A program made the translations under genes and the position numbers. Source: Chloroflexota bacterium (GTDB lineage: Bacteria; Chloroflexota; UBA6077; JACCZL01). Taken from it: DNA of 64,000 nucleotides. This document shows, in pieces, positions 1-64,000 of the stretch (positions are counted from its first letter, which is position 1; each line of letters opens with the position of its first letter). The stretch covers positions 1 to 64,000 of the forward strand of contig JADZEM010000016.1 of NCBI GenBank assembly GCA_020850535.1, read 5' to 3'. Under the pieces are notes generated by a model. That model ran no database searches, had not been told where the DNA came from, and saw nothing but the letters and a program-made list of their open reading frames with translations.

Positions 1-357
1 CAGCATCCCGATCACCCGGTACACTGTCTCTTGCATCGAGCCACCCGGTCGTTTCGTCGAGTCTGAACACCCCGACGGTACACCACCGCGTGGCTCGTTT
101 GCTGTCCCCCTCCTCTCCGCCAGCCCCGGACGTCAGCTGCTACCGGAAACCAGAGTCAAACCCCGACTGCGCATCTTGCGACGTTCTGGGAACGCCGACG
201 ACGCTGCACGACGTGCCCAACGTGCAGGCGTCCTGGCTCGCACTCGACAAAAGACGGGCGGCGGCGGGGCGCTCTGCTATACTCGCGCCCGCCTCGGATC
301 CGGACGCAGCAGCCTGTTGCCCCCCGAGACGCTCCCTCTCTAAGGACGGGCACCTGC
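1..357. other. Non-coding lead-in
   Basis: No open frame here has a convincing ribosome site or recognisable product. The only signal I can support is a possible extended -10 promoter near its right end, serving the gene that starts at 358. Confidence 0.5.
275..283 (+). promoter_or_regulatory. Possible extended -10 promoter
   Basis: The bases read TGC followed by TATACT, an extended -10 element. No good -35 hexamer lies 16-18 bases upstream, which extended -10 promoters can tolerate. Transcription would begin near 290, leaving a leader of about 65 bases before the start codon at 358. Confidence 0.35.
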
Positions 358-2739
358 ATGACGACCGTTGCGGCCGCTCCGGCGGTCCGAACGCGCCCTG
401 CTGACCGAACGAGCCGTCTGGTCTGGTGGCTGGTTCTCCTCTTTTTCCTGTCTGGAGCGTCCGGCCTGGTCTACCAGGTGCTCTGGGTTCGGATGCTCTC
501 ACTCTCGTTCGGTATCACGGTCTACGCGGTGACCGTCGTGCTGGCAAGCTTCATGGGCGGGCTGGCCCTCGGCAGCTTCTTCGGCGGCCGGCTGGCCGAG
601 CGCATCCAGCGTCCGTTGCTGGTCTACGCCATCATCGAGATCGGCGTGGCGCTGGTGGCGATCCTCACGCCGAGCGCCCTGACGTGGCTCCAGTCAGCTT
701 ACCCGGCCGTTGCCCGATCCGTCGGCGACAGCGAAGCGATCCTGACGGTCGTCCGCGTTATCATGGCGTTCGCGGTGCTGGCCGCCCCGACGACGTTGAT
801 GGGCGCCACCCTGCCGATCATCGTCAAGTCCTCGCTGGCCCGCTACGGCGATCTGCCCGGGCGCATCGGCCTGCTCTACTCCGCGAACACCTTCGGCGCG
901 ATCTTCGGCACGATGCTGGCCGGCTTCTGGCTGATCGGCGGGATCGGCATCAGCGCCTCGATCATCCTGGCCGCCAGTGTCAACGCGCTGGTCGGGCTGA
1001 TCGCCTTTCTGCTCCAGCGGTTCGTGATCCGCGAGGGCGAGACGCGCGTCGAGGAGTCCGACGACGCCGTTGCCGCCACGTCCTCTGACACGACGCCCGC
1101 CTACTCGGCCCGCATCCGCACCGCCACGCTCGTCGCCTACGGCCTGAGCGGCCTGATCTCGTTCGCGCTCGAAGTCTCGTGGACCCGCATGCTCTCGCTG
1201 ATGCTCGACACCTCGATCTACGCCTTCGTTACGATGCTCTCGATGGTGCTGATCGGCATCGCCCTCGGCAGCGCCGTCGTCACGCCGTTGATGCGGCGCA
1301 AGGTGAACGTGCCGTTGCTGTTCGCGGCATTGGAGCTGGGCATCGCCATCGGCGGCATCTGGGCGATCTGGGCCGTCTCGAACCTTGCCGAGATCCGCGG
1401 CTTCCTCGAAGCGACGCGCGGCCTGCGCCGGCTGGCGGCCACCTCGACCAACTTCAATTTCGTGGTGGCGGCGGTGACGATCCTGCCGACCACCTTCATG
1501 ATCGGCGCGACGTTCCCGCTGGCCGCCCGCATCTACACGGTGGGGCTGGATCGGTCGTCGGAGCGGCTCGGCCAGATCTACGCCGTCAATGTCTTCGGCG
1601 CGATCTTCGGCTCGATGCTCGGCGGCTTCGTGCTGCTGCCGCTGCTCGGGACGCAGGCCTCGCTGCTGCTGCTCTCGGTGGCGTCGCTCGGGCTGGCGGG
1701 CTTGCTGCTGCTGGCCTCAGACTGGCGGACGCTGCCCTCGCGGGCGGTGCTCACGGCGGCCGGCACGGCGGCGTTCATCGTGCTGTGGATCGCCAAGCCA
1801 GACCTCTACCATGCACTGTTCTCGATCCGCTTCAAGGACTCGCAAGTTGAGTGGTTCCGCGAGGGCATCGAGACGACGGTGTCCATCGTCAGGAACCCGG
1901 AGGGCGTGCGGACGCTCTACACGAACAGTCGCGGGCAGGCCAACGACGAGCCGGGGCTGGTCCAGTACCACCGCAAGATCGCACACACGCCGCTGCTGGT
2001 CCGCGCCAGGGCGCAGGACGTGCTGATCGTGGGCCTGGGGGCGGGGCACACGGCCGGCTCGATCCTCCAGCACGAGGGCACGCGGGTCCAGGTGGTCGAG
2101 CTGTCGGATGCCATCGTCGAGGGGGCCGAGCGGTTCTCGGCGGTCAACTACGACGTGATGCACAACCCGAATCTCTCGATTCGGATGGGCGACGGCCGCA
2201 ACTTCCTGCTGACCTCGACCCAGAAGTACGACATCATCACCACCGACACGATCCAGCCGCTCGACGCTGGCAGCACCAACCTCTACTCTGCCGAGTACTA
2301 CCGGCTGGCGCTGGCCTCCTTGAAGCCTGACGGGGTGATGGCCCAGTGGATCGGCCCGCACGACGACTACCAGTACAAGACGATGCTGCGGACGTACCTG
2401 GCAGTCTTCCCGCACGTCACGCTCTGGCTGACGGCTGATCTGGTGATCGGCAGCCGCGAGCCGATCCAACTGGACATGGCCGAGACGGCGAAGCGGTTCG
2501 AGTCGCCGCGCGCCCGAGAGGCGTTGCGGCAGGCTGGCTTCGGCGGCGTGGAGGAGGTGCCCGAGGCGTTCGTGGCGACCCGCGACGAGATCGCGGAGTT
2601 CGTCGGCCCCGGCCCGATCCTCAGCGACGACCGCCCCTTCATCGAGTACTACCGCTCGCTGCCCGGGCGCGGGCAGGGCGCGCCGCCCGACATCTGGAAC
2701 AGCTTCAGCCGCGACCCGCGGAAGGTCATCAAGCGGTAG
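358..2739 (+). CDS. Fused membrane / spermidine synthase-like protein
   Basis: The protein has 793 residues. The first 500 or so are hydrophobic and look like two related membrane halves: SGLVYQVLWVRM near residue 37 is echoed by SGLISFALEVSWTRM near residue 265. The C-terminal part (about 550-720) is a spermidine-synthase-like Rossmann domain, with a SAM-type glycine loop VGLGAGHTAG, an acidic strand end VVELSD and GDGRNFL. The usual catalytic Asp region reads TTDTIQP, so polyamine synthesis is not assured. Fusions of this kind are common in GC-rich bacteria and their substrate is generally unknown. The ATG at 358 follows AAGGACGGG. It is probably membrane-bound with the transferase domain in the cytoplasm. 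The gene stands alone, with no polyamine gene beside it. Confidence 0.85.
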   Translation: MTTVAAAPAVRTRPADRTSRLVWWLVLLFFLSGASGLVYQVLWVRMLSLSFGITVYAVTVVLASFMGGLALGSFFGGRLAERIQRPLLVYAIIEIGVALVAILTPSALTWLQSAYPAVARSVGDSEAILTVVRVIMAFAVLAAPTTLMGATLPIIVKSSLARYGDLPGRIGLLYSANTFGAIFGTMLAGFWLIGGIGISASIILAASVNALVGLIAFLLQRFVIREGETRVEESDDAVAATSSDTTPAYSARIRTATLVAYGLSGLISFALEVSWTRMLSLMLDTSIYAFVTMLSMVLIGIALGSAVVTPLMRRKVNVPLLFAALELGIAIGGIWAIWAVSNLAEIRGFLEATRGLRRLAATSTNFNFVVAAVTILPTTFMIGATFPLAARIYTVGLDRSSERLGQIYAVNVFGAIFGSMLGGFVLLPLLGTQASLLLLSVASLGLAGLLLLASDWRTLPSRAVLTAAGTAAFIVLWIAKPDLYHALFSIRFKDSQVEWFREGIETTVSIVRNPEGVRTLYTNSRGQANDEPGLVQYHRKIAHTPLLVRARAQDVLIVGLGAGHTAGSILQHEGTRVQVVELSDAIVEGAERFSAVNYDVMHNPNLSIRMGDGRNFLLTSTQKYDIITTDTIQPLDAGSTNLYSAEYYRLALASLKPDGVMAQWIGPHDDYQYKTMLRTYLAVFPHVTLWLTADLVIGSREPIQLDMAETAKRFESPRAREALRQAGFGGVEEVPEAFVATRDEIAEFVGPGPILSDDRPFIEYYRSLPGRGQGAPPDIWNSFSRDPRKVIKR

Positions 2740-3055
2740 CCAGTCATACCTTACGGCTCGGGTGCCCGGGCGGCTGCATCCGCGAGCGTTGCCAGGGCGT
2801 CGCGCAGCGCGCAGAAGCCTGGCGACCGGTTGCGGATCTCGTACGGCTGCGTCTCCACTCGGGCCTTGCTCAGAATGCCAACATCGAACGATGCCTGTTC
2901 ACGCTGCATCTTGAGGGCATCGCAGTCGCCATCGTCTCGCTCCAACGCCAGCACGCAAAGAACAGACTCCACGAACCTCTTGATGCAGTGGATCCTAATG
3001 AACTACTGTAGCCGTATCTAATAGGCGTCGACTTTCCGAGGGTGGGAGTAGCTCC
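2740..3055. other. Intergenic gap, possible short remnant
   Basis: A GTG-initiated minus-strand frame at 2972-2751 would encode 73 residues with a plausible, non-repetitive composition (RNRSPGFCALRDALATLADA near its end). I do not recognise it and its ribosome site (AGAGG) is weak. It may be a gene fragment or chance. The right end of the gap carries the GGTGGGAG ribosome site of the next gene. Confidence 0.25.
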
Positions 3056-4483
3056 ATGTCGATCTGGCGTACCGTCATATCCGTCCTTATGGTCTTCATG
3101 CTGACCGCGTCAGCCGCCGTCGCCCAGTGCGACGATGAGCCAGTTCCAGCCAGCTCGGGCGCAAACGAGCCGAAGCCGATGAGCACAGCGTCGGCAGCCG
3201 TCGATACGGCGTTCGGCGCTGCCGGGATGGCCCGCCTCTCCCTGGATGGCAACGCACGCTTCATGGCCGTCGCCATTGCGCCAGACGGCGGCATCTTTGC
3301 GGCGGGGTTCATTACGGTCGGCGGCGATCAGGCCATGGCGGTGGCGAGGCTGACGCCCGCTGGTACGCTTGACTCGACCTTCGGCACGAACGGTATCGCG
3401 TCGGTCAACGTCTCCCCGGGTAAGACCGGCGAGCTTGCTCGCAGCGTCGTGCTGCAGAACGACAAGATCCTGATCTCGGGGCCGATTGAGCGCGATGTCA
3501 GCGCGGCGGGGGACGCCGCTCGCGATACCGACATCGCCGTCGTCCAGTTCGACCGGCGCGGACAGCTCGATCCGTCCTTCGGCCAGGGTGGCATCGCTCG
3601 GATCGACCTCGGGACCGGCCGCGTCACCACCGGTACGACCTTTGTCGGCGATACGTCCTGGGGCATGGATGCGATGCGGGGCGGCCGCATCATCGTGTTC
3701 GGTTCGAAGCTCGCCGACGGCCCCGACCGTACCGACACCGACTACGTGGTGGTCGGGCTCACAAGCAACGGTGCGCTCGATCCTGAGTTTGGGGCCAACG
3801 GCATGGTCGTCGTTGACCTGAACAAGAGCGGTGACAGCCCCCGCAACATCATCGTACAGGGCGACGCCAAGATCGTCACCAGTGGCTACTCGTCCAGCGG
3901 CGGCGTCGTCCGGCCAGTCCTTATCCGGCTCTCGGCGAACGGCATCCTCGACCCGTCATTCGGCGACGGCGGCATCGCCACCGACACGGTGCTCCCCGGC
4001 GTGACCGAGGCCTACAACGTCACGCGGCACGGAAGCGACTACGTGGCAGCAGGCTACGGACGCGGCGCGGATGCCAATGAGAAGGTTGACCTGGTCGCCT
4101 ATCGGTTCCACGGCGACGGCAAGCGCGACCTCAACTTCGGCATCGGCGACGGCGTGACCCGGATCAATATCGCCGACGACGACGACCGAGCGCGCAACAT
4201 CCTGGCGCTGCCGGACGGTCGGCTGGTGGCGGTTGGGAGCGGCAAGCGCACTGCCAGCGACATCGATGGGATGGTGGTTCTGCTCGCGCAGAACGGCAAG
4301 CTCATCGAGGAGTTCGGCGAAGGCGGCAAGCTCATCACCGACATCGGCGGCCCGAACGACTCCTGGTACGGCGTTGCGCTGACGCCAGACAAGTCGGCGG
4401 TCATCGTGGCTGGCTTCATGGGCGCCGATCTGTCAGGCAACGCTGGCCCAGATCAGGCGGTCGTGATGCGCATCAAGATCTAG
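3056..4483 (+). CDS. Secreted delta-60 repeat protein
   Basis: The protein has 475 residues. It starts with a signal peptide (hydrophobic residues about 8-22, ending SAAVAQC), so it is exported. The rest is a series of delta-60 type repeats, each marked by a variant of LDPSFGxGGIA: VDTAFGAAGMARL, LDSTFGTNGIASV, LDPSFGQGGIARI, LDPEFGANGMVVV, LDPSFGDGGIATD, RDLNFGIGDGVTRI and IEEFGEGGKLITD. That makes seven, spaced about 55-65 residues apart. Such repeats are thought to build a beta-propeller-like fold; no catalytic role is known for the family. The ATG at 3056 lies eight bases after GGTGGGAG. The next gene converges on it, with a terminator between them. Function is unknown beyond likely extracellular binding. 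Confidence 0.85.
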   Translation: MSIWRTVISVLMVFMLTASAAVAQCDDEPVPASSGANEPKPMSTASAAVDTAFGAAGMARLSLDGNARFMAVAIAPDGGIFAAGFITVGGDQAMAVARLTPAGTLDSTFGTNGIASVNVSPGKTGELARSVVLQNDKILISGPIERDVSAAGDAARDTDIAVVQFDRRGQLDPSFGQGGIARIDLGTGRVTTGTTFVGDTSWGMDAMRGGRIIVFGSKLADGPDRTDTDYVVVGLTSNGALDPEFGANGMVVVDLNKSGDSPRNIIVQGDAKIVTSGYSSSGGVVRPVLIRLSANGILDPSFGDGGIATDTVLPGVTEAYNVTRHGSDYVAAGYGRGADANEKVDLVAYRFHGDGKRDLNFGIGDGVTRINIADDDDRARNILALPDGRLVAVGSGKRTASDIDGMVVLLAQNGKLIEEFGEGGKLITDIGGPNDSWYGVALTPDKSAVIVAGFMGADLSGNAGPDQAVVMRIKI

Positions 4484-4519
4484 GCGCCAGATCACAGGCG
4501 CCTGGACACCTTCCAACCC

Positions 4520-4550
4520 GTGTGGCGGGCCGAAGCAACGCCCGCCACAC
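4520..4550. terminator. Bidirectional terminator hairpin
   Basis: Perfect 11-bp arms (GTGTGGCGGGC and its complement) flank a nine-base loop. It sits midway between two convergent genes ending at 4483 and 4586. It lacks a clear T-tract, as many GC-rich terminators do. Confidence 0.65.
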
Positions 4551-4585
4551 CGCGTCGAGGGCGCGGTCAGCCGGCCTGGTGGGCG

Positions 4586-5200
4586 TCATGGGCCCCAGGT
4601 GTGGTCTCCGGAGGCCTTCTGGCGGACCACGCTCAGCGGGTCTCCGCGATGCTTCCGCGAGCCCCGGATGGCGCGGATGAACTGGCGCACCTGCGAGGCT
4701 GGCTCGGTCTGGCGGGCGTAGTCCGTCGGGAACGGCCCGTAGGCCCGCCAGTGTCCGTAGTCAAACGACGGAGAAAAGGGCTGCCCGTTCTCGATGGGCT
4801 TCTGGGCGATGAACTGGAAGTAGCCGAGCGCCGAGCTGTTCAGGCAGTCCGCGCCGCCCCGGAAGACGCCGCCAGCCTCGCCCGCCAGCATGAACGGGTT
4901 CAGGTCCGGGCACTCGCCGGGGAAGCGCTCGCCCAGCACGACGGCGCACATCGCCTGCCGCCAGCTACCGCGCGCACCGGCCTCCAGGATGCCCTCGGCG
5001 GTCAGGCCAGCATCCATCGCCGCCTGGAAGATGGCGCGCCGCCGCTCGAAGGGGATCTGATTGAACTGCTCCATCGCCGCGCGTCGGACCGGCTGGCCTG
5101 CTGGATCCCAGAAGTTCTCCCGCGCGATGGCCGCCCCGAGGGCCGGAGTCCACGCCGCACGGAGCGTGCTGCCGCTGGTCCGGCTGTCGATATCGCTCAT
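4586..5200 (-). CDS. Lysozyme/transglycosylase-like hypothetical protein
   Basis: The protein has 204 residues. I chose the ATG at 5200 because GGGAAGG stands just upstream; the open frame runs further, but without a ribosome site. It has no signal peptide. The centre reads LAGEAGGVFRGG followed by SSALGYFQF. A glutamate near GG, followed some 20 residues later by a small-A-x-G-x-FQF motif, resembles the catalytic Glu and substrate loop of lytic transglycosylases or phage-type lysozymes; the transglycosylase at 53537 has GAVGPFQF in the same place. The match is short and the family is not certain. The gene is divergent from the phosphotransferase pair and convergent with the delta-60 gene. 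Absence of a secretion signal leaves its location open. Confidence 0.6.
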   Translation of the reverse strand: MSDIDSRTSGSTLRAAWTPALGAAIARENFWDPAGQPVRRAAMEQFNQIPFERRRAIFQAAMDAGLTAEGILEAGARGSWRQAMCAVVLGERFPGECPDLNPFMLAGEAGGVFRGGADCLNSSALGYFQFIAQKPIENGQPFSPSFDYGHWRAYGPFPTDYARQTEPASQVRQFIRAIRGSRKHRGDPLSVVRQKASGDHTWGP

Positions 5201-5676
5201 ATGCGCCTTCCCATCCCCTTGTCTGGTTGGCTGATCGGTCGTGTCCGTGCCGGCCGGCCGCGCCGAGACGTGCCCCAGACGACGACGCCCTTGCATGCAT
5301 CCGAACACTCTCGATGTGCCCGGGAGCACAGTCCTGCCTGGGCCGGCGCGGCCGGTCATCGGCCCAGCGTGGCCGCCTGACGCGTCCGCTCGCACTCGCT
5401 GAGCGTCCTGACTGTGCCGTGCAGGCAACCTTCTGTTTTGGGCTACCTCTTATGGCTCGACAAAACCGCGCCACGCAGCGCAACCGGACGCGCCGTCGTC
5501 GCGGCTGCGAGAAGGGGATCTCGTGTTGCGCGCCACTGTCAAGCAGCCGACATCTCGGAGAGTCACCCACCGTGAGGAAAACGCTGCCTTCGAGTAGCTG
5601 TCAGCGGTATAACGCCCTCTGCCTCGCCGACGTGGCCCGCACACGCCGACGCAGCACGCAGCAGGGAGGGTGTGAG
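5201..5676. other. Divergent intergenic region
   Basis: The region lies between two divergent genes. The plus-strand frame is open upstream of 5677, but the added residues are low in hydrophobic content and have no ribosome site, so I treat it as non-coding. It should hold promoters for both directions; I could not pair a -35 with a -10 convincingly. Confidence 0.4.
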
Positions 5677-6615
5677 ATGGCGGCGGAACCGGCGCGGCAA
5701 GCAGCACCGAGCGTGAGCGCGCCGCTCACTGCGCGGCACGAGATCGTCTGGTTGGGGGAGCCGCACGCCGAGGTGCGCGGGCTGGTGGGCGGCAAGGTTG
5801 CGCCGCTCAGCCGGCTGGCCGCCCGCTACCGTGTGCCCGGCGGCTTCTGCCTGACGACGGATGCCCACCAGCTGGCGGTGGTGGGCGGCCATGCGCTCCC
5901 GGCCTCCCTTCAGCGCCGGGTCGCCGAGGCGTACGGGCGGCTGGCCGAGCAGACCGGTCAGGCCCAGCCGTCCGTCGCGGTGCGCTCGTCGGCGGTCGAC
6001 GAGGACGGCGCGGAGACGTCCTTCGCCGGCCAGCACGACACCTACCTGAACGTGATCGGCGCGGAGGCCGTCGGCGCGGCGATCGTCCGCTGTTGGGAGT
6101 CGGCGCGTGCGCCGCGCGTGCTGGAGTACCGCCGGCAGCACGGCCTCGCCACCGATGGCGCGAGCATCGCCGTGCTGGTTCAGCAGCTCGTGGTGGCGGA
6201 CGTCTCGGGCGTGGTGTTCAGCGCCAACCCGCTGACCGGCAACCGTGACGAGGTGGTGGTCAACGCCAGCTGGGGCCTGGGCGAGAGCGTCGTGGGCGGC
6301 AGCGTGACGCCGGACACCTTCGTGGTGCGGGCGACCGGCGATCCGGCCGGCTGGCAGGTGACGGTGCGCACCGTCGCCGAGAAGCGCAAGATGACGGTCG
6401 CGGTGGCTGGCGGCACCCGCGAGGTCGACGTGCCGCGCCTGATGGCCCGGCAGCCGTCGCTGTCGGACGCGCAGCTTCGGGAGATGGCCGGCCTCGCCCG
6501 CGATCTCGAAGCGACGATGGGCTGGCCGGTGGATATCGAGTGCGCCTACCGCGACGACGTGCTCTACCTGCTCCAGTGCCGCCCAATCACGACGCTGGCA
6601 GCCGCCGGACGGTAG
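5677..6615 (+). CDS. ATP-binding half of a PEP synthase/Rph-like enzyme
   Basis: The protein has 312 residues and is an ATP-grasp nucleotide-binding domain of the pyruvate phosphate dikinase type. Diagnostic stretches are GGKVAPLSRL near the start, VAVRSSAVDEDGAETSFAGQ, SGVVFSANPLTG, NASWGLGESVVGG and the terminal DVLYLLQCRPIT. ATG 5677 follows GGAGGG by six bases. In the family this domain uses ATP to phosphorylate a histidine on a swivelling domain. Here that histidine domain is on the next gene (6763), so the two products probably act together. The length and order match the N-terminal third of rifampicin phosphotransferase; a PEP-synthase role would need a TIM barrel that neither gene has. 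Substrate unknown. Confidence 0.85.
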   Translation: MAAEPARQAAPSVSAPLTARHEIVWLGEPHAEVRGLVGGKVAPLSRLAARYRVPGGFCLTTDAHQLAVVGGHALPASLQRRVAEAYGRLAEQTGQAQPSVAVRSSAVDEDGAETSFAGQHDTYLNVIGAEAVGAAIVRCWESARAPRVLEYRRQHGLATDGASIAVLVQQLVVADVSGVVFSANPLTGNRDEVVVNASWGLGESVVGGSVTPDTFVVRATGDPAGWQVTVRTVAEKRKMTVAVAGGTREVDVPRLMARQPSLSDAQLREMAGLARDLEATMGWPVDIECAYRDDVLYLLQCRPITTLAAAGR

Positions 6616-6640
6616 GCGAACGGCAGGCGCATCAGGCGGG

Positions 6641-6685
6641 CGGCTGACCCGGCGGCGGCTGACCCGGCGGCGGCTGACCCGGCGG
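6641..6685. repeat. 15-bp unit repeated three times
   Basis: The unit CGGCTGACCCGGCGG occurs three times without a gap, between the two halves of the phosphotransferase-like system. Each unit contains TGA in one frame. No function is evident. Confidence 0.9.
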
Positions 6686-6762
6686 CGGTGCGCTCGTGTA
6701 TCGGCGTGGTCTCGGATCGACGTGGACGTGTGGGAGGCCCCGCGGGGCCATCAGGAGGGACA

Positions 6763-8457
6763 GTGACGCAGCTTGACGAGCGGCAGCCTGAGTCGGCGGT
6801 GGGGACCGCCAACGCAGCGCCATTTCCGGTGGAGTGGGAGCACCCATCCGATGCGGGCATCTTCTGGCAGCAGGATCGGATGCACTTCCCCGACCCGATG
6901 ACGCTGATGGATCACAACTTCGTGAAGATCGTCCATCAGCACGGCTTCAACTGTGCGGCTGCACGTTACCAGCTGCCCATTCGGGCGGCGGTCCGGCGGT
7001 TCAACACCTATCACTACGACTCGATGGCGCCCCACATTCCCCCCGAGCAGGTGGAGGCTCAGGGTAAGCTGGCCGAGGCCGAGGTGCAGCCGGTCATCGA
7101 GCGGCTGGGTGAGCTCTGGGAGCGCGAGTACCTGCCGGAGCTGAAGGCGTACCTCGCCGCCTGGCAGGCGTACGATCTCAATGGTGCGGATACCCCTGCC
7201 CTGCTGGCCCACCTCGACTGGACGCTGGACAGGCTGAAGCGTGTCTGGGAGATCCACTTCCTGATCGCCTTCCCGATGCTGCTGGCGATCTCCCTCTTTG
7301 ACGACTTCTACCGCGACCTCTTCGGGGACGAGGACGCCTTCCAGGCGTATCGACTGCTTCAGGGCTTCGACAACAAGACCCTCGAGAGCAACCGCGAGCT
7401 GTGGAGCCTCAGCCGGCACGCCGTGGCCGATCCGCCGGTCCGCGCCGTCTTCGAGACCGTCCCAGCCGGCGAGATCGTGGCGGCGCTGGAGGCCACCCCC
7501 GAGGGGCGCGCCTTCCTGGGCCAGCTGCAGGGCTTCCTGTCGGCGTTCGGGCGGCGCGGCGACACCTGGGGGCTGCGCCAGCCCGGCTGGATCGAGAATC
7601 CAGCATCGGTGCTCCGCAATCTGAAGGAGTATGTCCAGCAGCCAGACCGCGACCTTGCCGCCGAGCGCGCCGCCCTGATCGAGGAGCGCGAGCGGCTGGT
7701 GGCCGAGACCCGCGAGCGGCTCCAGGGCTACCCGCGCCCGGTCGTCGGGCAGTTCGAGGGGCTGCTGGCGGCGGCGCAGGTCGCCAACGTCCTGTCCGAG
7801 GAGCACGGCTTCTGGATCGACTTCAGCACGACCTACGAGGTCCGGCTGGTGATCCTGGAGCTGGGCAAGCGGCTGACCTCAGGCGGCGTGCTCGACGCTG
7901 CTGACGACGTCTTCCTGCTGAGCCTGGACGAGCTGCGGGAGACGGCCGCCGCCCTGCCGGGCCAGGCGCGGCAGGCGCTGGTGGCCGAGCGCAAGGCCGA
8001 GCTGGCGCACGCCGCCACCCTGACGCCGCCGCCGGGCCTGGGCACGCCGCCGTCTGGCCCGCCGCCCCAGGATCCCATCGGCCGGGCCATCGTCAAGATG
8101 TTCGGGGCCGGCCCGCCACCCCCCTCCGAGACGCCCTCCGAGCTGCGCGGCAGCGCCGGCTCGCCGGGCAAGGTGACGGGCACGGCGCGCGTGGTCCGCT
8201 CGCTGGACGAGGCCGACCGGGTCCATCCTGGCGACGTCCTGGTGGCCGAGTTTACGGCCCCACCCTGGACGCCCCTCTTCGCGACGGCCTCGGCGGTGGT
8301 CACGGACGCCGGCGGCATCCTGAGCCACTGCGCCGTGGTGGCCCGCGAGTACGGCATCCCGGCCGTCGTCGGGACGGCCCGCGCCACGGCGGTCATCCAG
8401 GACGGGCAGACCGTCGAGGTGGACGGCAACGCCGGGCTGGTCCGCATCCTCGACTGA
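6763..8457 (+). CDS. PEP-utilizing histidine-domain protein (Rph-like C half)
   Basis: The protein has 564 residues. The GTG at 6763 is preferred because AGGAGGGA lies four bases upstream. Residues 1 to about 460 form a helical region resembling the large substrate-binding part of rifampicin phosphotransferase. A proline-rich linker (about 425-455) follows. The last 90 residues are the PEP-utilizer mobile domain: SAGSPGKVTGTARVV, GDVLVAEFTAPPWTP, and TDAGGILSHCAVV with the phospho-acceptor His at 522. There is no C-terminal PEP-binding barrel. With the ATP-binding protein upstream the total is 876 residues in the order ATP, substrate, His, as in Rph. The pair may phosphorylate a small molecule; an antibiotic is only one option. 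Confidence 0.8.
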   Translation: MTQLDERQPESAVGTANAAPFPVEWEHPSDAGIFWQQDRMHFPDPMTLMDHNFVKIVHQHGFNCAAARYQLPIRAAVRRFNTYHYDSMAPHIPPEQVEAQGKLAEAEVQPVIERLGELWEREYLPELKAYLAAWQAYDLNGADTPALLAHLDWTLDRLKRVWEIHFLIAFPMLLAISLFDDFYRDLFGDEDAFQAYRLLQGFDNKTLESNRELWSLSRHAVADPPVRAVFETVPAGEIVAALEATPEGRAFLGQLQGFLSAFGRRGDTWGLRQPGWIENPASVLRNLKEYVQQPDRDLAAERAALIEERERLVAETRERLQGYPRPVVGQFEGLLAAAQVANVLSEEHGFWIDFSTTYEVRLVILELGKRLTSGGVLDAADDVFLLSLDELRETAAALPGQARQALVAERKAELAHAATLTPPPGLGTPPSGPPPQDPIGRAIVKMFGAGPPPPSETPSELRGSAGSPGKVTGTARVVRSLDEADRVHPGDVLVAEFTAPPWTPLFATASAVVTDAGGILSHCAVVAREYGIPAVVGTARATAVIQDGQTVEVDGNAGLVRILD

Positions 8458-8570
8458 CGACACCGCCGCCAATCTCAGCCGATCACCCACCCTTCTGCCT
8501 GCCGCTGCGCCGACGCACTATCATCGGGCAGGCTCACACGCAGCGGGGCGTGCAGCGCAGGAGGGTACCT

Positions 8571-9485
8571 ATGAAGCTCCTCTTCTTCGACGACTTCAAG
8601 CTCGGCGTGCTCAAGGGCGAGTCGGTGGTGGATGTCTCCGCCGTGGTGCAGGAGATCCCCCATCTCGGGCCGCACGACCTGCTCAACGGGCTGATCGAGC
8701 GGTTTGCGGAGTACCGCCCGAAGCTGGAAGCGGCCGTCGAGCGCGGCGCGGGCGTGCCGGTCAGCAGCGTGCGGATCCGGCCGCCGGTGCCGAAGCCGTT
8801 CACCATTGTCTGCATGGCTGTCAACTATATGGAGGATGGTACCCGCTCCGAGCCGGCCCCGATCAACGCCTTCCAGAAGTCCCCGAACGCCATCATCGGC
8901 AACGGCGACACGATGGTGCTGCCTGACATTCCGGCCACCATCTTCGAGGGCGAGGCGGAGGTCGCCATCGTCATCGGCAAGCGTGCCACCCAGGTCAAGG
9001 CCGCCGACGCACTGAAGTACGTCTTCGGCTACATGAACTTTGTGGACGGCTCGGCCAGAGGCGTTCCGGCCTTCTACCAGATGAAGTCGCGCGAGACGTT
9101 CGCGCCCATCGGGCCGTACCTCGTGACCGCCGACGAGATCGCCGATCCCCAGAAGCTCCAGGTGAAGCTCTGGAACAACGGCGTCGTCATGCAGAATTTC
9201 AACACCGATGACATGGCGCACAAGATCGCGCGGTGCATCGAGTGGGTGACCTCGATCCACACCCTCGAAGCCGGCGACATCCTGGCGACGGGCACCAACC
9301 ATCGTGGGCTGAACCCGTTCATGGACGGCGACACGGTCGAGATCGAGACGGAAGGGCTGGGCCGCCTGACCTTCAAGGTGAAGGACGACCTCAAGCGGAC
9401 CTGGGCCCGCGAGACCCGGCTCCAGCGCCAGGAGCAGGGCCACGAGGACGCCACGCCGCAGACCGGCGGCAAGTACGCGAAGTGA
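8571..9485 (+). CDS. Fumarylacetoacetate hydrolase family protein
   Basis: The protein has 304 residues and starts at the ATG after AGGAGGG (8559-8565). It carries the FAH-family metal-binding signature IFEGEAEVAIVIG, with Glu126 and Glu128, followed by the third acidic ligand Asp159 in NFVDGSARG. The later GDILATGTNHRG and DGDTVEIETEGLGRL are also typical. Members hydrolyse C-C bonds of beta-diketo acids, decarboxylate or isomerise them, usually at the end of aromatic catabolism, or dehydrate sugar acids. A VOC protein follows at 9628 and an enolase-superfamily gene at 10344, which fits a small catabolic cluster. The exact substrate cannot be read from the sequence. A repeat element lies just after the stop. 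Confidence 0.88.
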   Translation: MKLLFFDDFKLGVLKGESVVDVSAVVQEIPHLGPHDLLNGLIERFAEYRPKLEAAVERGAGVPVSSVRIRPPVPKPFTIVCMAVNYMEDGTRSEPAPINAFQKSPNAIIGNGDTMVLPDIPATIFEGEAEVAIVIGKRATQVKAADALKYVFGYMNFVDGSARGVPAFYQMKSRETFAPIGPYLVTADEIADPQKLQVKLWNNGVVMQNFNTDDMAHKIARCIEWVTSIHTLEAGDILATGTNHRGLNPFMDGDTVEIETEGLGRLTFKVKDDLKRTWARETRLQRQEQGHEDATPQTGGKYAK

Positions 9486-9490
9486 CGGGC

Positions 9491-9560
9491 GGCCCTCACC
9501 CCCCGGACCAAGTCGAGCCACCGGGCCTGTGCGCGGGAGAGGGGGTCGGGGGTGAGGGCC
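9491..9560. repeat. Family B palindromic element, intergenic
   Basis: The outer arms GGCCCTCACCCCCCGGACC and GGTCGGGGGTGAGGGCC are near-perfect complements. The core includes GCGGGAGAGGGGG. The first 37 bases are about 32/37 identical to bases inside imuB at 59385-59420, which links intergenic and intragenic copies. Confidence 0.8.
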
Positions 9561-9627
9561 TTCGCTCAATAGACCGCCGTGACGAGCTGGCATCGCTGCC
9601 AGCATCTCCTGATCGAGGAGGATCAGC

Positions 9628-10119
9628 ATGCCTCGCGTTACGCGCCTCGGACACACCGGCATCTTCGTTCGCGATCTCGACACCATGCGCGCCTTCTACA
9701 CCCGCGTCCTCGGGCTGACCGTCACCGATGAGGACGCCGGGCGCGGCATGGTCTTCTTCAGCTCGCGGCCCCACGAGGAGCACCACGAGTTCGTCATCAT
9801 GCGGGGCCGGACCGGCCCTGAGGATGCCCAGGTGGTGCAGCAGATCTCCTGGCACGTGGACAGCCTGGAGGACCTGCTCGGGTTCCACCGGCTGCTGCAG
9901 GCTGAGGGCGTGACCGTCGAGCGGGAGATCACCCACGGCATCGCCATCGCGATCTACTTCTTCGACCCTGAAGGCAACCGCATCGAGGTGTACTGGGCAA
10001 CCGACAAGGACATCCCGCAGCCGTTCGGGCGAGCGGTCGACCTGGATCAGCCGGCCGAGGCCGTGCTGGCGCAGGCCGAAGCGCTCATCGCCGGCATCCC
10101 CGAGCGCACCCGCGGCTGA
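9628..10119 (+). CDS. VOC family (glyoxalase/extradiol dioxygenase-like) protein
   Basis: The protein has 163 residues. The ATG is placed by GAGGAGG (9615-9621). It has two beta-alpha-beta-beta-beta modules of the vicinal oxygen chelate fold. Likely metal ligands are His9 (RLGHTGIFV), His76 (ISWHVDSLEDL) and Glu120 (GNRIEVYW); the spacing fits a catechol 2,3-dioxygenase-like or glyoxalase-like site with one metal per chain. FFDPEGNRIEVYW is the usual C-terminal signature. It follows the FAH-family gene by about 140 bases and may act in the same ring-cleavage or side-chain pathway. It could equally be a lyase or epimerase. Its C-terminal 25 residues are an amphipathic helix. Confidence 0.85.
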   Translation: MPRVTRLGHTGIFVRDLDTMRAFYTRVLGLTVTDEDAGRGMVFFSSRPHEEHHEFVIMRGRTGPEDAQVVQQISWHVDSLEDLLGFHRLLQAEGVTVEREITHGIAIAIYFFDPEGNRIEVYWATDKDIPQPFGRAVDLDQPAEAVLAQAEALIAGIPERTRG

Positions 10120-10187
10120 CGGGCCACCCATCTGGATAGGCAGATTATCAAGACCGCTGCGCGGAAGAACCCTGTCATCCTGAGCCC

Positions 10188-10280
10188 CCTGTCATCCTGA
10201 GCGTAGCGAAGGACCTCACCCGCTGACGCGAGAGATGACGGTCAGCGGGTGAGGTCCTTCGCTGCGCTCAGGATGACAGG
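10188..10280. repeat. Family A palindromic element, copy 1
   Basis: Arms of 40 bp (10188-10227 and 10241-10280) match with one mismatch around a 13-base loop. The arm begins CCTGTCATCCTGAGCG and ends CACCCGCTGAC. A truncated extra copy of the outer end lies at 10171-10188. Three more family members lie at 33144, 42738 and 56708. The element sits between convergent genes and could also stop transcription. Confidence 0.9.
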
Positions 10281-10343
10281 GGGCAGCACGCACGCTTTGC
10301 ACGAGATGACGGCCTGCGCCAGTGTCTACTGGTCCACCACTGT

Positions 10344-11483
10344 CTACTGGTCCACCACCGACCCGTCTACGTTGAGCCGTGTGCCGACCGGGCGCGGCTT
10401 CGGCGGGAACTTCTCGCGCACGTCGTCGATCAGCTCCACGCCGATGCCTGGCCCTTCAGGAATCAGCAGGAAGCCGTTCTCGACCCGCAGCCGCTCCTTG
10501 AGCAAGTCCTTGTCCGGCGTCTCGTCGGCGTGGTCCGGCAGCTCCTGAATCGCCAGGTTGGGGATCGATGCGTCGAGCTGCAAGCAGGCTGCCGTGCTGA
10601 CCGGCGAGAGCGGGTTGTGCGGGATCACGAACTTGTGGTGCGCTTCGGCCAGCGCCGCGATCTTCTTCGCGCCCGAGATCCCCCCTGCCACGCAGACGCA
10701 GATCCGCACGTACTGGGTCGCCCGCCGCTCCAGCAGCATCTGGAACTCGTGGATGCCCATCAGCCGCTCGCCGGTGGCGATGGGGATGCCGATCTGGCTC
10801 GCCACTTCGGCCATCGCGTCGAAGTTGTCGGGCAGGATCGGGTCTTCGTAGAACATCGGCCGGTACTGCTCGATGGCCCGCCCCAGCACGATGGCCTCGG
10901 CCGGCGAGAGCCGCCGGTGGATCTCCAGGCAGAGATCCACGTCGTTCCCGACCGCCTCGCGGTAGCGGCGGACGTTCTCGATGGCCCCTTCGATCTTCGC
11001 CGCGTGGGTCTGGAAGTAGGTCTGGCTGCGGGCCTCGTCGAGGAACGGGTTCAGGTGCCCGACGGCCGTGTAGCCGGCCTCCTTCGCCTCGACGCACTTC
11101 TCCACCTGGGCGTCGATGGTCGGCCCCTTGACGTGGTAGTAGACCCGCGCCTTGGTGCGGGTCTTGCCGCCCAGCAGCTCGTACACTGGCACGCCGAACG
11201 ACTTGCCCTTGATGTCCCAGAGGGCGATGTCGATGGCGGAGATCGCGCCCATGATCGCCGAGCCGCGGAAGTGGCCGGAGCGGTACATCACGTTCCAGTG
11301 GTGCTCGATCGGCGACGGGTCCTTGCCGACAAGGTAGTCGCCGAACTTGGCGATGGCCGCCGCCGAGGCCTCAAGATGGCCCCAGGTGCCGGACTCGCCG
11401 ACCCCCACCAGCCCCTTGTCGGTCGTGATCCGCACGAACAGGTACCGGTCGATCAGCATGGGCTCGACAGAGACGATCTTCAT
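10344..11483 (-). CDS. Mandelate racemase/muconate-lactonizing (enolase superfamily) enzyme
   Basis: The protein has 379 residues. The ATG at 11483 follows GAGGTGGCGG on the minus strand. The N-terminal cap (MKIVSVEPMLIDRYLFVRI, GVGESGTWG) is followed by the barrel domain. Features include IGAISAIDIALWDIKGK, an acidic metal-ligand strand DLCLEIHRR, MFYEDPILPDN, IPIATGERL and a late HNPLSP histidine. The pattern is closest to sugar-acid dehydratases such as the galactonate dehydratase group, which abstract an alpha proton and eliminate water. Divergent from it, after a strong promoter, starts a sugar-type ABC importer, which fits uptake and dehydration of a sugar acid. The substrate is inferred only. 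Confidence 0.85.
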   Translation of the reverse strand: MKIVSVEPMLIDRYLFVRITTDKGLVGVGESGTWGHLEASAAAIAKFGDYLVGKDPSPIEHHWNVMYRSGHFRGSAIMGAISAIDIALWDIKGKSFGVPVYELLGGKTRTKARVYYHVKGPTIDAQVEKCVEAKEAGYTAVGHLNPFLDEARSQTYFQTHAAKIEGAIENVRRYREAVGNDVDLCLEIHRRLSPAEAIVLGRAIEQYRPMFYEDPILPDNFDAMAEVASQIGIPIATGERLMGIHEFQMLLERRATQYVRICVCVAGGISGAKKIAALAEAHHKFVIPHNPLSPVSTAACLQLDASIPNLAIQELPDHADETPDKDLLKERLRVENGFLLIPEGPGIGVELIDDVREKFPPKPRPVGTRLNVDGSVVDQ

Positions 11484-11655
11484 CCGCCACCTCGCGACAT
11501 GTCTGGGCTGGCCGGCGTCCTCGCTGACGGGCGCCCAGTCTGGTGAGAACGGCCCAGCACGTGCAGCGCCGCTCCTCACTGCTTTCCTGCGACTCCGGCT
11601 GTGGAAATAGCGCAAACGGTGAGTGCTACAACCTTTCAGCGACGCCCAAAGTGCT

Positions 11656-11684
11656 TTGACACGGTATCAGAGCGCTGCTATCGT
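11656..11684 (+). promoter_or_regulatory. Sigma-70-type promoter of the sugar importer operon
   Basis: A perfect -35 hexamer TTGACA (11656-11661) is separated by exactly 17 bases from TATCGT (11679-11684). Transcription would begin near 11691, about 90 bases before the lipoprotein start at 11781. Confidence 0.6.
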
Positions 11685-11780
11685 GTGCACGCGGACAGTA
11701 CATGCATGGTCGCGTGTATATCTAAGATGCTGTGGCAGCCAGTCTGTGGTGACTGGCGTGCGCGCAGGCGGGGAGATGCG

Positions 11781-13328
11781 ATGATGCAACCCGAAGCTCA
11801 GGGTGCGCCCCCTTCCGTCGCCCGACGTGTGAGCCGTCGGCAGGTGCTGCTGTGGATCGGTGCGGCGACAGCGCTTCCGTTGGCAGCGGCCTGCGGCCAG
11901 CCGGCGGCGGCCCCCGCCAAGCCGGCCGAGCCTGCGAAGCCAGCGGCCACTGCCGTGCCAGCAGCCCCGGCCGCCCAGCCCCAGCCCACGGTGGCGAAGC
12001 CAGCGGAGGCCGCCAAGCCGGCCGAGGCGGCCAAACCGGCCGAGTCGAAGCCGGCTGAGGCTGCCAAGCCAGCCGAGGCGGCCAAACCGGCTGCCCAGGC
12101 GCCGGCCGCCGGTGCGCCGGCCGGCACCCTGATCTTCTGGATGTACAAGACCCGTCTCGACCCGTTCGACAAGTACCGCACCGAGCGCATCCAGGCCTGG
12201 GGCAAGCAGGCCAACGTGCCGGTCGAGGTCGTCGAGATCGGGACCAGCGACTACGGCAAGCGCATCCCGGCCGCCATCGAGTCGAAGACGATGCCCGACG
12301 TGCTGGAAGCCGGCGACGAGTGGACCCAGCTGCTCCAGCCGCGTGGGTTGATCGCCGATCTGAGCGCGCTCTACAAGAAGATCGACGGCGAGCAGAAGTT
12401 CGCGCCGGGCGCGACGGCCGTCTCGACCTGGCCGGACGGCAAGCAGTACATCCTGCCCATCGGCACCTCGGCCAACCTGATGATCTCGCGGGACGACCTG
12501 CTCAAGGACGCCGGCCTGACGCCGCCGCCGAAGACCTGGGTGGAGTTGTTCGAGTACTCCGCCAAGGCCCAGAAGCCGCCGCGCTTCTTCGGGCTGGGGC
12601 AGGCGCTCAGCAACACCTCGGACGCCAACCTCTGGGTTGAGGTGCTGCAGTCCTACGGCGTCCGCTTCGCCGACGACGCCGGCAAGCAGGTGACCTTCGG
12701 CAACTTCCAGAAGGAGGCGGTCGAAGTCATCCAGATGGTGCTGGACGGCTACAACACGAAGAAGGTCTTCCCGCCGGGCGTGCTGACCTGGGATCAGACC
12801 GGCGACAACGACGCCTTCCAGTCCGGCCGCACGATGTTCGCCTTCAACCCGCTGAGCATCCCGGCCTGGATCCGCGACAACAAGCCGGACATGCTGCCGG
12901 GCGTCGGGACGTACCTGAAGCCGGCCGGCCCCAAGATGCATGTCCAGCCGGTCGGGGCGGTCGCCATGAGCGTCAAGGCCGACAGCCCCTTCCGTGAGAA
13001 GGCCCTGGACTTGCTGTACTTCCTGTACGACAAGGAGTACTTCAAGGAGTACTGGCCGAAGTCCCAGTGGGGGCCGACGACCGAGGCCCACTACGACAAT
13101 CCGGCGTTCAACCAGAGCTGGCTCAAGGTCCGCGTCGATCTTGCGAAGACCGGCAAGCCGGCCGCCTGGCCGGACACCCAGAATCAGGCCTGGGCCGAGA
13201 TGAACACGGCCTTCGTGATCCCGCGCATGCTCCAGTCCTGCATCAGCGACGGCAAGAAGCCAGAGGAGGCGTTCCAGGTCGCCGCCGAAGAGATCAGCAC
13301 GATCTACAAGAAGTACGAGAAATCCTGA
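11781..13328 (+). CDS. Extracellular solute-binding lipoprotein, sugar type (family 1)
   Basis: The protein has 515 residues; the ATG at 11781 follows GGGGAG. A twin-arginine motif (SRRQVLL, Arg19-20) and lipobox LAAACG (Cys38) show Tat export and lipid anchoring. Residues 39 to about 115 are a flexible linker built from AKPAE-like repeats. The rest is a family 1 binding protein: GTLIFWMYKTRLDPF, DVLEAGDEWTQLLQPRG, LPIGTSANLMISRDDL. It delivers a carbohydrate or sugar acid to the two permeases that follow (13330, 14255) in one operon. The neighbouring dehydratase-like gene suggests a sugar acid. No ATPase is encoded with it, so a shared ATPase from elsewhere must power uptake. Confidence 0.9.
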   Translation: MMQPEAQGAPPSVARRVSRRQVLLWIGAATALPLAAACGQPAAAPAKPAEPAKPAATAVPAAPAAQPQPTVAKPAEAAKPAEAAKPAESKPAEAAKPAEAAKPAAQAPAAGAPAGTLIFWMYKTRLDPFDKYRTERIQAWGKQANVPVEVVEIGTSDYGKRIPAAIESKTMPDVLEAGDEWTQLLQPRGLIADLSALYKKIDGEQKFAPGATAVSTWPDGKQYILPIGTSANLMISRDDLLKDAGLTPPPKTWVELFEYSAKAQKPPRFFGLGQALSNTSDANLWVEVLQSYGVRFADDAGKQVTFGNFQKEAVEVIQMVLDGYNTKKVFPPGVLTWDQTGDNDAFQSGRTMFAFNPLSIPAWIRDNKPDMLPGVGTYLKPAGPKMHVQPVGAVAMSVKADSPFREKALDLLYFLYDKEYFKEYWPKSQWGPTTEAHYDNPAFNQSWLKVRVDLAKTGKPAAWPDTQNQAWAEMNTAFVIPRMLQSCISDGKKPEEAFQVAAEEISTIYKKYEKS

Positions 13329-13329
13329 G

Positions 13330-14262
13330 ATGGCCGCCGGATCGCCCAGCGTCTCGGTGCAAGCGCCGACGCAGCCGGCCGCCGGCAGACGCCCGCTCTT
13401 CCAGCGCGAGCCGGTGCTGGGCTGGCTGCTGCTCTCGCCGGTCCTGCTGGTGATGCTGGTGCTGGTGGTCTGGCCGATGCTCACGGCGATCTGGATTGCC
13501 TTCACGGACAAGAGCATCGGCCGGGACGCTACCTTCGTCGGGCTGGCGAACTTTACGCAGGTCGTGTCGTCGCCGCGTTTCCTCCGGGCCATCCAGCAGT
13601 CGCTGGTGTTCACGGTCGTCGCCATCGTCCTGAAGTTTGCGCTCGGCATGGCGATGGCGCTCGTGCTGAACCGGGCCTTCTTCGGGCGGAACGTTCTGCG
13701 GGCCTATTTCCTGGTGCCGTGGATCCTCCCCGGCTTCGTAGCCTACATGATGTGGCGCTGGTTCCTGGACCCGCTTCAGGGCGTCCTCAACTACGCGCTG
13801 ACCGATCTCGGGCTGATCTCGTTCCCGCTGGAGTTCCTGAGCAGCCCGAAGATGGCCCTCCCTTCGGTGATCGTGGCCCACGTCTGGCGCAGCTTCCCGT
13901 TCTTCGGGGTGGCGTTCCTGGCCGGCCTCCAGAACATCCCCTCGGAGCAGTACGAGGCCGCCGCCGTGGACGGCGCGAACGGCTGGCAGAAGTTCCTCTA
14001 CATCACCATCCCAGGGCTGCGGCACGTGATCCTGGTAGTGCTGATGCTGGCGACCATCTGGACGTTCAACGCCTTCGAGCCGATCTACCTGCTGACTGGC
14101 GGTGGCCCGGCCGACGCCACGATGGTCTACACGGTGCTGGCCTACGAGATGGGCATCGTCAACATGCGGCTCGGGGAGGCGTCGGCGGTGCCGGTGCTGA
14201 TCCTGCCGATCCTCGGCCTCTTCATCGTGGCCTTGAGCGGGGTGATGAGCCGTGATGAGTAG
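13330..14262 (+). CDS. Sugar ABC transporter permease (MalF/UgpA type)
   Basis: The protein has 310 residues and starts one base after the stop of the binding protein. It has six predicted membrane helices; the first spans the stretch LLLSPVLLVMLVLVVW. The cytoplasmic EAA loop reads EAAAVDGANGWQKFLYITIP, which contacts the ATPase. It forms the heterodimeric channel with the permease at 14255, which it overlaps by eight bases (ATGAGTAG). It lies in the operon driven by the promoter at 11656. Confidence 0.92.
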   Translation: MAAGSPSVSVQAPTQPAAGRRPLFQREPVLGWLLLSPVLLVMLVLVVWPMLTAIWIAFTDKSIGRDATFVGLANFTQVVSSPRFLRAIQQSLVFTVVAIVLKFALGMAMALVLNRAFFGRNVLRAYFLVPWILPGFVAYMMWRWFLDPLQGVLNYALTDLGLISFPLEFLSSPKMALPSVIVAHVWRSFPFFGVAFLAGLQNIPSEQYEAAAVDGANGWQKFLYITIPGLRHVILVVLMLATIWTFNAFEPIYLLTGGGPADATMVYTVLAYEMGIVNMRLGEASAVPVLILPILGLFIVALSGVMSRDE

Positions 14263-15121
14263 CAGCCGCGCCATCAGCCGGCCGGCCGGCAGCCCGCTGG
14301 GCCGCATCACGAACGCCGTGCCGGCCGCTCTGGTGGTCGTCTTGCTGACCGCCTTCGTCTCGCTGCCGCTCTACAGCATGGTCGTCACGGCCTTCAAGAC
14401 GGACAAGGAGATCTACGACGACTTCTCCTACATCCCGCGCCAGCCGACACTGATCCAGTTTCAGCGGGTGATCGTCGGGGAGCGGTTCTTCGTCAACATC
14501 CAGAACAGCCTGATCGTCGCGACCACCGCGACGGTCGTGGCGATCTCGATGAGCGTGCTGGCGGCCTTCGCGGTCGTGCGGCTGCGCTTCCGGGGGCGGG
14601 TCTGGGTGGCCCGCCTGATCCTCTTCAAGTACTTGCTGCCCACCACGCTGATCTACATCCCGCTCTTCCTGGTGGTCAACGGCCTGGGGCTGGCGAACAC
14701 GCTCCAGTCGCTGATCTTCACCTACCTCTCGTTCTCGATCCCCTTCGCGACGTGGCTGCTGATGGGCTACTTCCGGGGTATCCCGGCCGAGCTTGAAGAG
14801 CAGGCGATGATCGACGGCTGCTCGCGGATCGGCGCGATGATCCGGGTGTTGCTGCCGCTGGCCGCCCCGGGCGTCGTCGCCGCGTCGATCTTCACGTTCA
14901 CCGGCGCCTGGAACGAGTTCTTGCTGGCGCTGGTGTTTATCAATCGGCCAGCCTTGCAGACGGTGCCGGTCAAGCTCTCGGGGATGATCGTCGGCGACCA
15001 GTACGTCTGGGGCGCGATCATGGCCGGCGCGATCCTCGCCTCGCTGCCGGTGGTCTTGCTCTACTTCCTGGCGCAGCGCTTCGTGGTGGCCGGGCTGGCG
15101 GCGGGGGCGGTCAAGGGCTAG
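14255..15121 (+). CDS. Sugar ABC transporter permease (MalG/UgpE type)
   Basis: The protein has 288 residues. I chose ATG 14255 over the GTG three bases earlier; the start overlaps the upstream stop, which implies translational coupling. It has six membrane helices. The EAA loop reads EEQAMIDGCSRIGAMIRVLLP. It pairs with the permease at 13330 to form the pore. It is the last gene of the operon; a hairpin at 15206-15253 follows, and no ATP-binding gene is present. Confidence 0.92.
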   Translation: MSSSRAISRPAGSPLGRITNAVPAALVVVLLTAFVSLPLYSMVVTAFKTDKEIYDDFSYIPRQPTLIQFQRVIVGERFFVNIQNSLIVATTATVVAISMSVLAAFAVVRLRFRGRVWVARLILFKYLLPTTLIYIPLFLVVNGLGLANTLQSLIFTYLSFSIPFATWLLMGYFRGIPAELEEQAMIDGCSRIGAMIRVLLPLAAPGVVAASIFTFTGAWNEFLLALVFINRPALQTVPVKLSGMIVGDQYVWGAIMAGAILASLPVVLLYFLAQRFVVAGLAAGAVKG

Positions 15122-15205
15122 CGATCGCGGCGTCTGCTCGCATCTGACCAGCAACTCTACGCATCCGATCGTCGGAGATCGGACGGTCCAGACCTGGCAA
15201 CTTCA

Positions 15206-15253
15206 TGAGGGGTTGAGGCAGGACGCCTCGTCCGGCGCCCGCCCAACCCCTCA
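15206..15253. terminator. Two-stem terminator-like hairpin
   Basis: Outer arms TGAGGGGTTG and CAACCCCTCA (10 bp, perfect) enclose an inner stem GGACG-CCT-CGTCC. It lies between the sugar importer operon and the next binding-protein gene, so it probably ends the first transcript. The outer arm resembles the family B repeats. Confidence 0.55.
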
Positions 15254-15365
15254 CCACTCTGGCATTGGAGGCGCTTTACCCCGACGCGCGGAACGCGGAG
15301 CGCAATCGTCGTAGCAACCACCGATCACGTTGTTGTGGTGACCCGTCATGGAGGACAGGGGGTTC

Positions 15366-17363
15366 ATGGTGCAGCGACTTTCCCGCCGACGTTTCTTGCT
15401 CCTTTCCGGAACGACCATCAGCGCGATCGCGCTCACGACGGCCTGCCAATCCCAGGCCGTGCCGTTGCCGCCGGCCGGCGCGCAGCCAACGACGGCTCCC
15501 AAGCCGGCCGAGCAGAAGCCGGCAGCGGCCGGCGCGCCCGCGCAGTCGGCCCCGGCCGGGCAATCGGCCCCGGCCGCCCAGGCTCCGGCGCAGGCTGCTC
15601 CACCGGCGCCCGCCGCGCAGCCAGCGGCTGCCCAGCCGCCCGCCCCGGCCGCCGGCGGCGATGCGCCCGCCAGCGGGGTCAACCGCAAGGAGACGGTCAT
15701 CATGAGCGTCTCCGACGACCTGAACCAGTTCGCGGATCCGGAGATCTTCAACCCGTTCCTGACGGGGGCCAAGCGCACCGGCTGGCATTTCGCCTACGAG
15801 CCGCTCTACTTCTACAACCCCTGGTTTACCAAGGAGGTCACCGCCCCGCCCGGCCTCCAGGGCAAGGACGGCGAGATCCCCTACCTCGCCACCGGCTACG
15901 AGTACAGCAAGGACTACACCGAGCTGACGCTCAAGCTGCGGCCGGGCGTGACCTGGAGCGACGGCAAGCCGTTCCAGGCCAGCGACGTGGTATTCACGCT
16001 CAACATGCTCCGCGAGAACGCCCCGAAGCTGGTGTTCGCCTCGGACATGAAGCTCTGGATCAAGGACGTCACCGCGCCGGACCCGCAGACGGCGAAGATC
16101 ACCTTCAACATGCCGGCCCCGCGCTTCATGTTCCAGTACATCCAGTGGCACCAGGACGCCGGCTTCCCCATCGTCCCGGAGCACGTCTTCAAGGGCCAGG
16201 ATCCGCTCACCTTCACCAACCTCGATCTGGCGAAGGGGCCGCCCGTGGTGACCGGGCCGTGGAAGCTGACCAGCTCCACTCCCGGCCAGAAGATCTTCGA
16301 GCGGCGCGACGACTGGTGGGGCGTCAAGGCCGGCTTCAGCAAGCTGCCGGCCGTCAAGAAGGTCATCGTCCTGCCGCACTACGAAGACCCGAAGCTGACC
16401 CAGCTTCTCGCGGCCGATCAGGTCACGGCCACCCACAACATCCAGCAGCCGGCCGACGCCGAGGTCATCCTGCAGCGGAACCTGAACATCCTCGTCCGCA
16501 GCGCGGACAAGGTGAAGCCGTGGGGCTGGCTCGACTGGTACACCAACTGCCTCAGCTTCAACTGCATGAAGGCGCCGTTCGACGATCCCGAGGTGCGTTG
16601 GGCTGTCAACTACGCCATCGACCGCAAGTCGATCGTAGACATCGGGTTCAAGGGCGACACCGAGGCGACGCTGCTCCCCTTCCCGACCTACCAGCCGATG
16701 ATCCCCTACTTCGATGCGGTCAAGGATCTCCTCCAGAAGTACCCCGTCGGCACTTATGACCCCTCCAAGACCGACCAGATCATGGAGTCCAAGGGGTACA
16801 AGCGCGACTCCGAGAAGCTCTGGGTCAAGGACGGCCAGCGCATCTCGACCATCATCATCCTGCCGCCGGGCTTCTTCCAGAACTTCGCGCCGCTGATCGT
16901 CACCCAGCTTCGCGATGCCGGCTTCGACGCCTCGTTCAAGTCGCCGAGCAACGCCGCCACGCTGATGCAGACCGGCGATCTGGATGCCTTCATCCAGGGC
17001 CACACCGGCAGCATCACCGACCCATACCAGACGCTGGACCACTACAACGCCCGCTGGGTCAAGCCCATCGGCGAAGTGGCCGAGCGCCCGTACCGCTGGT
17101 CCAACAAGGAGTTCTCCGACCTCGTGGACAAGATGGGGGCCATGCACCCGAGCAACTCGGCGTTCATGGACACTTACCGCCAGGCGATGGAGATCTGGCT
17201 CAAGAACCTGCCAGACGTCCCCACGATCCAGTGGTACCTGATCCTCCCGGTCAGCGGGACGGACTGGAAGGGCTGGCCGGACTCGAAGACGCCGTACTGC
17301 GCGCCATCGCTCTGGCATCGCGGCTCGGCCGGGCTGGTACTGAATACCATCCAGCCGGCCTGA
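15366..17363 (+). CDS. Peptide/nickel-type solute-binding lipoprotein (family 5)
   Basis: The protein has 665 residues. ATG 15366 is chosen because AGGGGG stands immediately upstream; an in-frame ATG at 15348 lacks a ribosome site. The Tat motif SRRRFLLL (Arg7-9) and lipobox LTTACQ (Cys27) mark an exported lipoprotein, with an Ala/Pro/Gln linker up to about residue 105. The mature part is of the DppA/OppA type: TLKLRPGVTWSDGKPFQASDV near residue 190, and TNCLSFNCMKAPFDDPEVRWAVNYAIDR around residue 400 in shortened form. It binds an oligopeptide, sugar oligomer or similar solute for the permeases at 17489 and 18495 and ATPases at 19403 and 20536. This is the only complete importer in the window. 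Confidence 0.9.
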   Translation: MVQRLSRRRFLLLSGTTISAIALTTACQSQAVPLPPAGAQPTTAPKPAEQKPAAAGAPAQSAPAGQSAPAAQAPAQAAPPAPAAQPAAAQPPAPAAGGDAPASGVNRKETVIMSVSDDLNQFADPEIFNPFLTGAKRTGWHFAYEPLYFYNPWFTKEVTAPPGLQGKDGEIPYLATGYEYSKDYTELTLKLRPGVTWSDGKPFQASDVVFTLNMLRENAPKLVFASDMKLWIKDVTAPDPQTAKITFNMPAPRFMFQYIQWHQDAGFPIVPEHVFKGQDPLTFTNLDLAKGPPVVTGPWKLTSSTPGQKIFERRDDWWGVKAGFSKLPAVKKVIVLPHYEDPKLTQLLAADQVTATHNIQQPADAEVILQRNLNILVRSADKVKPWGWLDWYTNCLSFNCMKAPFDDPEVRWAVNYAIDRKSIVDIGFKGDTEATLLPFPTYQPMIPYFDAVKDLLQKYPVGTYDPSKTDQIMESKGYKRDSEKLWVKDGQRISTIIILPPGFFQNFAPLIVTQLRDAGFDASFKSPSNAATLMQTGDLDAFIQGHTGSITDPYQTLDHYNARWVKPIGEVAERPYRWSNKEFSDLVDKMGAMHPSNSAFMDTYRQAMEIWLKNLPDVPTIQWYLILPVSGTDWKGWPDSKTPYCAPSLWHRGSAGLVLNTIQPA

Positions 17364-17488
17364 CCGATCCATCGCAGCGGCCGGGCGCCCGTGACGGCGC
17401 TCGGCCACCACGTTCGGCGTACCGCCGTTGGGGCGCCGCTGTTCGGCCGCCCAACGGCGAGAACCAGCACGAGGGTCGGTAGACCACC

Positions 17489-18493
17489 ATGCGACTCGAC
17501 TATCTCGTTCGTCGGCTCATCCAGTTCCTGGTTGTCCTCTGGGGTGCGGCAACGCTCAACTTCATCCTGCCGCGCCTGGCGCCCGGCAATCCCGTCCGCG
17601 AGCGCCTCCTGAGCGCGCTGGCGACGGGCGGCTACCAGCAGGCGGGCATCGAAGAGATGGTGCGCGCCTACAACGAGCAGTTTGGCCTGGACAAGCCGCT
17701 CTGGGTCCAGTACCTGCTCTACATCCAGCACGCCTTCCAACTGGACTTCGGCTACTCCATCGCGAGCTACCCGTCGAAAGTCCTGAACCTGATCATGGCG
17801 GCGCTCCCCTGGACCATCAGCCTGCTGCTGGTCTCCACCCTGATCTCGTTCGCGCTGGGGACGCTGCTCGGCGCGCTGATGGCGTGGCCGCGCTCCCCGA
17901 AGTTCCTGCGGCACCTCGTCCTGCCGATGATGGCGCTCTCGGCCATCCCGTACTACCTGCTCGGGCTGGTGCTGGTCTACGCGCTCGGCATCGCCCTGCC
18001 GCTCTTCCCGATCTCCGGCGGGTTCGCCGTGGGCACCCTCCCCAACTGGAGCTGGGGCTTCTTCCAGGACGCCATCTACCACTCGATCCTGCCGGCCTTT
18101 TCGATTGTGCTCTCGGCGGTCGGGTTCTGGGCCATCGGCATGCGCGGCATGATGGTCACCACCGAGGGCGAAGATTACGTCGTCTACGCCGAGGCGAAGG
18201 GCATCCCGGATCGCGGCATCTTCCTGCACTACGCCCTCCGCAACGCGATCCTGCCGCAGTTGACCTCGCTGGCCCTCTCGCTGGGCACCGTCGTGTCGGG
18301 GGCCGTCGTCGTCGAGATCGTGTTCGGGTATCCAGGCGTCGGCTCGCTGCTGTTCCAGGCCATCGCCGCGCTCGACTACTTCGTGATCTACGGGGTGGTC
18401 TTCATGACGGTGCTGGCCATCGCCGTCGCCACCATCTTGCTCGACCTGACCTACCCGCTGGTCGATCCGCGCATCTCGTACCGGGGGGCCTGA
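17489..18493 (+). CDS. Dipeptide-type ABC permease (DppB family)
   Basis: The protein has 334 residues. The N-terminus MRLDYLVRRLIQFLVVLWG is the typical first helix of DppB-type permeases, followed by a periplasmic loop with the usual FGLDKPLWVQYLLY. The cytoplasmic loop VVYAEAKGIPDRGIFLHYAL and the later VVEIVFGYPGVGSLLFQAI are family signatures. It pairs with the DppC-type protein that starts one base after its stop. The five-gene set 15366-21585 forms one operon. Confidence 0.93.
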   Translation: MRLDYLVRRLIQFLVVLWGAATLNFILPRLAPGNPVRERLLSALATGGYQQAGIEEMVRAYNEQFGLDKPLWVQYLLYIQHAFQLDFGYSIASYPSKVLNLIMAALPWTISLLLVSTLISFALGTLLGALMAWPRSPKFLRHLVLPMMALSAIPYYLLGLVLVYALGIALPLFPISGGFAVGTLPNWSWGFFQDAIYHSILPAFSIVLSAVGFWAIGMRGMMVTTEGEDYVVYAEAKGIPDRGIFLHYALRNAILPQLTSLALSLGTVVSGAVVVEIVFGYPGVGSLLFQAIAALDYFVIYGVVFMTVLAIAVATILLDLTYPLVDPRISYRGA

Positions 18494-18494
18494 C

Positions 18495-19406
18495 ATGGCG
18501 GACCTCTCGCTTGCCCTTCCCCCGCGTGCCCGGGCCGTCTCGGCCGCGCCGAGCAGGCTGGACGTCTTCCGCGACTACGCCCGCCGCAACCCCGAGCTGA
18601 TCGTCGGCCTCGTGGTCGTGGGCGCGCTGCTCGCCATCGGGCTGATCGGCCCGCTCTTCGTGGACGTGCGGCAGGCCCAGCCGATGCGCGCCGTGCCCGG
18701 CCAGCCGCCGAGCGCCCGCTACCTGCTCGGCACCGACGACCAGGGCCGCAACCTGTTGGCCGTGATGGTGGCTGGCCTGCCGCTGACCCTGAAGGTCGGG
18801 TTCCTGGCTGGCGCTGTCGGCCTGAGCATCGGGACGCTGCTCGGCCTGACGGCCGGCTACCTGGGCGGCACGGTGGACACCGTCATCTCGATGATCGTGG
18901 ACATCATCCTGACGGTGCCCGGCCTGCTGATCCTGATCACCATCGCCGCCTCGATCAAGACGTTCATCAGCGTTGAGGTGCTGGCGCTGGTGGTCGCCTC
19001 GCTGGCGTGGCCGCGCCCCACCCGCACCATCCGCTCGCAGGTGCTGACCCTCCGCGAGCGCGGCTACATCCAGGTGGCGCGGCGCTCCGGCCTGGGCACC
19101 CCCGAGATCATCCTGTTCCAGTTGCTGCCGAATCTCCTCCCGTACCTGGCGGCCAGCTTCGTGACGGCGGTCTCGGCCACCATCCTGGCGTCCATCGGCC
19201 TGGAGGTGCTCGGGCTTGGCCCGCAGAACGACCCGACGGTCGGCCAGACGATCTACTGGGCGATCAAGTACAACGCGCTGCTCCGCAACATGTGGTGGTG
19301 GTGGATCCCGCCGATCCTGGTCGTCGTGCTGATGTTCGTGGGGCTGTTCCTGATCTCGTCCGGCCTGGACGAGGTCGCCAATCCCCGCCGTCGGAGGGTT
19401 GTGTGA
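18495..19406 (+). CDS. Dipeptide-type ABC permease (DppC family)
   Basis: The protein has 303 residues. It has the DppC layout: a cytoplasmic tail, a first helix IVGLVVVGALLAIGLIG, then LLGTDDQGRNLLAVMVAG. The ATPase-contact loop is YIQVARRSGLGTPEIILFQL. It is the second half of the channel with the protein at 17489. Its stop overlaps the GTG start of the next ATPase gene by four bases. Confidence 0.93.
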   Translation: MADLSLALPPRARAVSAAPSRLDVFRDYARRNPELIVGLVVVGALLAIGLIGPLFVDVRQAQPMRAVPGQPPSARYLLGTDDQGRNLLAVMVAGLPLTLKVGFLAGAVGLSIGTLLGLTAGYLGGTVDTVISMIVDIILTVPGLLILITIAASIKTFISVEVLALVVASLAWPRPTRTIRSQVLTLRERGYIQVARRSGLGTPEIILFQLLPNLLPYLAASFVTAVSATILASIGLEVLGLGPQNDPTVGQTIYWAIKYNALLRNMWWWWIPPILVVVLMFVGLFLISSGLDEVANPRRRRVV

Positions 19407-20539
19407 GCGCACCACAGGCGACTCTCCCCCGCCCGCCGACCACCGCCGGCGACGTGCTGACCGTCCGCGACCTGCGCGTCCACTACCACACCCTGCGCGG
19501 CCCGGTCCGGGCCGTGGATGGCGTCAGCTTCGCGCTGCGGGCCGGCGAGCGCCTCGGCCTCGTCGGGGAGTCTGGCTCCGGCAAGTCCACCATGGCGCTG
19601 GCGCTGATGCGGATGATCAAGCCGCCCGGCCGCATCGAGGGCGGCGAGGCGATCCTCGACGGCGTCAACCTGCTGGCCCTCTCCGAGGAGGCGATGCGCC
19701 GCGCCCGCCTCGCCGACATCGCGATGGTGGCGCAGGGCGCCATGAACTCGCTCAACCCGGTCCGGCGGGTCCGCGACCAGATCTCAGACGCCGTCGCGGC
19801 GCACGGCGGCATCGTCCAGGCCCGCAACGGCAGCGCCTGGCGCTCGGACGCCCGTGGCTTCATCCCGGAGCTGCTGGGGCGCGTCGGGCTGGCGCCGTCC
19901 GTGGCCGGCATGTACCCGCACCAGTTGAGCGGCGGCATGAAGCAGCGCGTCTGCATCGCCATCGCCATCAGCCTCCGGCCGAAGGTGATCGTCGCCGACG
20001 AGCCGACCAGCGCCCTGGACGTGGTCGTCCAGCGGCAGATCATGGAGACGCTCCGCTCGGTGCAGGAGGAGATCGACGCCGCCGTCATCCTGATCGGGCA
20101 CGACATGGGGCTGATGGCCCAGTTCGTTCACCGCCTGGGCGTCATGTACGCTGGCAACCTCGTCGAATTGAGCGACGTGCTGGATGTGTTCGACGCACCG
20201 ATGCACCCGTACACGCAACTGCTGATCGCCAGCCTGCCCTCGCTCGAGCGGAAGGGCGTCTTCCAGGGCATCCCTGGTCTGCCGCCCTCGCTGCTCGACA
20301 AGCCAGCCGGCTGCGCCTTCCGGGCGCGCTGCCCACAGGCGATGACCGTCTGCGAGACGGATGAGCCGCCGTTGCTGGAGGCCCGCCCGCGCCGGTGGGT
20401 TGCCTGCCACCTCTACGCGTCGTCGGTGGTCAGCCCTCAGGTGTCAGAGGCTGGGCGGCTCGCCACGGCCTCCCCCGTGCTCGATCCTCTGTCCGATGCC
20501 GTGCCGCCGACGACGGGACCGAGGACGGACCAGCCATGA
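19403..20539 (+). CDS. Dipeptide-type ABC ATPase 1 (DppD/OppD family)
   Basis: The protein has 378 residues. The GTG start at 19403 overlaps the previous stop and follows GGAGGG by four bases. Walker A is GESGSGKS (residues 55-62), the signature is LSGGMKQR near 175, and Walker B is KVIVADEPTSALD near 195. The C-terminal oligopeptide-transporter extension contains the cysteine-rich CAFRARCPQAMTVC, which in relatives can hold an iron-sulfur cluster. It hydrolyses ATP to drive the permeases at 17489 and 18495, as a heterodimer with the product of 20536. It may also serve the ATPase-less importers nearby. Confidence 0.93.
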   Translation: MSAPQATLPRPPTTAGDVLTVRDLRVHYHTLRGPVRAVDGVSFALRAGERLGLVGESGSGKSTMALALMRMIKPPGRIEGGEAILDGVNLLALSEEAMRRARLADIAMVAQGAMNSLNPVRRVRDQISDAVAAHGGIVQARNGSAWRSDARGFIPELLGRVGLAPSVAGMYPHQLSGGMKQRVCIAIAISLRPKVIVADEPTSALDVVVQRQIMETLRSVQEEIDAAVILIGHDMGLMAQFVHRLGVMYAGNLVELSDVLDVFDAPMHPYTQLLIASLPSLERKGVFQGIPGLPPSLLDKPAGCAFRARCPQAMTVCETDEPPLLEARPRRWVACHLYASSVVSPQVSEAGRLATASPVLDPLSDAVPPTTGPRTDQP

Positions 20540-21585
20540 CTGAGAACGCGCGCACTGCAGCGCCCCTGCTCGAAGCCCGCAACGTCACGAAGGTGTTCGG
20601 CGGCGGCCTGATGGACCGCACGAAGACGACCGCCCTGGCCGACTTCTCGCTGACCATCGCCAACAGCCCGCCGTCGATCACCGCCATCGTCGGGGAGAGC
20701 GGCAGCGGCAAGACGACCCTGGCCCGCCTGCTGCTCGGCCTCGTCGAGCCGACCACCGGGCAGGTGCTGTACGACGGCACGGACGTCCAGAAGCTCAGCA
20801 AGCAGGGCTGGAAGGAGTACCTGCGGCAGGTCCAGGTGATCTTCCAGGATCCGTACGAGGTCTACAACCCCTTCTACAAGGTGGACACCGTCCTGGAGAC
20901 GCCCGTCCGCAAGTTCGGGCTGGCGTCCTCGAAGGCCCAGGCTCGCGACCTGGTCGAGGAGACGCTCCAGGCGGTCGGGCTGCGGCCGGAGGAGACGCTC
21001 GGGCGCTACCCCCACCAGTTGAGCGGCGGCCAGCGTCAGCGCATCATGGTGGCCCGCGCGCTGATCGTGCGTCCGCGCATCATCATCGCCGACGAGCCGG
21101 TCTCGATGGTGGACGCCTCGCTGCGCGCCACGATCCTCGCCAGCCTCGTCAAACTGAACCGCGACTTCGGCATCTCGCTGGTCTACATCACCCACGATCT
21201 GACCACCGCGTATCAGGTCAGCGAGAACATCGTGGTGCTGTATCGCGGCACCGTCGCCGAGGCTGGCAGCGTCGAGCAGGTCGTGCGCGGGCCGCGCCAC
21301 CCGTACACGCAGCTACTGGTCGGGTCGGTGCCGCGCGCCGATCCCCGCCATCCCTGGCTGGGCGAGGAGGAGGCCTCCCGCGAGGCCGCTCGGGCGTCCA
21401 CGCAAAGCTGCGCCTTCGCCAGCCGCTGCCCGCATGCCCTGCCGGCCTGCATCGAGCAGCACCCGCCGCTCTACCAGCCCGATCCGCACTGCATCGTCGC
21501 CTGCTACCTGCACCGCGAGTCGCCCGTCATCGAGCGGGACGCCCTGAGCCGGGCGTTCGTGCAGGCCGCCCCGACCCGCGTCTGA
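20536..21585 (+). CDS. Dipeptide-type ABC ATPase 2 (DppF/OppF family)
   Basis: The protein has 349 residues, and its ATG overlaps the previous stop (ATGA). It has Walker A GESGSGKT (53-60), the Q-loop IFQDPYEVYNPF, signature LSGGQRQR and Walker B RIIIADEPVSMVD. The last-named has Val-Ser-Met in place of the common Thr-Ser-Ala, a known variant in this family. The C-terminal CAFASRCPHALPAC is the OppF-type cysteine motif. It completes the importer operon. A family B hairpin at 21612 separates it from the next binding-protein gene. Confidence 0.93.
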   Translation: MTENARTAAPLLEARNVTKVFGGGLMDRTKTTALADFSLTIANSPPSITAIVGESGSGKTTLARLLLGLVEPTTGQVLYDGTDVQKLSKQGWKEYLRQVQVIFQDPYEVYNPFYKVDTVLETPVRKFGLASSKAQARDLVEETLQAVGLRPEETLGRYPHQLSGGQRQRIMVARALIVRPRIIIADEPVSMVDASLRATILASLVKLNRDFGISLVYITHDLTTAYQVSENIVVLYRGTVAEAGSVEQVVRGPRHPYTQLLVGSVPRADPRHPWLGEEEASREAARASTQSCAFASRCPHALPACIEQHPPLYQPDPHCIVACYLHRESPVIERDALSRAFVQAAPTRV

Positions 21586-21611
21586 TCTCACCGTCATCCA
21601 CGCATCTGGCT

Positions 21612-21639
21612 CCCCCTCTCCCGCGTGCGGGAGAGGGGG
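21612..21639. repeat. Family B hairpin (perfect 13-bp arms)
   Basis: CCCCCTCTCCCGC and its perfect complement flank two bases. It is followed by GGGGGGTGAGGGG, as in other family B copies. Lying between an ATPase gene and the next importer, it may end or attenuate transcription. Confidence 0.8.
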
Positions 21640-21711
21640 CGGGGGGTGAGGGGCAACCGACGAGCGAGAGTACCTCTGGATCAAGCGACACACCCAATGG
21701 AGGGAGTGACC

Positions 21712-23493
21712 GTGACCACACGCGAGACCTCAATGACGAGCGTCAGCGCCCGCCTGACCCGGCGCGGTTTCCTGTTCCGCGCCGTGGGCCTGACCGGCGC
21801 CGCGGCCGCCGTGCTGCTGGCCCAGGCCTGTCAGAATTCTGGGCCGCCCCCTTCGTATGGGGCTGGCGGGACGGCCCCACAGGCCGCCGCTCCAACGGCC
21901 GCCCCAAAAGCTCCCGCGGCAGCCCCGGCTACGCAGGCGCCGGCTGCGCAGGCTCCAGCACAGCCAGCGGCACAGGCTCCGGCCGCCAAGCCAGCCGAGA
22001 GTAAGCCTGCCGAGGCCAGGCCGGCCGCCGGCCAGCCGAAGCCGGGCGGCACCCTCATCAGCGCCGTCACCGCCGAGCCTTCGACCCTCGATCCACATCT
22101 CGGGTTCCCGGCGACCTGGACCTCGTTGATGTACGACTACCTCGTCTACTTCGACAAGGAGAACAAGGTCCAGCCGAACCTTGCCGAGTCCTGGGACGTT
22201 CAGAACGACGGCGCGACCCTCGTCTTCAAGCTGCGGAAGGGCGTCAAGTTCCACAATGGCCGCGAGCTCGTCGCCGAGGACGTCAAGTACAGCATGGAGC
22301 GTCTCAAAGACCCGAAGTCGGTCTTTGCTCGCGACTACGCCGCGATCCAGGCGGTCCAGGTCGTCGATCCGTCCACCGTCAAGATGGAGTTCGGGAAGCC
22401 GTTCCCGGGCGTCTTCCGGATGCTGGCCCAGTTCAAGGGTGGCGAGATCGTCGCCAAGGAGGCCGTCGAGCAGAACGGCGACCTTGCCCGTACCGGCATG
22501 GGCACCGGCCCGTTCATGTTCGAGCGCTGGACGCCCGGCAGCGAGATCATCGTCAAGAAGAACCCGAACTACTGGCGGCCGGGCCTGCCCTACCTGGACG
22601 GCATCACCTTCAAGATCGTCCCGGACGAGGCCGGCATTGTGGCGGGCATGCGGACCGGTGCGATCCAGCACATGCAGATCCTCGACTTCACCAACATCAA
22701 GGGGCTGGAGTCCGATCCGAACGTTGCCGTCCACCGCATCCCGAGGGTGCAGGATGGCGTCGTCGCCATGTACGTCAACGCGCGCATCGGCCATCTCGCC
22801 GATCCGAAGGTCCGCGAGGCGATCTACTGGGCGTTCGACCGCGACGCCGCCGTGAAGATCGCGTCTGGCGGCCAGGGGATCGCGACCGGGCCGATCAGCC
22901 CGACAGTCACCCCCTGGGCCCTCCCCGACGACGAGGTCAAGAAGTGGTGGAAGCGGGATGTCGAGGCCGCCAGGAAGGCCGTGGCCGAGGCGAAGGCCAG
23001 CGGCAAGTACCCTGACGGCATCAAGACCCAGGTCTGGGCCGACGCCACGACGCGTTGGCGCGTCGACACCGCGCAGATCCTCTCCTCCAACGCCAAGGAA
23101 GTCGGCATCGACTGCGAGGTCGTCATGATGGAGGCGGGGACGCTCACCAAGCAGTTCCTCGACCGTCAGGCGCCGATCTACCCGAATACCTGGGGCGGCT
23201 CGGCCATCGACCCTGATGCGAGCCACCGCTTCCTGCACAGCAAGGGCCAGGACTACCCGTACGTCAACGATCCGGAGATCGACAAGCTCCTGGACGATGC
23301 CCGCTACACCTGGGATCCAGCCAGGCGGAAAGAGATGTACGACAAGGTGCAGCGCACGCTGTTGGACCGCTTCCACGGGATCTGGATGTTCCACGTCGAC
23401 TTCTACGACGCGACGCGCAAGAACGTCCATTACGCCCGCGACAAGTACCCGCCGATGATCCTGCGCGGCCTGGAAGAGACCTGGATCGAGTAG
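21712..23493 (+). CDS. Peptide-type solute-binding lipoprotein (family 5)
   Basis: The protein has 593 residues. The GTG at 21712 is preferred because GGAGGGAG lies five bases upstream; an ATG 15 bases earlier overlaps that site. The Tat motif LTRRGFLFR (Arg17-18) and lipobox LLAQACQ (Cys40) are followed by an APAAQAPAQ-type linker to about residue 105. The mature domain starts GGTLISAVTAEPSTLDPHLG, typical of family 5, with FKLRKGVKFHNGRELVAEDV following. It works with the permeases at 23542 and 24501. No ATPase gene follows, so the pair at 19403-21585 could supply ATP hydrolysis; that is inference. Confidence 0.9.
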   Translation: MTTRETSMTSVSARLTRRGFLFRAVGLTGAAAAVLLAQACQNSGPPPSYGAGGTAPQAAAPTAAPKAPAAAPATQAPAAQAPAQPAAQAPAAKPAESKPAEARPAAGQPKPGGTLISAVTAEPSTLDPHLGFPATWTSLMYDYLVYFDKENKVQPNLAESWDVQNDGATLVFKLRKGVKFHNGRELVAEDVKYSMERLKDPKSVFARDYAAIQAVQVVDPSTVKMEFGKPFPGVFRMLAQFKGGEIVAKEAVEQNGDLARTGMGTGPFMFERWTPGSEIIVKKNPNYWRPGLPYLDGITFKIVPDEAGIVAGMRTGAIQHMQILDFTNIKGLESDPNVAVHRIPRVQDGVVAMYVNARIGHLADPKVREAIYWAFDRDAAVKIASGGQGIATGPISPTVTPWALPDDEVKKWWKRDVEAARKAVAEAKASGKYPDGIKTQVWADATTRWRVDTAQILSSNAKEVGIDCEVVMMEAGTLTKQFLDRQAPIYPNTWGGSAIDPDASHRFLHSKGQDYPYVNDPEIDKLLDDARYTWDPARRKEMYDKVQRTLLDRFHGIWMFHVDFYDATRKNVHYARDKYPPMILRGLEETWIE

Positions 23494-23541
23494 GGCTCCA
23501 AGAACCCCTCACCCCCTGCCCACTCCCCCGAAAGGGTTCCC

Positions 23542-24504
23542 ATGCACCGCTACATCGCGGGACGGCTGCTCGCGACCATCCCGACCCTGCTCGGGGTCGT
23601 CACCCTCGTGTTCGTCGTGATGCGGCTCGTCCCCGGCACCATCGTCGATCAACTCCTGGCTCAGGGCGACTCGAGCGAGGAAGTCCAGCGCTCGCTGCGG
23701 GCCTTCTTCGGGCTGGATCAGCCGGTGTACGTCCAGTACGGACGCTATCTCGGCAGTCTGCTCACCGGCGACCTCGGCACAAGCTGGCGAGCGCGCTTCC
23801 CCGCCATGGACATGATCCTCTACGCCCTGCCGGTCACCTTGCAGCTCGCGCTGATGGCCGCCGTGATCTCGATGATCGTCGGGATCACCCTCGGCGTGCT
23901 CTCGGCCGTCAACGAGAACACCTGGCTCGATCACGTCATCCGGATCGTCAGCCTGTTCAGCCTGTCGATGCCCGTCTTCTGGCAGGCGACCATGATCATC
24001 CTGGTGCTCTCGCTGACAGTCCGCTGGGCGCCGCTCGGGTACGTCAGCCCGTTCGTCGATCCGCTCCAGAACCTCTCGCTGATGATCCTGCCGGCCCTGG
24101 CGCTCGGGACCAGCGCCTCGGCCAGCGTCATGCGGATGACCCGCTCCTGCCTGCTGGACGTCCTCCGGCAGGACTACATCCGCACCGCCCAGGCGAAGGG
24201 TCTGCGGCAGCGGGCCGTCGTGCTGCGCCACGCCATCAAGAACGCCATGATCCCCGTCGTCACGATCCTTGGCTTGCAGTTCGGATCGCTGCTCGGCGGC
24301 TCGGTCGTGGTCGAATCCGTGTTCGGGATGCCGGGCATCGGCCTGCTGATCCTGAACGCCATCGGTATGCGGGACTACCCCATCGTCCAGGGAGCGGTGA
24401 TCTTCACGGCCGTCCTGTTCATGGCGACGAATCTGCTGGTCGACGTGCTCTACGGCTACCTCGACCCGCGCATCCGGCTGAGCCGCTCGGGAGGCCGCTC
24501 GTGA
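23542..24504 (+). CDS. Dipeptide-type ABC permease (DppB family)
   Basis: The protein has 320 residues. It begins MHRYIAGRLLATIPTLLGVV, the DppB-type first helix, with the usual loop FFGLDQPVYVQYGRYLGSLL. The cytoplasmic loop reads YIRTAQAKGLRQRAVVLRHA. It is followed by VVVESVFGMPGIGLL. The last four bases overlap the GTG of the DppC-type partner. It imports the solute bound by the lipoprotein at 21712. Confidence 0.93.
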   Translation: MHRYIAGRLLATIPTLLGVVTLVFVVMRLVPGTIVDQLLAQGDSSEEVQRSLRAFFGLDQPVYVQYGRYLGSLLTGDLGTSWRARFPAMDMILYALPVTLQLALMAAVISMIVGITLGVLSAVNENTWLDHVIRIVSLFSLSMPVFWQATMIILVLSLTVRWAPLGYVSPFVDPLQNLSLMILPALALGTSASASVMRMTRSCLLDVLRQDYIRTAQAKGLRQRAVVLRHAIKNAMIPVVTILGLQFGSLLGGSVVVESVFGMPGIGLLILNAIGMRDYPIVQGAVIFTAVLFMATNLLVDVLYGYLDPRIRLSRSGGRS

Positions 24505-25400
24505 CGATGCAGGCCATCTCCGCGCCAGCCGCCTCCCCCGCGCCGGCCCCTGTGCGTGCCGCTCGCCGCCGGCAGTGGTACCGCCCGCTGGTCCGCAACC
24601 CGCTGGTGCTCGGCGGGTTGATCCTGGTTGTCTTCTTCGTGCTGGTGGCCCTGTTCGCCAACGTCGTCGCACCGGCCGACCCGGTTGCTATGAACGCCGC
24701 GAAGGCGCTTGAAGGGCCGTCAGCAGCGGCCCCATTCGGCACGGACCGTTTCGGGCGCGATGTGCTGAGCCGCGCGATTCATGGCGCTCGCGCAAGCCTG
24801 CTGGTCGGCATCGGCAGCATCGCCATCGCCGCCGTCATCGGAACGCTGGTCGGGCTGGCGGCCGGCTACTTCGGCGGCACGGTGGACAACGTCCTCGGCC
24901 GGATCATGGACATCTTCTTCACGTTCCCGTCGCTGATCCTCGCCATCGCGATCTCGGCGGCGCTCGGGCTGGGTATCCAGAACGCCCTGCTGGCCATCGC
25001 CATCACCTACTGGCCGGCCTTCGGGCGGGTGGTGCGCGGCGCGGCCCTCGCCGAGCGCGGCAAGGACTACGTCGAAGCCGCGCGGGTGGTCGGGGCGTCG
25101 GACGTGCGGGTGGTCCGCGGCCACGTCCTCCCCAACGTCCTCTCGCCGATCATCGTCCAGTTCACCGTTGCGATCTCCCAGGCGATCATCATCGAGTCGT
25201 CGCTGAGCTACCTGGGGCTCGGCACCCAGCCCCCAACGCCAAGCTGGGGCACCATGATCAACGAGGGGCGCACCTTCCTGGACACGGCTCCGTGGATCTC
25301 CGTCTTCCCCGGCGCCGCGATCATGGGGGCGGTGCTGGCGTTCAACCTGCTCGGCGACGGCCTCCGCGACATCCTCGATCCGCGTAGCCGCCCGGTGTAG
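24501..25400 (+). CDS. Dipeptide-type ABC permease (DppC family)
   Basis: The protein has 299 residues. GTG 24501 overlaps the previous stop (GTGA) and follows GGGAGG by six bases. The basic N-terminal tail is followed by helix 1 (LGGLILVVFFVLVALF) and FGTDRFGRDVLSRAIHGAR. The ATPase-contact loop is YVEAARVVGASDVRVVRGHV. It is the channel partner of 23542 and the last gene of this importer. Confidence 0.93.
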   Translation: MTMQAISAPAASPAPAPVRAARRRQWYRPLVRNPLVLGGLILVVFFVLVALFANVVAPADPVAMNAAKALEGPSAAAPFGTDRFGRDVLSRAIHGARASLLVGIGSIAIAAVIGTLVGLAAGYFGGTVDNVLGRIMDIFFTFPSLILAIAISAALGLGIQNALLAIAITYWPAFGRVVRGAALAERGKDYVEAARVVGASDVRVVRGHVLPNVLSPIIVQFTVAISQAIIIESSLSYLGLGTQPPTPSWGTMINEGRTFLDTAPWISVFPGAAIMGAVLAFNLLGDGLRDILDPRSRPV

Positions 25401-25422
25401 GGGGACGGGTTGTTTCCGCCAT

Positions 25423-25490
25423 GCGCCAACCACCGTGGTGCGCCAACCACCGTGGTGCGCCAACCACCGTGGTGCGCCAACCAGCGTGGA
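25423..25490. repeat. 17-bp tandem repeat, four copies
   Basis: The unit GCGCCAACCACCGTGGT occurs three times exactly and a fourth time with changes, after the stop of a permease gene. Each unit contains a near-palindrome ACCACCGTGGT. No coding role is apparent. Confidence 0.9.
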
Positions 25491-25537
25491 GGGTGCGGGT
25501 TGAGTTCGCGCTACAGCCAGGCGCGGCGACCCGGACG

Positions 25538-26020
25538 TCAGCGGTAGTAGCGGCTGGCCGGGGCTGACTGGACGGCGAGCTTCGCGCCGGCCGCGCCGCA
25601 GGCTGCGCCCAGCATGATGTAGAAGACGGCGCCGCTCCAGGCGATGGCTACCTTGTTGACGCTTCCGTAATTGGCCGAGCCGGTCGTCAGGTCCGGGCCG
25701 GACGTGAACATCACCACGCAGACGACGACGCCGAACGCCAGCCCACAGGCGACGCCCGCCCAGGCGCCAGTGCCGATCTTGCCGGTCCGCCGTCCGGACA
25801 GGTAGCCGGCGGCGTAGAAGTACAGGCCCAGGAAACCGAACACCATCTCCGGCGGCACCCGCTCCAGCTCCAGCGCATGGGTGCCGAACACGAGGAGGAG
25901 CACGAAGGCGAGCAGGGCGCCGGCTGACAGGTTGAGCCAGCCCTCGGGAGGCTCGTCGGGCGAACGACGGATGGCGTCGTAGCACACCTCTGCGTCAGAG
26001 CCAGAGTCGAAACCCGACAT
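25538..26020 (-). CDS. Four-helix membrane protein, unknown
   Basis: The protein has 160 residues. ATG 26020 follows GGAGGGC; the frame is open further upstream without a ribosome site. After an acidic cytoplasmic stretch (DEPPEGW) come four hydrophobic segments: around LLAFVLLLVFGTHAL, VFGFLGLYFYAAGYL, GVACGLAFGVVVCVVM and FYIMLGAACGAAGAKL. RRTGKIGTGAWAG lies between the second and third. I do not recognise the family. It is convergent with the importer on its left and downstream of the MDR dehydrogenase operon on its right, but has its own start signals. Confidence 0.65.
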   Translation of the reverse strand: MSGFDSGSDAEVCYDAIRRSPDEPPEGWLNLSAGALLAFVLLLVFGTHALELERVPPEMVFGFLGLYFYAAGYLSGRRTGKIGTGAWAGVACGLAFGVVVCVVMFTSGPDLTTGSANYGSVNKVAIAWSGAVFYIMLGAACGAAGAKLAVQSAPASRYYR

Positions 26021-26159
26021 CCATCGCCCTCCACATGTTGCCGCGCGTCGGCCCGGGCGCATCTGCCAGAACCATCGTCCAGTGAGCCGAGGCAGTTCGT
26101 GCAGCATAGCAGGATGACTGCACGTGGCGCGCCAGCGACCGTGCCCCTCCACGCATTGT

Positions 26160-27170
26160 TTACCAGTTGAGCAGCACGCCGAAGAAGCTCTCGCGGCTCT
26201 CGGTCAGCCGCTCGAACATCGCCGGCCCCTCGTCGCCGGACACGCGGTGGCTGATCAGCGGCTCGAGCTGCAGCGCCCCGTCCGCGATCAACTGGAGGCC
26301 GAACCGGCGGTTGTTCGGCTGCGTCCAGCGGTTGTTGGGCGTCTCGCTGTCTGGGTGCGTCCGCATGTGCGCGCCGATCAGGATGGCGCCCTTGAGGTGC
26401 ACGTCCGAGTACGGGTCGAACTGCTCCACCAGGCCGCGCGTCGAGCCGAGCAGCACCATCCGCCCTTCGAAGCGGACCAGCTTGAGGGCCGGGTTGAACG
26501 CCTGCGGCGAGCCAGTCGCCTCGAAGACGACATCGAACTCACGGCCGCCAGTCAGCCGCTCCAACTGCTCGACGGCGTCGGGCGCGGTCGGGTCCAGGGC
26601 CGCCGATGCGCCACACCTGAGCGCAAGCTCCCGCCGCAGCCCGATGGGATCGACCGAGACGGTCGGTCGGCCGCCGGCCAGCCGCGACAATTGGAGCGCA
26701 AGCTGCCCGATCAGCCCGGCTCCGACGACAGCCACGCGGTCGCCAAGCTCGATGTGGGCCAGCCGCACGGCGTTCATGACGATGCAGACCAGCGTCGTCA
26801 TGGCCGCGTGGTCGAACGAGACACCGTCAGGGATCTTGACGAAGCCGCTGGCTGGCACGTGCGAGGCCGAGGCGTGCGGCCCCATCCCGCAGACGCGGTC
26901 GCCGGGCTGGAACGCGGTGACGCCCTCGCCCACGGCCTTGACCACGCCGGCCAGCGAGTAGCCCGGCAGGTACGGATCGGCGCTCCAGTCGGGGTTCGCG
27001 GCCGAGCGGTAGGTCGTCATGCCACGATAGTTCGCGATCTCGGTGCCGGCCGAGATCGCCGTCGTCTTCGCCTCGACCAGCAGCAGGCCGGGCGGCGGCA
27101 CATCGGCGATCTGGGCGCTTTCCAACTCCATCGCCAGGGGCCGGTACGCGGCCAGGCGCAGAACACGCAT
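26160..27170 (-). CDS. MDR family dehydrogenase (alcohol dehydrogenase-like)
   Basis: The protein has 336 residues. ATG 27170 stands eight bases after AAGGAG. The N-terminal GroES-like part includes LLVEAKTTAISAGTE, YLPGYSLAGVVKAVG and FQPGDRVCGMGPHASA. The nucleotide-binding part has VAVVGAGLIGQLALQLSRL, a glycine loop GxGxxG, with VDP at the end of the second strand. The usual catalytic zinc Cys and GHE motif are replaced (SAGTE, GYSLAG) and the four structural-zinc cysteines are missing, so it is probably zinc-independent. It belongs to the sugar-alcohol/bi-domain oxidoreductase branch. It is the last gene of the importer operon that begins at 31187 and may oxidise the imported solute. Confidence 0.82.
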   Translation of the reverse strand: MRVLRLAAYRPLAMELESAQIADVPPPGLLLVEAKTTAISAGTEIANYRGMTTYRSAANPDWSADPYLPGYSLAGVVKAVGEGVTAFQPGDRVCGMGPHASASHVPASGFVKIPDGVSFDHAAMTTLVCIVMNAVRLAHIELGDRVAVVGAGLIGQLALQLSRLAGGRPTVSVDPIGLRRELALRCGASAALDPTAPDAVEQLERLTGGREFDVVFEATGSPQAFNPALKLVRFEGRMVLLGSTRGLVEQFDPYSDVHLKGAILIGAHMRTHPDSETPNNRWTQPNNRRFGLQLIADGALQLEPLISHRVSGDEGPAMFERLTESRESFFGVLLNW

Positions 27171-27228
27171 CGCGAGCACTCCTTGTCACATCGTCGTGGA
27201 GAGGGGGCGGGTGGAGGGGGAGCGGCGA

Positions 27229-28143
27229 TCAGCCGGACAACTGCATCTGGCGCTTGAGGTGCGGGTCCAGAAAGTCCCGCAGCGCGTCGCCGAGCAGGTT
27301 CGTCGCCGTGATCGTGAGGGTAATCGCCAGCCCGGGGAAGAGCAACAGCCACCACTGCGGGCGGAAGGTCTCGGCCAGGACGCCGCCGAGCATGCTGCCC
27401 CAGGTCGGCGCGGGGGGCGGCAGCCCGACGCCCAGGAAGTTGAGGGCGGCCTCGGCGAAGATCGCGGTGCCAAGGTTGAAGCTGAGGATCACCAGCAGCG
27501 GCGCGATGCACTGCGGGGCGACGTGCCGGGCCATGATCCTGAACGAGGTGGCCCCGACCGACTGCGCGGCGGTGACGTAGACCTGCTCCTTGACGGAGAG
27601 GGTCACCGACCGAATCACTCTGGTGGTCAGCGGCACCCGGGTCACGGCAATCGCCACGATGACGGTGTGCAGCCCGGCCCCCAGGCCTGTCAGGAGCAGC
27701 ATCGCCAGGATCAGGGCCGGGAAGGCCATCAGGATGTCGAGCAGCCGCTGGCTCAGCAGGTCGAAGCGGTTGCCGAGGTAGCCGCTGGTCAGGCCCCAGA
27801 GGAACCCGACGGTGTCCCCGAGCGCCACCGAGATCAGCACCACCGTCATGGTGACGCGGGTGCCGTGGATCAGCCGGCTGAGGACGTCCCGCCCGAGGTT
27901 GTCCGTCCCCAGCCAGTTCTGGAGCGAGGGCGGCCGGCGGGCGATAGTCAGCGAGGTCGTGAGCGGATCGCGCGGGGCCAGTTGATCGGCGAAGGCGGCG
28001 ACGAACAGCACGAACAGCAGCAGCGCCAGGCTGATCGCGCCGACGGGCGACACCTGGGCAAACCGTCGGAGGCCGGTGGCACGCCGCACGCGGGGCGGCT
28101 GGGCGCGCTCGGCGGTGGTGGGAAGCGCGGCCGAAGTGGTCAT
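27229..28143 (-). CDS. Dipeptide-type ABC permease (DppC family)
   Basis: The protein has 304 residues. It starts five bases after the stop of the DppB-type gene at 28149. The N-terminal tail is basic, helix 1 contains ISLALLLFVLFVAAF, and NWLGTDNLGRDVLSRLIHG is the family motif after the first periplasmic loop. The contact loop is YVTAAQSVGATSFRIMARHV. It is the channel half for the lipoprotein at 29352. The MDR dehydrogenase follows 58 bases downstream. Confidence 0.92.
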   Translation of the reverse strand: MTTSAALPTTAERAQPPRVRRATGLRRFAQVSPVGAISLALLLFVLFVAAFADQLAPRDPLTTSLTIARRPPSLQNWLGTDNLGRDVLSRLIHGTRVTMTVVLISVALGDTVGFLWGLTSGYLGNRFDLLSQRLLDILMAFPALILAMLLLTGLGAGLHTVIVAIAVTRVPLTTRVIRSVTLSVKEQVYVTAAQSVGATSFRIMARHVAPQCIAPLLVILSFNLGTAIFAEAALNFLGVGLPPPAPTWGSMLGGVLAETFRPQWWLLLFPGLAITLTITATNLLGDALRDFLDPHLKRQMQLSG

Positions 28144-28148
28144 GAGGC

Positions 28149-29108
28149 CTACCCGTACCGAATGCGTGGATCGATCCAGGCGTAGCTCAGATCGACAAGC
28201 AGATTCAGCGCCGTAAAGATCAGTCCGTACAGGAGCACAAGGTTCTGGATCAGCATCCAGTCGCGCTCGGTCAGCGCCAGCACCAACGCCTGCCCCAGGC
28301 CCGGCACGCCAAACGCACGCTCGACGGCCACCGAGCCGCCGAGCAGGCCGCCGAACGCCAGCCCCGAGACGGTCACGATGGGCAGCAGGGCGTTGCGGAG
28401 CACGTGCGCCAGCACGACGGACCGCTCCGAGATGCCCTTGGCGCGGGCCGTCCGCACGTAGTCCTCGTTGAGCACTTCGAGGGTGGCCGCCCGGGCGACC
28501 CGCGCGATGACGGCCGCCAGCCCGATGCCCATGACCAGGGCCGGCCCGGCGATCATCTGGAGATTGGCGACTGGATCGTCGGTGAAGTAGACGATGGTGA
28601 GCGATGGCCGCCAGTTGAACCAGAGCACCGAGGTCATGATCAGGAGCAGGCCAAGCCAGAAGCTCGGGATCGCCAGGAAGACGATGACGCCGAGGCGGGT
28701 CGAGATGTCCAGCCAGGAGTTCGGGCGGATCGCGCCGAACACGCCGATGGGCACGCCGATCAGCCACGAGACGAGGATCGCCACGCCGGCGATCTCGGCG
28801 GTGATCGGCAGGCGGCGCGCGATGATCTCGCGGACGCTGTCGCCGCGCCAGAACGACTGGCCCAGGTCTCCCCGGAGGATCGCCCCGATCCATTCGAGGT
28901 ACTGCTGGTAGTAGGGCTTGTCCAGGCCCAGCGAGGCGCGCGCGGCCTGCAACTGCTCCTCGGAGAGGATGTGCGAGCCGCTGCCTTCGGACTGGATCAT
29001 CGCCAGCGGATCGCCGGGCAGGACGCGCATCGCCAGGAAGATGAGGACGGTGACCCCGAAGATGGTCGGGATGCTGAGCATCAGCCGACGGACGATGTAC
29101 TGCTGCAT
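28149..29108 (-). CDS. Dipeptide-type ABC permease (DppB family)
   Basis: The protein has 319 residues. It starts MQQYIVRRLMLSIPTIFGVT, the DppB-type first helix, and continues with LGLDKPYYQQYLEWIGAILR. The contact loop reads YVRTARAKGISERSVVLAHV and is followed by VAVERAFGVPGLGQAL. It lies downstream of the binding protein at 29352, separated by a large hairpin that may lower permease expression relative to binding protein. Confidence 0.93.
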   Translation of the reverse strand: MQQYIVRRLMLSIPTIFGVTVLIFLAMRVLPGDPLAMIQSEGSGSHILSEEQLQAARASLGLDKPYYQQYLEWIGAILRGDLGQSFWRGDSVREIIARRLPITAEIAGVAILVSWLIGVPIGVFGAIRPNSWLDISTRLGVIVFLAIPSFWLGLLLIMTSVLWFNWRPSLTIVYFTDDPVANLQMIAGPALVMGIGLAAVIARVARAATLEVLNEDYVRTARAKGISERSVVLAHVLRNALLPIVTVSGLAFGGLLGGSVAVERAFGVPGLGQALVLALTERDWMLIQNLVLLYGLIFTALNLLVDLSYAWIDPRIRYG

Positions 29109-29191
29109 GGCCTCCTCGTGAGTGCGACGGCGCGGCGCGTGATGCTTTCCAGGAGGCCCTCACCCCCAAGGAGGCCCCCGACCCCGAGGGA

Positions 29192-29304
29192 GGCCCTCAC
29201 CCCCCGACCCCCTCTCCCTGTGCGCGGGAGAGGGGGAGCCATGCGAATCTCGTGAATCTCCCCCTCTCCCGCGCACAGGGAGAGGGGGTCGGGGGGTGAG
29301 GGCC
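29192..29304. repeat. Perfect 47-bp inverted repeat (family B)
   Basis: Arms 29192-29238 and 29258-29304 are exact complements around a 19-base loop. Each arm also folds on itself (CCCCCTCTCCC with GGGAGAGGGGG). The arm begins GGCCCTCACCCCCCGACC. It lies inside an operon, between the binding-protein and permease genes. A partial further copy lies at 29150-29190. Confidence 0.95.
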
Positions 29305-29351
29305 TTCTTGGAGGTGGGGGTAACCTGGGCATGAGGGGCGTCGAGACGGCG

Positions 29352-31187
29352 CTAGCGGTCGAGCCAGATCGTGTCGAGGCGGCCCCATTCGACGTGCAGC
29401 CGCTTGTCCAGCGCCATCCCCTTGACGTAGCTGCGCCAGAGCGGCGAGTGCGCGCAGAAGCCGATCAGGAAGAACGGCGGGTTCTCGTCGAGCAAGTCCA
29501 TGCCCTGGTTGAACAGCGCCTTCCGCTTCGCCTCGTCCGTCTCGACGTTGACCTGGTCGATCAGCGTATCGAGCTTTGGATTCGAGTACTTCGACCAGTT
29601 CTGCGAGCCGCCGGTCTTGAGGCGGGAGGTCCAGAGGACGGTCGGGTCGATGTAGTTCGACTCGAACGCCCCTTCCAGCAGCATGTCCCAGTTGCCGTTC
29701 TTGTACTCCTCCGAGATGACACCCCGCTCAACTGTCCGGATCTTGCTGCGGATGTTGAGCGTCTTCTTCAGCTCGTCCTGGAAGGCCGGCGTGTTGATCT
29801 CGGACCACTGCGCCACGGACGGCGTGACGATCTCGACGTTCTCGAAGCCGTCCGGGAAGCCGGCGGCGGCCAGCAGCTTCTTGGCCTCGGCGATGTCGGC
29901 GTCCTTGTCCGCGCGGTAGCCGGGCAGCTTCTCCAGCTCGGCGTTCGGCGGCGAGAACGGCGAGGCGTACGGCATCCAGCGGCTCAGGAAGACCGGCTCC
30001 TGGGTGGAGATCGCCGCGAACATCACCTGCCGGCTGACCGCCAGGTGAATCGCCCGCCGTACCCGTGGATCGTCGAACGGCTTGCGGGTGTTGTTCATCA
30101 TGACGGTGTGGGAGTTGAGGCAGGGGATCTGCGAGCCGCCGAGGTCGGGCCGCTTGACGGCGTCCTCCCAGATCTGCGGCGAGACGTTCCAGGAGAACGT
30201 CGCCTGCTCTGTCATCACGGCGGCAGCACGGTCGTTCCAGGCGGCGACGTGCAATGCCTCGATGCCGTCGATGTACGGCAGCTCCTTGTTCCAGTACTCC
30301 GGGTTCCGTTCGAGGGTCCACTTCTCGCCGGTCTTGTACTCCTTGAACTTGTGGGGGCCGGTGCCGGGCGCCACGATCTTGCGGAGGTCGCCGCCGTTCT
30401 CGTCAAGCGCCTTCTTCGGGTAGACGATCATCGACGGACTGGACAGCACTTCGAGGAACGGCGTCCACGGGTTCTTGAGGGTGAAGCGGACCGTCTTCGG
30501 ATCGACGGCGTCGATGCCCGAGACCTGGGCCAGCTCGTCGCGGAACACGCTGACGACGCCGCTGGGTGGCTGCACGATCCGCTGGAAGGTCGCCAGCACG
30601 TCCGCCGAGCTGAACGGCGTGCCGTCGTGGAATTTGACGCCCTCGCGCAGCGTGAACGTGTACTGCTTGCCGTCCGGCGAGACCTCCCACTTCGTCGCCA
30701 GGGCCGGCGTGACGCCACGCAGGCCCGTCGCCAGGTTCTTGGCGATCAGGCCATCGTAGACCTGGATCAGGATGTTGTTGTTGCCGCCCTGGTGGATGTC
30801 GTAGTGGGCCGTCGTCGCGCCCCAGGCGGTTTTGAGGATGCCGCCGCGCTTCGGGTTCGGCTCCGGCGCCCTGAGCATCGCGCCGGCGTCGGCGGCCTCT
30901 GGCTTCGCGGTCGGCTGCACCACCACCGGCTGCGGGGCCACCGTCGCCGGGGCCTGCTGCACGGGCGCGGCCGGCTTCGCCTCGGCGGCCGGTTTGGCCT
31001 CGGCCGGCTTTGCGTCCGCGGCGGGCTTCGCCTCAGAGGCAGGCTTGGCGGGCGCTGGGGCCGGGGCAGCGGCTGGCGGCTGGGCGCTGCAGGCACTCAG
31101 CAGCGGCCAGAGGCCCGTCGCCCCCATGGCGACGGCCGCCAGCTTCACGACCCGGCGCCGGGTCAGACGGTTCGCTCCATCGTTCAT
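29352..31187 (-). CDS. Peptide-type solute-binding lipoprotein (family 5)
   Basis: The protein has 611 residues; ATG 31187 follows GGAGG by about eight bases. The Tat motif LTRRRVVKL (Arg10-12) and lipobox LLSACS (Cys33) are followed by a linker of AKPAAEAKP-like units to about residue 85. The mature domain has GGILKTAWGATTAHYDIHQG, FTLREGVKFHDGTPFSSADV and RRAIHLAVSRQVM, all family 5 features. It is first in an operon with the permeases at 28149 and 27229 and the dehydrogenase at 26160. No ATPase is encoded with it. Confidence 0.9.
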   Translation of the reverse strand: MNDGANRLTRRRVVKLAAVAMGATGLWPLLSACSAQPPAAAPAPAPAKPASEAKPAADAKPAEAKPAAEAKPAAPVQQAPATVAPQPVVVQPTAKPEAADAGAMLRAPEPNPKRGGILKTAWGATTAHYDIHQGGNNNILIQVYDGLIAKNLATGLRGVTPALATKWEVSPDGKQYTFTLREGVKFHDGTPFSSADVLATFQRIVQPPSGVVSVFRDELAQVSGIDAVDPKTVRFTLKNPWTPFLEVLSSPSMIVYPKKALDENGGDLRKIVAPGTGPHKFKEYKTGEKWTLERNPEYWNKELPYIDGIEALHVAAWNDRAAAVMTEQATFSWNVSPQIWEDAVKRPDLGGSQIPCLNSHTVMMNNTRKPFDDPRVRRAIHLAVSRQVMFAAISTQEPVFLSRWMPYASPFSPPNAELEKLPGYRADKDADIAEAKKLLAAAGFPDGFENVEIVTPSVAQWSEINTPAFQDELKKTLNIRSKIRTVERGVISEEYKNGNWDMLLEGAFESNYIDPTVLWTSRLKTGGSQNWSKYSNPKLDTLIDQVNVETDEAKRKALFNQGMDLLDENPPFFLIGFCAHSPLWRSYVKGMALDKRLHVEWGRLDTIWLDR

Positions 31188-31369
31188 CGCGGTCCTCCAG
31201 TGGACGGGGCCAACGCTGGCTCCCTGACGCTACGACGATCGTCCGCTGACCGCCCATGGTATCAGCGCGGGTCGGCGGTCGCCAGGATCCCAGATGTCAG
31301 CGAAGACCGTGCATGGGCCAGGGCGATTGCATGTTCGTTGGTGTACCCGAAGCATCATAGAACGGGCAG

Positions 31370-31500
31370 TCGGGGACTGAAGTCCCCGCCTACACGCATG
31401 CCGTCGCTGCGCGACGGCCGTCGGGAACGGCAGGCACTGGTGCGACTGGAGCGTCGCGCAGCGACTGCAGGATGGTAGGCGGGGCTTTCAAGCCCCGACG
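31370..31500. repeat. 131-bp nested palindrome
   Basis: Outer arms of 25 bp (31370-31394 and 31476-31500; GTCGGGG...CCCCGCCTAC with internal sequence exchanged in a compensating way) enclose a perfect inner stem of 14 bp (31404-31417 with 31453-31466). Spacers of nine bases on each side are symmetrical. It lies between divergent genes, about 180 bases upstream of each start. It could be a mobile palindromic repeat, a small RNA or a bidirectional terminator. Confidence 0.85.
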
Positions 31501-31681
31501 CGGCGGCACGACACACCCAACATGCGATTGCCCTGGTGCATGGGCCAGGCGGGTCGCAGGGCGCGGGCTGCACCGGCTATCCTGCCCTGCGCGTTCGCGC
31601 ACGCCGCTGGTGTCGGCTGCGCCGCGCAGCCGCCGACGTGATGCTTCGCGGTCAGGGACGACGCAGCAGAGGTTTTCGAGC

Positions 31682-33055
31682 ATGAGAGACAAGATCGTCG
31701 GCAGTCCCGAGGAGGCCGTCGCCGACATTCCCGACGGCGCATCGGTCGCCGTGACGGGCTTCGGCACCAGTTACGGCTTCCCCGTCAGCCTGCTGATCGC
31801 CACCAACAAGGCGAACCCGCGGAACCTGACCCTGGTGACCAACGGTCTTGGCGCGGTCGGCCAGTTGCGCTCGATGCTGCTGGTGGCCAACAAGCAGGTC
31901 GGGCGCCTGATCGCCGCGTTCTCCTGGCGCCCGGGGCCGCCGACGCCGGCCGATGAGCAGATCGACGCCGGCGAGATCGAGGTCGAGCTGGTGCCGCAGG
32001 GCATTCTCGTCGAGCGGATGCGGGCCGGCGGGGCCGGCATCCCGGCCTTCTACTCGCCGGTCGGCATCGGCACGACCATCGAGGACGGCAAGGAGGTCCG
32101 CGAGTTCGACGGCAAGCCGTACATCCTCGAAAAGGCGATCACCGTCGACTACGCCCTGGTGCGGGCCTACCGGGGCGACCGGCTCGGCAACCTCGATCTC
32201 AGAGGCAGCAACCGCAACTTCACGCCGGCCTTCGCCAAGGCGGCGAGGTGCGTCATCGCCGAGGTGGATGAGATCGTCGAGGTCGGGGAGATCGATCCAG
32301 AGCAGGTCGGGCTGCCGGGCATCTTCGTGCACCGCGTCGTCAAGGCGACGGTCGAGCCGGACGCCGTGCGCCCGGCCTCACGGCGCCCGAAGGACGCCCC
32401 CCGCGAGTACAACGGCAAGCCCGGCTGGACCCGCCTGGAGATGGCCCGCCGCATCGCCGGGCTGCTCCAGGACGGCTCCTACGTCAACCTGGGCGTGGGC
32501 ATGCCGACGCTCGTCTCCAACTTCATCGCCGACCGCGACATCATCCTGCATGGCGAGAACGGCATCCTGGGGTACGGCGAGCAGGTCAGCGGCGATGCCG
32601 TGGACAAGAACATCTTCAACGCCGCCGGCGAGTACGTCAGCATCCTCCCCGGGGCCTCCTACTTTGACAGCGTCGAGGCGTTCGAGATGGCGCGTGGCGG
32701 CCGGCTGCACACCGTCGTGCTGGGCGCGTACGAGGTCGACCAGGAGGGGAGCATCGCCAACTACAGCGTCACCGACGTCAGGAAGGGCGGCATCGGCGGC
32801 GCGATGGACCTGATCGCCGGCAAGCAGACGCTGATCGTGATGATGGAGCACCGCGACAGCCAGGACCGACCGAAGCTGCGCGCCGATTGCACCTACCCCC
32901 TGACGGGCAAGACCTGCGTGGACGTCGTGGTCACGGACCTGGCGATCCTCAGGCGGACTGACCGTCAGTGGCGGGTGGAGGCGGTCGCGGACGGCTTCAC
33001 CCCCGAGGAGGTGGTGGCGCTGACCGAGCTGGACCCATCGCAGATCGTCGCCTGA
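31682..33055 (+). CDS. Family I CoA-transferase, alpha and beta parts fused
   Basis: The protein has 457 residues, starting at ATG 31682, which has only a weak AGAGG upstream. The first half (about 1-230) matches the alpha subunit of 3-oxoacid or glutaconate CoA-transferases: SVAVTGFGTSYGFPVSLL, ITVDYALVRAYRGDRLGNL, NRNFTPAFAKAA. The second half is the beta subunit: MARRIAGLLQDGSYVNLGVG and ILHGENGILGYGEQ, where the Glu of ENG is the likely CoA-thioester-forming residue. Bacterial enzymes usually have two genes; here they are one, as in mammalian SCOT. It moves CoA between an acyl-CoA and a free acid. The thiolase-like gene downstream suggests a shared acyl-CoA pathway. Confidence 0.88.
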   Translation: MRDKIVGSPEEAVADIPDGASVAVTGFGTSYGFPVSLLIATNKANPRNLTLVTNGLGAVGQLRSMLLVANKQVGRLIAAFSWRPGPPTPADEQIDAGEIEVELVPQGILVERMRAGGAGIPAFYSPVGIGTTIEDGKEVREFDGKPYILEKAITVDYALVRAYRGDRLGNLDLRGSNRNFTPAFAKAARCVIAEVDEIVEVGEIDPEQVGLPGIFVHRVVKATVEPDAVRPASRRPKDAPREYNGKPGWTRLEMARRIAGLLQDGSYVNLGVGMPTLVSNFIADRDIILHGENGILGYGEQVSGDAVDKNIFNAAGEYVSILPGASYFDSVEAFEMARGGRLHTVVLGAYEVDQEGSIANYSVTDVRKGGIGGAMDLIAGKQTLIVMMEHRDSQDRPKLRADCTYPLTGKTCVDVVVTDLAILRRTDRQWRVEAVADGFTPEEVVALTELDPSQIVA

Positions 33056-33143
33056 CGCTGGGGCAGCCGCGATCCCCGCGAGCGCAGCCGCGATCCCCGT
33101 GCGGAGAGTACAAGATGCCGTGTCATCCTGAGCGCAGCGGCCG

Positions 33144-33258
33144 TGTCATCCTGAGCGCAGCGAAGGACCTCACCCGCTGACGCGAACGTTGACGGTCAGC
33201 GGGCGACTCGGGCGTTGACGCTCGGAGGGTGAGGTCCTTCGCCGCGCTCAGGAGGACA
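33144..33258. repeat. Family A palindromic element, copy 2
   Basis: The left arm 33144-33181 has the family sequence (TGTCATCCTGAGCGCAGCG...). The right arm is split: GTCAGCGGG at 33195-33203, then a 24-base interruption, then the rest at 33228-33258. A truncated third copy of the arm lies at 33121-33140. The element has been rearranged since insertion. Confidence 0.85.
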
Positions 33259-33337
33259 TCGGAGGTTGCAGGCAGTGCCTGAACCGATCATCTGTCCGCC
33301 TTCGGACCCATCCTCCGCCACAGGTGAGGGGCAACCC

Positions 33338-33404
33338 CCTTCCCCACGACCCACGACCCACGATCCAGCACCCACACGATCTACGACCCACGATCCAGCA
33401 CCCA
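33338..33404. repeat. Heptamer-type repeat (CGACCCA units)
   Basis: Runs such as CCACGACCCACGATC recur with a seven-base rhythm, interrupted by CAGCACC. This is the complement of the GTGGGTC heptamers at 42607 and 56567. It ends just before the ribosome site of the thiolase-like gene. Confidence 0.7.
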
Positions 33405-33418
33405 AAGGAGGGTCGCTT

Positions 33419-34570
33419 GTGAGCATCAGAGGCAAAGCGTACATCGTCGGCAGTTACGAGCATCCGGACCGGGTCATCCCGGATAAGTCGGTCTCCCAGA
33501 TCCATGCCGAGGTCTGCCGTGGCGCGCTCATCGACGCCGGCCTGAGCTTCTCGGACGTGGATGGGCTGTTCTACACCGGCCAGTTGAACATGGGTGGTAC
33601 AGCCCTCTCGGACTACCTGGGGCTGACCAACGTCCAGTACCTGGATACCACCATGACCGGCGGGTCGTCGCCGGTGTTCCAGATCGGGCACGCGGCGGCG
33701 GCCATCGCGATGGGCAAGTGCAAGATCGCCCTGGTCTCCCTGGCGGCCCGCCCCAAGAGCGAGCGCCCGGTGCGCGGCGCGCCCAACCCGGAGGCGTCTT
33801 TCGAGCAGGTCTTCGGCACCAACACCATCAGCATGTATGCGCTGGCCGCCCAGCGCCACATGTACGAGTTTGGCACCACCAGCGAGCAACTGGCCTGGGT
33901 CAAGGTGGCCGCCTCGCAGCACGCCCAGTACAACCCGCACGCCCTGTTGCAGAAGGTCGTGACGGTTGAGGACGTGCTCAACTCGCGGCTGCTGGCCGAT
34001 CCGCTCCACCTGCTCGATACTTGCGTGGTGACCGACAGCGGCGGCGCGGTGGTCGTCGCCAGCCCGGAGATCGCGCGGGATCTGAAGCGGACCAACTGCA
34101 AGATCCTCGGGCAGAGCGAAGCGCCCAAGCACCAGAACAACGGCAAGATCGACCTGACTTACACGGGCGCACGCTGGTCCGGGCCGCGCGCCTTCGCCGA
34201 GGCCGGTGTGACGCCGCGGGACGTGGACTACGCGTCGATCTACGACTCGTTCACGATCACGGTGGTCGAGACGCTCGAAGACCTGGGCTTCTGCGAGAAG
34301 GGGAGGGGCGGCCCGTTCGTGGCGGATGGCGGCCTGCTGGCGAAGGGCGGGCGGCTGCCCGTCAACACGGACGGCGGCGGCCTCTGCAACAACCACCCTG
34401 GCATGGGCGGCATGATGAAGGTGCTCGAGGCCGTCCGCCAGATGGAAGGCCGCGCCCACCCTGAGCTGCAAGTGCAGGATTGCCAGATCGCGCTGGTGCA
34501 CGGTACCGGCGGCTCGCTGGGCACCCGTATGGGCAGCTCGACCCTGATTCTCGGACAGGAGGACGCCTGA
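33419..34570 (+). CDS. Thiolase-like protein lacking the catalytic cysteine
   Basis: The protein has 383 residues. GTG 33419 follows AAAGGAGGGT. It has the thiolase fold of the SCPx/lipid-transfer group: AYIVGSYEHPDR at the start, then VQYLDTTMTGGSSPVFQIGH where true thiolases carry the nucleophilic Cys. Here that position is Gly/Ser. NNHPGMGG keeps the His loop, but the second Cys motif is replaced by VHGTGGSLG. Cys-less members that pair with a DUF35 protein, such as Ltp2 with ChsH2 of steroid degradation, act as retro-aldolases on CoA esters. The next gene is exactly such a DUF35 protein, one base downstream, so an aldolase or non-classical condensing role is likely. Confidence 0.8.
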   Translation: MSIRGKAYIVGSYEHPDRVIPDKSVSQIHAEVCRGALIDAGLSFSDVDGLFYTGQLNMGGTALSDYLGLTNVQYLDTTMTGGSSPVFQIGHAAAAIAMGKCKIALVSLAARPKSERPVRGAPNPEASFEQVFGTNTISMYALAAQRHMYEFGTTSEQLAWVKVAASQHAQYNPHALLQKVVTVEDVLNSRLLADPLHLLDTCVVTDSGGAVVVASPEIARDLKRTNCKILGQSEAPKHQNNGKIDLTYTGARWSGPRAFAEAGVTPRDVDYASIYDSFTITVVETLEDLGFCEKGRGGPFVADGGLLAKGGRLPVNTDGGGLCNNHPGMGGMMKVLEAVRQMEGRAHPELQVQDCQIALVHGTGGSLGTRMGSSTLILGQEDA

Positions 34571-34571
34571 C

Positions 34572-35003
34572 ATGGCTGACGTTGTCTCGCCCAACGGCCA
34601 CCCGACCCCCGTTCCAACGGTCCAGCCCGAGGTCAAGCCCTTCTGGGATGGAACCGCCGAGGGCAAGCTGCTGCTGCCGAAGTGCACCGGTTGCGAGTCG
34701 CTGATCTGGTTCCCGCGCCCCTTCTGCCCGGCCTGCGGCTCGCTCGATGTCGAGTGGATCGAGGCGTCCGGCCAGGGGACGATCTACAGCTACACGGTGA
34801 ATCGGCGCGGGGCCGGCGACCTCCCCGAGTACAAGGATCCGGTCCCGTACGTGCTGGCCTACGTCGAGCTGGCCGAGGGGCCGCGCATCATGACGAACAT
34901 CGTGGATTGCGACGTGGAGAGCGTACGGATCGGGCAGGCCGTGTCGCTGGTGTTCCACGACACCGGCCAGGGAACGGCGCTGCCCCGGTTCCGCCCGGCC
35001 TGA
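34572..35003 (+). CDS. DUF35 zinc-ribbon/OB-fold protein, thiolase partner
   Basis: The protein has 143 residues. An N-terminal helix (EVKPFWDGTAEGKLLLPKC) leads into a zinc ribbon with Cys pairs CTGC and CPAC. The OB-fold domain that follows contains ASGQGTIYSYTVNRRG and VPYVLAYVELAEGPRIMTNI. DUF35 proteins form complexes with thiolase-like enzymes and help bind or stabilise the acyl-CoA substrate. The one-base spacing from 34570 indicates co-translation and a stable complex with that product. Confidence 0.9.
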   Translation: MADVVSPNGHPTPVPTVQPEVKPFWDGTAEGKLLLPKCTGCESLIWFPRPFCPACGSLDVEWIEASGQGTIYSYTVNRRGAGDLPEYKDPVPYVLAYVELAEGPRIMTNIVDCDVESVRIGQAVSLVFHDTGQGTALPRFRPA

Positions 35004-35046
35004 CTTCGGGCTGTAGGATGCGGCCGCCACGGCCCAGGCCGTGCAC

Positions 35047-35076
35047 TTGCCATCCTATACCCTAGGGGGGTAGAGT
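35047..35076 (+). promoter_or_regulatory. Promoter of the persulfide operon
   Basis: A -35 of TTGCCA (35047-35052) and a -10 of TAGAGT (35071-35076) are separated by 18 bases. The predicted operator fills most of the spacer and touches the -10, so a bound repressor would block RNA polymerase. Confidence 0.45.
35058..35072. promoter_or_regulatory. CsoR/CstR-type operator
   Basis: TACCC-TAGGG-GGGTA is a 15-bp imperfect palindrome with the C-run and G-run flanked by TA that is typical of CsoR-family operators. CstR, the persulfide-sensing branch, regulates rhodanese and CoA-disulfide-reductase genes in Staphylococcus. The genes downstream are of exactly that type. No csoR/cstR gene is in the window. 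Confidence 0.55.
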
Positions 35077-35105
35077 GTAGGTAACACGAGCGCCCTGGAG
35101 GCGTC

Positions 35106-36821
35106 ATGAAGGTCATCGTTATCGGTGGTGTTGCGGGCGGTGCGTCTTTCGCTGCGCGCCTGCGCCGGCTCGACGAGCATGCTGAGATCCTGATGGTCGA
35201 GCGCGGCCCCTACGTCTCCTTCGCCAACTGCGGTCTGCCGTACCACGTCGGCGGTGTCATCGAGCAGGAGTCCAGCCTGCTGGTCGCCAGCGCCGAGAGC
35301 TTTCGCACGACTTTCGGCATCGACGTGCGGACCCGCTGCGAGGCCGTCGCCATCGCGCCGGCCGAGAAGACCGTCACCCTGCGTGACCTGACGACGGGCG
35401 TCGAGACGGTCCACCCGTACGACAAGCTGCTGCTGGCCCCGGGCGCGCAGTCGGTTCGGCCGCCGCTGCCGGGCATCGACCTGCCGGGCATCTTCCAGGT
35501 TCGCACCGTCCCTGACGCCCGCGAGATCCGCGCCTGGATCGAGCGGGCAGGGGCCGCCCTGGCCGTGCGCCAGGAGCACACGGCGGACGGCTCGGCCAGC
35601 CGGAAGCTGCGAGCGGTGGTGGTCGGCGGCGGGTTCATCGGCCTGGAGATGGTCGAGAACCTTGTGCATCGCGGCTTCGAGGTGACGCTGGTCGAGCTGC
35701 TCGATCAGGTCTTGCCCCCATTGGACGTGGAGCACGCCCGCGCCGTCGAAGCGAACCTGACCCAGCATGGCGTGCGGCTGGCGCTCGGGGACGGCCTGAG
35801 CGGCTTCAAGCCGGCCGTGGACGGTGGGCTGCTGGTCGAGACCCGTTCGGGGGCGGTCTACCCGGCCGATCTGGTTATCGTGGCGCTCGGGGTGCGCCCG
35901 GACGTGACCCTGGCGCGGCAGGCCGGGCTGGAGATCGGCGAGCGCGGCGGCATCCGCGTGGACGAGCAGATGCGGACCAGCGACCCGGACATCTTCGCCG
36001 TGGGTGACGCCGTCGAGGTCCGCGACACCGTCACCGGGCAGTGGAGCCTCATCGCGCTGGCCGGCCCGGCCAATCGCCAGGGCCGCATCGCCGCCGACGT
36101 GGTTGCCGGGCGCGACTCTCGCTACCGGGGCACGCAGGGCACGGCCATTGTCGGGCTGTTCGGGCAGACGGTCGCCTGGACGGGCGTCAGCGAGAAGCTT
36201 CTGAACCGCCTCGGCGATACGGACTACGAGCGCGTCTACCTGACCCCAAACTCGCACGCGGGCTACTTCCCTGGCGCGAAGCCGCTCTCGATGAAGATCC
36301 TGTTCCGGAGGTCGGACGGGACGCTGCTCGGGGCGCAGGCTATCGGCGAGGACGGCGTGGACAAGCGCATCAGCGTGCTGGCGGCGATGCTTCAGATGGG
36401 TGCGACGGTCTACGACCTTGAAGAGGCCGAGATGACCTACGCGCCGCAGTATGGCAGCGCCAAAGACCCGGTGAACTTCGCGGGGATGGTCGGCGCGAAC
36501 GTGCTGCGCGGCGACATGCCCCTCAGCCACTGGGATGAGGTCGGGGATGGCTTCCTGCTCGACGTGCGCGAGCCGAGCGAGGTCGAGGCCGAGGCTGCGC
36601 CGGGGGCAGTCAACATCCCGCTCGGCCAACTGCGGACGCGCCTCGCGGAGCTCCCGCGCGACCGCACCATCCACGTCGTCTGTCGCTCCGGCCAGCGCGC
36701 CTACACGGCCACCCGTCTGCTGCTCCAGCACGGGTTCGACGCCCGCGACGTGTCCGGCGGGATGCTGGCCCGCCAGTACGCCCCGGGCCTCCCGGCCGGG
36801 CCGGTGGCGCTCCGGGCCTGA
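35106..36821 (+). CDS. CoA-disulfide reductase with C-terminal rhodanese
   Basis: The protein has 571 residues. The FAD site IGGVAGGASFAARLRRL is followed by the single redox Cys42 in SFANCGLPYHVGG, the hallmark of CoA-disulfide/NADH-oxidase type reductases. A second nucleotide site VVVGGGFIGLEM binds NAD(P)H, and DIFAVGDAVEV closes the FAD domain. Residues about 480-565 form a rhodanese domain with Cys526 in VVCRSGQRAY. Such fusions reduce CoA persulfide or polysulfide, with the rhodanese handling the sulfane sulfur. The probable CsoR-family operator upstream and the second rhodanese gene at 36864 support a sulfide/persulfide detoxification operon. Confidence 0.92.
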   Translation: MKVIVIGGVAGGASFAARLRRLDEHAEILMVERGPYVSFANCGLPYHVGGVIEQESSLLVASAESFRTTFGIDVRTRCEAVAIAPAEKTVTLRDLTTGVETVHPYDKLLLAPGAQSVRPPLPGIDLPGIFQVRTVPDAREIRAWIERAGAALAVRQEHTADGSASRKLRAVVVGGGFIGLEMVENLVHRGFEVTLVELLDQVLPPLDVEHARAVEANLTQHGVRLALGDGLSGFKPAVDGGLLVETRSGAVYPADLVIVALGVRPDVTLARQAGLEIGERGGIRVDEQMRTSDPDIFAVGDAVEVRDTVTGQWSLIALAGPANRQGRIAADVVAGRDSRYRGTQGTAIVGLFGQTVAWTGVSEKLLNRLGDTDYERVYLTPNSHAGYFPGAKPLSMKILFRRSDGTLLGAQAIGEDGVDKRISVLAAMLQMGATVYDLEEAEMTYAPQYGSAKDPVNFAGMVGANVLRGDMPLSHWDEVGDGFLLDVREPSEVEAEAAPGAVNIPLGQLRTRLAELPRDRTIHVVCRSGQRAYTATRLLLQHGFDARDVSGGMLARQYAPGLPAGPVALRA

Positions 36822-36863
36822 GGGCCGCTTCCCGCTGCACTCCCCATGTTGGAGAGGTTCCCC

Positions 36864-37487
36864 ATGACTGTTGCGATCTCTGATCCCGCCTCGGCCAGCG
36901 CGGCGCTGTCGCCCGTCGTCGGCGCCGTCGATCTCGACCGGTTCCGCCGCGCCGGCCACGAGGCCGTCGTCGTGGACGTGCGGACGCCCGCCGAAGTTGA
37001 GGCTGTCCACATCCCGGGCAGCTACAACGTGCCGCTCGACCAGCTCTCCGAACACTGCGAGGAGTTCCGAGGCGTCGGCGACCCGATTGTGCTGGTCTGT
37101 CGGTCGGGCATGCGCGCCCGCCAGGCCGAGGCCGCGCTCCAGGCCGCCGGCATCGAGCGGCTGCACGTGCTGGACGGCGGCGTCCAGGCGTGGCAGCAGG
37201 CCGGGCTGCCGGTGGTGCAGGGCCGGCAGCGTTGGAGCCTCGAACGGCAGGTGCGGGCGATCGCCGGCAGCCTGGTGCTCGTCGGCGTGCTGGGCAGCCT
37301 GTTCGTCTGGCAGCCGCTGATCTACCTGGCCGGGTTCGTCGGGGCGGGGCTGCTGTTCGCCGGGGTGACGGACACCTGCATGATGGGCCTGCTGCTGCTG
37401 CGTCTCCCGATGAACCGGCAGGCGACCTGTGACGTGCCGAGCGTGCTGACCCGCCTGAAGCGGCGCGGCGGCCAGGGCGCGCCCTGA
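36864..37487 (+). CDS. Membrane rhodanese (YgaP-like)
   Basis: The protein has 207 residues. ATG 36864 is preferred, six bases after GGAGAGG; an ATG 18 bases earlier precedes that site. Residues about 15-115 are a rhodanese domain with catalytic Cys79 in VLVCRSGMRARQ and DVRTPAEVEAVHIPGS. The C-terminal part has two membrane helices around AGSLVLVGVLGSLFVW and YLAGFVGAGLLFAGV. It ends with TCMMGLLLLRLPMNR, as in YgaP/DUF2892 proteins. It probably moves sulfane sulfur at the membrane and is co-transcribed with the reductase 42 bases upstream. Confidence 0.9.
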   Translation: MTVAISDPASASAALSPVVGAVDLDRFRRAGHEAVVVDVRTPAEVEAVHIPGSYNVPLDQLSEHCEEFRGVGDPIVLVCRSGMRARQAEAALQAAGIERLHVLDGGVQAWQQAGLPVVQGRQRWSLERQVRAIAGSLVLVGVLGSLFVWQPLIYLAGFVGAGLLFAGVTDTCMMGLLLLRLPMNRQATCDVPSVLTRLKRRGGQGAP

Positions 37488-37572
37488 GGCCGGTGAGAAA
37501 GCAGCATATCGAGATCGCCCGCACCCAGGCCGGGCGCATCTGCCGGCCGGCAGGTTCTCGAATGGGGCGACA

Positions 37573-37616
37573 GGAGGTTCGGCGCGCGGCCCTGGTGGGG
37601 GCCGCACCGAACCTCC
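37573..37616. terminator. Bidirectional terminator hairpin
   Basis: Arms GGAGGTTCGG and CCGAACCTCC, extended inward by GCGGCC and GGCCGC, enclose a G-rich loop. It separates the rhodanese gene from the convergent transposase fragment. Confidence 0.6.
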
Positions 37617-37630
37617 CGCTTCGCCCGGGG

Positions 37631-37945
37631 TTACGGCTGCCCGTTCGGCGACGCGCCGTCCACTGCGGCCAGGATCTCGTGCAGGATTCCCAGCCGCTGC
37701 CAGCGGAGGTACGTCCGGTGCACGGTGCTGTCATCGCCCAGGGCGCGCGGCAGATCGTTCCACCGGCACCCGACGGTCAGCTTGTAGCGGATCGCCTCCA
37801 GGATGCGGCGCTGGTCTGAGCGCCGTCGTCCGAAGCGTGGTTGCGGATCGTGCGTGTCGATGAGCTGACGCGCCCGGTCCCAGGCAGCATCAGAGATCGA
37901 GGACGGCGCGCTCCCTCCCGGCGCGCCGCCCGGCGGCGTGGTCAT
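37631..37945 (-). pseudogene. Orphan IS5-type transposase N-terminal domain (DUF4096)
   Basis: The frame encodes 104 residues from ATG 37945, which follows a GGGGGGAG ribosome site. The helical domain ISDAAWDRARQLID, RRILEAIRYKLTVGCRWNDL and YLRWQRLGILHEIL is the DNA-binding N-terminus (DUF4096) of IS4/IS5-family transposases. The catalytic DDE domain that should follow on this strand is absent; the frame stops and a hairpin comes next. No terminal inverted repeats were found. It is either a decayed insertion sequence or a retained DNA-binding protein. The intact ribosome site slightly favours expression. Confidence 0.6.
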
Positions 37946-38498
37946 GCTTGCTCCCCCCTGAAGCGTCGCCTGCCGCTGACGCCCTCCCCAGGAACGCCCA
38001 GGCCGGCGATACTCCCACCCGGTATTCGGCGAATGGTAGCCCGTTGGCGCCGCCTTCCGCTCGGCGCCGGCATTGCAGATGCGCCACAACCGTCAGGTTA
38101 CCGTCCCGGCCTGGGGTGTTGTCATCCCCCTGGGGGCCTGTTCACCGGGATGCGGTCGTCTCCGGTCCGATTGCCCGCACGAACTCGGCGCGGACCGTTC
38201 CCACGAGCCGCCGACCGGGATCCCCAGGATCCTGGAAGATGCGCGGGTGCAGGCGTCCAGGGCGCCGGCCGACGCCCCGCCCGGAGCGCAAGCGAGTGCC
38301 CGACGAGCCTCGCACAGACTGTGGATTTCTGTCGGGCAAGCCGTGGGCGTATGGTACCCTTCGGTGCGGTCGGGATCATCCACCGGCCGCCGGATGATCC
38401 CCCAAAGGCGGTTGCGAGCAGATCGTTTCGTCGAGCAGATGCCGAGCGTGCCTGCGTGGCGGAGCCAGGCACGTCTGCGTGGCAGAAAGGAGGACGCG
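37946..38498. other. Long intergenic region
   Basis: I see no gene here; the open frames on either strand look like GC-driven chance. The clearest signal is the palindrome at 38372-38401, upstream of the small secreted protein gene. Confidence 0.45.
38372..38401. promoter_or_regulatory. Palindrome, possible operator
   Basis: Perfect 10-bp arms GGGATCATCC and GGATGATCCC are separated by ten bases. It lies about 100 bases upstream of the start at 38499. It may be a regulator site or a weak hairpin; no cognate regulator is nearby. Confidence 0.3.
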
Positions 38499-38858
38499 AT
38501 GTCGTGGCGACAGCTGCCCGCCATCACACTGATCCTCCTGGGCATCCTCCTCGCCGCCCCGCTCAGCTCGGGCGACAAGGGCCTCTGGCTCAGCGTCGCG
38601 CCGACTGCCGCCCTGCTCTCCGATGCGCCCGCCGGAGGCCTGCCGGCCGAGCACTCGACCATCCTGCCGGACGCTTCGAGCCGGTCGGCGGCGGTCGGGC
38701 GTACCGAGTCGAGCGGAGCGGGCCGCGGCCCTGACGCCGATGCCGTTGCGCCGCGGCTGCCGGCCGGCGAGCGCTGGATATCGAGCGCCGCCAGCCGCTC
38801 CGCTGAAGAGCAGCAGGCGCTCGCGGCCCCGGCCGCCCCGCGCGCACCACCCGCCTGA
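38499..38858 (+). CDS. Small exported protein, unknown
   Basis: The protein has 119 residues. ATG 38499 stands five bases after AAAGGAGG, an excellent ribosome site. One N-terminal hydrophobic segment (ITLILLGILLAAPLSSG) is either a signal peptide or an anchor. The remainder is rich in Ala, Ser and Pro with no predicted fold (TILPDASSRSAAVG, AAPAAPRAPPA at the end). I do not recognise the family. It lies upstream of secF but 250 bases apart. Confidence 0.6.
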   Translation: MSWRQLPAITLILLGILLAAPLSSGDKGLWLSVAPTAALLSDAPAGGLPAEHSTILPDASSRSAAVGRTESSGAGRGPDADAVAPRLPAGERWISSAASRSAEEQQALAAPAAPRAPPA

Positions 38859-39108
38859 GCCTGCGCCGGGCTGACGGCCGGCTCCTGCCGCCCTGCCCGG
38901 AGATTGCCCCGCCGGTGAGCCGCCGTGCTCGTCGTTGCCTGCGTGCGCTCGTTCCGTCGGGCCTGCCGGCAGCCGGCCTGGGCGGTTCCTGTCCTGACCC
39001 CCCGTAGCGCCGCTGCTCGCGCGCTGCCGACCTCGGCGTCATCGGCGTGGTGGATGGCCGCATCCTCCCACTGACGGTGCCGCCGGCCGCATCCCCTGGA
39101 GTGGCTTG

Positions 39109-40188
39109 ATGTTCGATTTCGTCGCCAGACGGCGATGGTTCTACTGGCTCTCGATCCTGATCGTGGTCCCCGGCGTTGTCTCGATGCTCCTGCCCGGCGG
39201 CTTTCGCCCCGGCATCGACTTTACCAGCGGCACCCTCTTGCAACTGCGTTTCGCCCAGGAGGTCGAGCAGGAGGCGGTGCGCCGCGCGTTCGGCGAGGCC
39301 GGCCACCCCGACGCCGTGGTGCAGCGGGCGAACGACGGCACGTTCCTGATCCGGACCCGGCCGCTTGGGCAGGTCACCGACGAGGCCGAGGGGGCCGGCC
39401 AGTCCGAGCGCACCCAACTCCTCGAGACGTTGCGCGGCAGTCTCGGCGAGGTCGAGATCCTGGCGCTGGATCAGGTGTCGCCGGTGATCGCCGAGGAGAT
39501 CGTGCGGTACTCGGGGGTGGCCGTGGCGGCGGCCTGCCTGGGCATCCTGGTCTACCTCTGGTGGGCGTTCAGGAAGGTGCCCCGCTCGATCCGCTACGGC
39601 TCGTGCGCGGTCATCGCGCTCGTCCACGACGCCGTGGCGCTGCTCGGCATCTTCTCGCTGCTGGGGCGCTTCACGACCATCGAGCTGGACGCCATGTTCA
39701 TCACGGCGGTGCTGACCACCATCGGCTTCTCGGTCCACGACACCATCGTCGTGTTCGACCGGGTCCGCGAGAACATCGTGCGGCACGCCGGCGAGTCGTT
39801 CGCCGACATCGTGAACCACAGCCTGATCCAGACGCTGGGCCGCTCGATCAACACCTCGATCACGTCGTTCCTGACGCTGCTGGCCCTGTACATCTTCGGC
39901 GGCTCGACGATTCAGAGCTTTGTGCTGGCGATCCTGATCGGCGTGGCGCTGGGCACCTACAGCTCGATCTTCAACGCCAGCCTGCTCCTGTACTCCTGGG
40001 AGACGGGCGAGCTTCGGCGGTTGCCGGCCGTGCTGTTTGGCGGTCAGGGCGCATCGCCGGATCTGGTGCTGGCGACGACCGCGCCGGCTGGCGGGTCTGA
40101 CCCTGCCGAGGCGCGCAGGCGATATGAGCCCGACGAACGTGGCACAGTGAGTGCGACAGTCCGGGGCGCTCGTGGAGCACGCAGCTGA
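39109..40188 (+). CDS. secF: Protein translocase subunit SecF
   Basis: The protein has 359 residues. ATG 39109 is preferred over TTG 39106, with GGAG seven bases upstream. It has six membrane helices. The periplasmic domain begins GGFRPGIDFTSGTLLQLRF, the SecD/F hallmark. Later signatures are TIGFSVHDTIVVFDRVREN and SINTSITSFLTLLALYIFGG. The C-terminal 50 residues are a hydrophilic tail longer than usual. SecF works with SecD to use the proton gradient to finish protein export. SecD normally sits directly upstream; here it is missing and must be encoded elsewhere. This fits the large number of exported lipoproteins only in a general way, since those use Tat. Confidence 0.92.
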   Translation: MFDFVARRRWFYWLSILIVVPGVVSMLLPGGFRPGIDFTSGTLLQLRFAQEVEQEAVRRAFGEAGHPDAVVQRANDGTFLIRTRPLGQVTDEAEGAGQSERTQLLETLRGSLGEVEILALDQVSPVIAEEIVRYSGVAVAAACLGILVYLWWAFRKVPRSIRYGSCAVIALVHDAVALLGIFSLLGRFTTIELDAMFITAVLTTIGFSVHDTIVVFDRVRENIVRHAGESFADIVNHSLIQTLGRSINTSITSFLTLLALYIFGGSTIQSFVLAILIGVALGTYSSIFNASLLLYSWETGELRRLPAVLFGGQGASPDLVLATTAPAGGSDPAEARRRYEPDERGTVSATVRGARGARS

Positions 40189-40320
40189 CCGCCGCCGCGC
40201 CGGCCGCGGCGCCGTTGACGGTCCCATGCTGCCGACGACTCGCCGGCCGGGGAGCCTGTGCTCCGCCGCGCAACTGTCCCTCGTTCGCCTCGCCATCACC
40301 TGGGAAAGGAGGCTCCGCCG

Positions 40321-42102
40321 ATGCCCCATGAGACTGCCCTGATCGCCACCATGAGTGTCGCGCTGGCGCTTGCATTTGTCTTCGGCTTCCTGGCGACACG
40401 CCTCCAGCTGCCGTCGCTCGTCGGCTACCTGCTGGCGGGCGTCGTGGTCGGGCCGTTCACGCCCGGCTTCGTGGCGGACATGTCGCTCGCGCCACAACTG
40501 GCTGAGATCGGCGTGATCCTGCTGATGTTCGGCGTCGGCATCCACTTCTCGCTGCGCGACCTGCTGGCTGTGCGCTCGGTGGCCATCCCGGGGGCGATCT
40601 TCCAGAGCACCATCGCCACGGTTCTGGCGATCCTCGTCTGCCTCTGGTGGGGCTGGGGGCTGCAGGCCGGGCTGGTGCTGGGGCTGGCGATCTCGGTGGC
40701 GAGCACGGTGGTGCTGCTGCGGGCGCTCATGGAGGGCGATCTGCTGGAGACGACGCCCGGCCGCATCGCCGTGGGCTGGCTGATCGTCGAGGATCTGCTG
40801 ACGGTGCTGGCGCTGGTGCTGTTGCCGGCGATGGCCGGCGGCGACGCGGACCACGGGCACGGCCTGAGCCTCGCCAGCATGGTGACGGACTGGCTGGGCG
40901 TCACGGGCGGGCTGGCGAGCATCGCGGTGACGGTGGCGCTGACGCTGGGGAAGGTCGTGCTGCTGGTGGCGGTGATGCTGTTCGCCGGCGCACGGGTGGT
41001 GCCCTGGCTGCTGATTCAGGTCTCGCGGACCGGCTCGCGGGAGTTGTTCATCCTGGCGGTGCTGGCGGTGGCGTTCGGCATCGCGTTCGGGTCGGCCACC
41101 ATCTTCGGGGTGTCGTTCGCACTGGGGGCGTTCCTGGCCGGGCTGGTGGTCGGCGAATCGGACCTGAGCCACCAGGCGGCCGAGGACGCGCTGCCCCTGC
41201 GTGACGCCTTCGCGGTGCTGTTCTTCGTGTCGGTGGGGATGCTGTTCGACCCGTCGATCCTCTGGACAAGCCCGCTGCACGTGCTGGCGGTGGTGGGGAT
41301 CATCGTGGTGGCGAAGCCGCTGGCGGCGTTCCTGCTGGTGGTGGCGTTGCGGCGGCCGGCCCGGACCGGGCTGGTGGTGGCGGCCGGGCTGGCGCAGATC
41401 GGCGAGTTCTCGTTCATCCTGGCGGAGCTGGGTCGCTCGCTGGGGATGCTGCCGACCGAGGGGTACGGGCTGGTCCTGGCGGGAGCCATTGTCTCGATCA
41501 CGCTCAACCCGGCCATCTTCGCGACGGTCCGGCCGATTGAGCGCTGGCTGGACCGCTGGAGCGGTCGCGCGGACGCCGAGCCGTTGGCAGTCGCGGAGCC
41601 GCATGTCGCTCCACGCCGCGATCACGCGGTGCTGTGCGGCTACGGTCGGGTGGGGCGGTTGCTGAGCGCGGCCCTCGAGCTTGAGGATGTGCCGCTGCTG
41701 GTGGTAGATCAGGATTGGGGGCTGATCGACGAGCTCCAGGCGCGCGGGGTGGACGCCTTGCGGGCGGACGTGGCCGACCACGGGGCCTTGAAGCAGATGC
41801 ACCTGGAGCGGGCGCGCGTGCTGGTGGTGGCGATGTCCGATCCGCTGGCGACGCGGCACGTGGTGGAGTTCGCGCAGAAGCACGCGCCGGGGCTGCCCAT
41901 CGTGGCGCGCACGCACAGCGAGGCCGAGCGCCAGTACCTGACGCAGCAGGGGGTGGACGCGATCCTCGGAGAGCAGGAGCTGGCGCTGGCAATGAATCGT
42001 CAGGCGTTGGAGCTGCTGGGGTGCGCCGTGCCGCTGGAGCGCCGGCCGGCCATCGGGAGTGGCGAGCCGCTGTCGGAAGGGGCGGCAGCGGGCGCAGCAT
42101 AG
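40321..42102 (+). CDS. CPA2 cation:proton antiporter with TrkA-N domain
   Basis: The protein has 593 residues. ATG 40321 follows AAAGGAGG. Residues 1 to about 390 are a 12-13 helix antiporter domain: RLQLPSLVGYLLAGVVVGPF, EIGVILLMFGVGIHFSL, GLAISVASTVVLLRALME and FGVSFALGAFLAGLVVGES. Residues about 430-570 form a Rossmann regulatory domain (AVLCGYGRVGRLLSAAL; LLVVDQDWGLIDELQARG), as in KefB/KefC/YbaL proteins, which bind NAD(H) and gate K+/H+ exchange. No KefF/KefG partner is nearby. A 21-bp duplication spans its stop codon. Confidence 0.9.
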   Translation: MPHETALIATMSVALALAFVFGFLATRLQLPSLVGYLLAGVVVGPFTPGFVADMSLAPQLAEIGVILLMFGVGIHFSLRDLLAVRSVAIPGAIFQSTIATVLAILVCLWWGWGLQAGLVLGLAISVASTVVLLRALMEGDLLETTPGRIAVGWLIVEDLLTVLALVLLPAMAGGDADHGHGLSLASMVTDWLGVTGGLASIAVTVALTLGKVVLLVAVMLFAGARVVPWLLIQVSRTGSRELFILAVLAVAFGIAFGSATIFGVSFALGAFLAGLVVGESDLSHQAAEDALPLRDAFAVLFFVSVGMLFDPSILWTSPLHVLAVVGIIVVAKPLAAFLLVVALRRPARTGLVVAAGLAQIGEFSFILAELGRSLGMLPTEGYGLVLAGAIVSITLNPAIFATVRPIERWLDRWSGRADAEPLAVAEPHVAPRRDHAVLCGYGRVGRLLSAALELEDVPLLVVDQDWGLIDELQARGVDALRADVADHGALKQMHLERARVLVVAMSDPLATRHVVEFAQKHAPGLPIVARTHSEAERQYLTQQGVDAILGEQELALAMNRQALELLGCAVPLERRPAIGSGEPLSEGAAAGAA

Positions 42103-42132
42103 CGTGTGCGTGGCGCAGCATAGCGTGTGCGT
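42091..42132. repeat. 21-bp direct duplication across a stop codon
   Basis: The unit beginning GGCGCAGCATAGCGTG occurs twice in succession and includes the antiporter stop codon (TAG at 42100-42102). It looks like recent slippage. Confidence 0.85.
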
Positions 42133-42170
42133 GGCGCAGGACGAGACCACGCGGGGAGATGTGTCACACG

Positions 42171-42605
42171 ATGTCGTTGGAAGCTAATAAGGCGCTGGTT
42201 CGCCGCTTCTTTTCCGAGGTGATGGACGCCGGCCGGTCCGAACTGGCGTACGATCTGTTCGCGCCCGATTGCCGCGTGCAGTATCCGCACCAGGCGGAGC
42301 CGCGCGTCGGCGTCGAGGTCACCGCCGCCGCCCTGGCCGAGGCGCGGGCCCGGCAAAGCAGCATCACCACCCACGTCGAGCTGCTGCTGGCCGAGGATGA
42401 TCTCGTTGCCACCCGCGTGCGCCACGACGCCGTCTTCAGCACGGACATCCCGAGCCGCAACGGCATCCTGAAGGCGGCTGGGCGGCCGGTGAGCTGGCTG
42501 GCCCACGTCATCTTTCGGATCCGGGACGGCCGGATCGTCGAGCAGTGGGTGCAGCGCGATGAGGCCGGCATCCTCGAGCAACTGGACGCGCTGCCACCGC
42601 CGTGA
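42171..42605 (+). CDS. SnoaL/NTF2-like ester cyclase-type protein
   Basis: The protein has 144 residues. ATG 42171 is chosen from the fold; an ATG 12 bases earlier is possible, and GGGGAG lies between the usual distances for either. The alpha+beta cone begins MSLEANKALVRRFFSEVMDAG, a standard SnoaL/ester-cyclase opening, followed by YDLFAPDCRVQYPHQAE and the C-terminal WLAHVIFRIRDGRIVEQWVQ. Family members bind polyketide-like or small hydrophobic ligands; many are not enzymes. Function cannot be assigned more closely. Confidence 0.82.
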   Translation: MSLEANKALVRRFFSEVMDAGRSELAYDLFAPDCRVQYPHQAEPRVGVEVTAAALAEARARQSSITTHVELLLAEDDLVATRVRHDAVFSTDIPSRNGILKAAGRPVSWLAHVIFRIRDGRIVEQWVQRDEAGILEQLDALPPP

Positions 42606-42606
42606 T

Positions 42607-42704
42607 GGTCGTGGGTCGTGGGTCGTGGGTCGTGGGTCGTGGGTCGTGGGTCGTGGGTCGTGGGTCGTGGGTCGTGGGTCGTGGGTCGTGGGTCGTGGGT
42701 CGTG
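42607..42704. repeat. Heptamer GGTCGTG, 14 perfect copies
   Basis: Fourteen exact tandem copies of a seven-base unit start two bases after the stop of the SnoaL-like gene. Related degenerate heptamers lie at 33338, 44983 and 56567. Its length is likely to vary between strains by slippage. Confidence 0.95.
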
Positions 42705-42737
42705 GGAATGGTGTGGTGAAAGCACGCGACTTGCAAT

Positions 42738-42982
42738 TGTCATCCTGAGCGCAGCGAAGGACCTCACCCGCTGACCGTCAACCCTCGCCTCACCCGCCGA
42801 CCGTCATCTTCCGCCTCACCCGCTGACCGTCAACCCTCGCCTCACCCGCTGACCGTCATCTTCCGCCTCACCCGCCGACCGTCATCTTCCGCCTCACCCG
42901 CTGACCGTCAACTCTCGCAACATCCGTTAACTCTCAACGCTCGCGTCAGCGGGTGAGGTCCTTCGCTGCGCTCAGGATGACA
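42738..42982. repeat. Family A palindromic element, copy 3, enlarged
   Basis: Outer arms 42738-42775 and 42945-42982 are perfect 38-bp complements. Between them the inner end of the left arm has been amplified into seven 26-bp tandem units (42762-42943, the last degenerate). The units read CCTCACCCGC, then T or C, then GACCGTCA, and end in either ACCCTCG or TCTTCCG. Confidence 0.92.
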
Positions 42983-43072
42983 TGGGGAGTTGCGTGTTTG
43001 CTGTGAGTGTGCTGACAACACGTCTGCTCGCCTGCTACCCTGGTGGCCTGATCTGCCGGCGGAGGGCACCCT

Positions 43073-44974
43073 ATGACGCAGCCACAGGCGCACCCCGACC
43101 CTGCTGTGCCCAGGTCAGCGGTCACCGCCGACCCTATCGTCGTGCAGATCGTCGAGGGGGCGCTGGCCTCCGCCGAGGCCGAGGTCGAGGCGGCCATCGA
43201 GCGTACCGCCCGCTCGCCGATGATCCGCGAGGCCCGCGACTTTCGCGGTGGCATCCACGACCGCCACTGTCGGAAGCTGACCGGCCGCTCGTACTCGGCG
43301 CTGGTGCAGCCCATCGTCCGCGACTTCCCGATTGAGATGATGCGGCCGGGCGATGTCTTCTTCCACAACGACGTCTACGGCTCCGAGGGCGGCATCGGGC
43401 ATCTGCCGGATATGTGCTGCACCGTGCCCGTCTTTCACGAGGGTGAGGTGGTGGCGTTCGTGCAGGCGTTCGGCCACCACGACGACATCGGTGGGGCGGT
43501 GCCCGGCTCGATGCCCAGTCATGGCACTTCCCACTACCAGGAAGGGCTGATCATCCCGCCGATCCGCATCTACCGGGCCGGCGAGCCGAATGACGACGTG
43601 ATCCGCCTGATGGCGCGGAACTCGCGGATGCCCGACTCCCTGCGCGGCGACCTCGACGCCGAGGTGGCGGCCTGCCGGATGGGGGCCGAGCGCATCGCCG
43701 ACCTGTTCCGGCGCTATGGGCGGGCGCAGGTGGAGGCCTGCTTCGAGGCGATCCTCCAGCGGACCACCGAGACGTTCCGACGCGAGCTGCTGAGCAAGAT
43801 CCCGGACGGCGTCTACGTCTGGGAGGACTACGCCGAGCACGACGGGGTCGATCCGCCACGGCTGCACACCCAGCGGATGACGATGACGAAGGTCTCCCAG
43901 CCGGAGCCGAAGCTGCTGATCGACTTCACGGGGACCAGCCCCCAGGCGAAGGGGCCGATCAACCACGCTGGCAACTACGCGGACGGCGTCTTCCTCAAGA
44001 AGTGGATCGCGCCGATCCTCCGCAACCTGGCGGACACCCCCGAGCGCATGGCCGAATTGGACGTGAACGAGGGGGTAGTGTCGCTGATCGAGCTGACGTT
44101 CCCGCCGCCGGGCACCCTCCTGACGCCGATCTTCCCCGCCCCGACCAACGCCCGGACGTTCGTGATCTTGCGGCTGCTCGGCATCCTGGCGGGCGTGCTG
44201 GCGAAGGCGAACGGCGGCATGATGCCGGCCGATCAGGAGACGATCCGCTACACCGGCTTCCACGGGCGGGACCATGGCGATCGGCCGTACCTGATGCGCG
44301 AGGTGCTCGGCGGCGGATCGGGCGGCCGGCCGTGGGCGGATGGCTCGGACACGGTCCACGTGGTGCCAGACTCCAAGAACCTGCCCGTCGAGTTCACCGA
44401 GACGCGTTTTCCGTTGCTGGTGGAGTCTCTCCAGCTTGCACCGGATTCTGGCGGGGCCGGCAAGCGGCGTGGCGGCCTGGGCTACCGCAAGGAGATCCGC
44501 CCCACGCTGGATGCCTATTTTCTGTCCGTGGCCGACCGCTCGATTCTCGGGTGCTGGGGCCTGAAGGGCGGCAAGGCGGGCCGGCCGTTCCGCGTGACCG
44601 TCGATCCGGGCGGCCCGAACGAGCGGCAGCTTGAAGGGCTGGTGGACGACGAGCCGGTCCCAGCCGGGACGCTGGTGCGGATCGACACGACGGGCGGCGG
44701 CGGCTGGGGCGACCCGCTGGAGCGCGAGCCGGAGCGGGTCGCATTGGATGTGACGCAGGGGAAGGTGACCGCCGAGGCTGCCCGCGCCGAGTACGGGGTG
44801 GTGGTCGAGACGGCGGCGGACGGCCTCTCAGGAGTTGACGTTGCCGCGACGGCCGCCCTGCGTGCGGACATGGTGGCGGCGCGCGATCCTGGCCCGCTCC
44901 CCCTCTTCGACCGTGGCCCTGGCTACCGGCTGCTCAGCGGCAAGCTGCAGGCGGATGTGGATGGCGGGTTGTAG
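43073..44974 (+). CDS. Hydantoinase B/oxoprolinase family protein
   Basis: The protein has 633 residues. The ATG lies seven bases after GGAGGG. It matches the HyuB (N-methylhydantoinase B) subunit: DPIVVQIVEGALASAEAEVE, MMRPGDVFFHNDVYGSEGGI, MPSHGTSHYQEGLIIPP, and the later INHAGNYADGVFLKKWI. A Gly-rich C-terminal GGWGDPLEREPERV completes the family pattern. HyuB normally needs HyuA for ATP-dependent opening of hydantoin, oxoproline or, in acetone carboxylase relatives, for carboxylation. No HyuA gene is in the window. The DUF3891 gene downstream is separated by 180 bases. Confidence 0.88.
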   Translation: MTQPQAHPDPAVPRSAVTADPIVVQIVEGALASAEAEVEAAIERTARSPMIREARDFRGGIHDRHCRKLTGRSYSALVQPIVRDFPIEMMRPGDVFFHNDVYGSEGGIGHLPDMCCTVPVFHEGEVVAFVQAFGHHDDIGGAVPGSMPSHGTSHYQEGLIIPPIRIYRAGEPNDDVIRLMARNSRMPDSLRGDLDAEVAACRMGAERIADLFRRYGRAQVEACFEAILQRTTETFRRELLSKIPDGVYVWEDYAEHDGVDPPRLHTQRMTMTKVSQPEPKLLIDFTGTSPQAKGPINHAGNYADGVFLKKWIAPILRNLADTPERMAELDVNEGVVSLIELTFPPPGTLLTPIFPAPTNARTFVILRLLGILAGVLAKANGGMMPADQETIRYTGFHGRDHGDRPYLMREVLGGGSGGRPWADGSDTVHVVPDSKNLPVEFTETRFPLLVESLQLAPDSGGAGKRRGGLGYRKEIRPTLDAYFLSVADRSILGCWGLKGGKAGRPFRVTVDPGGPNERQLEGLVDDEPVPAGTLVRIDTTGGGGWGDPLEREPERVALDVTQGKVTAEAARAEYGVVVETAADGLSGVDVAATAALRADMVAARDPGPLPLFDRGPGYRLLSGKLQADVDGGL

Positions 44975-44982
44975 AGCGAGGG

Positions 44983-45028
44983 TCGTGGATGGCGGGGCGC
45001 GGATCGAGGGGTGCGGATCGTGGGACCG
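44983..45028. repeat. Degenerate heptamer-type repeat
   Basis: GGGTCGTGGATGG, GCGGATCGAGG and GCGGATCGTGG follow a seven-base rhythm, like the perfect heptamers at 42607. The run is short and diverged. Confidence 0.5.
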
Positions 45029-45155
45029 AAGAGGATCGCGCCTGGTGGCCGAATTGCAGTAGCCTGATTCTGGTGACCGGGCACGACGCGGTGTCGGGTT
45101 GGCGTCCCCCATAGCCCAACGCCGACGATCCTCGACCCCACCGGAGGTGGATCTC

Positions 45156-45956
45156 GTGATTTTCCAGATCTTCCGTGGACAGCTCCTGGTTGTGCGGCAG
45201 CCGGATCATGGGGTCCAGGCCGGCCTCTTCGCCAGCCGCTGGGGGAACGAGCAGACCCCAACCTTCGATCCGCGCCAGGAGGTCATCGACGCCGGCACCC
45301 AGCACGACAACGGCTGGGCAGCGTGGGAAGAGTCCCCGACGATGGACCCGGAGACGGGCCAGCCGTGGGCGTTCTTCAAGCTGACGCCGCACGAGCACGT
45401 GCCGCTGTACCGCCGGGGCATCCAGATGGCAGCCGACCACGATCCGACGACGGGCCTGCTGGTCAGCATGCACGGCGCGGGCCTGTACAACGACCGCTAC
45501 GGCACGTTCCGCCTCAACGAGCGGAGCCTGAGCCAGGCCGAGCAGGCTCTGGTGGACGAGTTTCTGGCCGAGCAGGCGCTGTTCCAGCAGTCGCTGGCGC
45601 AGCGGGCGCTGCGCCGGGAGCTTCACTCGCACGTCACCACCGATCCACAGGTCTGGTACAACTATCTCCTGTTGCAAGTCTGGGACAGGCTGCAGTTGCA
45701 GTTTGCGTGGCGGCTCGGCGCAAGCGGCGAGATCGCGCCGCTGCCGTATCCTGACGGCTCGACGGGCTCGCTGAAGATCATGAATCTTGGTGAGCTGTCG
45801 GTGCGGCTCGATCCGTACCCGTTCGACACCTCGCCGCTGGTCTTCCCGATGGCGGCGCGGCTGCTGCCGGACAGGCGGTATCGCAACGCCGAGGAGTTCC
45901 TGGCTGAGATGTCGAAGACGCCGGTGACGATGTTGGAGTGCAAGGTCACGCGGTAG
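45156..45956 (+). CDS. DUF3891 family protein
   Basis: The protein has 266 residues. GTG 45156 is preferred, five bases after GGAGGTGG. The sequence begins MIFQIFRGQLLVVRQPDHG and continues HDNGWAAWEESPTMDPETGQ and LLVSMHGAGLYNDRYGTF, which match DUF3891. The conserved His and Asp residues (QPDHG, QHDNGW, MHGAG) suggest a metal-dependent hydrolase of the HD type, but no activity is known. It precedes the ATPase-TOPRIM pair by 33 bases and has a higher GC content, so it is probably not part of that module. Confidence 0.8.
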   Translation: MIFQIFRGQLLVVRQPDHGVQAGLFASRWGNEQTPTFDPRQEVIDAGTQHDNGWAAWEESPTMDPETGQPWAFFKLTPHEHVPLYRRGIQMAADHDPTTGLLVSMHGAGLYNDRYGTFRLNERSLSQAEQALVDEFLAEQALFQQSLAQRALRRELHSHVTTDPQVWYNYLLLQVWDRLQLQFAWRLGASGEIAPLPYPDGSTGSLKIMNLGELSVRLDPYPFDTSPLVFPMAARLLPDRRYRNAEEFLAEMSKTPVTMLECKVTR

Positions 45957-45989
45957 ACAGTGACGCCGCCGCGATGAAGGGCCGTCTGT

Positions 45990-47066
45990 ATGTTCCGCTC
46001 GGTGCGCATCCAGAACTTTCGCCAGTTCAAGGATCTCCACCTGGAGAACCTTGGCCGGATCAACCTGATCACCGGCCAGAACAACACCGGCAAGACGAGC
46101 CTGCTGGAAGCCCTGTTCCTCCTGCTTTCCCCGACGAATCCGGAAGTTATCCTGACCATCGCCAATTTGCGCGGAATTGAGACGGTCCTCGCAGATGGCC
46201 CCAATGCGTGGGGCTGGATTTTCAATAGTGCGGCAGAGGCAGAAGTCGTCACGCTGAGTGCAGTGGACGATAGAGCGCAGTCCGTAAAGCTCCGGATCAA
46301 GTCTTCACGCAGTCTGCGGATGCCCAGCTCAAAGCCGCCGCCCGGTGATCGGGCGCCGGGGACACTTGAATACGTGGTAACTACGTCAGGACGGCCGCTC
46401 GTCGCACTCGTGTTCGAGTACGAAGATAGCTGGGGGCAGCATGGGCTTTCACGTATCAGGATGGAGACTGACGGGCCACGCATCGAACATGAAGCCGGTC
46501 AGATTCACGACTTGCCATCCTTCTTCGTGCCCAACCGGTCACCAAGATCAACATACGACGCTCAGGCGTACAGTCGGATTGTGCAGGCGAATCGGGACCA
46601 CGAAGTTGTCGATTCGCTAAGGATCGTTGATCGTAGACTCGCGCGCCTCCAAATCCTCGACACTGGCATGGGTGCGAACGTCCATGCTGATTTCGGTGAC
46701 GGCGCTCTCTTACCACTGAACGTCACCGGCCAGGGATTTAGCCGGGTGCTGACGATTGTGACGGCAATTGTCGAGTCAGCAGGTGGCGTCGTGCTCATCG
46801 ATGAGATCGAGGACGGCCTGCACCACGACGTCATGACTGATGTCTGGAAGGCGATCATCGCGGCGGCGCATCAGCATGACGTGCAACTGTTCGTGACCAC
46901 GCACAGCCTGGAAGCCATTGAGGCCGCCGTCGGAGGCTCAGAGGGCTACGAGGGCAGTCTGGCCTTCTACCGGCTGGAGCGGGAGAAGAGCGGTGAGATC
47001 GGGGTTGTCGCGGGGGAGGATCATCGATTGCGCTCGGCTGTGAAGGCCAGGGCTGAACTGCGCTGA
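45990..47066 (+). CDS. OLD/AAA-type ATPase, first gene of a PARIS-like pair
   Basis: The protein has 358 residues. Walker A is GQNNTGKTS (29-37), preceded by the RecF/OLD-like strand MFRSVRIQNFRQFKDLHL. Walker B is VVLIDEIEDGLHH with Asp271-Glu272, and the switch His305 sits in FVTTHSLEAIE. The ABC-type ATPase head is split by a middle region of mixed structure but no long coiled coil, so this is not an SMC protein. The next gene starts inside its stop codon. OLD-like ATPases coupled to TOPRIM proteins are typical of anti-phage systems (Gabija, PARIS, OLD). The gene is lower in GC (52-55 % in two counted lines) than its neighbours (70 %), which points to transfer. Confidence 0.85.
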   Translation: MFRSVRIQNFRQFKDLHLENLGRINLITGQNNTGKTSLLEALFLLLSPTNPEVILTIANLRGIETVLADGPNAWGWIFNSAAEAEVVTLSAVDDRAQSVKLRIKSSRSLRMPSSKPPPGDRAPGTLEYVVTTSGRPLVALVFEYEDSWGQHGLSRIRMETDGPRIEHEAGQIHDLPSFFVPNRSPRSTYDAQAYSRIVQANRDHEVVDSLRIVDRRLARLQILDTGMGANVHADFGDGALLPLNVTGQGFSRVLTIVTAIVESAGGVVLIDEIEDGLHHDVMTDVWKAIIAAAHQHDVQLFVTTHSLEAIEAAVGGSEGYEGSLAFYRLEREKSGEIGVVAGEDHRLRSAVKARAELR

Positions 47067-47737
47067 TGCCTCCACTGCCGACCCCCACCGGGCAGATTCA
47101 GACGCCCGGGCTGATCTGGTGCGAAGGCCCGAATGACTTCGCCTTCCTCCGACGACTCATCGTGGGTGAAGGACTGACATCGAGCTTGCGCGTTGAGGTG
47201 TTTGAAGGCAAGGAGAATCTCTCGACCTATCTTGAGATTCTTCGCCTGCGCCCCGGGTTCTCGGGCCTGAATGCACTTGGTATCGTGCGAGATGCCGATG
47301 AACTGCCCTCTGGCGCCCTCCGTAGTGTGCGGGATCTCTTAATGAATCAAGGTCTGCCCTGTCCTGACCATGCTGGTATCGTCGTTCGCGGTCCCAGCTT
47401 CGACGGCCGGCACCGAGCGGCCGGCGTCTTCATCGCGCCGGATGGGGAAAGTCCGGGAGCTCTCGAGAGTCTCTACCTACGAGCCATCGGTAGAGATGCG
47501 GTGTCGGACTGTGTACAGGCGTTCATGCACTGCGTCATCCCGCATCTGCATGCATCTCTCGTCGCGCATCGGGCGAAGGTTGAGTTTCATACCTGGCTCG
47601 CATCGCGTGAGCGCCCGGGCATTCTGCCGGGCCAGGCTATGGACGCGAACTACATCGTTCGAGACCATCCGGCCTTTGATCCAATCAAGGCGTTCCTTCG
47701 CGAGCTTGCGACGGCGGCCGAGACGCCTGCCGAGTAG
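47066..47737 (+). CDS. TOPRIM protein (DUF3226-like), effector of the pair
   Basis: The protein has 223 residues, and its ATG overlaps the previous stop by one base. The N-terminal half fits a TOPRIM fold: Glu20 in LIWCEGPNDFAFL and Asp76-x-Asp78 in LGIVRDADELP, the metal-binding trio of OLD-type nucleases. This resembles DUF3226 and the related DUF4435 (AriB of PARIS). The C-terminal part (AFMHCVIPHLHASLVAHRAK, SRERPGILPGQAMDANYIV) is conserved-looking but unassigned. In PARIS the ATPase holds the TOPRIM protein inactive until a phage trigger releases it to cut tRNA. Whether this protein cuts DNA, RNA or neither is unknown. Confidence 0.8.
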   Translation: MPPLPTPTGQIQTPGLIWCEGPNDFAFLRRLIVGEGLTSSLRVEVFEGKENLSTYLEILRLRPGFSGLNALGIVRDADELPSGALRSVRDLLMNQGLPCPDHAGIVVRGPSFDGRHRAAGVFIAPDGESPGALESLYLRAIGRDAVSDCVQAFMHCVIPHLHASLVAHRAKVEFHTWLASRERPGILPGQAMDANYIVRDHPAFDPIKAFLRELATAAETPAE

Positions 47738-47790
47738 GTAGCCACTGCAGCCTCTGGTCCGGCGTGGAGGCGGCGTTCCGGGGAACCGGG

Positions 47791-49035
47791 CTACGGGTGG
47801 ATGTAGCCGCCGTGTTCGATGGCCTCCCCCAGGGCCCTGGCGGCTGTTGCGTGACCGGCCGCGTTCCAGTGCCCGTCCACCGCGTAGTACAAGGGCGCGC
47901 CGTTCGTGGCTGACGCCGTGCGCATGGCCGGCAGCAGATCGACGTACGGCAGCTCCAGCCGGCGAGCGATCTGGCCCAGACGGTCCGTCGGCGCTTCGGG
48001 GCTGGCCGGCCGGCGCTGGGACCGGTTGCGAAACAGCTCCTGCCGCCACTGCACGGGGTCCAGCGCCCGCCAGTCCGGCACGCCCACCAGCACCAGCGGT
48101 GCGCCGTGCTCCCCGGCTCGCAGCTTGAGCCGCGCGAACAACGCTTCGGTGAGCGTCCAGGCTTTCGCCCAGTCGCCTTCGGGGTGCAGATCGTAGTTCT
48201 CGCGGATGTAGTTGCGCGCGCCGCCGATCACCTCGATATCCTCGCGGATGTACGACGGGTCGAAGAAGGTGCGGACGCTGCCCTCAAACACGTTGTAGGT
48301 CCACGAGCGTCGCATCATGGTGACCAGCGGGCTGTGCGGCGTGACGGGCGGCCCTGGCAGCAGCGTGAGACGCCCATCGGCCTGAAGCTCGAAGTACGGT
48401 TTGAGGGCCAGCCGTCTGTCGCCGCCGGGGATCTCCAGCGCGGGGCTGTTGTTCTTGACGTCGTTGCCGACGAAGTGCAGCACCATGACCAGATCGGGCT
48501 GGTAGCGGTGGGCGTCATGCTCGAACAGCAGGAGGTACTGGGCCGTGCCGTAGGCGGCGACGCCGGCGTTGATGACCTCGACGCGCGGACCGCCAGCCTG
48601 CATGGACCACTGGTTGAGCGCCGTCTCCAGACGCTCGGCCACCCCTTCCCACTGCTGTACCTGCACGCCTTCGAGGAAGGAATCGCCCAGGAGCAGGACG
48701 CGGAAGGTGCCGGGCGGCTTCTCGTAGGATGTTCGCCGATCGCGCAGGCCGAGCGGGCTGATCTGGACGTAGGTCGTAAACTCGGGTGCGCGCATCCAAC
48801 CGCGATGGTTGGGCGCGTGAAAATGTCCGAGCAGCTCGTGGCGCACTATGTACGGGCCGGTGTCGTAGCCGCCGGGCAGCCACGGCCCGAGCAGCCGGAG
48901 CGACGCTTCGAGCAGCAGGATCGGCATGAGCAGGCTGAACAGCACGACGAGCGCACGCGCAGCGAGAAGCTGCCGCGTGCGCCGCCGCGCTGGCGCCCGG
49001 ATCGTTGACGGGATGGCCGATGGACTGGCCGTCAT
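47791..49035 (-). CDS. Membrane-anchored SGNH hydrolase
   Basis: The protein has 414 residues. I chose ATG 49035; a TTG 24 bases earlier is possible and neither has a strong ribosome site. A single membrane helix (about 25-45, RALVVLFSLLMPILLLEASL) anchors the N-terminus. The catalytic Ser119 lies in VLLLGDSFLEGV, and the Asp-x-x-His near the end is YYAVDGHWNAAGH. NDVKNNSPA resembles the oxyanion Asn block. SGNH proteins of this type remove or transfer acetyl groups on cell-surface polysaccharides or lipids (AlgX-like). It is divergent from dnaE1. Confidence 0.82.
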   Translation of the reverse strand: MTASPSAIPSTIRAPARRRTRQLLAARALVVLFSLLMPILLLEASLRLLGPWLPGGYDTGPYIVRHELLGHFHAPNHRGWMRAPEFTTYVQISPLGLRDRRTSYEKPPGTFRVLLLGDSFLEGVQVQQWEGVAERLETALNQWSMQAGGPRVEVINAGVAAYGTAQYLLLFEHDAHRYQPDLVMVLHFVGNDVKNNSPALEIPGGDRRLALKPYFELQADGRLTLLPGPPVTPHSPLVTMMRRSWTYNVFEGSVRTFFDPSYIREDIEVIGGARNYIRENYDLHPEGDWAKAWTLTEALFARLKLRAGEHGAPLVLVGVPDWRALDPVQWRQELFRNRSQRRPASPEAPTDRLGQIARRLELPYVDLLPAMRTASATNGAPLYYAVDGHWNAAGHATAARALGEAIEHGGYIHP

Positions 49036-49512
49036 ACGTGCGTCTCGCAGCGCTGGCAAGGTGCGCCGCCCCGGGGCACGTGCAAGCAGCTACGCGTGTG
49101 TCTCCTGCCCGTAACCTGGATGGTGTGCAAGCGTAGCATCCCGAGACGGTGGCTGCGTACCGGGGCCGCGCATTTGCGTTCTTGGCCGCATGCCTTGGGG
49201 ACAGACCACGGGGAGCGCTGCACAGCGTCGTGCGGCGAGGGCACAACGCCGACGCGTGCCCGTCGCCGCCCGGCTGGAGCCCGCCTCGGCCCGTCTCAGC
49301 CCGCGCAGGCGGACGCAGACGCCTAAAAGCTCCGGAACGCGCACGACCCGATGGACGCCGGACGGCTCGGTGTGCGGTACGCTATCCACGGGCGCGCATC
49401 GAACACACGTTCCGTTAAGTATCGGGCAGACTGAGGGTAGACAGCCTCGCCCGGTTGGGGCAGTGTGCCGAGTCGACGCGCGCCAACGGTCTGAATTGTC
49501 CACGGAGGGCCT
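49036..49512. other. Divergent intergenic region upstream of dnaE1
   Basis: No supported gene is seen in these 477 bases. They must hold the promoters for the SGNH hydrolase and for dnaE1. A LexA-like box at 49400 is the one identifiable signal. Confidence 0.45.
49400..49413. promoter_or_regulatory. Candidate LexA (SOS) box upstream of dnaE1
   Basis: CGAACACACGTTCC matches the Gram-positive-type LexA consensus CGAACRNRYGTTYG at 13 of 14 positions. It lies 100 bases before the GTG of dnaE1. Whether LexA of this organism uses that consensus is not known. Confidence 0.5.
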
Positions 49513-52500
49513 GTGGCCGCCGACTTCTGCCATCTGCACGTGCACTCGGAGTACAGCCTGCTCGACGGGTACTCCAAGACCAAAGAGCTCGCTAAGTACG
49601 CCGCCAAGCTCGGCATGTCTGCCGTCGCCTTGACCGACCACGGCAACCTGTACGGCGCTATCGAGTTCTACAAGGCGTGCAAGGACAGCGGCGTCAAGCC
49701 GATCATCGGCATCGAGACCTACGTTGCGCCCGGCAAGATGACCGCCAAATCCGGGCAGGACCGCGACTACCGCCACCTGATCCTGCTGGCCATGGACGAG
49801 ACCGGCTACCGCAACCTGCTGGAGCTGACGACCCGTTCCTGGCTCGAAGGGTACTACTACAAGCCGCGCATCGACCGCGACCTGCTCAAAGAGAAGAACG
49901 AAGGGCTGATCGCGCTCTCGGCCTGCCTCGGCGGCGAGGTGGCCGGGCCGATCAACAAGGGCGACTACGAGGGCGCGAAGCAGAGCGCGCTCTGGTACAA
50001 GGAGGTCTTCGGGGACCGCTACTACATCGAGCTGCAGGAGCACGGGCTCAAGGAAGATGCCACCGTCACCCCGCAGCTGATCCGGCTGGCCCGCGAGCTT
50101 GACATCCCCGTCGTCGCCACCAACGACAACCACTACACCACGCGCGAGCAGGCTGAGAAGCAGGACTTGCTGCTCTGCGTCCAGACCAGCTCGACCATCG
50201 ACGATCCGAAGCGGATGCGCTTCGAGACGCAGGAGTTCTACCTCAAGAGCCCGGACGAGATGGCCGAGCTGTTCAAGGACACGCCGGACGCGATCGCCAA
50301 CTCGCTGGTCATCGCCGAGCGCTGTAACCTGAAGCTGAACTTCGGCCGGATCAACTTCCCGCCGCTCGAACACGTGATGCAGCCGGGCGAGAACGCCGAC
50401 GACTGCCTGGCGCGGTCCTGCCGGGAGCGGCTGCCGGGCCGCTACCCGAACACCGAGGAGTATGTCCGCCAGCGGCTCGACTACGAGCTGGAGGTGGTGC
50501 GGAAGACGGGCTTCTCGGCGTACATCCTGCTGGTCTGGGATTATGTCGCGTGGGCCAGGGAGCGGAAGATTCCCTGCGGGCCGCGAGGCTCGGCGGCGGG
50601 CAGCATCATCCTCTACCTGCTGGGCATCGCGGACGTCGATCCGATCGAGTACGGGCTGACGTTCGAGCGCTTCCTCAACCCCGAGCGCGTCCAGATGCCT
50701 GACGTGGACATGGACTTCGCGGACGAGCGCCGTGAGGAAGTGATCCAATACTGCATCGAGCGGTACGGCGCGGACCATGTCGCGCAGATGGTCACGTTCG
50801 GGCGGCTGCTGGCGCGCGCTGCTATTCGGGATGTCGGCCGGGCGCTCAACTACCCGCTGAACGAGGTCGAGCGGGTCGCCAAGCTGATCCCGCAGATCCC
50901 CGTCGGCATGACCATCGACAAGTCGCTGGATCAGGTCAAGGATCTGAAGCAGCTCTACGATGCTGACCCCTCGGTCAAGCGGCTGCTCGATTCGGCCAAG
51001 TCGATTGAGGGGGTGGCCCGGCACGCCTCGACGCACGCCGCCGGCGTGGTGATCTCAGGCGATCCGCTGGTCTGGCACTCGCCGCTGCAGAAGGTCGGCA
51101 AGAGCGAGACGATGGTCATGACCCAGTACCCGCAGAAGGCGCTTGAGGAGATCGGCCTCCTCAAGATGGACTTCCTGGGGCTGGCGAACCTGACGATGCT
51201 GGCGAAGGCGGTCGAGTACATCCGCGAGTCGCGCGGGGTCGAGATCGACCTGAGCACCGTGCCGCTCGACGACCCCGAAACGTACCGGCGGCTCTCAGAC
51301 GGCGAGACCCACTCGGTGTTCCAGCTTGAAGGCAGCGGGATGACCCGCTACGTCAAAGAGCTGAAGCCGCAGACGGTCCGCCACCTTGCGGCGATGGTGG
51401 CGCTCTACCGCCCTGGCCCGATGGCCCACATCCCGAACTACATCGCCCGCAAGGAGGGCCGCCAGCACGTCGAGTATCCGGACGCCTCGCTGGAAGACCT
51501 GCTGGACGAGACGTACGGGATCATCGTCTACCAGGATCAGGTGCTGCAGATCGTGCAGCGGGTGGCCGGGTACTCGCTGGGGCAGGCCGACATCCTGCGC
51601 CGCGCCATGGGGAAGAAAGACCCCGAGGTGATGCGGAGCGAGCGCTCGCGCTTCATCGATGGGGCAAAGGAGCGCGGCTATCCGGTCGAAACCGCCGAGA
51701 AACTGTGGGAGTACATCGAGCCATTCGCCGGCTACGCCTTTAACAAATCGCACGCGTTTTGTTACGCCTTTGTTGCGTATCAGACGGCGTATCTGAAGGC
51801 GAATTATCCGGTCGAATGGATGGCCGCCGTCCTGACGACGGATGTTGCCAAGCCTGAGAAGATCGTCTCGGCGCTGGGCGAGTGCCGGCGGATGGACGTC
51901 GAGATCCTGCTGCCGAGCATCAACTACAGCCAGGTCCGTTTCACGGTCGAGACGCTGGCCAACCCGGGCAAGTTCACGCACGGTATCCGCTTCGGGCTGG
52001 CGGCCATCAAGAACGTCGGCGAGGGGGCTGTCGAGTCCGTCGTGGCCGAGCGCGAGAAGAACGGTCCGTTCAAGTCGCTGGACGATTTCTGCAGCCGCGT
52101 CGATCTCCGCATGGTGAACAAGCGGGTGATCGAAGCGCTGGTCAAGTGCGGAGCGATGGACGAGTTCGGGCCGCGCGAGCGGGTGTTGGCCGGCATCGAC
52201 GCCTGCATGGGCAACGGGCAGCGCTCCCAGAAGGCCGCCAGCACCGGCCAGGTGGACATGTTCAGCATGTTCGGCGGCGGCGACAACGACAGCTCGACGG
52301 TCTTTGAAACGCCGCTGCCGGTGGTTGCGGAGGTCGGGCGGCGCGAGAAGCTCACCTGGGAGAAGGAGGCGATTGGCGTCTTCCTCTCGGATCATCCGTT
52401 CATGGACGCGGCGCGCTGGTTCGCCAGCAGCAAGTACACCCTCACCAGCGCCATCAGCACGGACATCGCCGAGAAGCAGGTGACGGTGGCCGGCATCGTG

Positions 52501-53259
52501 GCCTCGATCCGGCGGATCACGACCCGCAAGGGCGACACGATGGGCGTGCTGACGCTGGAAGACCTCCACGGCAGCGTTGAGGTGGTCGGGTTCCCGAAGA
52601 CGTTCCAGCAGTACGCTGAATTGTGGCGGGAGGACGCCATCCTGGTGGTGCAGGGGAAGGTCGATGCCCGTGACGACCGCCTCCAGATCATCGCCGAGGG
52701 CGTCGAGGAGCCGCAGCTTGGCGCGGACCTGGAGAAGGCGGCCGACGAGGACGTGCGGATCTACCAGCCGACGGTGACGGTGGACCCGAATCCGCGCGCC
52801 GCCTGGCGGCCGAAGAAAGATCCGGCGGCCCAGAACGGCAACGGGAACGGGGCATCCAACGGCCACGGCTCGTCGAACGGGAATGGCAGCCATGGCAACG
52901 GACAGAGCCATGGCAACGGACAGAGCAACGGCAATGGACAGAGCAACGGCAACGGCAGTGGTGGCTACGTCAACCACAACCTGAACGTGCGGACGATGGC
53001 CCCCGAGGTGGTCGTGCAGCGGGTGCGCCTGCTGATCCCTCGCACCGAGAACGACGCGGCGGACATCACCAAGATCCAGCACCTGGACCACGTGCTCGGC
53101 GGGCTGGAGGGGCAATCGCCGTGCGAGGTGGTGGTGGTGCTGCCGGAGGGCCGGTTCCGGGTGAGTGACCCGGACTACCGGGTCCGGCTGACGGCCGATC
53201 TGACCGCCGAATTGCGGCGGATCTGCGGTGAGGAGCACGTCATCATCCAGCGAGGCTGA
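49513..53259 (+). CDS. dnaE: DNA polymerase III alpha subunit, replicative type
   Basis: The protein has 1248 residues. GTG 49513 follows GGAGGG by three bases. The PHP domain starts FCHLHVHSEYSLLDGYSK. The polymerase palm has PDVDMDFADERREE with Asp399 and Asp401. Further signatures are CGPRGSAAGSIILYLLGI and the region of YAFNKSHAFCYAFVAYQTAY around residue 745. An OB fold (about 985-1080) includes VTVAGIVASIRRITTRKG. Between it and the C-terminal domain is a Gly/Asn/Ser/His-rich insert of about 45 residues (1108-1152) encoded by 18-bp repeats. It is the replicative catalytic subunit. A second alpha subunit, of the error-prone type, lies 6.4 kb downstream. Confidence 0.95.
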   Translation: MAADFCHLHVHSEYSLLDGYSKTKELAKYAAKLGMSAVALTDHGNLYGAIEFYKACKDSGVKPIIGIETYVAPGKMTAKSGQDRDYRHLILLAMDETGYRNLLELTTRSWLEGYYYKPRIDRDLLKEKNEGLIALSACLGGEVAGPINKGDYEGAKQSALWYKEVFGDRYYIELQEHGLKEDATVTPQLIRLARELDIPVVATNDNHYTTREQAEKQDLLLCVQTSSTIDDPKRMRFETQEFYLKSPDEMAELFKDTPDAIANSLVIAERCNLKLNFGRINFPPLEHVMQPGENADDCLARSCRERLPGRYPNTEEYVRQRLDYELEVVRKTGFSAYILLVWDYVAWARERKIPCGPRGSAAGSIILYLLGIADVDPIEYGLTFERFLNPERVQMPDVDMDFADERREEVIQYCIERYGADHVAQMVTFGRLLARAAIRDVGRALNYPLNEVERVAKLIPQIPVGMTIDKSLDQVKDLKQLYDADPSVKRLLDSAKSIEGVARHASTHAAGVVISGDPLVWHSPLQKVGKSETMVMTQYPQKALEEIGLLKMDFLGLANLTMLAKAVEYIRESRGVEIDLSTVPLDDPETYRRLSDGETHSVFQLEGSGMTRYVKELKPQTVRHLAAMVALYRPGPMAHIPNYIARKEGRQHVEYPDASLEDLLDETYGIIVYQDQVLQIVQRVAGYSLGQADILRRAMGKKDPEVMRSERSRFIDGAKERGYPVETAEKLWEYIEPFAGYAFNKSHAFCYAFVAYQTAYLKANYPVEWMAAVLTTDVAKPEKIVSALGECRRMDVEILLPSINYSQVRFTVETLANPGKFTHGIRFGLAAIKNVGEGAVESVVAEREKNGPFKSLDDFCSRVDLRMVNKRVIEALVKCGAMDEFGPRERVLAGIDACMGNGQRSQKAASTGQVDMFSMFGGGDNDSSTVFETPLPVVAEVGRREKLTWEKEAIGVFLSDHPFMDAARWFASSKYTLTSAISTDIAEKQVTVAGIVASIRRITTRKGDTMGVLTLEDLHGSVEVVGFPKTFQQYAELWREDAILVVQGKVDARDDRLQIIAEGVEEPQLGADLEKAADEDVRIYQPTVTVDPNPRAAWRPKKDPAAQNGNGNGASNGHGSSNGNGSHGNGQSHGNGQSNGNGQSNGNGSGGYVNHNLNVRTMAPEVVVQRVRLLIPRTENDAADITKIQHLDHVLGGLEGQSPCEVVVVLPEGRFRVSDPDYRVRLTADLTAELRRICGEEHVIIQRG
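52891..52962 (+). repeat. 18-bp coding repeat in dnaE1
   Basis: Four 18-bp units (CATGGCAACGGACAGAGC twice, then two variants) encode a Gly-Asn-Gly-Gln-Ser-type linker near residues 1127-1150. Since 18 is a multiple of three, unit loss or gain keeps the frame. Confidence 0.9.
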
Positions 53260-53278
53260 GGGCCGGCCGGGCGCCGGA

Positions 53279-53388
53279 GCGGCCCGGCCGTTGCACTGGG
53301 GCGGCCCGGCCGTTGCACTGGGGCAGCCCGGCCGTTGCACTGGGGCAGCCCGGCCGTTGCACTGGGGCAGCCCGGCCGTTGCACTGGG
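53279..53388. repeat. 22-bp tandem repeat, five copies
   Basis: Five 22-bp units, beginning GCGGCCCGGCC or GCAGCCCGGCC and ending GTTGCACTGGG, start 20 bases after the dnaE1 stop. Three are identical and two differ at one base. It is probably not coding. Confidence 0.93.
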
Positions 53389-53536
53389 GTTGCAGGCGCT
53401 GCGTTTGCACGACCGGCCCCCCTGCGTTTCGTTGGAAATTGTGGCGAATTCGGTTGTAGATGCGGCACGCACGGCGCGGGCCGGGTATCATCCTGTCGTC
53501 GGACTTCTCGTGCGCTCGTTTTGGCACGAGGTGGGT

Positions 53537-54295
53537 ATGGACCGGCGTTCAGGACGAACTCAGTCAGGACGAAGACAGGCGCGCCCGGTGCTCTGGACTG
53601 CCGCCACGGTACGAAGGCGGCGGATCGCAGAGCTATCGGTGTTTGCCTACATGCGGCGGTATTTTGGCCGGATGGTCATCGTCCTGACGCTGGTGACGCC
53701 GCTGCTGATGGTGATGACGTATCAGTGGGCGCCCCGGCGGGGCCAGCGCGAGGCCGACGAGCTGGTGACCATCGCGCTGGCCTCGGCGCAGACGCGCACG
53801 GCCTACGCGCAGGATGGCGTCGGGGTAGTGTATGCCCGTCAGCAGCCTCTGCCGCCGACGGTCAGCCAACTGGCCGGTGTGGATGGCGTTCGTCCGGTGG
53901 CGTGGTACCGGGTGGCGGCGGCCGAGCACCGCATCGACCCGTACCTGCTGGAAGCGCTCCACCAGATCGAGTCGAGTGCGGCAACGGACGGCTGCTGGCC
54001 GAACCTTGACGGCTCGGGCGCTGTCGGGCCGTTCCAGTTCAAGCGGCCGACGTTTGACGAGGTCGGCGTGGACGGTAACGGGGACGGCATCGCGGATATC
54101 TGCGGGTTCGTGGACTCGCTGGCCTCGGCAGCGCGGTATCTCCGGACGCTCGGTGCAGATGACCAGATCGACGGGCCGGCGGTGCGGCAGGCGCTCGAAC
54201 GGTACGGGACGGACGTGGAGCGGGTGCTGAACCTGGCGCGGTACTTCCGGGCGCGCGACGCCTCGCTGACGGCCTCGGCGCCAGCGCCGAACTGA
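53537..54295 (+). CDS. Membrane-anchored lytic transglycosylase
   Basis: The protein has 252 residues. ATG 53537 follows GAGGTGGG; a later ATG at residue 39 would also keep the domain. The basic N-terminus leads to one membrane helix (about 46-63, MVIVLTLVTPLLMVM). The SLT-like domain has the catalytic Glu145 in ALHQIESSAATDG and the binding motif SGAVGPFQFKRP. DGNGDGIADICGFVD looks like a calcium-binding loop. It cleaves peptidoglycan outside the membrane. It ends before a terminator hairpin. Confidence 0.85.
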   Translation: MDRRSGRTQSGRRQARPVLWTAATVRRRRIAELSVFAYMRRYFGRMVIVLTLVTPLLMVMTYQWAPRRGQREADELVTIALASAQTRTAYAQDGVGVVYARQQPLPPTVSQLAGVDGVRPVAWYRVAAAEHRIDPYLLEALHQIESSAATDGCWPNLDGSGAVGPFQFKRPTFDEVGVDGNGDGIADICGFVDSLASAARYLRTLGADDQIDGPAVRQALERYGTDVERVLNLARYFRARDASLTASAPAPN

Positions 54296-54307
54296 CGCCG
54301 GAGCCCG

Positions 54308-54333
54308 CAGCCGGGGCGTGACGGCCCCGGCTG
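54308..54333. terminator. Bidirectional terminator hairpin
   Basis: CAGCCGGGGC and its perfect complement flank a six-base loop, between convergent genes ending at 54295 and 54344. Confidence 0.65.
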
Positions 54334-54343
54334 GCGTGTGTCC

Positions 54344-54541
54344 TCAGCGCGTTGTGCGGCTGCCGGCCTGCTTCTCGCCTTCGGCGGCGGCCTCCTCGCC
54401 TTCCTCATGGATGGGCGTGGCGTAGACGCCGGCCGTGCCCGTTGCCGAAGGCTCGTGCTCGTCGAGGCCAGTGGGTCGGCCGGCCGACCCCATCTCCTCG
54501 TCGTGCTGGTGGTGGTGCTGTGCATCGTCGTTGCGTGCCAT
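54344..54541 (-). CDS. Small acidic His-rich protein, unknown
   Basis: The protein has 65 residues. ATG 54541 stands eight bases after AGGAGG, a strong ribosome site, which is the main reason to accept it. The sequence starts MARNDDAQHHHQHDEEMG and contains ATPIHEEGEEAAAEGEK. It is acidic, with His clusters, and probably disordered; metal binding is possible. The family is unknown. It is divergent from the propeller protein at 54767, and the palindrome at 54685 lies between them. Confidence 0.6.
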   Translation of the reverse strand: MARNDDAQHHHQHDEEMGSAGRPTGLDEHEPSATGTAGVYATPIHEEGEEAAAEGEKQAGSRTTR

Positions 54542-54684
54542 CGTGGGACGTCCTCCTAAAACGCTGCTGCACAAAGACGATGCACGTGGCATGCCTCGAT
54601 CATGCCCGGGACGCACTGCCCGAACGACGAGGAACAGGCGGCAACTTGACAGTTGGGCTGGTGCGAGTGGCGCAAAACCCCGAA

Positions 54685-54710
54685 CGGTATAGAACAAATG
54701 ATCTATACCG
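54685..54710. promoter_or_regulatory. 26-bp palindromic operator
   Basis: Perfect 9-bp arms CGGTATAGA and TCTATACCG flank eight bases (ACAAATGA). It lies between two divergent genes (54541 and 54767). The core GAACAAATGATC is one base from a symmetric GAAC-N4-GTTC, so a relation to a LexA-type box is possible but weak. A dimeric repressor site is the simplest reading. Confidence 0.5.
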
Positions 54711-54766
54711 AGGGTGCTCGGGCGTGTGTCTTTGCTGTTGCGCCTGGGGTTTTGGGGGGTGCGCCC

Positions 54767-56557
54767 GTGACGCAGTATCACGTTTCGCTGAACGGTCAGG
54801 GTTACGTGCTCGACCTGGACCGCTACCAGAAGCGCATCCGGGAGCCGTTCCCGAGCAAGCAGACCGAGGGCTCGGTGGACTTCGGCGACCTGCGCGGCCC
54901 CGAGCAGCTGCTGGTGCTCTCGGACTGGTCTGGCGGCGAGGGGGTGGTCAGCTATGACGAGGCCACCCCGAGCCGCTACCGCTCGGGATCGGACATCGAC
55001 ATCTGGTCGTTGCCGGGGGCGGTGCGGCTGGGCGCGGAGCTGGCAGCTCCCCTGGTGGACTACGGCGCGGACGAGAGCTGCTGCCTGGCGGTGTTCAACG
55101 GGAACCTGATGATTGGGCTGTCGAACGGGCAGCTGTACCGCTACGACGGGGCGGCCTTCACGGCGCTGGTGAACACGGGGGCGGCGGTCCGGAGCATGGA
55201 CATCTTCATGAACCGGCTCTATTACGGCTGCCAGGGGACGGGCGTGGTGGGGTCGTACACGACGGGCTGGGTGAACGCGCCGACGGCGTTCACGGTGGCG
55301 GGGTCCACGGGGGTGTGGACGCTGCGGACGCACTACCGGCAGGCGGCGCAGTACCTGTATGTGGGCAGTTCGGGGACGGGCACGAACGGCGTGTCTCGGG
55401 CGTACTACTGGGACGGTGGGGCGCTCTCGGCGGGACAGTTCGACTTTGAGGAGCTGTTCCCGCTGGCCTCGGCGGTGCTGAACGGGCGGCTGTACTTCGT
55501 GGCGAGCCAGGCTGGCGGATCGCCGCGGCTGGGGCTGTACTCGGTGGACGACAGCGGCTCGGGCGGGGTGTGGCGGCAGCATGTGCGGCTGGACGGGGTG
55601 TTCTGCTGGAGCGCGGTGGCGTTCGACGGGGCGCTGTACCTGGGCTGCTCGCCGGGCGGGCAGGTGCTGAGGTGGGACGGCGCGCAGCTGACGCGGGTGC
55701 TGCAGCTGGGGACGCCGCTGGTGCCGCACACGGGGGACATCCGGGGGATGGCGGTGTGGAACGGGGCGCTGTGGGTGGCGACGGTGGACGCTGGGGGCAT
55801 CCTGTTGCTGCGGTACGACGGGCGGGCGTGGTCGCGCCCGGCGACGGGGGTGCCTGGGACGGCGTCGCGGGCGCTGGCGGCGTACAACGACCAGCTGTAC
55901 GTGGGGACGCAGCGGACGACGGTGGGGGCGCAGGGGACGGTGTGGCGGGTGGCGTCTGGGGTGCGGACGTCGGGGACGGTGGAGAGCGGGCTGATCTCGT
56001 GCGGGCTGCCGGGGGTGCCGAAGCTGCTGAAGAGCGTGACGCTGGTGACGTCGGCGCTGGCGTCTGGGCAGGCGGTGGCGGTGCAGTACCGGCTGGAGGA
56101 CACGGGCGGGTGGACGACGCTGGGGACGCTGTCGACGGTGGGGGCGACGACGGCGACGTACCAGTTTGGCGCGAGCGTGACGGGGCGGCTGATCGCGCTG
56201 CGGCTGGTGCTGACGACGTCCTCGGCGGGGAACGGGTCGCCGGTGGTGCATGAGGTCGGCCTGCGGTACGTGCCGCGCCCGACGCTGGCGCGCGAGTGGG
56301 AGCTGGCGGTCATTCTGGAGGGGACGCCTGAGCTGCCGCTGGTGACGCTGGACCAGGCGGCGGAGCCGCTGACGGGTGCGCAGCTGTCGTCGGCGTTGTG
56401 GACGGCGGCAGGGGTGGCGGGGACGGTGACGCTGGTGGACCTGGACGGGGCGAGCTACGCGGTGTACGTGCAGGATGTGCGGGAGGAAGTGGGGAAGATC
56501 AGCCAGCGGCGAGGGTATCAGCGGCTCGGGCTGGTGAAGCTGGTGGAGGCGGCGTGA
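54767..56557 (+). CDS. Beta-propeller-like protein, possibly phage tail-derived
   Basis: The protein has 596 residues. GTG 54767 follows GGGGGG by seven bases; the frame is open further upstream without a ribosome site. There is no signal peptide. The middle (about 100-440) consists of kelch/propeller-like strands, each with a small-x-W-x-G or L-Y-V-G turn: LMIGLSNGQLYRYDG, LYVGSSGTGTNG, LYLGCSPGGQVLRWDG, LWVATVDAGGILLLRYDG, LYVGTQRTTVGAQG. The C-terminal 120 residues (PRPTLAREWELAVILEG, VYVQDVREEVGKISQRRGYQ) resemble distal tail proteins of phages that use a fixed attachment to a ring. The coding strand is extremely G-rich between 55200 and 56270, unlike its neighbours. No other phage gene is adjacent. 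Confidence 0.7.
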   Translation: MTQYHVSLNGQGYVLDLDRYQKRIREPFPSKQTEGSVDFGDLRGPEQLLVLSDWSGGEGVVSYDEATPSRYRSGSDIDIWSLPGAVRLGAELAAPLVDYGADESCCLAVFNGNLMIGLSNGQLYRYDGAAFTALVNTGAAVRSMDIFMNRLYYGCQGTGVVGSYTTGWVNAPTAFTVAGSTGVWTLRTHYRQAAQYLYVGSSGTGTNGVSRAYYWDGGALSAGQFDFEELFPLASAVLNGRLYFVASQAGGSPRLGLYSVDDSGSGGVWRQHVRLDGVFCWSAVAFDGALYLGCSPGGQVLRWDGAQLTRVLQLGTPLVPHTGDIRGMAVWNGALWVATVDAGGILLLRYDGRAWSRPATGVPGTASRALAAYNDQLYVGTQRTTVGAQGTVWRVASGVRTSGTVESGLISCGLPGVPKLLKSVTLVTSALASGQAVAVQYRLEDTGGWTTLGTLSTVGATTATYQFGASVTGRLIALRLVLTTSSAGNGSPVVHEVGLRYVPRPTLAREWELAVILEGTPELPLVTLDQAAEPLTGAQLSSALWTAAGVAGTVTLVDLDGASYAVYVQDVREEVGKISQRRGYQRLGLVKLVEAA

Positions 56558-56566
56558 GCGGGGGTG

Positions 56567-56660
56567 GTGGGCCGTGGATCGAGGGCCGTGGGTGGTGGGT
56601 CGTGGATCGTGGATCGAGGGTGGTGGATCGTGGATCGAGGGTGGTGGATCGTGGAAGCAT
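56567..56660. repeat. Heptamer-type repeat (GTGGATC units)
   Basis: GTGGATC, GTGGATC and GAGGGTG recur in order with a seven-base period just after the propeller gene. It is related to the perfect heptamer at 42607. Confidence 0.8.
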
Positions 56661-56707
56661 ACCGGCTGACGTGCGCCGCTGCGATGGAGTAAAAACGCAA
56701 CTCTCCA

Positions 56708-56841
56708 TGTCATCCTGAGCGCAGCGAAGGACCTCACCCGCTGACCGTCAAGGTTCGTGTCGCGCGTCATCTTGCACATTGCCCACTGACCGTCAACGAC
56801 CGCGTCAGCGGGGGAGGCCCTTCGCTGCGCTCATAATGACA
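56708..56841. repeat. Family A palindromic element, copy 4
   Basis: Arms 56708-56745 and 56804-56841 differ at 4 of 38 positions. The loop holds a degenerate inner unit (GCCCACTGACCGTCAACG). It lies between the propeller gene and imuA. Confidence 0.88.
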
Positions 56842-56917
56842 ATTGGAAGTCGCATGTATGATAGTAATCGACGATCCGCAAGTATGCTCCCTGACTCCTG
56901 ATCATTGATGACTCACC

Positions 56918-58021
56918 ATGTCACGCGATACAGCAAGCGCGATCTCCGCAGTCCTCGGCGCGGTGCAGGAGCGCTGGGGCTCGCACAGCCTGACCCGTGG
57001 GTACAACGGCCCACGCGCGTCGGGCATGCTGGCGTTGCGGGCGCGGCACACCGCGCAGCCGGCCTTGCCGCCCTGGTGGCCGGGCGCGGAAGGCTACCTA
57101 CGGCCGAACCTGCTGGAGCTGCGTGGGCCGGACTCGTGCGGCAAGCTGGGCGTGGCGCTGCTCTGGCTGGCGGCGGCCTCGCGGGGCGGGCTGGTGGCCG
57201 TGGTGGATCAGGCAGGGACGTTCTACCCGCCGGCCGCCGCCGCGAGCGGGCTCGACCTGGCCCGGCTGGTGGTGGTGCGCCCGCCAGACCGACGAGAGGC
57301 AGTCGAGGCCGTCTCGCTGCTGCTGGCGAGCGCCGGCTTCGACGCGGTGTTGTGGCCGCTGGAGTGGAAGACGCGTCCGCGCGGGCTGGACTCGGTGAGG
57401 CTCTCGACGCTGGCCGCGCGCTCGAAAACCACGCTGCTGGCGCTGGTGACGGATCGGCGTCGGGCGTCGGGCAGCAGGCTGGCCGAGCACGCGGACTCCG
57501 ACGCCGACCGGCTCTTCCCGAGCGCCGATGTGCGGCTGCGGGTGACGGCCTGGGAGTGGCGCTGGCAGGATGGCGAGCTGGCGGGCGTCTCCCCGCGCCT
57601 CCGCACCGAGCGGCTCCGTGGCGCGCAACCCGGCCAGGAGTGGGAGCTGCGTCTCGAACAGCATCGGGCGGTGGACGCCTCGGGCATGGGGCCAGACGGT
57701 CTGCGCGAGGGCGCGTTCTGGACGCCCGGCCGTGAAGCATCCACGCGGGAAGCAGTTCGGGGCGGGATCGCCGCCGCCGCTGGCCGGACCGAACGCGTCG
57801 GCGGAAGCGCTCCAGGACCGCACATGCCAGGCCCGCATGCCCGGCATGCTGGACAGCAGCCCTCCGGCCGAGCCGGAGCCTGCCCACCGGCGGACCATCT
57901 GTGTCTGGCTGCCGCGCTTCCGCTCGGAGGTGGAGGCGCGCGAGCGACCGGACCCGCTGGGGCGGCCGATCTCGGTGTTCGATCCGAGCCGGCGGCGTCG
58001 CCCGCTGCTCGAACCGCCTGA
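56918..58021 (+). CDS. imuA: ImuA-like mutasome protein (RecA-related)
   Basis: The frame encodes 367 residues, starting at an ATG with a poor ribosome site. Residues about 60-225 have the RecA-like fold: LLELRGPDSCGKLGVALL, where GPDSCGKL (70-77) is a P-loop with the final Thr/Ser replaced by Leu, VAVVDQAGTFYP and ARLVVVRPPDRREAVEAVSLL. ATP binding is therefore doubtful, as in many ImuA proteins. ImuA links ImuB and DnaE2 to RecA in SOS mutagenesis. The last 65 residues are Gly/Pro/Ala-rich and overlap the start of imuB; they look like run-on coding in an alternative frame, so the natural stop may have been lost. Confidence 0.78.
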   Translation: MSRDTASAISAVLGAVQERWGSHSLTRGYNGPRASGMLALRARHTAQPALPPWWPGAEGYLRPNLLELRGPDSCGKLGVALLWLAAASRGGLVAVVDQAGTFYPPAAAASGLDLARLVVVRPPDRREAVEAVSLLLASAGFDAVLWPLEWKTRPRGLDSVRLSTLAARSKTTLLALVTDRRRASGSRLAEHADSDADRLFPSADVRLRVTAWEWRWQDGELAGVSPRLRTERLRGAQPGQEWELRLEQHRAVDASGMGPDGLREGAFWTPGREASTREAVRGGIAAAAGRTERVGGSAPGPHMPGPHARHAGQQPSGRAGACPPADHLCLAAALPLGGGGARATGPAGAADLGVRSEPAASPAARTA

Positions 58022-59705
58022 CCTGGGTGCTGGGCGTCAGGTTTCGGGTTCTGGGGAGACATCTCCTGAAACCCGAAACCCAGAACCCAGCACCTACGTG
58101 GGGCTGGCGTTGCGCGAGGCGGAGGTGCGGTGGCCGGACGTGTCGTATCGGGCGGATGCGCCGGCGGCGTACGCGCAGGCCATCGAGCCGGTGCTGGCGG
58201 TCCTGGCCGCCTTGAGCCCGGTTGTCGAGTGGAGCGCCGATCCGGCGGATGCATCGGCGGCCACGCGCCACGAGCCGTCTGCGCGGTACGCGGTCTTTCT
58301 GGATGGGACCGGCCTGGTGGCGCTGTACGGCTCCGAGGCGCGGCTGGCACGGCTGATCGTGCGGGAGCTGTGGGAGCAAGCGGGACATGCGGCGCAGGTG
58401 GGGATCGCCGATGGACGGTACGCAGCGTTGCTGGCGGCGCTGTGGGGGGGTGAGGTCGTTCCGCCCGGTGGGGACGCCGCCTTCCTGGCCCCGCTGCCCG
58501 TCTCCGTGCTGCCGCTGCCCCGGGAGGCGCGCGAGCGGCTGACGGCGCTCGGGGCGCGGACGCTGGCGGATGTCGGCCGGCTGCCCGGCAACGCGCTGCG
58601 CCACCGCTTCGGGCCGGATGGCGTGGTGGCCCGGGCGCTGGCGGCCGGCCACGACGAGGGGCCGCTGCGCCCCCGTCCGATGCCGCTCCAGCTGCACGAT
58701 GCGCTCGATCTGGAGTGGGTCGAGACGAGTCTGGATCGGCTGCTGTTCCTGCTGAAGCGGCTGGCCGACCGGCTGAGCGTGCGGCTGGCGCAGCATGGGC
58801 TGGGTTGTGGCCGGCTGCGAATCGTGTGGCTGCTGGACGCGGCCGGGCTGACGACCGGCGACGACCTGAGCGGGATCGACGGAGACGACGGGGCGGCAGA
58901 AGGCGACCACCGACGTGCGGCAGACGCAGACGGCTTGTCCGACGAGGGGACGGTCGTCTCCATCGTGCGGCTGGCCGAGCCAGGGGCCTCTGGCTCGACG
59001 CTGCTGGAGCATCTGCGCTGGCATGTGGAGGGGCTGCGACCGGAGCGCTTCCGCGATCCGCACACCGGGCGGCAGCGGGGCGTGCGCGGCCTGCTGGTGG
59101 AAGCGGAGGAGCTGGGGCCGTTGGGTGGCCGGCAGCTGGCGCTGCTGCCCGGCGAGGACGGCCGCACGCCTGAGCCAGAGCGGCTGCTCTCGGCTGCGCG
59201 GACGCTGGCCCGGCTGCAGACGCGCTGGGGCGAGACGTGTGTGCAGCAGGCCGAGCTGGTGGCGTCGCGGCGGCCAGAGCAGGCGTTCCGCTGGCGCGAG
59301 CTGACCTCCACGGCGCTGCTCGCCGCGCCCCCCGCCTCTCCGACACGGCGAGGGGGGCGAAAGCTGGCCGGACGGCAGACGAAGGCCCTCACCCTCCGCC
59401 CCAGTCGGGCCACCGGGCCGGGGGGTGAGGTCTGGCTGCTTTCGCTGGCTGCCGTCCCGGAGGAGGTTCAGATTGACCGGGGGGGCCGGCAGCCGAACGG
59501 GCGGCGGCGGCCCGGCAGCGTCACCCAGGGGAAGCGGGTGCGGCGCATCGTGCAGGCGGCCGGGCCGTGGCGGCTGGTGGAGCGCTGGGTGGCCGAGCCT
59601 GTCGCCCGGGACGCCTACCACGTGGTGCTGGCGGACGGCACAGCCTGCTGGCTGGTGCACGACCGTCTGACCGACCGCTGGCTGCTGCTCGGGACGTTCG
59701 ACTGA
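57837..59705 (+). CDS. imuB: ImuB-like Y-family polymerase homologue
   Basis: The protein has 622 residues from ATG 57837 (ATG 57846 is an alternative; neither has a strong ribosome site). It opens RRTICVWLPRFRSEVEARER, the Y-family palm start, but lacks the catalytic acidic residues of active polymerases, as usual for ImuB. Other signatures are GLALREAEVRWPDVSYR and LPREARERLTALGARTLADV, a helix-hairpin-helix thumb. ImuB is the clamp-binding hub of the ImuA-ImuB-DnaE2 mutasome. Two palindrome-derived inserts interrupt it: near residues 63-86 (58022-58098) and around 497-532 (59327-59431). Its stop overlaps dnaE2 by one base. Confidence 0.82.
   Translation: MPGMLDSSPPAEPEPAHRRTICVWLPRFRSEVEARERPDPLGRPISVFDPSRRRRPLLEPPDLGAGRQVSGSGETSPETRNPEPSTYVGLALREAEVRWPDVSYRADAPAAYAQAIEPVLAVLAALSPVVEWSADPADASAATRHEPSARYAVFLDGTGLVALYGSEARLARLIVRELWEQAGHAAQVGIADGRYAALLAALWGGEVVPPGGDAAFLAPLPVSVLPLPREARERLTALGARTLADVGRLPGNALRHRFGPDGVVARALAAGHDEGPLRPRPMPLQLHDALDLEWVETSLDRLLFLLKRLADRLSVRLAQHGLGCGRLRIVWLLDAAGLTTGDDLSGIDGDDGAAEGDHRRAADADGLSDEGTVVSIVRLAEPGASGSTLLEHLRWHVEGLRPERFRDPHTGRQRGVRGLLVEAEELGPLGGRQLALLPGEDGRTPEPERLLSAARTLARLQTRWGETCVQQAELVASRRPEQAFRWRELTSTALLAAPPASPTRRGGRKLAGRQTKALTLRPSRATGPGGEVWLLSLAAVPEEVQIDRGGRQPNGRRRPGSVTQGKRVRRIVQAAGPWRLVERWVAEPVARDAYHVVLADGTACWLVHDRLTDRWLLLGTFD
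58023..58097. repeat. Palindromic insert inside imuB
   Basis: Two arms of about 35 bases, roughly 80 % complementary, share GGTGCTGGG and GTTTCGGGTT; the centre is ACAT. Translated in frame it gives a Gly/Ser/Glu/Pro-rich stretch with no counterpart expected between the palm strands LLEPPDL and YVGLALREAEV. Confidence 0.8.
59385..59431. repeat. Family B element inside imuB
   Basis: GGCCCTCACCC and GGGGTGAGG form the outer arms. The first 36 bases match the intergenic element at 9491-9527 at about 32 of 37 aligned positions. A second small hairpin (CGCCCCCC and GGGGGGCG, 59327-59360) lies just upstream. Both are read through as ImuB coding sequence. Confidence 0.8.
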
Positions 59706-62700
59706 TGCCAGACACCGAGTCAGACCGTGGGTCAGACACCAAGTCGGGCGTCGGGGCGCTTGGCTACGCCGAGCTGCACTGCCACAGCAACTTCTCGTTC
59801 CTGGACGGCACGTCAGATCCGGAAGCGCTGGTGGAACGGGCCATCGAGCTGGGGCTGTCGGCCATCGCGCTGACGGACAGCCACGGGCTGTATGGCGTGG
59901 TGCGGTTCGCGGCGGCCGCGAAGGCGCGAGCGCTGCGCGGCGAGCCGTCCATCCAGGTGATCCTCGGGGCCGAGCTGCTGCTGGAGGGCGACGAGCGCAT
60001 CGTGTTGCTGGTGCAGAACCTGACGGGCTACCGGAACCTGTGCTGGCTCATCGACCGGGCGCACCGGCAGACGCTGGCTCCGGATGACATCCGTCAGTTG
60101 CCGCTCACCCCGTGTGAACCCCTCACCCCCCGGCCGGGGGGTGAGGGGCATCCACACATCCCGCTGCACCTCCTGGCCGACCGTACCGAGGGCCTGATCG
60201 CGCTGGTGCGGCCGGCCTCCGCCTTCGAGGACGCGCTGGCCGAGCGGCTGGCCGAGTACCAGCGATACATCCTCGACGAGGATCTGTACGTCGAGATCAA
60301 CCGCCACCTCGTGCCGGGCGAGGAGCGCCACAACGCCCGGCTGCGGCGGGCGGCCGAGGCGCGCGGCCTCAAGACCGTCGCCGCGAACGCCGTGCACTAC
60401 GCCACCAGGGACCGCGCCCTGCTGCACGACGTGGTGACGGCGATCCGCCTGCGCGTGCCGCTGGAGCAGGCGGCCCAACCGGCCGGCGCGGAGCCGCCAC
60501 TGCTCTTCCCCAACGACGAGCGCTGCCTGAAAGGGCCGGACGAGATGGCGCACCTGTTCCGGGGGCACACGGAGGAGTTGACCAGGACCGTCGAGATCGC
60601 GCGGCGCTGCGCATTCACCCTGGCCGATCTCCACTACGAGTTCCCGCTGCCGGACAACCTCCCGCCGGGCCGTGACCCGTACGACATCCTGGTAGAAGAA
60701 GTCTGGCAGGGCGCGCGCTGCTACTATCCGCGCATCACGCGGGACGTCCATGACCGCATCGTGCAGGAGCTGGAGATCGTCCAGCTCCTGAACTTGCCGG
60801 GCTACCTGCTGGTCTTCAAGGACATCGTCGATTTCTGCCGCCGGGAGCGCATCCTCGTCAGCATCCGGGGGTCTGCGCCGGCCTCCGTGCTGCTCTACTG
60901 CCTGGGGTTGTGCCCCATCGACCCGCTGGAGCACGGCCTCCTCTTCGAGCGGTTCGCCTCGCCGGAGCGCAAGGAGTATCCCGACATCGACCTGGACATC
61001 GCGCATGAGGACCGCGAGCGCGTGATCCAGTACGTCTACGAGACGTATGGCCGCGCCCGCGTCTCGATGGTCTGTGAGGTGAACACCTACCGCGCCAGGA
61101 GCGCCATCCGGGATGTCGCGTTCGCGATGGGGCTGCCACAGCACCAGATCGACGTGCTCGCCAAGACCGTCGACCTGTACGACCGCCGATCCCTCGACAC
61201 GCTGCTGGAGACCGGCGGCAGCGGCCTGCCCGTTGACGGTCGCACGGCGACGCTCCTGATCTCGCTCTGTCAGCAGCTCGTCAACGCGCCGCGCCACCTC
61301 TCGATTCATGTCGGCGGCATGGTCATCTCGGCGCGCTCCTTGCACGAGGTGGTGCACAACCAGCCGGCGCGGATGCCGGGCCGCACCATCATCCCCTGGG
61401 ACAAAGACGACATCGTGCTGCTGGCCGAGCTGTTCGAGGTCCACCTGATCAAGCTCGATCTGCTGGGCCTGGGGATGCTGAAAGTCATCTCGCGGGTCTT
61501 CGAGCAACTGGAGGCGCGCGGCGAGGAGCCACTCCGGCTGCACGGCTTCCGCTACGACGAGCGCGTCTACGACAGCATCTGCAAAGGCGACACCATCGGC
61601 CTGTTCCAGATCGAGTCGCGCGCGCAGATCAGCTTCCTGCCCAGGCTCGAGCCGCGCACCCTCAGCGACGTGGCGATCAGCGTCGGGGCGATCCGCCCCG
61701 GCCCGGGCGCGACGGGCGCCGGCGGCCGGATCGCGCGGCGGCGGCGCGGCCTGGAGCCGATCACCTACCCCCACCCGGAGCTGCAACCTGTGCTGGAGCA
61801 GACCTCGGGTGTGCTGCTCTGGCAGGAGCAGGCGATGCAGGTGGCCCAGATCATGGCCGGCTACACCCTGGGCGAGGCCGAGCAGTTCCGCCGCGCCATG
61901 ACCCACAAGCGCTCCTACGAGGCGATGGAGGCGCTCTGCGAGGATATGGTGCAGCGGATGCTGAAGCTCGGGCGCTCGCAGGCCCTGGCCGAGGAGATCC
62001 GCCGGATGGTCATCGGGTTTGCCGGGTACGGCTTCCCGCGCGCCCATGCCTACCCGTTCGCACACCTGGCGCTGGTCTCGGCCACCCTCAAGCTGAACTA
62101 TCCGGCCGAGTACCTGGGCGCGCTCCTGAACAGCCAGCCGATGGGGTTCTACGCGCCGCACACGCTGATCTGGGACGCCAGCCGGCACGGGGTGCGGGTG
62201 CTGCCCGTGGACGTGAACGCGAGCGGGTGGGAGTGTGCGTTGGAAGATGTGCCCCCCACCCCCGATCAGGAACCCCGCACCCCCCGCCCCGCTGCGCGGC
62301 GCGAATATCGACTTCGTCGACATCCTCTCCCGCACGCGGGGCGGGGGGTGCGGGGTGAGGTCACCTCGCTTCGGCTCGGCTTCAACATGGTGCGCGGGCT
62401 GGGTCCGCACGCCCGTGAGGCGCTGGAACGGGAGCGTGCACGCGGGCCGTACCAGTCCATCGCGGACTTTGTACGGCGGACGGGGCTGGGTCGAGACGCC
62501 GTCGAGCGGCTGGCGGAGGTCGGGGCGTTCCTGCGCTTCGACGAGCGGCGAGCAGCGATCTGGCAGGCCGGGGAGCTGGCCGGCCTGAGCAGCCCGCAGC
62601 ATTTGCCCGGCCTCGCGGATCAACTGGCTGAGCGCGCGGACCTCCCGCCGATGGGCGCCTGGGAGGCCACCCGCGCCGACTATGGCGGCCTGGGCCTCTC

Positions 62701-63109
62701 GGTGGACCGCCACCTTGTCAGCTTCTACCGGCCGCGTCTGCGCCTGCACAACGTCCGTACGGCCGCCGAGCTGGAGCACCGCCGAGGCGGCCCGGTCAGG
62801 ATCGGCGGCATCGTGATCTGCCGGCAGCGCCCGGAGACGGCCAACGACTTCATGTTCATGACGCTGGAAGATGAGACCGGGCTGGTCAACGTCATCGTGC
62901 AGCCCCAGGTCTACCACGCGCTCACGCGGGCGCTGCGCGGTGAGCCGCTGCTCATCATTGAGGGGATCCTTCAGCGGGAGGGCATCGTCATGGACGTCAT
63001 TGTGCGGAAGGCGTGGCCGTTCAGCGTCCTTGAGGGTGGCACGGATAGTGACACAGGTGGGCCGGACGGCCGGCCAGCCCCATCTGTCCCCTCCCACGAT
63101 TTCCGCTGA
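59705..63109 (+). CDS. dnaE2: Error-prone DNA polymerase III alpha subunit
   Basis: The protein has 1134 residues, and its ATG overlaps the imuB stop (TGATG). The PHP domain begins YAELHCHSNFSFLDGTSDPE, with LTDSHGLYGVVRF. The palm has YPDIDLDIAHEDRERV with Asp427, Asp429 and Asp431. YGFPRAHAYPFAHLALVSA and GRIARRRRGLEPITYPHPEL are DnaE2 marks, as is the OB fold near the end (VRIGGIVICRQRPETANDF). With ImuA and ImuB it performs translesion synthesis after DNA damage. Two in-frame palindromic inserts lie in it: at about residues 139-148 in the PHP domain, and about residues 850-885, before LGFNMVRGL. Otherwise its length is about 60-70 residues more than typical. Confidence 0.93.
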   Translation: MPDTESDRGSDTKSGVGALGYAELHCHSNFSFLDGTSDPEALVERAIELGLSAIALTDSHGLYGVVRFAAAAKARALRGEPSIQVILGAELLLEGDERIVLLVQNLTGYRNLCWLIDRAHRQTLAPDDIRQLPLTPCEPLTPRPGGEGHPHIPLHLLADRTEGLIALVRPASAFEDALAERLAEYQRYILDEDLYVEINRHLVPGEERHNARLRRAAEARGLKTVAANAVHYATRDRALLHDVVTAIRLRVPLEQAAQPAGAEPPLLFPNDERCLKGPDEMAHLFRGHTEELTRTVEIARRCAFTLADLHYEFPLPDNLPPGRDPYDILVEEVWQGARCYYPRITRDVHDRIVQELEIVQLLNLPGYLLVFKDIVDFCRRERILVSIRGSAPASVLLYCLGLCPIDPLEHGLLFERFASPERKEYPDIDLDIAHEDRERVIQYVYETYGRARVSMVCEVNTYRARSAIRDVAFAMGLPQHQIDVLAKTVDLYDRRSLDTLLETGGSGLPVDGRTATLLISLCQQLVNAPRHLSIHVGGMVISARSLHEVVHNQPARMPGRTIIPWDKDDIVLLAELFEVHLIKLDLLGLGMLKVISRVFEQLEARGEEPLRLHGFRYDERVYDSICKGDTIGLFQIESRAQISFLPRLEPRTLSDVAISVGAIRPGPGATGAGGRIARRRRGLEPITYPHPELQPVLEQTSGVLLWQEQAMQVAQIMAGYTLGEAEQFRRAMTHKRSYEAMEALCEDMVQRMLKLGRSQALAEEIRRMVIGFAGYGFPRAHAYPFAHLALVSATLKLNYPAEYLGALLNSQPMGFYAPHTLIWDASRHGVRVLPVDVNASGWECALEDVPPTPDQEPRTPRPAARREYRLRRHPLPHAGRGVRGEVTSLRLGFNMVRGLGPHAREALERERARGPYQSIADFVRRTGLGRDAVERLAEVGAFLRFDERRAAIWQAGELAGLSSPQHLPGLADQLAERADLPPMGAWEATRADYGGLGLSVDRHLVSFYRPRLRLHNVRTAAELEHRRGGPVRIGGIVICRQRPETANDFMFMTLEDETGLVNVIVQPQVYHALTRALRGEPLLIIEGILQREGIVMDVIVRKAWPFSVLEGGTDSDTGGPDGRPAPSVPSHDFR
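60119..60148. repeat. Perfect 30-bp palindrome inside dnaE2
   Basis: CCCCTCACCCCCCGG is followed directly by its exact complement. It is the core of the family B repeats. Read in frame it contributes a Pro/Gly-rich turn in the PHP domain. Confidence 0.95.
62272..62356. repeat. Perfect 21-bp inverted repeat inside dnaE2
   Basis: Arms 62272-62292 and 62336-62356 are exact complements (left arm begins ACCCCGCACCCCCC) around a 43-base loop that contains a smaller palindrome TCGACTTCGTCGA. The element encodes about 28 Pro/Arg-rich residues. Confidence 0.95.
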
Positions 63110-63187
63110 TGTTTCAGCGCCCCGACGATGTTAGGCCAGGGCTCAAGCAGTTCAGACGCTTGAGCCTGAACGCGAGTGGAGGGCGAC

Positions 63188-63985
63188 ATGCGAACGGACC
63201 GGCAGACTGCAGTCTGGTACGACCGCCTCGCCACACTTCAGGAGGGGTATCAGTATCCGTGGCGCTCAATGCTCCCAGACTGGCACGGGGAGGACGCGTA
63301 CGTAGAACTGGTGCGGCAGCACGCGCGCCCAGACATGGATGTTCTGGATGCAGCGTGTGGCCACGGCGACATGAGCCTCATCGTTGCATCCCAGGTGCGG
63401 TCCGTGCTGGGGTACGATCGCACGGCTGCCTGGATCGAGATTGCGCAGCGTGCCGCTCGTGAGCGTGCCGTCTCCAATGCGACCTTCGTCTGCCACGATT
63501 CGTCGGCGGCGGTGAACGGTGGGCGGGTGCGCCTCCCGGCCGCTGACCACGCGTTCGACCTGTTGATCTGTAGCAAGGGGCCGTTCCACTGGATTGAGGA
63601 TGCCAGGCGTGTTGCAAGGCCTGGGGCAATCCTGCTGATGCTGGTCCCGGATGCGGTTCCGCTGACACGCTGGCACTCACGGCTGCCTGCTGCGTTGCAG
63701 TGGGAGGACGCGCTCGATCCGAACTGGGCGCGCCCGGCCATCGAGCAGCGACTTCAGACGGCGCAGCTTGCTCTGGACAGCTGGTGGAGCTTTGACGTAC
63801 CGGAGGTTCTCCCTGATCCGGAACAGCTGTACATCTGGTTGACCTGGGGTTGCGCCGCCGATGAAGTGCCCTCGCTTGCTGACGTGCACCCTATCCTGGC
63901 GCGCATCTTCTCTGAGTACGGCACGCCTGACGGAGTCGAAATTCGCCACCATCGCTATCTCTGGAAAGCAGTCTGCCCCTCGTAG
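63188..63985 (+). CDS. SAM-dependent methyltransferase
   Basis: The protein has 265 residues. ATG 63188 is placed by GGAGGG (63178-63183). Motif I is VLDAACGHGDMSLIV; motif post-I is VLGYDRTAAWIEIA; motif IV is DHAFDLLICSKGPFHWIEDA, followed by ARPGAILLMLVPDA. This is a class I methyltransferase fold of the UbiE/small-molecule type. The acceptor is unknown. It begins about 80 bases after dnaE2, so may be read from the same transcript, but no functional link to mutagenesis is evident. The C-terminal half (SWWSFDVPEVLPDPEQLYIW) is specific to a subgroup I cannot name. Confidence 0.85.
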   Translation: MRTDRQTAVWYDRLATLQEGYQYPWRSMLPDWHGEDAYVELVRQHARPDMDVLDAACGHGDMSLIVASQVRSVLGYDRTAAWIEIAQRAARERAVSNATFVCHDSSAAVNGGRVRLPAADHAFDLLICSKGPFHWIEDARRVARPGAILLMLVPDAVPLTRWHSRLPAALQWEDALDPNWARPAIEQRLQTAQLALDSWWSFDVPEVLPDPEQLYIWLTWGCAADEVPSLADVHPILARIFSEYGTPDGVEIRHHRYLWKAVCPS

Positions 63986-64000
63986 CCACTGACCTGAAGA

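Follow-up and report, generated by a model that had tools for sequence, protein, structure and literature searches.

The 64-kb window, the whole stretch of DNA analysed here, carries an intact dnaE2 gene (59705–63109, + strand) encoding an error-prone DNA polymerase. The product matches NCBIfam NF004225 (error-prone DNA polymerase) above its cut-off and comprises PHP (residues 23–201), polymerase (328–588), fingers (591–754) and HHH (829–951) domains; its predicted fold resembles DNA polymerase III alpha structures. An imuB-like gene (57570–59705, + strand) is located upstream in the same operon and ends in a stop codon that shares bases with the start codon of dnaE2. The imuB-like product has just weak matches to the Pol IV family, all under the cut-off, and the ImuB proteins of L193 and L194 are 34–37% identical to it.

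Window positions 60119–60148, CCCCTCACCCCCCGGCCGGGGGGTGAGGGG (halves CCCCTCACCCCCCGG and CCGGGGGGTGAGGGG), lie in dnaE2, are their own reverse complement and form a perfect, loop-free palindrome of 30 bp inside the PHP coding sequence, as originally predicted. The palindrome begins exactly at codon 139 and encodes, in frame, residues 139–148 (PLTPRPGGEG), which are contained in the PHP domain as delimited by Pfam. No other perfect palindrome in the window is longer than 18 bp. With independent bases, the expected number of perfect palindromes of at least 30 bp is 4 × 10⁻⁴ per 64 kb and 0.05 per 7.65-Mb genome; when 64-kb sequences were simulated 40 times under a first-order Markov model, the longest palindrome never exceeded 20 bp. 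The hairpin is lengthened by imperfect flanking arms, GTGTG and CACAC, and no GTAG or CGTC tag adjoins the palindrome in the sequence inspected there.

The palindrome is part of a longer extra segment (60083–60154, + strand; about residues 127–150), the RNA of which has a predicted folding energy of −41.2 kcal/mol (z −3.4). When the protein is aligned with about 110 DnaE2/DnaE homologues, some 20–21 of its residues (about 127–148) are unmatched; the two orthologues nearest to it (57–58% identical) read RAHMT-NEKDMPALPFSF where the window DnaE2 has about 21 added residues. The expectation that residues 139–148 would be lacking in homologues holds for these orthologues and for the other homologues shown. 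The segment exceeds the palindrome, which leaves about 11 of its residues unaccounted for.

A second extra segment, at about residues 850–887 in the homologue alignment, holds another in-frame inverted repeat (62272–62356; residues about 856–884), with perfect 21-bp arms, CCCCGCACCCCCCGCCCCGC, and a 43-nt centre. This insert is missing in L042 and L043, and 60 bp of it are found elsewhere in the genome at 92% identity. Compared with the arm of the repeat family described below, one of its arms has a T to G change and the other arm is changed to match. The AlphaFold2 model of DnaE2 has a mean pLDDT of 86, with values below 50 in four stretches, namely both termini and residues 128–146 and 856–883; the only internal disordered stretches thus coincide with the two inserts. 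According to the model, the extra residues around the palindrome form part of a surface-type loop for which no structure is predicted, and the polymerase domains and conserved residues are unmoved.

The BoxC/TM repeat family of the genome

The arms of the palindrome match the outer arms of a dispersed repeat family over 13–15 bases. The half motif of this family, GGGAGAGGGG..GGGGTGAGG, occurs at 150 sites in the 7.65-Mb genome (reversed control, 0). Judged by its sequence architecture, the family belongs to the BoxC/TM repeats, which are potential intrastrand triplexes. In the unit found here, a spacer separates a C-rich/G-rich hairpin, CCCTCTCCC..GGGAGAGGG, from a third, G-rich strand, GGGTGAGGG, downstream of it. 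In 1.68 of the 7.65 Mb, a sample biased to repeat-bearing regions, this architecture (hairpin CCCTC(T/G)CCC/GGGAGAGGG plus GGGTGAGGG) is represented by 107 units; the same 1.68 Mb contain 36 inverted pairs with the arms outermost, and the reversed control was 0 in both counts. Full copies are mostly inverted pairs of about 109 bp in which the third-strand arms are outermost. A blastn search of E. coli genomes with a unit of the window type gave no match, so kinship with E. coli BoxC rests on common architecture and not on alignment. Of 151 related genomes, 53 have the half motif; copy numbers range from 0 to about 390, and no link to kinship is visible.

Four 109-bp copies (L160:4629, L164:14925, L268:5248 and L284:4321) are bounded on one outer side by an extra TGATTnTTTCCTGTGGTAAAGG, as would be expected were the pair a portion of a larger MITE-like element. 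As a longer TIR, TGATTnTTTCCTGTGGTAAAGG was rejected, being present on one side of several copies and tied to no transposase. Y1-type (RAYT) tyrosine transposases (PF01797) had no match in the whole genome, with positive controls, and no mobiliser of the family was found.

Three other members are located in the window: a full-length 109-bp inverted BoxC/TM pair (29194–29302), a single intact unit (21614–21653, + strand) and a variant in which the outer arms are the same and the centre has diverged (9493–9558). The original prediction had the core of the palindrome recurring at 9491, 21612 and 29192, which proved partly correct. The exact 13-mer CCCCTCACCCCCC is found only in the palindrome and, reversed, at 21641, but the repeats at 9493 and 29194 have CCCTCACCCCCC, without the first C of the 13-mer. 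Similarly, other genome copies do exist at the level of the family, which numbers well over a hundred, mostly intergenic and some inside genes, but the exact 30-mer is single-copy, having no other genome copy within 3 mismatches. Because of this uniqueness, the 60119 copy is regarded as a collapsed or relaxed family member and not as a verbatim copy. It comprises the two outer third-strand arms of BoxC/TM only, joined tail to tail without a loop; since the middle strand is lacking, not all three triplex strands are present and a triplex is impossible, as befits a derived, collapsed copy. Three more arm-only relaxed palindromes, with centres of 2–11 nt, occur elsewhere in the genome. Two of the three reading frames of the family arms are free of stops, and the dnaE2 reading at 60119 is LTPRP..GGEG.

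The palindrome might instead have arisen in place, an arm-like CTCACCCC in the loop being copied inversely by template switching in replication, with no family element arriving. The uniqueness of the 30-mer, the excess length of the insert and the presence upstream of CCGCTCACCCC, which resembles half an arm, are all compatible with such an origin, but the 13–15-base match to the outer arms of a dispersed family and the arm-only palindromes at three other places make it unlikely. An artefact of a metagenome-derived or draft assembly is extremely improbable: the family repeat does stand at the ends of several of the 227 contigs of the assembly, but the palindrome is short, lies mid-contig and does not interrupt the frame, and the protein can be aligned to either side of it.

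In-frame copies in other genes and other bacteria

The upstream gene of the same operon carries further repeats. An inverted repeat of another family, of the GAAACCC/CAGAACCC type, lies in frame in imuB (58026–58094, + strand), has copies elsewhere in the genome and is missing in the ImuB of L193 and L194. A degenerate BoxC-type stretch, KALTLRPSRATGPGGEV, is located in the C-terminal linker of imuB (59386–59430, + strand), and 40 bp of it recur elsewhere in the genome at 92.5% identity. Both repeats fall in stretches that are extra with respect to the two nearest ImuB proteins. The one at 58026–58094 is unmistakable as a repeat, but the C-terminal linker aligns only loosely. A repeat type akin to GAAACCC/CAGAACCC was also observed in the DnaE2 of a genome of the same order (L046).

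By a rough codon model, and in a sample biased to repeat regions, 62 multi-seed copies off contig ends divide into 8 that sit in an open frame flanked on either side by coding signal and 54 without this context. Homology supports in-frame copies in KdpB, an amidohydrolase, a PPDK/PEP-utilising (PEP-synthase-like) enzyme and glycosyltransferases, as well as single-seed copies in UvrC and an O-antigen ligase. In KdpB (L154:3516-5939, − strand), 76 residues replace 14 of the E. coli protein, making it about 62 residues longer between the matched stretches. In UvrC (L258:1232-3472, − strand), the RNase H domain contains in-frame inserts of BoxC type and spans 241 residues against a profile of 159 positions. 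An MFS case (L294) was set aside, as the repeat may lie upstream of the true start; many 14-bp loop-free palindromes from the survey were also set aside as chance occurrences. The LTP/GGEG frame is used in 8 of the 9 usable in-frame cases, and the two frames are open about equally often in full copies (LTP/GGEG in 57 of 64, PSP in 54 of 64); a preference for the LTP/GGEG frame among in-gene copies is suggestive only.

DnaE2 proteins of other bacteria have comparable inserts. Complete BoxC/TM units are found in frame in the DnaE2 of a planctomycete (L075), where they form an inverted pair and where the genome has 162 half-sites, and of two Betaproteobacteria (L117 and L095). Repeat-type inserts occupy the loop of the second insert of the window DnaE2 in L075, L095, L128 and L068, and inserts in the PHP region are present in L117, L123 and L067. 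The L117 insert is missing in the sister species L309 and L310 (80–81% identical), while another, L311, has a comparable insert at the corresponding position. At the sequence level, L117 and L309/L310 provide a direct comparison of filled and empty sites; the insertion in the window organism is judged against orthologues 57–58% identical. In an alphaproteobacterial DnaE2 (L136:6303-6446), two different hairpin repeats make up an insert of 55 residues.

Inverted repeats with arms of at least 14 number 4 per 260 kb of DnaE2 and 7 per 388 kb of other conserved neighbouring ORFs, the latter including some antisense ORFs. These counts do not support extra targeting of DnaE2, its inverted-repeat density being no higher than that of conserved neighbouring genes. 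The same figures weigh against a selected function of the insert, in which an mRNA hairpin or a Pro/Gly-rich loop would tune the expression or activity of the mutasome. The strong predicted hairpin and the multiple inserts within one imuB-dnaE2 operon favour such a function, as does the speculation of Di Nocera et al. 2013 (PMC3733652) that activity is changed by REPs lying in repair genes, but the insert residues are conserved in no homologue and unrelated genes carry inserts too; a selected function is therefore rated as very unlikely. It is also doubtful that the DnaE2 loops (the PHP loop, 850–888 and 945–980) are preferred, repeated landing places for the palindromic repeats of each genome across phyla, with the resulting variation of the SOS mutasome as one source of lineage differences in mutability.

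Origin of the dnaE2 insert and known systems

The 60119 palindrome is probably a degenerate member of the BoxC/TM family of the genome that arrived, in frame, within the coding part of dnaE2 and is now translated with it. An inverted BoxC/TM pair, or a unit, would have inserted at the PHP loop of DnaE2, and the centre of the inserted pair would then have been deleted, leaving the outer arms; deletion at the base of long hairpins is the usual outcome. The insert would persist as near-neutral, since it is in frame, has no stops and lies in a tolerant loop. The earlier claim of a mobile element inserted in frame agrees with the segment being extra relative to homologues and with the dispersal of the family, whose mobility is inferred. 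Against this reading count the uniqueness of the 30-mer, an insert longer than the palindrome and a genome in which no Y1/REP transposase was found. On the structural model, the locus appears to be a clear case of a non-coding repeat turned into protein sequence with the predicted fold unharmed.

Rickettsia palindromic elements (RPEs), to which the palindrome had been likened, are the classic case of in-frame palindromic elements (review PMC10969869). The likeness holds in so far as a palindromic repeat lies in frame in unrelated, conserved genes that are functional in appearance and have homologues without it. However, the family is BoxC/TM and not RPE: by description, RPEs are set apart by a length of about 100–150 bp, against 30 bp for the 60119 copy, and by another sequence and host.

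The location in an SOS polymerase had been put forward as new, but Di Nocera et al. 2013 (PMC3733652) had already described in-frame REPs in dnaE2, uvr and other genes, so in-frame palindromes, including those in DnaE2, are published. These intragenic REPs resemble the present inserts as short in-frame palindromes in dnaE2, uvr and other genes, with frequent double inserts per gene. They differ in being GTAG/CGTC-tagged, the GTAG class being tied to Y1 transposases, whereas the inserts here are BoxC-type in a genome without Y1. Since such inserts recur in the DnaE2 of Planctomycetes and Betaproteobacteria and sister species are insert-free, the published speculation that mutability is altered by repeats in repair genes becomes directly testable.

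The closest system is the BoxC/TM/PIT (potential intrastrand triplex) repeat as defined by Holder et al. 2015 (PMC4666352), with which the family shares the order CCCTC(T/G)CCC-loop-GGGAGAGGG-spacer-GGGTGAGGG, inverted pairs, and centre-less pairs leaving a hairpin. In the 'palindrome effect' of that study, inverted TM pairs are partly deleted in both units and a hairpin is left; the arms-only palindrome at 60119 is the same end product. Two differences stand out: the 60119 copy, without its middle strand, has lost the potential for a triplex, and TM repeats of E. coli are always intergenic, whereas members here lie in frame in genes. To the published cases, the present one adds BoxC/TM repeats as elements that can lie in frame, together with well-resolved parallel cases in several groups, so that widespread repeats reported to be strictly intergenic in E. 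coli are now tied to in-frame gene insertion.
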